The notes under the pieces are model-generated. The model saw nothing but the letters and a program-made list of their open reading frames with translations. It was not told the origin of the DNA and did not search any database. A DNA stretch of 10,655 bases from Verrucomicrobia bacterium GWC2_42_7 (lineage in GTDB: Bacteria; Verrucomicrobiota; Verrucomicrobiia; Opitutales; GWC2-42-7-A): positions 3,521 to 14,175 of the forward strand of contig MIDO01000079.1 in the NCBI GenBank assembly GCA_001831055.1, written 5' to 3'. A program made the translations under genes and the position numbers. Below are positions 1 to 10,655 of this stretch, piece by piece (the first letter of the stretch is position 1; each line of letters starts with the position of its first letter).

Positions 1-280
1 TCTCGATAAGCAAATGACAGTTCTTCGCCAATAATTGCAACGCAACTTCACAATGCTTGTCTGTGGGAACAACTACACTAACAGCATCGCAAGCTTCACC
101 CAATTCCTCAGGCGAATTAAATACCTTGCATTGATGCCTCTCGCTTATCTCCCTCGCTCTCTCGGCATTAACCTCATAAATCCCTACGAGCTCACAATGC
201 TCTAGTTCGCTATAAACCCTCGCATGGTGTTGCCCTAAATACCCAACCCCAGCCACTCCACAACGAATTTTTTTTTGCAT
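1..280 (-). CDS. Gfo/Idh/MocA-family NAD(P)-dependent oxidoreductase, N-terminal part (cut by the left edge)
   Basis: Reading the minus strand from the ATG at 280 gives 93 codons that run off the window. The protein begins MQKKIRCGVAGVGYLGQHHA, with the glycine-rich Rossmann dinucleotide-binding loop GVGYLG at residues 11-16. It continues with a second strand LVGIYEVNAERA, where the acidic residue ending beta-2 would contact the cofactor ribose. The segment CDAVSVVVPTDKHCEVALQ followed by LLAKNCHLLIE is the family's usual PT..H..VA..AL..G.H...EKP region. Only the NAD(P) domain is present; the substrate domain lies outside, so the substrate (sugar, inositol or UDP-sugar) cannot be named. An AGGTGA Shine-Dalgarno sits very close to the ATG (about 1 nt gap). 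The gene diverges from the NamZ gene across a repeat-filled gap. The fold is secure; the specific reaction is unknown. Confidence 0.88.
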   Translation of the reverse strand, partial: MQKKIRCGVAGVGYLGQHHARVYSELEHCELVGIYEVNAERAREISERHQCKVFNSPEELGEACDAVSVVVPTDKHCEVALQLLAKNCHLLIE

Positions 281-341
281 CTCACCTATATAAAACAGTT
301 TTTCCCAAGCATTCAAGATCGGAGAGGGGAAAGTTTTTGGG

Positions 342-445
342 GGGGGAACTGCTTTTGGTCCCCCAAAAGCGGTTCCCCCACACCCCCTCCTAAAAGGAGA
401 TCGTTGCGAAAAGGTAAATTCCTTGCGGAATTTTCATTTTCGCAA
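342..445 (+). repeat. EF two-hairpin element, copy 1 (class I linker)
   Basis: Hairpin E has arms at 342-358 and 363-379 (gggggaactgcttttgg against its complement, 17 bp including one G-T wobble, 4-nt loop). The 24-nt linker 380-403 contains CTCCTAAAAGGAGATCG, itself a small TCC/GGA hairpin. Hairpin F occupies 404-445: ttgcgaaaa pairs with ttttcgcaa, and aaattcc with ggaattt around a TTGC loop. Copies 2, 5, 6 and the partial copy 9 share this linker. It lies between the divergent oxidoreductase and NamZ genes. The structure is read directly; function unknown. Confidence 0.8.
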
Positions 446-524
446 AGCGTTGATATCAATATAGTTAGTGAAAAAATTATGACTTTCCAAAGGGAAGCAG
501 ATGCGGCCAAAGAAATAGAGCTGT

Positions 525-640
525 TATGGTGAAAGGTATTGGCAGTCCAGACGCTTTAGCGGTTCCCCTCGAAAGATCCAATGGCCTAAATTTATTTGGC
601 AATCAAACTGATGCGATTTTTATCGCCAAACACATCCGAG
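525..640 (+). repeat. D repeat, copy 1
   Basis: Positions 569-607 match 6371-6409 with a single mismatch over 39 nt, and weaker similarity extends back to about 525 (tatggtgaaaggtatt against tatagtgaaatgtatt). Downstream, tttggc at 596 and gccaaa near 634 form a degraded version of the hairpin that follows D copy 2. An open frame of 56 codons (526-696, beginning MVKGIGSPDALAVPLERS) runs through it and overlaps the TGA of a preceding 17-codon frame as ATGGTGA. Copy 2 carries a stop in the equivalent frame, so coding is doubtful. The region 446-743 otherwise shows no recognisable gene. Confidence 0.65.
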
Positions 641-743
641 CATGCATCCTAGAAATGGGGGATACAAGTGACTCCATCGTACCTTGCGCAAAATAAGATT
701 TTTTATTTTTCGATTTGCGAAATATCTTCTTTTGGGAAATTGC

Positions 744-2084
744 ATGAAGAAAATCGTTTCTTTTTTATTTTTGGTTTTTTGGATAATTCCTTTGGATTCT
801 GCGCGGCACAAGCCAACGGATCCTGCTAACTTAAGCTCGAAGGGAAAGCAATTGAGGGTCAAGCCGACTCGGGCTGTAAGCAGTTCGGAAGTTTTGCTTG
901 GCATCGATGTACTTGAACAATCAAGCTTCAAGATACTGAAAGGTAAACGCGTAGGACTTCTCACTAACCAAGCAGGAGTCAATCGCTTCAAAAAAAGCAC
1001 CATACAGGTTTTATTCGATTCTGACAAAGTTAAGTTGGTGGCTCTTTTTGCTCCAGAACACGGCATCGACGGACGCGCAAAAGCTCAGGACTCCGTCGCA
1101 AATACAAGTCACCCAGCTACAGGACTTCCCGTCTATTCACTTTACGGGCCCACTAGGCGGCCAACAGCACAAATGCTCAAAAACATCGATGTCATGGTCA
1201 TCGACCTCCAGGACATCGGTGTCCGTTCCTACACTTATATCAGCTGCTTACGCTATACCATGGAAGCCTGTTTCGAGAATGGAGTCGCCGTGGTTGTCCT
1301 TGATAGGCCCAATCCGCTAGGGGGACTTAAAGTTGATGGCCCCGTGATGGATGCACAGTGGATGAGTTATGTAGGCGCTTATCGTATCCCTTATGTTCAT
1401 GGACTTACTATCGGAGAACTCGCCCTCATGGCTAAAGACATCTCCAATAGTATTCCCTCGGTTCCCTCTATCTCATCTTCGGTCCGTCGCAATGGAAACC
1501 TGACTGTCATCCCCATGAAAGGCTGGAAACGCTCTATGCTTTGGATCGATACAGGCCTCTCGTGGATACCAACCTCCCCTTATATCCGCGATACGTCCTC
1601 CATTTTTGGCTACGCCATGATTGGTCTCGGTTGTCAAATTGGAGGGTTTCACCATGGCATTGGCTCCTTTTACCCCTTCAGAATCCTCACCTTCCAAAAC
1701 AAAACACCCGAGGATATCATTTCTGCACTTAAATCTAAACACATCCCCGGCCTTGCTTATCAAAAACGCCCATTCAATGACTCGAATGGGAAACGCCAAG
1801 AAGGCGTCTATGTCGAGATTTCAGACTGGAATGCCCTGCGTCCAACAGAAATCAGCTTCTACTTAATGCAGATCGCCGCCCAATGGAGCTCTAAGAATCC
1901 TTTTAGCCAAGTATCAGAAGACCAAATGAGCCTCTTCAATAAGCACACGGGGTCGAATTCATGGTGGAAAGAAATCTCCTCCAAAGGGTCCCTTGCAAAC
2001 GTCCCCTACTTTATCTCCCAATGGAAATCACAATCATCCGACTTCCAAAAAAAATCTAAAAAATACTGGCTCTATAGAGAGTAG
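744..2084 (+). CDS. namZ: Secreted DUF1343 / NamZ-type exo-beta-N-acetylmuramidase (GH171)
   Basis: A 446-residue protein of the YbbC/NamZ family, which removes MurNAc from the non-reducing end of peptidoglycan fragments during cell-wall turnover. Family blocks appear in order: GKRVGLLTNQAGVN (about 67-80), LFAPEHGIDG (101-110), GLPVYSLYGPTRRP (127-140), DLQDIGVRSYTY (154-165), VVVLDRPNPLGG (183-194), HGLTIGELAL (219-228), GWKRSMLW (260-267) and WIPTSPYI (274-281). The acidic and histidine residues of APEHG lie in the proposed active site. The start at 744 is preferred because it gives a signal peptide (MKKIVSFLFLVFWIIPLDSA) after a GGGA about 8 nt upstream; the longer frame starts with a TTG at 684 and adds a basic stretch with no family similarity. 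Export to the periplasm is inferred. Length is near the family norm. It stands alone, flanked by EF elements; the substrate assignment is by family only. Confidence 0.9.
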   Translation: MKKIVSFLFLVFWIIPLDSARHKPTDPANLSSKGKQLRVKPTRAVSSSEVLLGIDVLEQSSFKILKGKRVGLLTNQAGVNRFKKSTIQVLFDSDKVKLVALFAPEHGIDGRAKAQDSVANTSHPATGLPVYSLYGPTRRPTAQMLKNIDVMVIDLQDIGVRSYTYISCLRYTMEACFENGVAVVVLDRPNPLGGLKVDGPVMDAQWMSYVGAYRIPYVHGLTIGELALMAKDISNSIPSVPSISSSVRRNGNLTVIPMKGWKRSMLWIDTGLSWIPTSPYIRDTSSIFGYAMIGLGCQIGGFHHGIGSFYPFRILTFQNKTPEDIISALKSKHIPGLAYQKRPFNDSNGKRQEGVYVEISDWNALRPTEISFYLMQIAAQWSSKNPFSQVSEDQMSLFNKHTGSNSWWKEISSKGSLANVPYFISQWKSQSSDFQKKSKKYWLYRE

Positions 2085-2089
2085 TTTTA

Positions 2090-2198
2090 GGGGAACCGCT
2101 TTTGGTCCCCCCAAAAGCCCTCCCCCTTACCCCCTCCGAAAAGGAATTTTCTATGTTCTTGCGCGAACAAATTCCACAAAATTTTGTGTCCGCTCAAG
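2090..2198 (+). repeat. EF two-hairpin element, copy 2 (decayed, class I linker)
   Basis: It begins 6 nt after the NamZ stop codon. The E left arm ggggaaccgcttttgg (2090-2105) faces ccaaaagccctccccc (2111-2126), where the ends pair but the centre no longer does. The linker CCCCCTCCGAAAAGGA (about 2130-2145) is the class I sequence. F (2158-2198) starts CTTGCGCGAAC and ends CCGCTCAAG, with a 14-nt palindrome cacaaaattttgtg inside. The E-F distance is 31 nt instead of 22-24, and both stems have mismatches, so this looks like an old, eroding copy. Confidence 0.68.
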
Positions 2199-2258
2199 GT
2201 TTTTGTCAAAAAGGGGATTGAGAAAGGTTATATAATAAAGAAGAAATAAGTGGGCCCA

Positions 2259-2372
2259 CCGGAACCCCTTTCTTTTTGAGTGGAAAAAGAAAGGGGTTCC
2301 GGACCTCCCCTAAGAAAAACCAATAATCAGCCCGAAAAATCTGAAAAATTCTTCGAATTTGATCGGGCTGAT
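2259..2372 (+). repeat. EF two-hairpin element, copy 3 (class II linker)
   Basis: E is a perfect 19-bp stem: ccggaacccctttcttttt (2259-2277) with its complement at 2284-2302, loop gagtgg. The 23-nt linker 2303-2325 contains CCCCTAAGAAAAACCAAT. F (2326-2372) pairs atcagcccga with tcgggctgat and has an inner 6-bp stem aaattc/gaattt with a 3-nt loop. The linker and E core match copy 7, which lies in the opposite orientation. It is 61 nt downstream of copy 2 in the same gap. Confidence 0.8.
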
Positions 2373-2423
2373 AAGATGGATTTTGTTTAAGTTCTCAACG
2401 ATACGTCTTTTTTGGGTCAACCT

Positions 2424-2462
2424 CAATCTGTTTGACTATGCAAGGTATAGCCAAGCAGATTG
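2424..2462. other. Isolated long hairpin in the 2373-2589 gap
   Basis: caatctg (2424-2430) pairs with cagattg (2456-2462), continued inward by tttgactat against atagccaag (one wobble, one mismatch), with a 7-nt loop. No E hairpin or EF linker stands next to it. The rest of 2373-2589 is AT-rich and shows no gene, tRNA or convincing promoter. Confidence 0.5.
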
Positions 2463-2589
2463 GGAATCAGAATGGGAAAATCTTTCTTTCTCTTGCTAAA
2501 AACGCGAATTTTGGATAAAAAACCTTTTCTTGAAAACGTAATATTTTAATCAACAAATGCTTAGTGACTATGTTTATGCATATTAACGA

Positions 2590-2724
2590 AGCAAAAATGT
2601 CAAAAACGAATCAAACAAGACTGACAAGCGAGTGCGAGCCAGTCGGACTTTTCTGATCTTTGTACCTCGAGCTCGTCCAGGACTGCTGCCAATGACGTTT
2701 GACGACGTTTTTCACATTTTTGCT
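2590..2724. repeat. P palindrome, copy 1 (about 135 nt imperfect inverted repeat)
   Basis: The outer arms agcaaaaatgtcaaaaacg (2590-2608) and cgtttttcacatttttgct (2706-2724) pair over 19 positions with one C-C mismatch. Inside, tcaaac pairs with gtttga, and gcgagc (about 2633) can pair with gctcgt (about 2670). The centre differs from the other copies while the arms are kept. It ends 126 nt upstream of the Nudix gene. Related copies are at 7818-7942 and 10021-10144, with a right half at 7724-7789. Confidence 0.75.
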
Positions 2725-2850
2725 TATCCAACGTTCGCGTTAAAAAGAGGCTCTCTTTGCTTTTCAATTAAAACTACGATGTGTTTTGGCGAAAGAGAAT
2801 TTACTTGCATTTGATTTGAGAGGTATTAGGATCTCCAAAGAATTTTTTGT

Positions 2851-3573
2851 ATGAAGCAGATCCTTTTTATTTTCTTTTTGATTCCAGCAAGCTTGTTTGC
2901 TGTGACAACCGCAACTGTTCCAGGTGTTTCCGTTATTGAGGCCAACAACGTGAAAGAGTCTAAGGAACAAAAGCAACCATCCTCCTCAACTAGATTGGTT
3001 AAAAATGCCAAAAACAAAGGGAATCACAGTCTAGAAGAAAGGGCTTATCGTCCACCGGTGCTAGCAACTTCTGCAGTTATAGAATTATTTGATGGCGATA
3101 AATCTAAAGGTTTTATTGTAATAGATAGGTGGAATGCTCCTTTCGGCAAAGCGTTGCCAGGTGGAAAAGTAGAATATGGCGAATCGGTGGAAGACGCGAT
3201 CAGAAGAGAGATGCGTGAGGAATTGAACGTAAACTTACTTAACTTAAGACAATTCCACGTGTACTCGCACCCAGACCGGGACCCTCGATTTCATTGCGTC
3301 GATGTCCTTTTCTTAGCAGAAGCAGAGGCTTTTCCGAAAGCTGGAGATGATGCAGCGAGGGCACATGTTGTTAGCCTAGAAGAGCTGAGTAAAATGAAGC
3401 TTGTTTTTGACCATTGTGAAATGGTTAAAGACTATCTTAAATACAGGAATGCTCTTGCTAAAGGAGAGAAGTGGGTCGGAGAACAAGGGAAGGGAAACAT
3501 CATAATTCCAAAAAAAGATAAAGAATCTCCATCTCCCCAAATGTCTGCGACAAAATTGAAGACAGAAGAATAA
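2851..3573 (+). CDS. Nudix hydrolase with signal peptide, ADP-ribose-pyrophosphatase-like
   Basis: A 240-residue protein. Residues 1-17 (MKQILFIFFLIPASLFA) form a hydrophobic signal sequence with an A-x-A-like end, followed by a low-complexity linker to about residue 65. The Nudix domain runs from about 70 to 185. The Nudix box GX5EX7REUXEEXGU is present at 105-127 as GKVEYGE...REMREELNV, with every catalytic Glu/Arg kept but the late Gly replaced by Asn126. HVYSHPDRDPRFH (136-148) matches the segment after the box in ADP-ribose and MutT-like enzymes. A charged Lys/Glu-rich tail follows residue 205. The expected reaction is Mg-dependent hydrolysis of a nucleoside diphosphate linked to X; the substrate is not predictable. 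The ATG at 2851 has only a weak AAAG upstream, yet no alternative start before the domain removes the signal sequence neatly. The CorC-like gene follows after 9 nt, suggesting co-transcription. Confidence 0.88.
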   Translation: MKQILFIFFLIPASLFAVTTATVPGVSVIEANNVKESKEQKQPSSSTRLVKNAKNKGNHSLEERAYRPPVLATSAVIELFDGDKSKGFIVIDRWNAPFGKALPGGKVEYGESVEDAIRREMREELNVNLLNLRQFHVYSHPDRDPRFHCVDVLFLAEAEAFPKAGDDAARAHVVSLEELSKMKLVFDHCEMVKDYLKYRNALAKGEKWVGEQGKGNIIIPKKDKESPSPQMSATKLKTEE

Positions 3574-3582
3574 CTTTAAAGT

Positions 3583-4872
3583 ATGCCTGTTAGTGAAATT
3601 GGAGTTATCCTGGCATATGTGTTGCTATTGGTTGCACACGCCCTTTTGGTTGCTTGTGAGTTTAGCTTAATCAAGATTCGCTATATCGTTCTGGAGCGCA
3701 AAGACTTAGATGAACTTCGATCGGATCATAATATTCGTCGCCTCCTAGACAAGGCGAAACATACAAGCCAGTTTATTCGATTTGGGAATGTCGTAACAAC
3801 CATCCTCATTGTTGCATTATTCTTTCTATTTGTCAGAGAATATACGGACCTTAGCACACCGTCACTAAAGCTCCTTCAAATCACAGTCAGTTTTTTGGTG
3901 ATTTTGGTTATCCTCTACTTTTTTGGGGAAGTCCTACCCCGGACCCTTGCGATAAGTAATCCCAAAAGGATATTGAAAGCCGTATCGCTTCCTGTATTTA
4001 TAATACAATTGGTTTTATGGCCTGTTCTATATTCGTTACAATACCTTACAGCAAAGATACTTAGATTATTTAAACTCAATACCAAACACGATATCAATTT
4101 ATTGGATATTTACATTCAAATTCGTGCATTGGGGGAGGATAAAGCTGTCCTAACAAAGCAAACGCGGAAAATCATTACTAACGCCCTTAAAATAAAGGAT
4201 CTTGTTGCTTCGGATATTTTATTGCCAAGAAACCAAATCGAGTATCTGAATATTAACGACCCGATAGCCACAAATTTAGCAAAGGCAAAATCACATGGAC
4301 ATACGCGTTTGCCCCTCTGCGATGGCGACCTTGATAATTGCATCGGCTTCGTTCATATCAAAAACATTTTTATTTACAGTGGGAATCCAGACGAATTGGA
4401 TTTAAGGAAAATCAAACACCCCATTATCCGCTTTTCAATTACAACATCGGTTGAAGATATTTTACAAAAATTCCTGAAGTCGAACATACATATGGCCCTT
4501 GTTGTGGATGAGTTTGGAGGCACAATCGGCATTGTCACCTTGGAGCGCCTATTGGAAGAATTAGTGGGAGATATTCAAGATGAGTTCGATAACGAAGAAA
4601 AGGAAGTTGTTCATATAGCCGAGCAACGCTATAAGGTCTTTGGCTCGATCCCGATCCATGACCTCGATGAAGCGCTAAACATAACTATTAAAAACGACGC
4701 TGTCTCGACCTTTAGCGGGCTCATCACCTCTGAGCTTGGCCGAATCCCGTTGGCAGGAGAAACCCTAACTATCGGCAATCTCGCCATTACAGTAGACGAA
4801 GTCGGAGAAACCCGCGTAATCTCCGCTACCGTCGAAATCCTCCCCACACCAGAAGGCCATACCGAAGCATAA
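3583..4872 (+). CDS. CNNM (DUF21)-CBS-CorC transporter-type membrane protein
   Basis: A 429-residue inner-membrane protein of the HlyC/CorC/CNNM family, associated with divalent cation (Mg/Co) efflux or homeostasis. Hydrophobic segments at about 7-27, 68-86, 98-116 and 133-155 make the DUF21 transmembrane domain, and FGEVLPRTLA (114-123) is the signature at its core. A CBS pair follows at about 205-335, ending in VVDEFGGTIGIVTLERLLEE and GDIQDEFD, which is characteristic of the second CBS motif. The C-terminal CorC_HlyC domain (about 345-422) contains VFGSIPIHDLDEAL and the closing LAGETLTIGNL...V segments. Length is normal for the family. It starts 9 nt after the Nudix stop with a weak AAAG upstream, so translation may be coupled. 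Older 'hemolysin' labels for this family are not supported here. The gene is followed by EF copy 4 after 32 nt. Confidence 0.92.
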   Translation: MPVSEIGVILAYVLLLVAHALLVACEFSLIKIRYIVLERKDLDELRSDHNIRRLLDKAKHTSQFIRFGNVVTTILIVALFFLFVREYTDLSTPSLKLLQITVSFLVILVILYFFGEVLPRTLAISNPKRILKAVSLPVFIIQLVLWPVLYSLQYLTAKILRLFKLNTKHDINLLDIYIQIRALGEDKAVLTKQTRKIITNALKIKDLVASDILLPRNQIEYLNINDPIATNLAKAKSHGHTRLPLCDGDLDNCIGFVHIKNIFIYSGNPDELDLRKIKHPIIRFSITTSVEDILQKFLKSNIHMALVVDEFGGTIGIVTLERLLEELVGDIQDEFDNEEKEVVHIAEQRYKVFGSIPIHDLDEALNITIKNDAVSTFSGLITSELGRIPLAGETLTIGNLAITVDEVGETRVISATVEILPTPEGHTEA

Positions 4873-4904
4873 TATAGCATAGGCAAGTTAAGAAAAGACA
4901 AGGT

Positions 4905-5003
4905 GCGAAAACCTTTCTTTTTTCGCAAAAAGAAAAGTTTTCGCGCTTTCCAAAGAAAAACGATAGTGCGCGAACAAAAAAGCGTGACTTTTTTGTTCGC
5001 GCA
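4905..5003 (+). repeat. EF two-hairpin element, copy 4 (class II linker)
   Basis: E: gcgaaaacctttcttttt (4905-4922) with its complement at 4927-4944 (18 bp, one mismatch, loop TCGC). The 22-nt linker 4945-4966 contains CTTTCCAAAGAAAAACGATAG. F: tgcgcgaacaaaaaag (4967-4982) pairs perfectly over 16 bp with 4988-5003, loop CGTGA. The linker matches copy 8 (7650-7671, opposite strand) at 21 of 22 positions. It sits 32 nt after the CorC stop. Confidence 0.82.
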
Positions 5004-5182
5004 AAGGGGTTGTTTTTTGTAACAATTTTTATTGTCTATGCTATATTGGGAAGAGGGTTTTAGAAAACAACTCTTAGAATAAACAAAGAAAAGGAATCAA
5101 AGACTTTTATAGGGGGACACCTCTAGAAACCCTATTTTCGGAAAAATGAAGATCTTTCCTTAAGATATTGTTTCCCAAACAT
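5004..5182. other. Intergenic stretch without recognised gene
   Basis: Between EF copies 4 and 5 there are 179 AT-rich bases with many stop codons and no family-like peptide. A gttgtttt near 5009 can pair with aaaacaac near 5065, but the loop is long. TATATT around 5042 could be a -10 box; no matching -35 is convincing. Confidence 0.4.
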
Positions 5183-5293
5183 ATCTGCATTATAAGAAAT
5201 TCTTGTAGAACTTCTTATAATGCAGATAATCTCCTTTTCGGAAAGGGGATTTGGGAAAACCGCTTCTAAGCGATTAAAAGCGGTTTTCCCAAA
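5183..5293 (-). repeat. EF two-hairpin element, copy 5 (class I linker, inverted)
   Basis: On plus, F comes first: atctgcattataagaa (5183-5198) pairs perfectly over 16 bp with 5212-5227, then ttct/agaa inside with a 3-nt loop. The linker 5228-5249 reads TTTCCGAAAAGGAGATT on minus. E: tttgggaaaaccgctt (5250-5265) pairs perfectly with 5278-5293. The right end is 25 nt upstream of the pseudouridine synthase start. Copies 4 and 5 face each other across the gap. Confidence 0.82.
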
Positions 5294-5318
5294 AAAATAC
5301 ACGTCCAAATAACACCAT

Positions 5319-6110
5319 ATGCATCAAGAACTTAGATTTCCGCCACCGCTTTTAGGATTAAGGCCAGTGAGTTTGGCTGTTCTCTGGAAACAGGGACAGA
5401 CATTTGCGGTGGAGAAGCCCAAGGATATCCTTATTGAAGAGCATCCTTGGTATGAATTACCTGTATTAGCGAATGCGATCCGGGCACAGATGGAAGCGGG
5501 AAAGAAAGATTTTGTTAATTTCCTATCGAAGGATCTATTTTCGATTCATCTCTTAGATCCAGAAGTGTCTGGGATGGCAATACTTACATGCAACAAAAAG
5601 GAATGCGATAGCTTGCGCAATGATTTGGGTTCGGAGCAATTTCTTTTTCAGTTCACTTTAATTACAGAACGAACTTCCTTTGATGAATCTGAATTAGACT
5701 GCGACCTGCCCATTGCAATAGATGATAAACAGAAACGGATATTTGTTTCTCATAAAAATGGGAAAAAATCTTTCACCCATTTTCGCCGAATATCGCAATT
5801 ACCTTATCATGAAGTATGGATTGCAGAAACCGCTTATCCTCGCCTACATCAAATACGTCTTCATGCAGCGGAGAAAGGATTACGTATCTTGGGCGAAAGT
5901 TTATACACGCAAACCCCCTTACTTCATTTGTCTTCATTGAAAAAACGGTTCAAAAACAAAGATCAGGAAAAGCCATTAATTGACTCACTTGCGCTACACC
6001 TAAGCTCCGTCCAATTCCCCTTAAATAACGAGACCATTAAGGTCACCTCGCCCCTACCAAAGAAGATGTCCGTCGCCTTGTCTTATTTGAAAAAAGTAAA
6101 CCTTGCATGA
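5319..6110 (+). CDS. Divergent RluA-like RNA pseudouridine synthase
   Basis: A 263-residue protein resembling the RluA/RluC/RluD family, which isomerises uridine to pseudouridine in rRNA or tRNA. VEKPKDILIEEHP (31-43) corresponds to the family's VnKPaGllvh strand. IHLLDPEVSGMAIL (76-89) corresponds to HRLDxxTSGlll; the catalytic aspartate is kept as Asp80, but the preceding arginine is Leu79 and the Thr is Val83. RLHQIRLHAAEKGLRILGES (175-194) is the very typical GRTHQIRvHla..G.pi.GD block, and LALHLSSVQFP (about 224-234) matches the final LHa..l.f.hP. There is no S4 domain at the N terminus. No Shine-Dalgarno is visible before the ATG at 5319, and EF copy 5 ends just upstream. Family membership is good; activity is uncertain given the altered HRLD motif. 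It is possibly a paralogue specialised in this lineage. Confidence 0.75.
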   Translation: MHQELRFPPPLLGLRPVSLAVLWKQGQTFAVEKPKDILIEEHPWYELPVLANAIRAQMEAGKKDFVNFLSKDLFSIHLLDPEVSGMAILTCNKKECDSLRNDLGSEQFLFQFTLITERTSFDESELDCDLPIAIDDKQKRIFVSHKNGKKSFTHFRRISQLPYHEVWIAETAYPRLHQIRLHAAEKGLRILGESLYTQTPLLHLSSLKKRFKNKDQEKPLIDSLALHLSSVQFPLNNETIKVTSPLPKKMSVALSYLKKVNLA

Positions 6111-6119
6111 GTAAAGCTA

Positions 6120-6223
6120 CGGGGAAACGGCTTTTATTCGCATAAAAGCGTTTCCCCGCACCCCTTCCGAAAAGGAGATCGTTGCGCTGAGAGTAAAATT
6201 TTATAAATTTTATCTCAGCGCAA
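6120..6223 (+). repeat. EF two-hairpin element, copy 6 (class I linker)
   Basis: Starts 9 nt after the pseudouridine synthase stop. E: cggggaaacggctttta (6120-6136) pairs with 6143-6158 with one bulged G, loop TTCGCA. The 23-nt linker 6159-6181 contains CCCCTTCCGAAAAGGAGATC. F: ttgcgctgaga plus taaaattt pairs over 19 bp with 6205-6223, one bulged G (6193) and a 3-nt loop. It is the cleanest class I copy. Confidence 0.83.
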
Positions 6224-6304
6224 GGAGCCTTTATGGGACGCTTTCCCGGAGAAAAAATATATTCTGTTAATATTCAACGCCATATAGATATCCTTTCCCC
6301 CTCG

Positions 6305-6332
6305 TTGACAAGGTAAACGAAGAAGGTATAGT
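6305..6332 (+). promoter_or_regulatory. Sigma-70-type promoter upstream of D copy 2 and fmt
   Basis: TTGACA (6305-6310), a 16-nt spacer, then TATAGT (6327-6332): a full -35 consensus and a -10 with 4 of 6 bases. Transcription would start near 6339, inside D copy 2, and would cross EF copy 7 before fmt, giving an approximately 200-nt leader. The TATAGT is shared by D copies 2 and 3, but only copy 2 has a recognisable -35. Confidence 0.55.
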
Positions 6333-6410
6333 GAAATGTATTGAGGGTTGATGCGCTTTTGCGGTTCACATCGAAAGATGCAATGGCCTAAATTTATTTG
6401 GCAATCAAAA
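6325..6410 (+). repeat. D repeat, copy 2 (fused to EF copy 7)
   Basis: Shares 39 nt with one mismatch with D copy 1 (6371-6409 against 569-607). Its 5' part tatagtgaaatgtatt recurs exactly on the minus strand at 9970-9985. It runs straight into the F hairpin of EF copy 7, so D and EF form one composite here. The frame that is open in copy 1 has a TGA near 6349. Confidence 0.72.
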
Positions 6411-6500
6411 TCTGCAAGATTTTGATTGCCAAATCATTGGTTTTTCTTAGGAAGGTTGCGGAACCCCTTCTTTTTTACCTCAAAAAGAAGGGGTTCCGCA
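6396..6500 (-). repeat. EF two-hairpin element, copy 7 (class II linker, inverted)
   Basis: F: atttggcaatcaaaatc (6396-6412) pairs perfectly over 17 bp with 6418-6434, loop TGCAA. The linker 6435-6456 reads ACCTTCCTAAGAAAAACCAA on minus. E: tgcggaaccccttcttttt (6457-6475) pairs perfectly over 19 bp with 6482-6500, loop TACCTC. On plus, F is followed after 6 nt by TTTTTCTT, which resembles a terminator. It lies 38 nt upstream of the fmt start, in the presumed leader. Confidence 0.83.
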
Positions 6501-6538
6501 CCTCCATTCTTAATGCATTTAATCATAGGATCATATAG

Positions 6539-7504
6539 ATGAAAAAAATAGTCTTTATGGGAGCGGATCCCATTGCATTGCCATTGTTGGAGTTTTTAAA
6601 AAACTCGCAAAAGGAAGCGTTTTCTCTTTGTGGCATTTTTAGCCAACCGGACAAACCCGTCGGCCGAGGGCAGCAAATTAAAGCCAACCCTATTTCAGAA
6701 TGGGCAAAGACCAACGGTATTCCTTTGTTGACTCCCGAAAAAATTGGCGATGCTGAATTAACGTGGTTACGTACGCAAGAGATTGATTTGATTATCGTGA
6801 TGGCATATGGCCATCTATTAAAACAACCTCTCTTGGATATTCCCCCTCTTGGAGCCATTAATTTCCACGTATCGCTATTACCCAAATACAGAGGAGCCAG
6901 CCCTATTGCAACAGTGATCGCAGAAGGAGAATCCGAGACAGGCGTCTCCCTGATGAAAATTGTCCTAAAAATGGATGCTGGTGGTGTTTTAGCTCAAGAA
7001 AAAGTGCTTATTTCGCCATCCGAGACCACTGAAACTTTGAGCAAAAAGTTGTCCCTTGCGACAGTAACACTCGCTCAAAAGTATTTATCAGAGGTATTGT
7101 CAGGCAATGGAACTTTCTCCGAGCAAGATGACTCCCAAGCTTCATATTGCAGAATTATCCATAAAGAAGACGGCGGGTTGGATTTTTCAGCTCCAGCAAA
7201 CGTCCTTGAGCGCCGCATCAGAGCTTTACAACCCTGGCCAGGAGCCTTCTTCGATTGCAATGAGGTAAGAATAAAAATCAAAGAAGCCTTTGTTATGCAA
7301 AGCGTTACAAGCACAACGCCTGGAGAAGTTGTGAAAGGAGCTAACAATGCACTATGCGTAGCCACTCAAGAGGGAACTCTCTGCTTCACAAAACTCCAAC
7401 GCCCGGGAGGGAAGATGCTAGATGCCGAATCCTTTTTACGCGGATTCCCCATTCCCCCAGGCGAAAAGTTGATGGGCTTTCCACTAAAGCCCCTGGTAAG
7501 GTAA
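6539..7504 (+). CDS. fmt: Methionyl-tRNA formyltransferase
   Basis: A 321-residue enzyme that transfers a formyl group from 10-formyl-tetrahydrofolate to Met-tRNA(fMet) for translation initiation. The N-terminal formyltransferase fold begins KIVFMGADPIALPLLEFL, followed by the folate-site segment SQPDKPVGRGQQIKANP (35-51). The catalytic triad is present: Asn108 and His110 in INFHVSLLPKYRGASPI, and Asp146 in KMDAGGVLAQEK. The C-terminal tRNA-binding domain carries the family's RALQPWPGAFF (about 229-239). Length matches bacterial Fmt (about 310-320). AGGA lies 8 nt before the ATG. It is not next to def, its frequent partner. A strong promoter at 6305 and two large hairpins lie upstream, suggesting a long structured leader or read-through control. 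Confidence 0.96.
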   Translation: MKKIVFMGADPIALPLLEFLKNSQKEAFSLCGIFSQPDKPVGRGQQIKANPISEWAKTNGIPLLTPEKIGDAELTWLRTQEIDLIIVMAYGHLLKQPLLDIPPLGAINFHVSLLPKYRGASPIATVIAEGESETGVSLMKIVLKMDAGGVLAQEKVLISPSETTETLSKKLSLATVTLAQKYLSEVLSGNGTFSEQDDSQASYCRIIHKEDGGLDFSAPANVLERRIRALQPWPGAFFDCNEVRIKIKEAFVMQSVTSTTPGEVVKGANNALCVATQEGTLCFTKLQRPGGKMLDAESFLRGFPIPPGEKLMGFPLKPLVR

Positions 7505-7533
7505 TATGGAAGCCCCTAAAAACTGTGGAGAAA

Positions 7534-7574
7534 CTGCGCCCTAATAAGCTCTTGCAGAACCTGTTAGGGTGCAG
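7534..7574 (+). other. Hairpin 30 nt after fmt
   Basis: ctgcgccctaa (7534-7544) pairs with ttagggtgcag (7564-7574), 11 bp with one G-T wobble and a 19-nt loop. No T-run follows, so it is not a standard intrinsic terminator. It is possibly an mRNA 3'-end stabiliser or a relic of another element. Confidence 0.45.
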
Positions 7575-7613
7575 ACGTCGTTCAACAAAACATCTCCCAA
7601 AATCCTGTCTCTT

Positions 7614-7671
7614 TGCGCGAAAAAAAGTCTACACTTTTTGATTCGTGCACTATCGCTTTTCTTTGGAAAGC
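7614..7671 (-). repeat. EF element, copy 8 (F hairpin and class II linker only)
   Basis: F: tgcgcgaaaaaaag (7614-7627) can pair imperfectly with ctttttgattcgtgca (7634-7649). The linker 7650-7671 reads CTTTCCAAAGAAAAGCGATAG on minus, 21 of 22 identical to copy 4. No E hairpin is recognisable beyond it. On plus, cgctttt/aaagcg (about 7654-7672) followed by ATTTTTTAT resembles an intrinsic terminator and could end fmt transcription. Confidence 0.66.
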
Positions 7672-7723
7672 GCGATTTTTTATACGTTTTTTCTTTTCTC
7701 GTGAATCGCAACTTGTCTCTACT

Positions 7724-7789
7724 TGACGTACGTTGAGCCCGTTAGCGACTGCAGTCAAACAACGTTTGACGACGTTTTTCACTCATCTG
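7724..7789 (+). repeat. P palindrome, right half only
   Basis: Begins tgacgtacgttgagcccgtt and ends cgacgtttttcact. It is nearly identical to the right half of the complete copy starting about 150 nt further on (7875-7936). The matching left half is absent; the preceding AT-rich bases are unrelated. This is a truncated or partially duplicated copy. Confidence 0.7.
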
Positions 7790-7817
7790 TTTATTCAAAG
7801 AATTCAGATTTCTATGC

Positions 7818-7942
7818 AGCAGAAGTGTCAAAAACGAGTCAAACAAGGCGACAAAGGAGTGCGGGCGAGGCGTACTGACGTACGTTGAGCCCGTTAGCGA
7901 CTGCGGTCAACGACGTTTGACGACGTTTTTCACACTTCTGCT
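7818..7942. repeat. P palindrome, copy 2 (complete, about 125 nt)
   Basis: Arms agcagaagtgtcaaaaacg (7818-7836) and cgtttttcacacttctgct (7924-7942) pair with the same single C-C mismatch as copy 1. Two positions differ from copy 1 in both arms so that pairing is kept (A-T to G-C). Inside, gcgggc (7861-7866) pairs with gcccgt, and cgtac/gtacg flank a 3-nt loop. It lies between the convergent fmt and flagellin genes. Confidence 0.78.
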
Positions 7943-7956
7943 ACGCCGTTTAAATA

Positions 7957-7984
7957 GCAAGACCCCCATAAAAGGGGTCCCTGC
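7957..7984. terminator. Terminator-type hairpin after flagellin (possibly bidirectional)
   Basis: agcaagaccccc and ggggtccctgct form a GC-rich stem (core gacccc/ggggtc) 23 nt beyond the flagellin stop. On minus it is followed by ATTTAAA, a weak T-tract; on plus by TTTATTTAG. Position between convergent transcription units fits a shared terminator. Confidence 0.6.
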
Positions 7985-8007
7985 TTTATTTAGGATTTGT
8001 ATTGTTT

Positions 8008-8808
8008 CTATCCAATTAGCTTGAGGGCTATTTGAGGAGAAGCATTTGCTTGAGCCAACATGGCAGTACCCGCTTGTGATAGTATTTGGAACCTAGCGAA
8101 AGCGGTTGATTCTGAGGCAATATCAGTATCAGCGATACGGCTATTTGCTGCTTGCAAGTTTGTCGCATTAATCGACAACATGCTGTTTGCAAATTGTAAT
8201 CTGCTGGATTGAGCACCGTTAACAGCTCGAGAAGACGCCACAGTTGCAATGGCATTCGTAACCGTTCCGATGGATAATCCACTCAGAGCAGAGGCACCAG
8301 TGATACTAGTTACATTGGAGCTAAGGTCTGAAGCAGAAAGAGCAACGGATTGCGAACCATCTTCAGTGATTACTACACTTCCTGGGCTGCTGGAACCAAA
8401 TAAGCTAACCCCATTGAACTTTTCAGCGGTCAATGCTGTTAACTGTGCCTTTAATTCGAGAAACTCTTTATTGTAGTTCGTCTTATCACTGGCACTCTTT
8501 GTAATGTCTCCGTACAAAGATTTCAGTTCAGAAATACGGTTAAGAATGTCTCCCGATGTTTTCAACGCACCATCTTGAGTTTGCAAGAAAGAAATAGCAT
8601 TACCCACATTTGCTTGGACAGCTGAATTCCTTTTTAAAGCAGACTGCATCTTAACTGACACAGCCAAACCACCTGCGTCGTCAGAGGGGTCTTGAATTCT
8701 ATTACCACTTGACAACTTCCCTAAGCTTTTTTGCAAAGCTGCATTTGTTACTTGTAACGTCGTTGCTGCACTTGATGCAGCTACGTTTGTATTGATGACT
8801 AGAGCCAT
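8008..8808 (-). CDS. fliC: Flagellin (short, D0/D1 core)
   Basis: A 266-residue flagellar filament subunit, exported by the flagellar type III system. The N-terminal D0/D1 segment starts MALVINTNVAASSAATTLQ and includes LGKLSSGNRIQDPSDDAGGL (29-48), the family's SSGLRINSA.DDAAGLA block. Heptad-like helices follow to about residue 130. The C-terminal block (217-266) NLQAANSRIADTDIASES...QILSQAGTAMLAQAN closes the coiled core. The middle (about 131-200) is only a short Ser/Thr-rich piece, so large D2/D3 outer domains are missing. The start codon has AAGGA 7 nt upstream, and a sigma-28-type promoter lies about 100 nt upstream. No chaperone or other flagellar gene is adjacent. Symbol by function; other paralogues may exist elsewhere. 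Confidence 0.95.
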   Translation of the reverse strand: MALVINTNVAASSAATTLQVTNAALQKSLGKLSSGNRIQDPSDDAGGLAVSVKMQSALKRNSAVQANVGNAISFLQTQDGALKTSGDILNRISELKSLYGDITKSASDKTNYNKEFLELKAQLTALTAEKFNGVSLFGSSSPGSVVITEDGSQSVALSASDLSSNVTSITGASALSGLSIGTVTNAIATVASSRAVNGAQSSRLQFANSMLSINATNLQAANSRIADTDIASESTAFARFQILSQAGTAMLAQANASPQIALKLIG

Positions 8809-8812
8809 AAGT

Positions 8813-8822
8813 CCATCCTTGT
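8813..8822 (-). promoter_or_regulatory. Flagellin ribosome-binding site within a CsrA-like motif
   Basis: On minus the bases ACAAGGATGG cover the Shine-Dalgarno AAGGA. They agree with the CsrA/RsmA-type binding consensus (ACANGGANGU) except for the last base. CsrA is known to repress flagellin translation this way in Bacillus hag. Whether this organism has CsrA cannot be seen here, and the leader's GGA is not in an obvious hairpin loop. Confidence 0.4.
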
Positions 8823-8907
8823 TGATGTCGACAACTTCCCTGTTGCCATAGGACCAATTCTTTTAGGCATTGGTGGCCTATCAAAGTAGAGGGCTTTGAC
8901 TCCTTGT

Positions 8908-8934
8908 ATATCGACCACACTCGCCCCAACTTTA
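8908..8934 (-). promoter_or_regulatory. Sigma-28 (FliA)-type promoter of flagellin
   Basis: On minus: TAAAGTTG (8934-8927), exactly 11 nt, then GTCGATAT (8915-8908). The FliA consensus is TAAAGTTT-N11-GCCGATAA, giving 7 of 8 and 6 of 8 matches. The start site would be near 8900, producing a leader of about 92 nt. Two hairpins lie in it: tcaaag/ctttga (8881-8899) and atagg-accaat with its complement (8848-8881, two bulged G). Confidence 0.75.
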
Positions 8935-9066
8935 ATGTAAAATAGCTCAAAAGAAGTATTTGCCTGAGAGCATAATTTCTTTTGAAAAAAAATGGATTCG
9001 GAAGGTCCGCTAAAATTAACTTTACTGCATTGCGCCAAAGTAATACCTTACTTTTGTAAAATAATA

Positions 9067-9119
9067 CCTTTCGAAAAGGAGATTGAACCCATTTGAGGAA
9101 CCAAGACGGACTTTCCTCA
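9067..9119 (+). repeat. EF element, copy 9 (class I linker and F hairpin only)
   Basis: CCTTTCGAAAAGGAGATT (9067-9084) is the class I linker. A shorter hairpin follows, tgaggaa (9094-9100) with ttcctca (9113-9119). The bases before it do not give a strong E stem. It lies 33 nt upstream of the L,D-transpeptidase start. The gap 8935-9151 holds nothing else recognisable apart from AT-rich sequence. Confidence 0.55.
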
Positions 9120-9151
9120 TATTTAACTCACTTAATTCCGATTAAACCATT

Positions 9152-9847
9152 GTGCTTAACAGGACAACGAAGTTCTTGAAAACCAAAGAAAATTGCCCAG
9201 GCCTAAACAAAGACTGCATTCAAAAGGAATGGGAGTCTGCACAACTATCTCCATTCCGAACGGTACTCGAAAAGACTTTCGAAAATAAGGCTGAAGAGGT
9301 TTTTTCAAGCCTTTCTGGTTCGGATTGTCTCGAACAAGCACTCTCCAGGCCCTACCCTATCATTACGGTTTCGGTTCGCGATAGTTTGTTATGTTTTCAT
9401 ACGGGAAACAGCTGCAAGCAATATACAATATCTACCTCACGGAAAGGCATTTGCTCTATTCTTAACTCTGAAGGAACCCCCTTGGGTCTACACGAAGTTA
9501 AAGAGAAATACGGCGCCGGCGCAGAAACAGGTAGTGTCTTTATTGGGAGAAAAGAAATCGGGAAAAAATATTGGGATCTAACTGAACCCGAATTTTTAGG
9601 CAAGAACCTTGTAACCACTAGAATCCTTCGTTTAAACGGGCTAGAAATGGAAAAAAACAGGGGAATTTGCCAAAAAAGTGGCCTTAGCTGCGACAGTTTT
9701 GATCGCTTTATTTACATACATGGATCAAACAATGAAGACCTTATAGGACAACCTCTTAGTAGTGGTTGCGTCCTTATGAGAAATACAGAAATAATTGAGC
9801 TGTTCGATCTAACACCCCTACAGACTTTAGTGTATATTTATAGTTAA
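9152..9847 (+). CDS. YkuD-family L,D-transpeptidase, no visible signal peptide
   Basis: A 231-residue protein with a C-terminal YkuD domain (about 68-230), which cross-links peptidoglycan stem peptides or attaches proteins to them through a catalytic cysteine. GTPLGLHEVKEKYGAGAETG (108-127) and VFIGR are typical of the family. RFIYIHGSNNEDLIGQPLSS (185-204) supplies the active-site His190, and SSGCVLM (203-209) the nucleophile Cys206. The usual motif is SHGCIRM, so the His before Gly and the Arg after Cys are changed to Ser and Leu. Residues 1-60 are charged and have no membrane segment. The start is a GTG, with an in-frame stop 7 nt before it and no Shine-Dalgarno, so the N terminus cannot be extended. 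EF copy 9 lies directly upstream and may have replaced the original 5' end. Family is firm; activity and export are uncertain. Confidence 0.85.
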   Translation: MLNRTTKFLKTKENCPGLNKDCIQKEWESAQLSPFRTVLEKTFENKAEEVFSSLSGSDCLEQALSRPYPIITVSVRDSLLCFHTGNSCKQYTISTSRKGICSILNSEGTPLGLHEVKEKYGAGAETGSVFIGRKEIGKKYWDLTEPEFLGKNLVTTRILRLNGLEMEKNRGICQKSGLSCDSFDRFIYIHGSNNEDLIGQPLSSGCVLMRNTEIIELFDLTPLQTLVYIYS

Positions 9848-9856
9848 ATTCATTGA

Positions 9857-9985
9857 GAATGGAGATGCGGAACCCCTTCTTTTTGAGGGAAGGAAGAAGG
9901 ATTTTGATTACAAAATGAATTTAAGCCATTGTATACTTCAATGCGAACCGCAAAAACGCCTCGACTGTTAATACATTTCACTATA
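9857..9985 (-). repeat. D repeat, copy 3, fused to a half E hairpin (internal deletion)
   Basis: On minus it starts TATAGTGAAATGTATT (9985-9970), identical to D copy 2, continues through a diverged CAATGGCTTAAATT and aatcaaaat (to 9901), and then joins directly to the E stem region. The plus-strand arm tgcggaaccccttcttttt (9866-9884) is identical to copy 7's E arm, and the flank CTCCATTCT is shared too. Relative to copy 2, the F right arm, the linker and one E arm are missing. It starts 9 nt after the L,D-transpeptidase stop. Confidence 0.7.
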
Positions 9986-10020
9986 AGTTTTGGCAATTAT
10001 ATTCACGTATTTTCACAAGG

Positions 10021-10144
10021 GAAAAATGTCAAAAACAAGGCAAACAAGGGGGAGAAAGGAGTGCGAGCGAGGCGTACTAACGTACGTTGAGCTCGCCAGC
10101 GACTGCTGTCAACGTAGTTTGACGATGTTTTTCACATTTTTGCT
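10021..10144. repeat. P palindrome, copy 3 (about 125 nt)
   Basis: aaaaatgtcaaaaac at the left and gtttttcacattttt at the right pair with the same C-C mismatch as the other copies. Inside, gcgagc pairs with gctcgc, where copy 2 has gcgggc/gcccgt, and cgtac/gtacg form the tip. The outermost three bases on the left (ggg) no longer pair. It ends 9 nt before the HAD start codon. Confidence 0.75.
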
Positions 10145-10153
10145 TATCCAAAA

Positions 10154-10655
10154 ATGAAAACGATTACAACAACCGTCGTATTTGATTTAGATGACACTTT
10201 GTACCCAGAAAAGGATTTTGTCATAAGCGGATTCATGGCTGTCGATGAGTGGGTTTGTGCCCATTTGGGAATCAAAGGCTTTTTTCAGCAGGCTCAAGAA
10301 GCTTTTGAACAGGGGATCCGGGGAACTATTTTTAACACTGTTTTAGACAAGCTAGCTGCCAACAGATACAACCAACTGACCATCAATGAAATGATTAAAA
10401 TATACAGAAACCATTTCCCTAAGATCCAGTTGGCGACCGATGCAGAGGAAATCCTCAAAAATTTAAAAGGAAAAAAAAATCTAGCCATCATCACAGATGG
10501 GGATTTATCCACCCAAAAAAACAAAGGGAAAGCACTCGATTTAGAAAACAAAATAGACCTCGTTGTCTATACCGATGCCTACGGCCGAGAGAATTGGAAA
10601 CCGAGTAAGTTGCCATATGAGAAAGTCATGGATCACTTTCACGTTAAAGGCAGCG
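10154..10655 (+). CDS. HAD-superfamily hydrolase (phosphatase), 3' end cut by the window
   Basis: 167 codons are visible. Motif I is FDLDDTLYPE at 9-18, with the nucleophile Asp10 and the acid/base Asp12. A helical cap of about 80 residues follows (type C1, YjjG/phosphoglycolate-phosphatase-like). Motif II is AIITDGD (about 116-122), Thr119 standing where Ser/Thr is required. Motif III lysine lies in NWKPSKLPYE (about 149-158). The motif IV acidic pair would come after the edge. The expected reaction is phosphomonoester hydrolysis through an aspartyl-phosphate; this variant with a LYPE N terminus and KPS.LPYE is seen in HAD proteins of surface-polysaccharide or nucleotide metabolism, but the substrate cannot be given. 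No Shine-Dalgarno is found between P copy 3 and the ATG. Confidence 0.88.
   Translation, partial: MKTITTTVVFDLDDTLYPEKDFVISGFMAVDEWVCAHLGIKGFFQQAQEAFEQGIRGTIFNTVLDKLAANRYNQLTINEMIKIYRNHFPKIQLATDAEEILKNLKGKKNLAIITDGDLSTQKNKGKALDLENKIDLVVYTDAYGRENWKPSKLPYEKVMDHFHVKGS

Follow-up and report, generated by a model that had tools for sequence, protein, structure and literature searches.

The window, by which we mean the whole analysed stretch of 10,655 nucleotides, carries genes including those for flagellin and NamZ, together with copies of a repeat unit in which some 22 nt of linker separate a first hairpin (H1) from a second one (H2). These copies belong to two related types, A and B, and lie on both strands. 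Copy 1 (type A, plus strand) consists of H1 at 342..379, a linker at 380..403 in which CCCCCTCC mirrors the H1 tract GGGGGAA, following the linker rule described below, and H2 at 404..445. Another type A copy lies on the minus strand, with H2 at 5182..5228, H1 at 5250..5293 and, between them at 5229..5249, a linker whose CCCTTTCC mirrors H1 GGGAAAA. A third, at 6120..6223 on the plus strand, emerged in a scan at a lower threshold, with H1 at 6120..6158, a linker at 6159..6181 in which CCCCTTCC mirrors GGGGAAA, and H2 at 6182..6223. Type B is represented on the plus strand by a copy with H1 at 2259..2302, and with a linker (2303..2325) and an imperfect H2 stem (2326..2372) that were both read from the sequence; comparison with locus L079 placed the terminal inverted repeats of this unit at 2231..2258 and 2413..2440. 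In the plus-strand type B copy with H1 at 4905..4944 and H2 at 4967..5003, the linker at 4945..4966 contains CTTTCC, mirroring GAAAA in H1, and end scoring identified terminal inverted repeats TATAGCATAGGCAA at 4873..4886 and TTGTCTATGCTATA at 5032..5045. The type B copy on the minus strand (H2 6396..6434, linker 6435..6456, H1 6457..6500) pairs GGAA with CCTTCC and is the only complete copy in the window that departs from the exact linker rule. Its unit ends were assigned by reading, TATAGTGAAATGTATTGAG at 6327..6345 and an imperfect inverted repeat of it at 6510..6527, and end scoring chose another pair.

Apart from the 6120 copy, the hairpins given here were recovered in the main hairpin scan, with the exception of the weaker H2 at 2326-2372, which fell outside the main list; no hairpin of equal score occurred in any of five block-shuffled windows. 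The complete copies of the original prediction are thus present, and their long stems measure 16-22 bp where 15-19 bp had been given. A decayed type A copy predicted at 2090 was also recovered, its H1 and linker at 2090..2155 (plus strand) retaining 74% identity to 343-408 and its H2 left, by reading, at about 2159-2200. Both copies described as partial exist: at 9067..9087 there is a lone type A linker fragment on the plus strand, but the copy at 7614 is a decayed type B copy (7583..7675, minus strand) that matches a whole copy in reverse. Two plus-strand type B remnants extend the predicted list, one at 525..634, of which 525-607 (83 nt) is 84% identical to 6327-6409 and the remainder was assigned by reading, and one at 9839..9985, identified through repeat matches, which keeps both unit ends but has lost an internal stretch running from H1 into H2.

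The repeat family beyond the window

Models of types A and B each matched at least 150 places in the window's genome (G000, 64% complete), and model searches recovered additional copies in relatives, so that the family is not confined to this locus; a search for related genomes gave none from the family of G000. With one copy as a blastn query, the 56 matches listed had identities of 76-100%, and type B copies at separate loci are 98-100% alike. The stems had been described as unrelated in sequence from copy to copy; these matches, and the division into types A and B with subfamilies, refute that description. The spacing between hairpins had been given as a constant 22-24 nt; within the window it ranges from 21 to 24 nt, and in genomic copies that have a full H1 the same range covers 53 of 72 type A gaps, and 47 of 81 type B gaps measure 22 nt. 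The copies had also been placed only between genes, which may not hold throughout: of 193 elements in G000, 41 overlap a mechanical open reading frame of at least 80 amino acids by more than 50 nt, though many such frames may be spurious. Carriage by phages found no support, as two exact linker patterns had no match in viral contigs.

Two other carriers of the same order, G012 and G022, were included in the comparison, and all three genomes represent different families. A fourth family (f41), which shares only the phylum with G000, was added through a genus found after the linker rule had been formed. Across these sets stems range from 15 to 28 bp. The counts below leave out 37 of the 193 G000 elements, in which the H1 core only was detected, and, for G012 and G022, 2 of 42 rows taken from the wrong side; at least one place in G000 was entered twice (L200/L059).

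Joint change of stems and linker

The stems fall into subfamilies, with paired bases that change in concert. Among 21 type A copies the covariation score was 0.439, compared with 0.049-0.158 when partners were slid, and 0 of 500 shuffles reached it; covariation, on which the original prediction depended, is thus strong, with relatedness controlled by the slid-partner test only. Between nearest-neighbour copies, 172 changed pairs were compensated and 213 uncompensated, with 20 others set aside. The compensated changes comprise 91 transitions and 81 transversions; of the 332 stem positions left unpaired, 204 are of the transition type. As the 81 transversions cannot have passed through a G-U step, they favour one-step homogenisation of the arms on DNA. 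Mismatches read on the top strand are asymmetric (A.C 137 vs G.T 67, or 100 vs 62 as distinct events), in H2 as in H1, in an analysis that omits 33 unassigned hairpin pairs; this asymmetry favours one strand.

The linker, which had been regarded as conserved, is not simply so: it varies together with the 5' arm of H1, of which it is the parallel (mirror) complement. In its exact form the rule relates an arm tract GnAmCk to a linker tract CnT(m-1)Ck, a short block in the middle (C, CC, CCC or CAC) being copied as identity and not as complement, and the one-base skip (one T fewer than A) is present in 153 of 180 elements over five sets. With 5000 linker swaps as the control, the rule held in 24/24 elements of G022 (swapped mean 10.2, maximum 17), 12/16 of G012 (4.3, 9), 41/72 of G000 type A (17.1, 28) and 56/70 of G000 type B (25.6, 39). 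Counting distinct tract pairs once gave 13/13 for G022, 11/15 for G012 and 17/43 for type A, none reached in 20000 permutations, and 13/24 for type B, reached in 0.005%. The rule was derived by reading the same G012, G022 and G000 elements on which these counts were made, and only the fourth family came afterwards.

The linker fits the arm with a score of 7.9-10.0, compared with 4.5-6.1 for the other flanks of H1 and H2 and 4.4-4.7 for shuffled linkers. For type A the alignment score showed no excess of own over swapped linkers, the excess being confined to the exact lower-tract rule. In the upper tract the own-over-swapped excess is weak in G000, G012 and G022 (z 1.4-2.9), and type B tracts are short, with at least six triads in 1 of 71. 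At lower-tract positions where the two arms of H1 differ, the linker sides with the 3' arm in 23 cases, the 5' arm in 5 and neither in 2, a preference that mutation bias could produce; in the upper tract the corresponding numbers are 10, 43 and 22, and most type A rows there reflect a bulge. Degenerate inverted copies of the linker were also seen, one downstream of type A H2 and a decayed one upstream of H1 in G022, where tracking of the own linker is not clear (8.09 vs 7.74 swapped).

In the fourth family the hairpins are longer: across 16 elements drawn from five genomes, 21.1 of 24.6 columns match on average. For 18 distinct oriented hairpins the own linker scored 15.75, above swapped linkers (12.48; maximum of 5000 swaps 14.50) and shuffled ones (4.86). 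The swap control is the only fair one here, since the model that found these elements comprised both H1 and linker. A fitting upper tract is present in 13 of 16, with swapped linkers reaching at most 12; counts of 16 omit 2 of 18 rows read from the wrong side. The joint change of linker and H1 is shown in three genomes of three families and in five genomes of a fourth.

Competing explanations

The simplest physical reading of these patterns would be an intrastrand triple helix that H1 forms together with the linker. A single strand reading 5'-H2-linker-H1-3' would fold into hairpin H1, with the linker lying in its major groove. Along the purine half of the 5' arm the linker would take an antiparallel course (G.G-C, A.A-T); it would drop one base at the purine-to-pyrimidine junction and continue in parallel orientation along the purine half of the 3' arm (T.A-T and similar). 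DNA shape, rather than sequence, seems to be what is preserved, possibly since copying would go through a single-stranded stage of fixed polarity, with arm-to-arm template switching holding the palindromes near perfect. We consider it an even call that the repeat is dispersed, probably mobile and non-autonomous, with such a triple-helix module as its preserved core. More tentatively, at somewhat short of even, these may be mobile repeats of at least four families in one phylum whose single-stranded DNA would adopt a long alternate-strand triplex with a one-base skip, its third strand kept by selection. The original prediction had proposed either selection on structure or a copying mechanism that regenerates palindromes; both find support here, although it missed the parallel covariation of linker and H1 and misjudged the stems as unrelated.

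Strong covariation and a strand favoured by the mismatch asymmetry would also suit a transcribed structured RNA (an sRNA, UTR element or terminator) under selection for its fold. We regard this as improbable: element orientation relative to genes looks random, with 36 elements in tandem gene gaps facing one way and 31 the other, gap types match the background (tandem 67/98 vs 126/187), wobbles make up about 2% of positions in the stems even when the better strand is read, and in Rfam 15 no family reached the gathering threshold in the window or eight related loci. The random gene orientation and the empty Rfam result led us to set an RNA role aside. Another arrangement would have the linker and the H1 3' arm compete for the 5' arm through antiparallel pairing, as a switch or strand-exchange intermediate. 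In type B a shortened antiparallel match, of linker TTTC/TTCC/TCTC to the arm, does hold in 66/71 (mean of swaps 43.7, maximum 53), and a reverse match in 30/71 (swapped maximum 26); the G012 reverse score lies above all 2000 swaps, and the antiparallel score of the fourth family barely above all 5000 (7.92 vs 7.89). The shortened antiparallel match nevertheless breaks down elsewhere, with 1/24 in G022, 7/73 in type A and 6/16 in G012 (where swaps reach 9), and over the whole arm the antiparallel score is below the parallel score in all sets, which makes such competition very unlikely.

The repeats might instead be ordinary MITE/REP-like elements whose palindromes are kept by template-switch (quasipalindrome) correction, with the linker a conserved protein site and no triplex. 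The mixture of compensated changes described above is in keeping with this, homogenisation of inverted-repeat arms by template switching is reported for other systems (PMC7202029, PMC8604942), and terminal inverted repeats flank some type B cores: 14 of 79 score at least 12, compared with none in shuffles, and of these 9 were read as having ends of the TATAG type, whereas the others resemble neighbouring repeats. Such ends were detected in 1 of 104 type A elements. Polymerases copy antiparallel, however, so template switching or homogenisation cannot give rise to a linker tracking H1 in parallel orientation, and swapped-linker tests reject independence in four sets and in the fourth family; we therefore find this explanation rather unlikely. 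Mobilisation as REP/BIME-type elements by a Y1 (RAYT) transposase reading the hairpins would agree with dispersed hairpins bearing a short tail, and with the degenerate inverted linker copies noted above for type A and G022, as in a REPIN. Searches for Y1_Tnp (PF01797) gave no match in G000 (64% complete), G012 or G022, on which ground this reading was rejected, and in the fourth family there was none in three of six genomes and one match in each of the other three; we give it little credence. A single DDE_3 gene was found in G000 (contig C18), none in G012 or G022, and it is not tied to the repeats; its flanks gave no element ends, and an IS630-type source is left open. Across those three genomes neither Y1_Tnp nor DDE_3 searches yielded a transposase tied to the repeat core. 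Two candidate empty sites (L049, L084), first taken as units without a core, are better read as deletions.

The importance of intrastrand DNA triplexes in living bacteria is an open question. If the triple-helix reading is correct, covariation between a third strand and hairpins whose stems reach 28 bp would give direct evolutionary evidence that triplexes matter in cells and would point to a copying process that senses DNA shape. Natural variants supply ready-made matched and mismatched test molecules, and the linker rule would offer a way to find elements that searches limited to 1-6 nt loops should miss.

Relation to known systems

Like H-DNA mirror repeats, the core contains a purine mirror repeat with a short spacer, but here one mirror half is itself an arm of a hairpin formed by that strand, and purine gives way to pyrimidine along the tract. 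REPINs consist of hairpins with a tail plus an inverted partner copy. The present repeats share with the REP/BIME/REPIN group their dispersed hairpins, tail and inverted partner copies, and differ in that the stem sequence drifts, the linker mirrors the stem and same-order carriers are without a Y1 transposase match. Some type B units may resemble MITEs (Correia/nemis) in their size of less than about 250 bp, TATAG-starting terminal inverted repeats and many copies; the type A core has no such terminal repeats detected (1/104), and the core also occurs in other families. Mitochondrial double-hairpin elements keep their shape while their sequence varies. They too place two hairpins in intergenic regions, although of mitochondria and not of a prokaryote genome, and the passages of their description used here mention no third-strand relation (PMC2800124).

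Among open-licence papers, as judged by title and abstract opening, only one bears on such repeats (PMC4666352), and from the portion of it drawn on here the closest known system is that of the PIT/TM_ECO/BoxC intrastrand-triplex repeats of enterobacteria (Holder et al. 2015). According to that portion, the E. coli repeat forms a triplex in vitro with no in vivo footprint, and TM_ECO has 9-nt stems, loops of 1-6 nt, very similar copies, one purine tract and class II order. The repeats described here have stems of 15-28 bp, with the H1 stem running far past a 6-nt loop and so outside the TM_ECO consensus, a third strand that crosses the purine/pyrimidine switch, copies that vary and co-vary, and an H2 hairpin that follows in G000, G012 and G022. 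As in PIT/TM, a homopurine arm tract is accompanied by a third tract that obeys triplex rules (the lower tract, or the whole arm in the fourth family). Both systems are multicopy and, in the present case apparently, intergenic, have no orientation bias, sometimes occur as inverted pairs and join a hairpin to an adjoining third-strand tract through a 3-nt turn (PMC4666352).

Extent of the family and upkeep of its stems

The two-hairpin repeat that the original prediction placed between the genes of the window is itself real and widespread. A mechanical hairpin scan recovered most of the reported stems at their positions and none in five block-shuffled versions; the copy at 6120 emerged once the threshold was lowered. 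The eight window ORFs scanned all match ordinary families (NamZ, NUDIX, CNNM/CorC, pseudouridine synthase, formyltransferase, flagellin, YkuD and HAD). A separate repeat family occupies 2589-2725, 7818-7949 and 10019-10145; its first copy ends in AAGCAAAAATGTCAAAAACG and the near-inverse, and the other two copies are similar.

Each element consists of a hairpin H1, a linker of about 22 nt and a hairpin H2, in two types, A and B. A type A covariance model built from 21 copies gave at least 150 matches in the window's genome (G000, in which the window is C79:3521-14175), every listed one spanning the model with E 5.2e-14 or better. A type B model of H1 and linker, built from 19 copies, also gave at least 150, with E 1.1e-5 or better among the matches listed; one place is present on both strands in the type B list, and the two lists may share places. 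From stretches of this genome 193 elements were extracted (110 A and 83 B, with at least one place, L200/L059, entered twice), and 33 hairpin pairs were assigned to neither type. At locus L085, 573 to about 730, one H2 is common to two type A elements, so that the stretch reads as a palindrome of five parts (H1-linker-H2-linker'-H1').

Of 273 genomes sampled from the order, 3 matched the type A model (E 1e-5, stricter filters); a smaller scan under laxer settings added 10 weaker matches in genome G005 and one in G025. G005 carries a different two-hairpin repeat (L097, L100, L103, L106, L109), in which a short CTAAGGGG..CCCCTTAG-type hairpin stands beside a long one across gaps of 5-14 nt. A phylum-wide type B scan (stricter filters, E 1e-5) matched 7 of 387 genomes, namely G000 and six members of a single genus (family f41) that has only the phylum in common with G000; these six genomes hold 37-138 matches each at E 0.1, some being two strands of one place. 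Genomes G012 and G022 were absent from the phylum-scan matches, and either may have been outside the 387 sampled.

Watson-Crick pairs make up about 95% of stem positions, and the covariation score of alignment A1 was 0.439, compared with 0.049-0.158 when partners were slid, with none of 500 shuffles as high. Among nearest-neighbour copies, 172 changed pairs were compensated (91 by transition, 81 by transversion), 213 were uncompensated and 20 were other, counts that are not all independent because these copy pairs share history. The high share of transversions among the compensated changes argues for stems kept by arm homogenisation on DNA, and against stepwise G-U intermediates.

Linker and first hairpin

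The linker had originally been described as conserved; what was found instead, and had gone unnoticed, is that it varies with H1 as a third strand would. G022 and G012, from other families of the same order, carry the H1-linker-H2 unit with other stems, and reading the 5' arm beside the linker matches G-runs with C-runs, A-runs with T-runs one shorter, C-runs with C-runs and T-runs with A-runs. At L102, for example, the arm GGGGG AAAA CCC TTTT CTGAA is accompanied by the linker CCCCC TTT CCC AAAA GACTT. At G022 loci such as L102 and L105, H2 is short, with an almost fixed tip (TGCTGCGCA) and one variable paired base.

As the rule was derived by reading these same elements, the test compared own with swapped linkers. 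The rule in its exact lower-tract form, by which the linker is the parallel complement shortened by its last base and followed by CC, was obeyed by 24/24 elements in G022, 12/16 in G012, 41/72 of type A and 56/70 of type B, against swapped means of 10.2, 4.3, 17.1 and 25.6 and maxima in 5000 swaps of 17, 9, 28 and 39, respectively. Counting each distinct tract pair once left this result unchanged. The four G012 exceptions all have an H1 mismatch, and there the linker matches the 3' arm; by direct reading, five of the six complete window copies obey the exact rule, the exception being 6396. The one-base skip was seen in 22/22 (G022), 13/15 (G012), 50/65 (type A), 55/62 (type B) and 13/16 (f41).

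By alignment score, own linkers stood above all 2000 swaps in G022, G012 and type B, and did not in type A. Whole-arm antiparallel, identity and reverse relations scored below the parallel one in G022, type A, type B and f41. In G012, identity (7.97) and reverse (7.09) outscored parallel (6.59), identity showing no excess of own over swapped. Some enrichment of the other relations was also seen in type B (shortened antiparallel and reverse), G012 (reverse) and, slightly, f41 (antiparallel), and runs of A and T leave these relations partly interchangeable. The remaining H1 and H2 flanks were close to their own shuffles, only 0.1-1.0 above.

For f41, six loci were inspected before the motif that oriented the rest was picked, and 30 loci gave 56 oriented hairpins, with the motif in 18 distinct ones. 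These 18 scored 15.75 with their own linkers, 12.48 with swapped linkers (top of 5000 swaps, 14.50) and 4.86 when shuffled; two of them are plainly the wrong side of hairpins already counted on the right side. The remaining 16, from five genomes (none from G393), gave 21.1 matches over 24.6 columns (86%) versus 6.4 with shuffled linkers, and 13 of the 16 conform in the upper tract, the swapped maximum being 12.

Unit ends and mobility

At 14 of 79 type B cores the two flanks form an inverted repeat scoring at least 12, against none in shuffles, with TATAG-type ends, by reading, in 9 of the 14; flank repeats were seen in 1 of 104 type A elements. Type B copies are 98-100% alike at separate loci, and the closest type A pair, setting aside one place seen twice, is 91% alike. 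A decayed inverted linker 3' of the type A H2 scored 8.50, versus 6.05 shuffled and 6.82 upstream. Type B units at L049:1411-1494 and L084:2752-2849 keep their ends with the entire two-hairpin core gone, apparently by deletion.

No Y1 transposase was found in G000 (1.30 Mb in 133 contigs, 64% complete), G012, G022 or three of the six f41 genomes. One DDE_3 gene was found in G000 and none in G012 or G022. The sole match (L220, G000:C18:1-3000) has in its vicinity a type B H2-like hairpin at 323-360 and an ORF that is presumably FliP/SctR-like.

The linker as a putative third strand

Copying and Watson-Crick pairing are both antiparallel, so neither yields a parallel-complement linker; a third strand lying in the major groove would produce one. 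When the strand is read as H2-linker-H1, the orientation of the linker would be antiparallel along the purine half of the 5' arm (G.G-C, A.A-T) and parallel along that of the 3' arm, following the rules for the two triplex motifs given in PMC4666352.

Wobble mismatches are commoner on this strand (137 vs 67; distinct events, 100 vs 62), also in H2 alone (69 vs 40). The lower-tract linker matches the arm encoding its purine partner 23 times to 5, which could instead reflect mutation bias, and in the middle C block the rule is broken on the opposite strand. Together, these three observations favour the H2-linker-H1 strand. Under the third-strand model the upper-tract linker would be expected to follow the 5' arm; it agreed with the 5' arm in 43 cases, the 3' arm in 10 and neither in 22, but most type A rows there come from a bulge. 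By set, the 5' to 3' counts were 5 to 0 in f41 (2 neither) and 10 to 8 in type B (18 neither), and this agreement with the model is suggestive only.

Element orientation relative to genes is random; that one strand is nevertheless favoured may point to a stage proper to the element itself, which might be, for example, a single-stranded copy. The third-strand-like behaviour of the linker is the most interesting part of this finding. With their predicted triplex, the elements would represent a new form among the known intrastrand-triplex repeats, and some type B copies at least sit inside MITE-like units.
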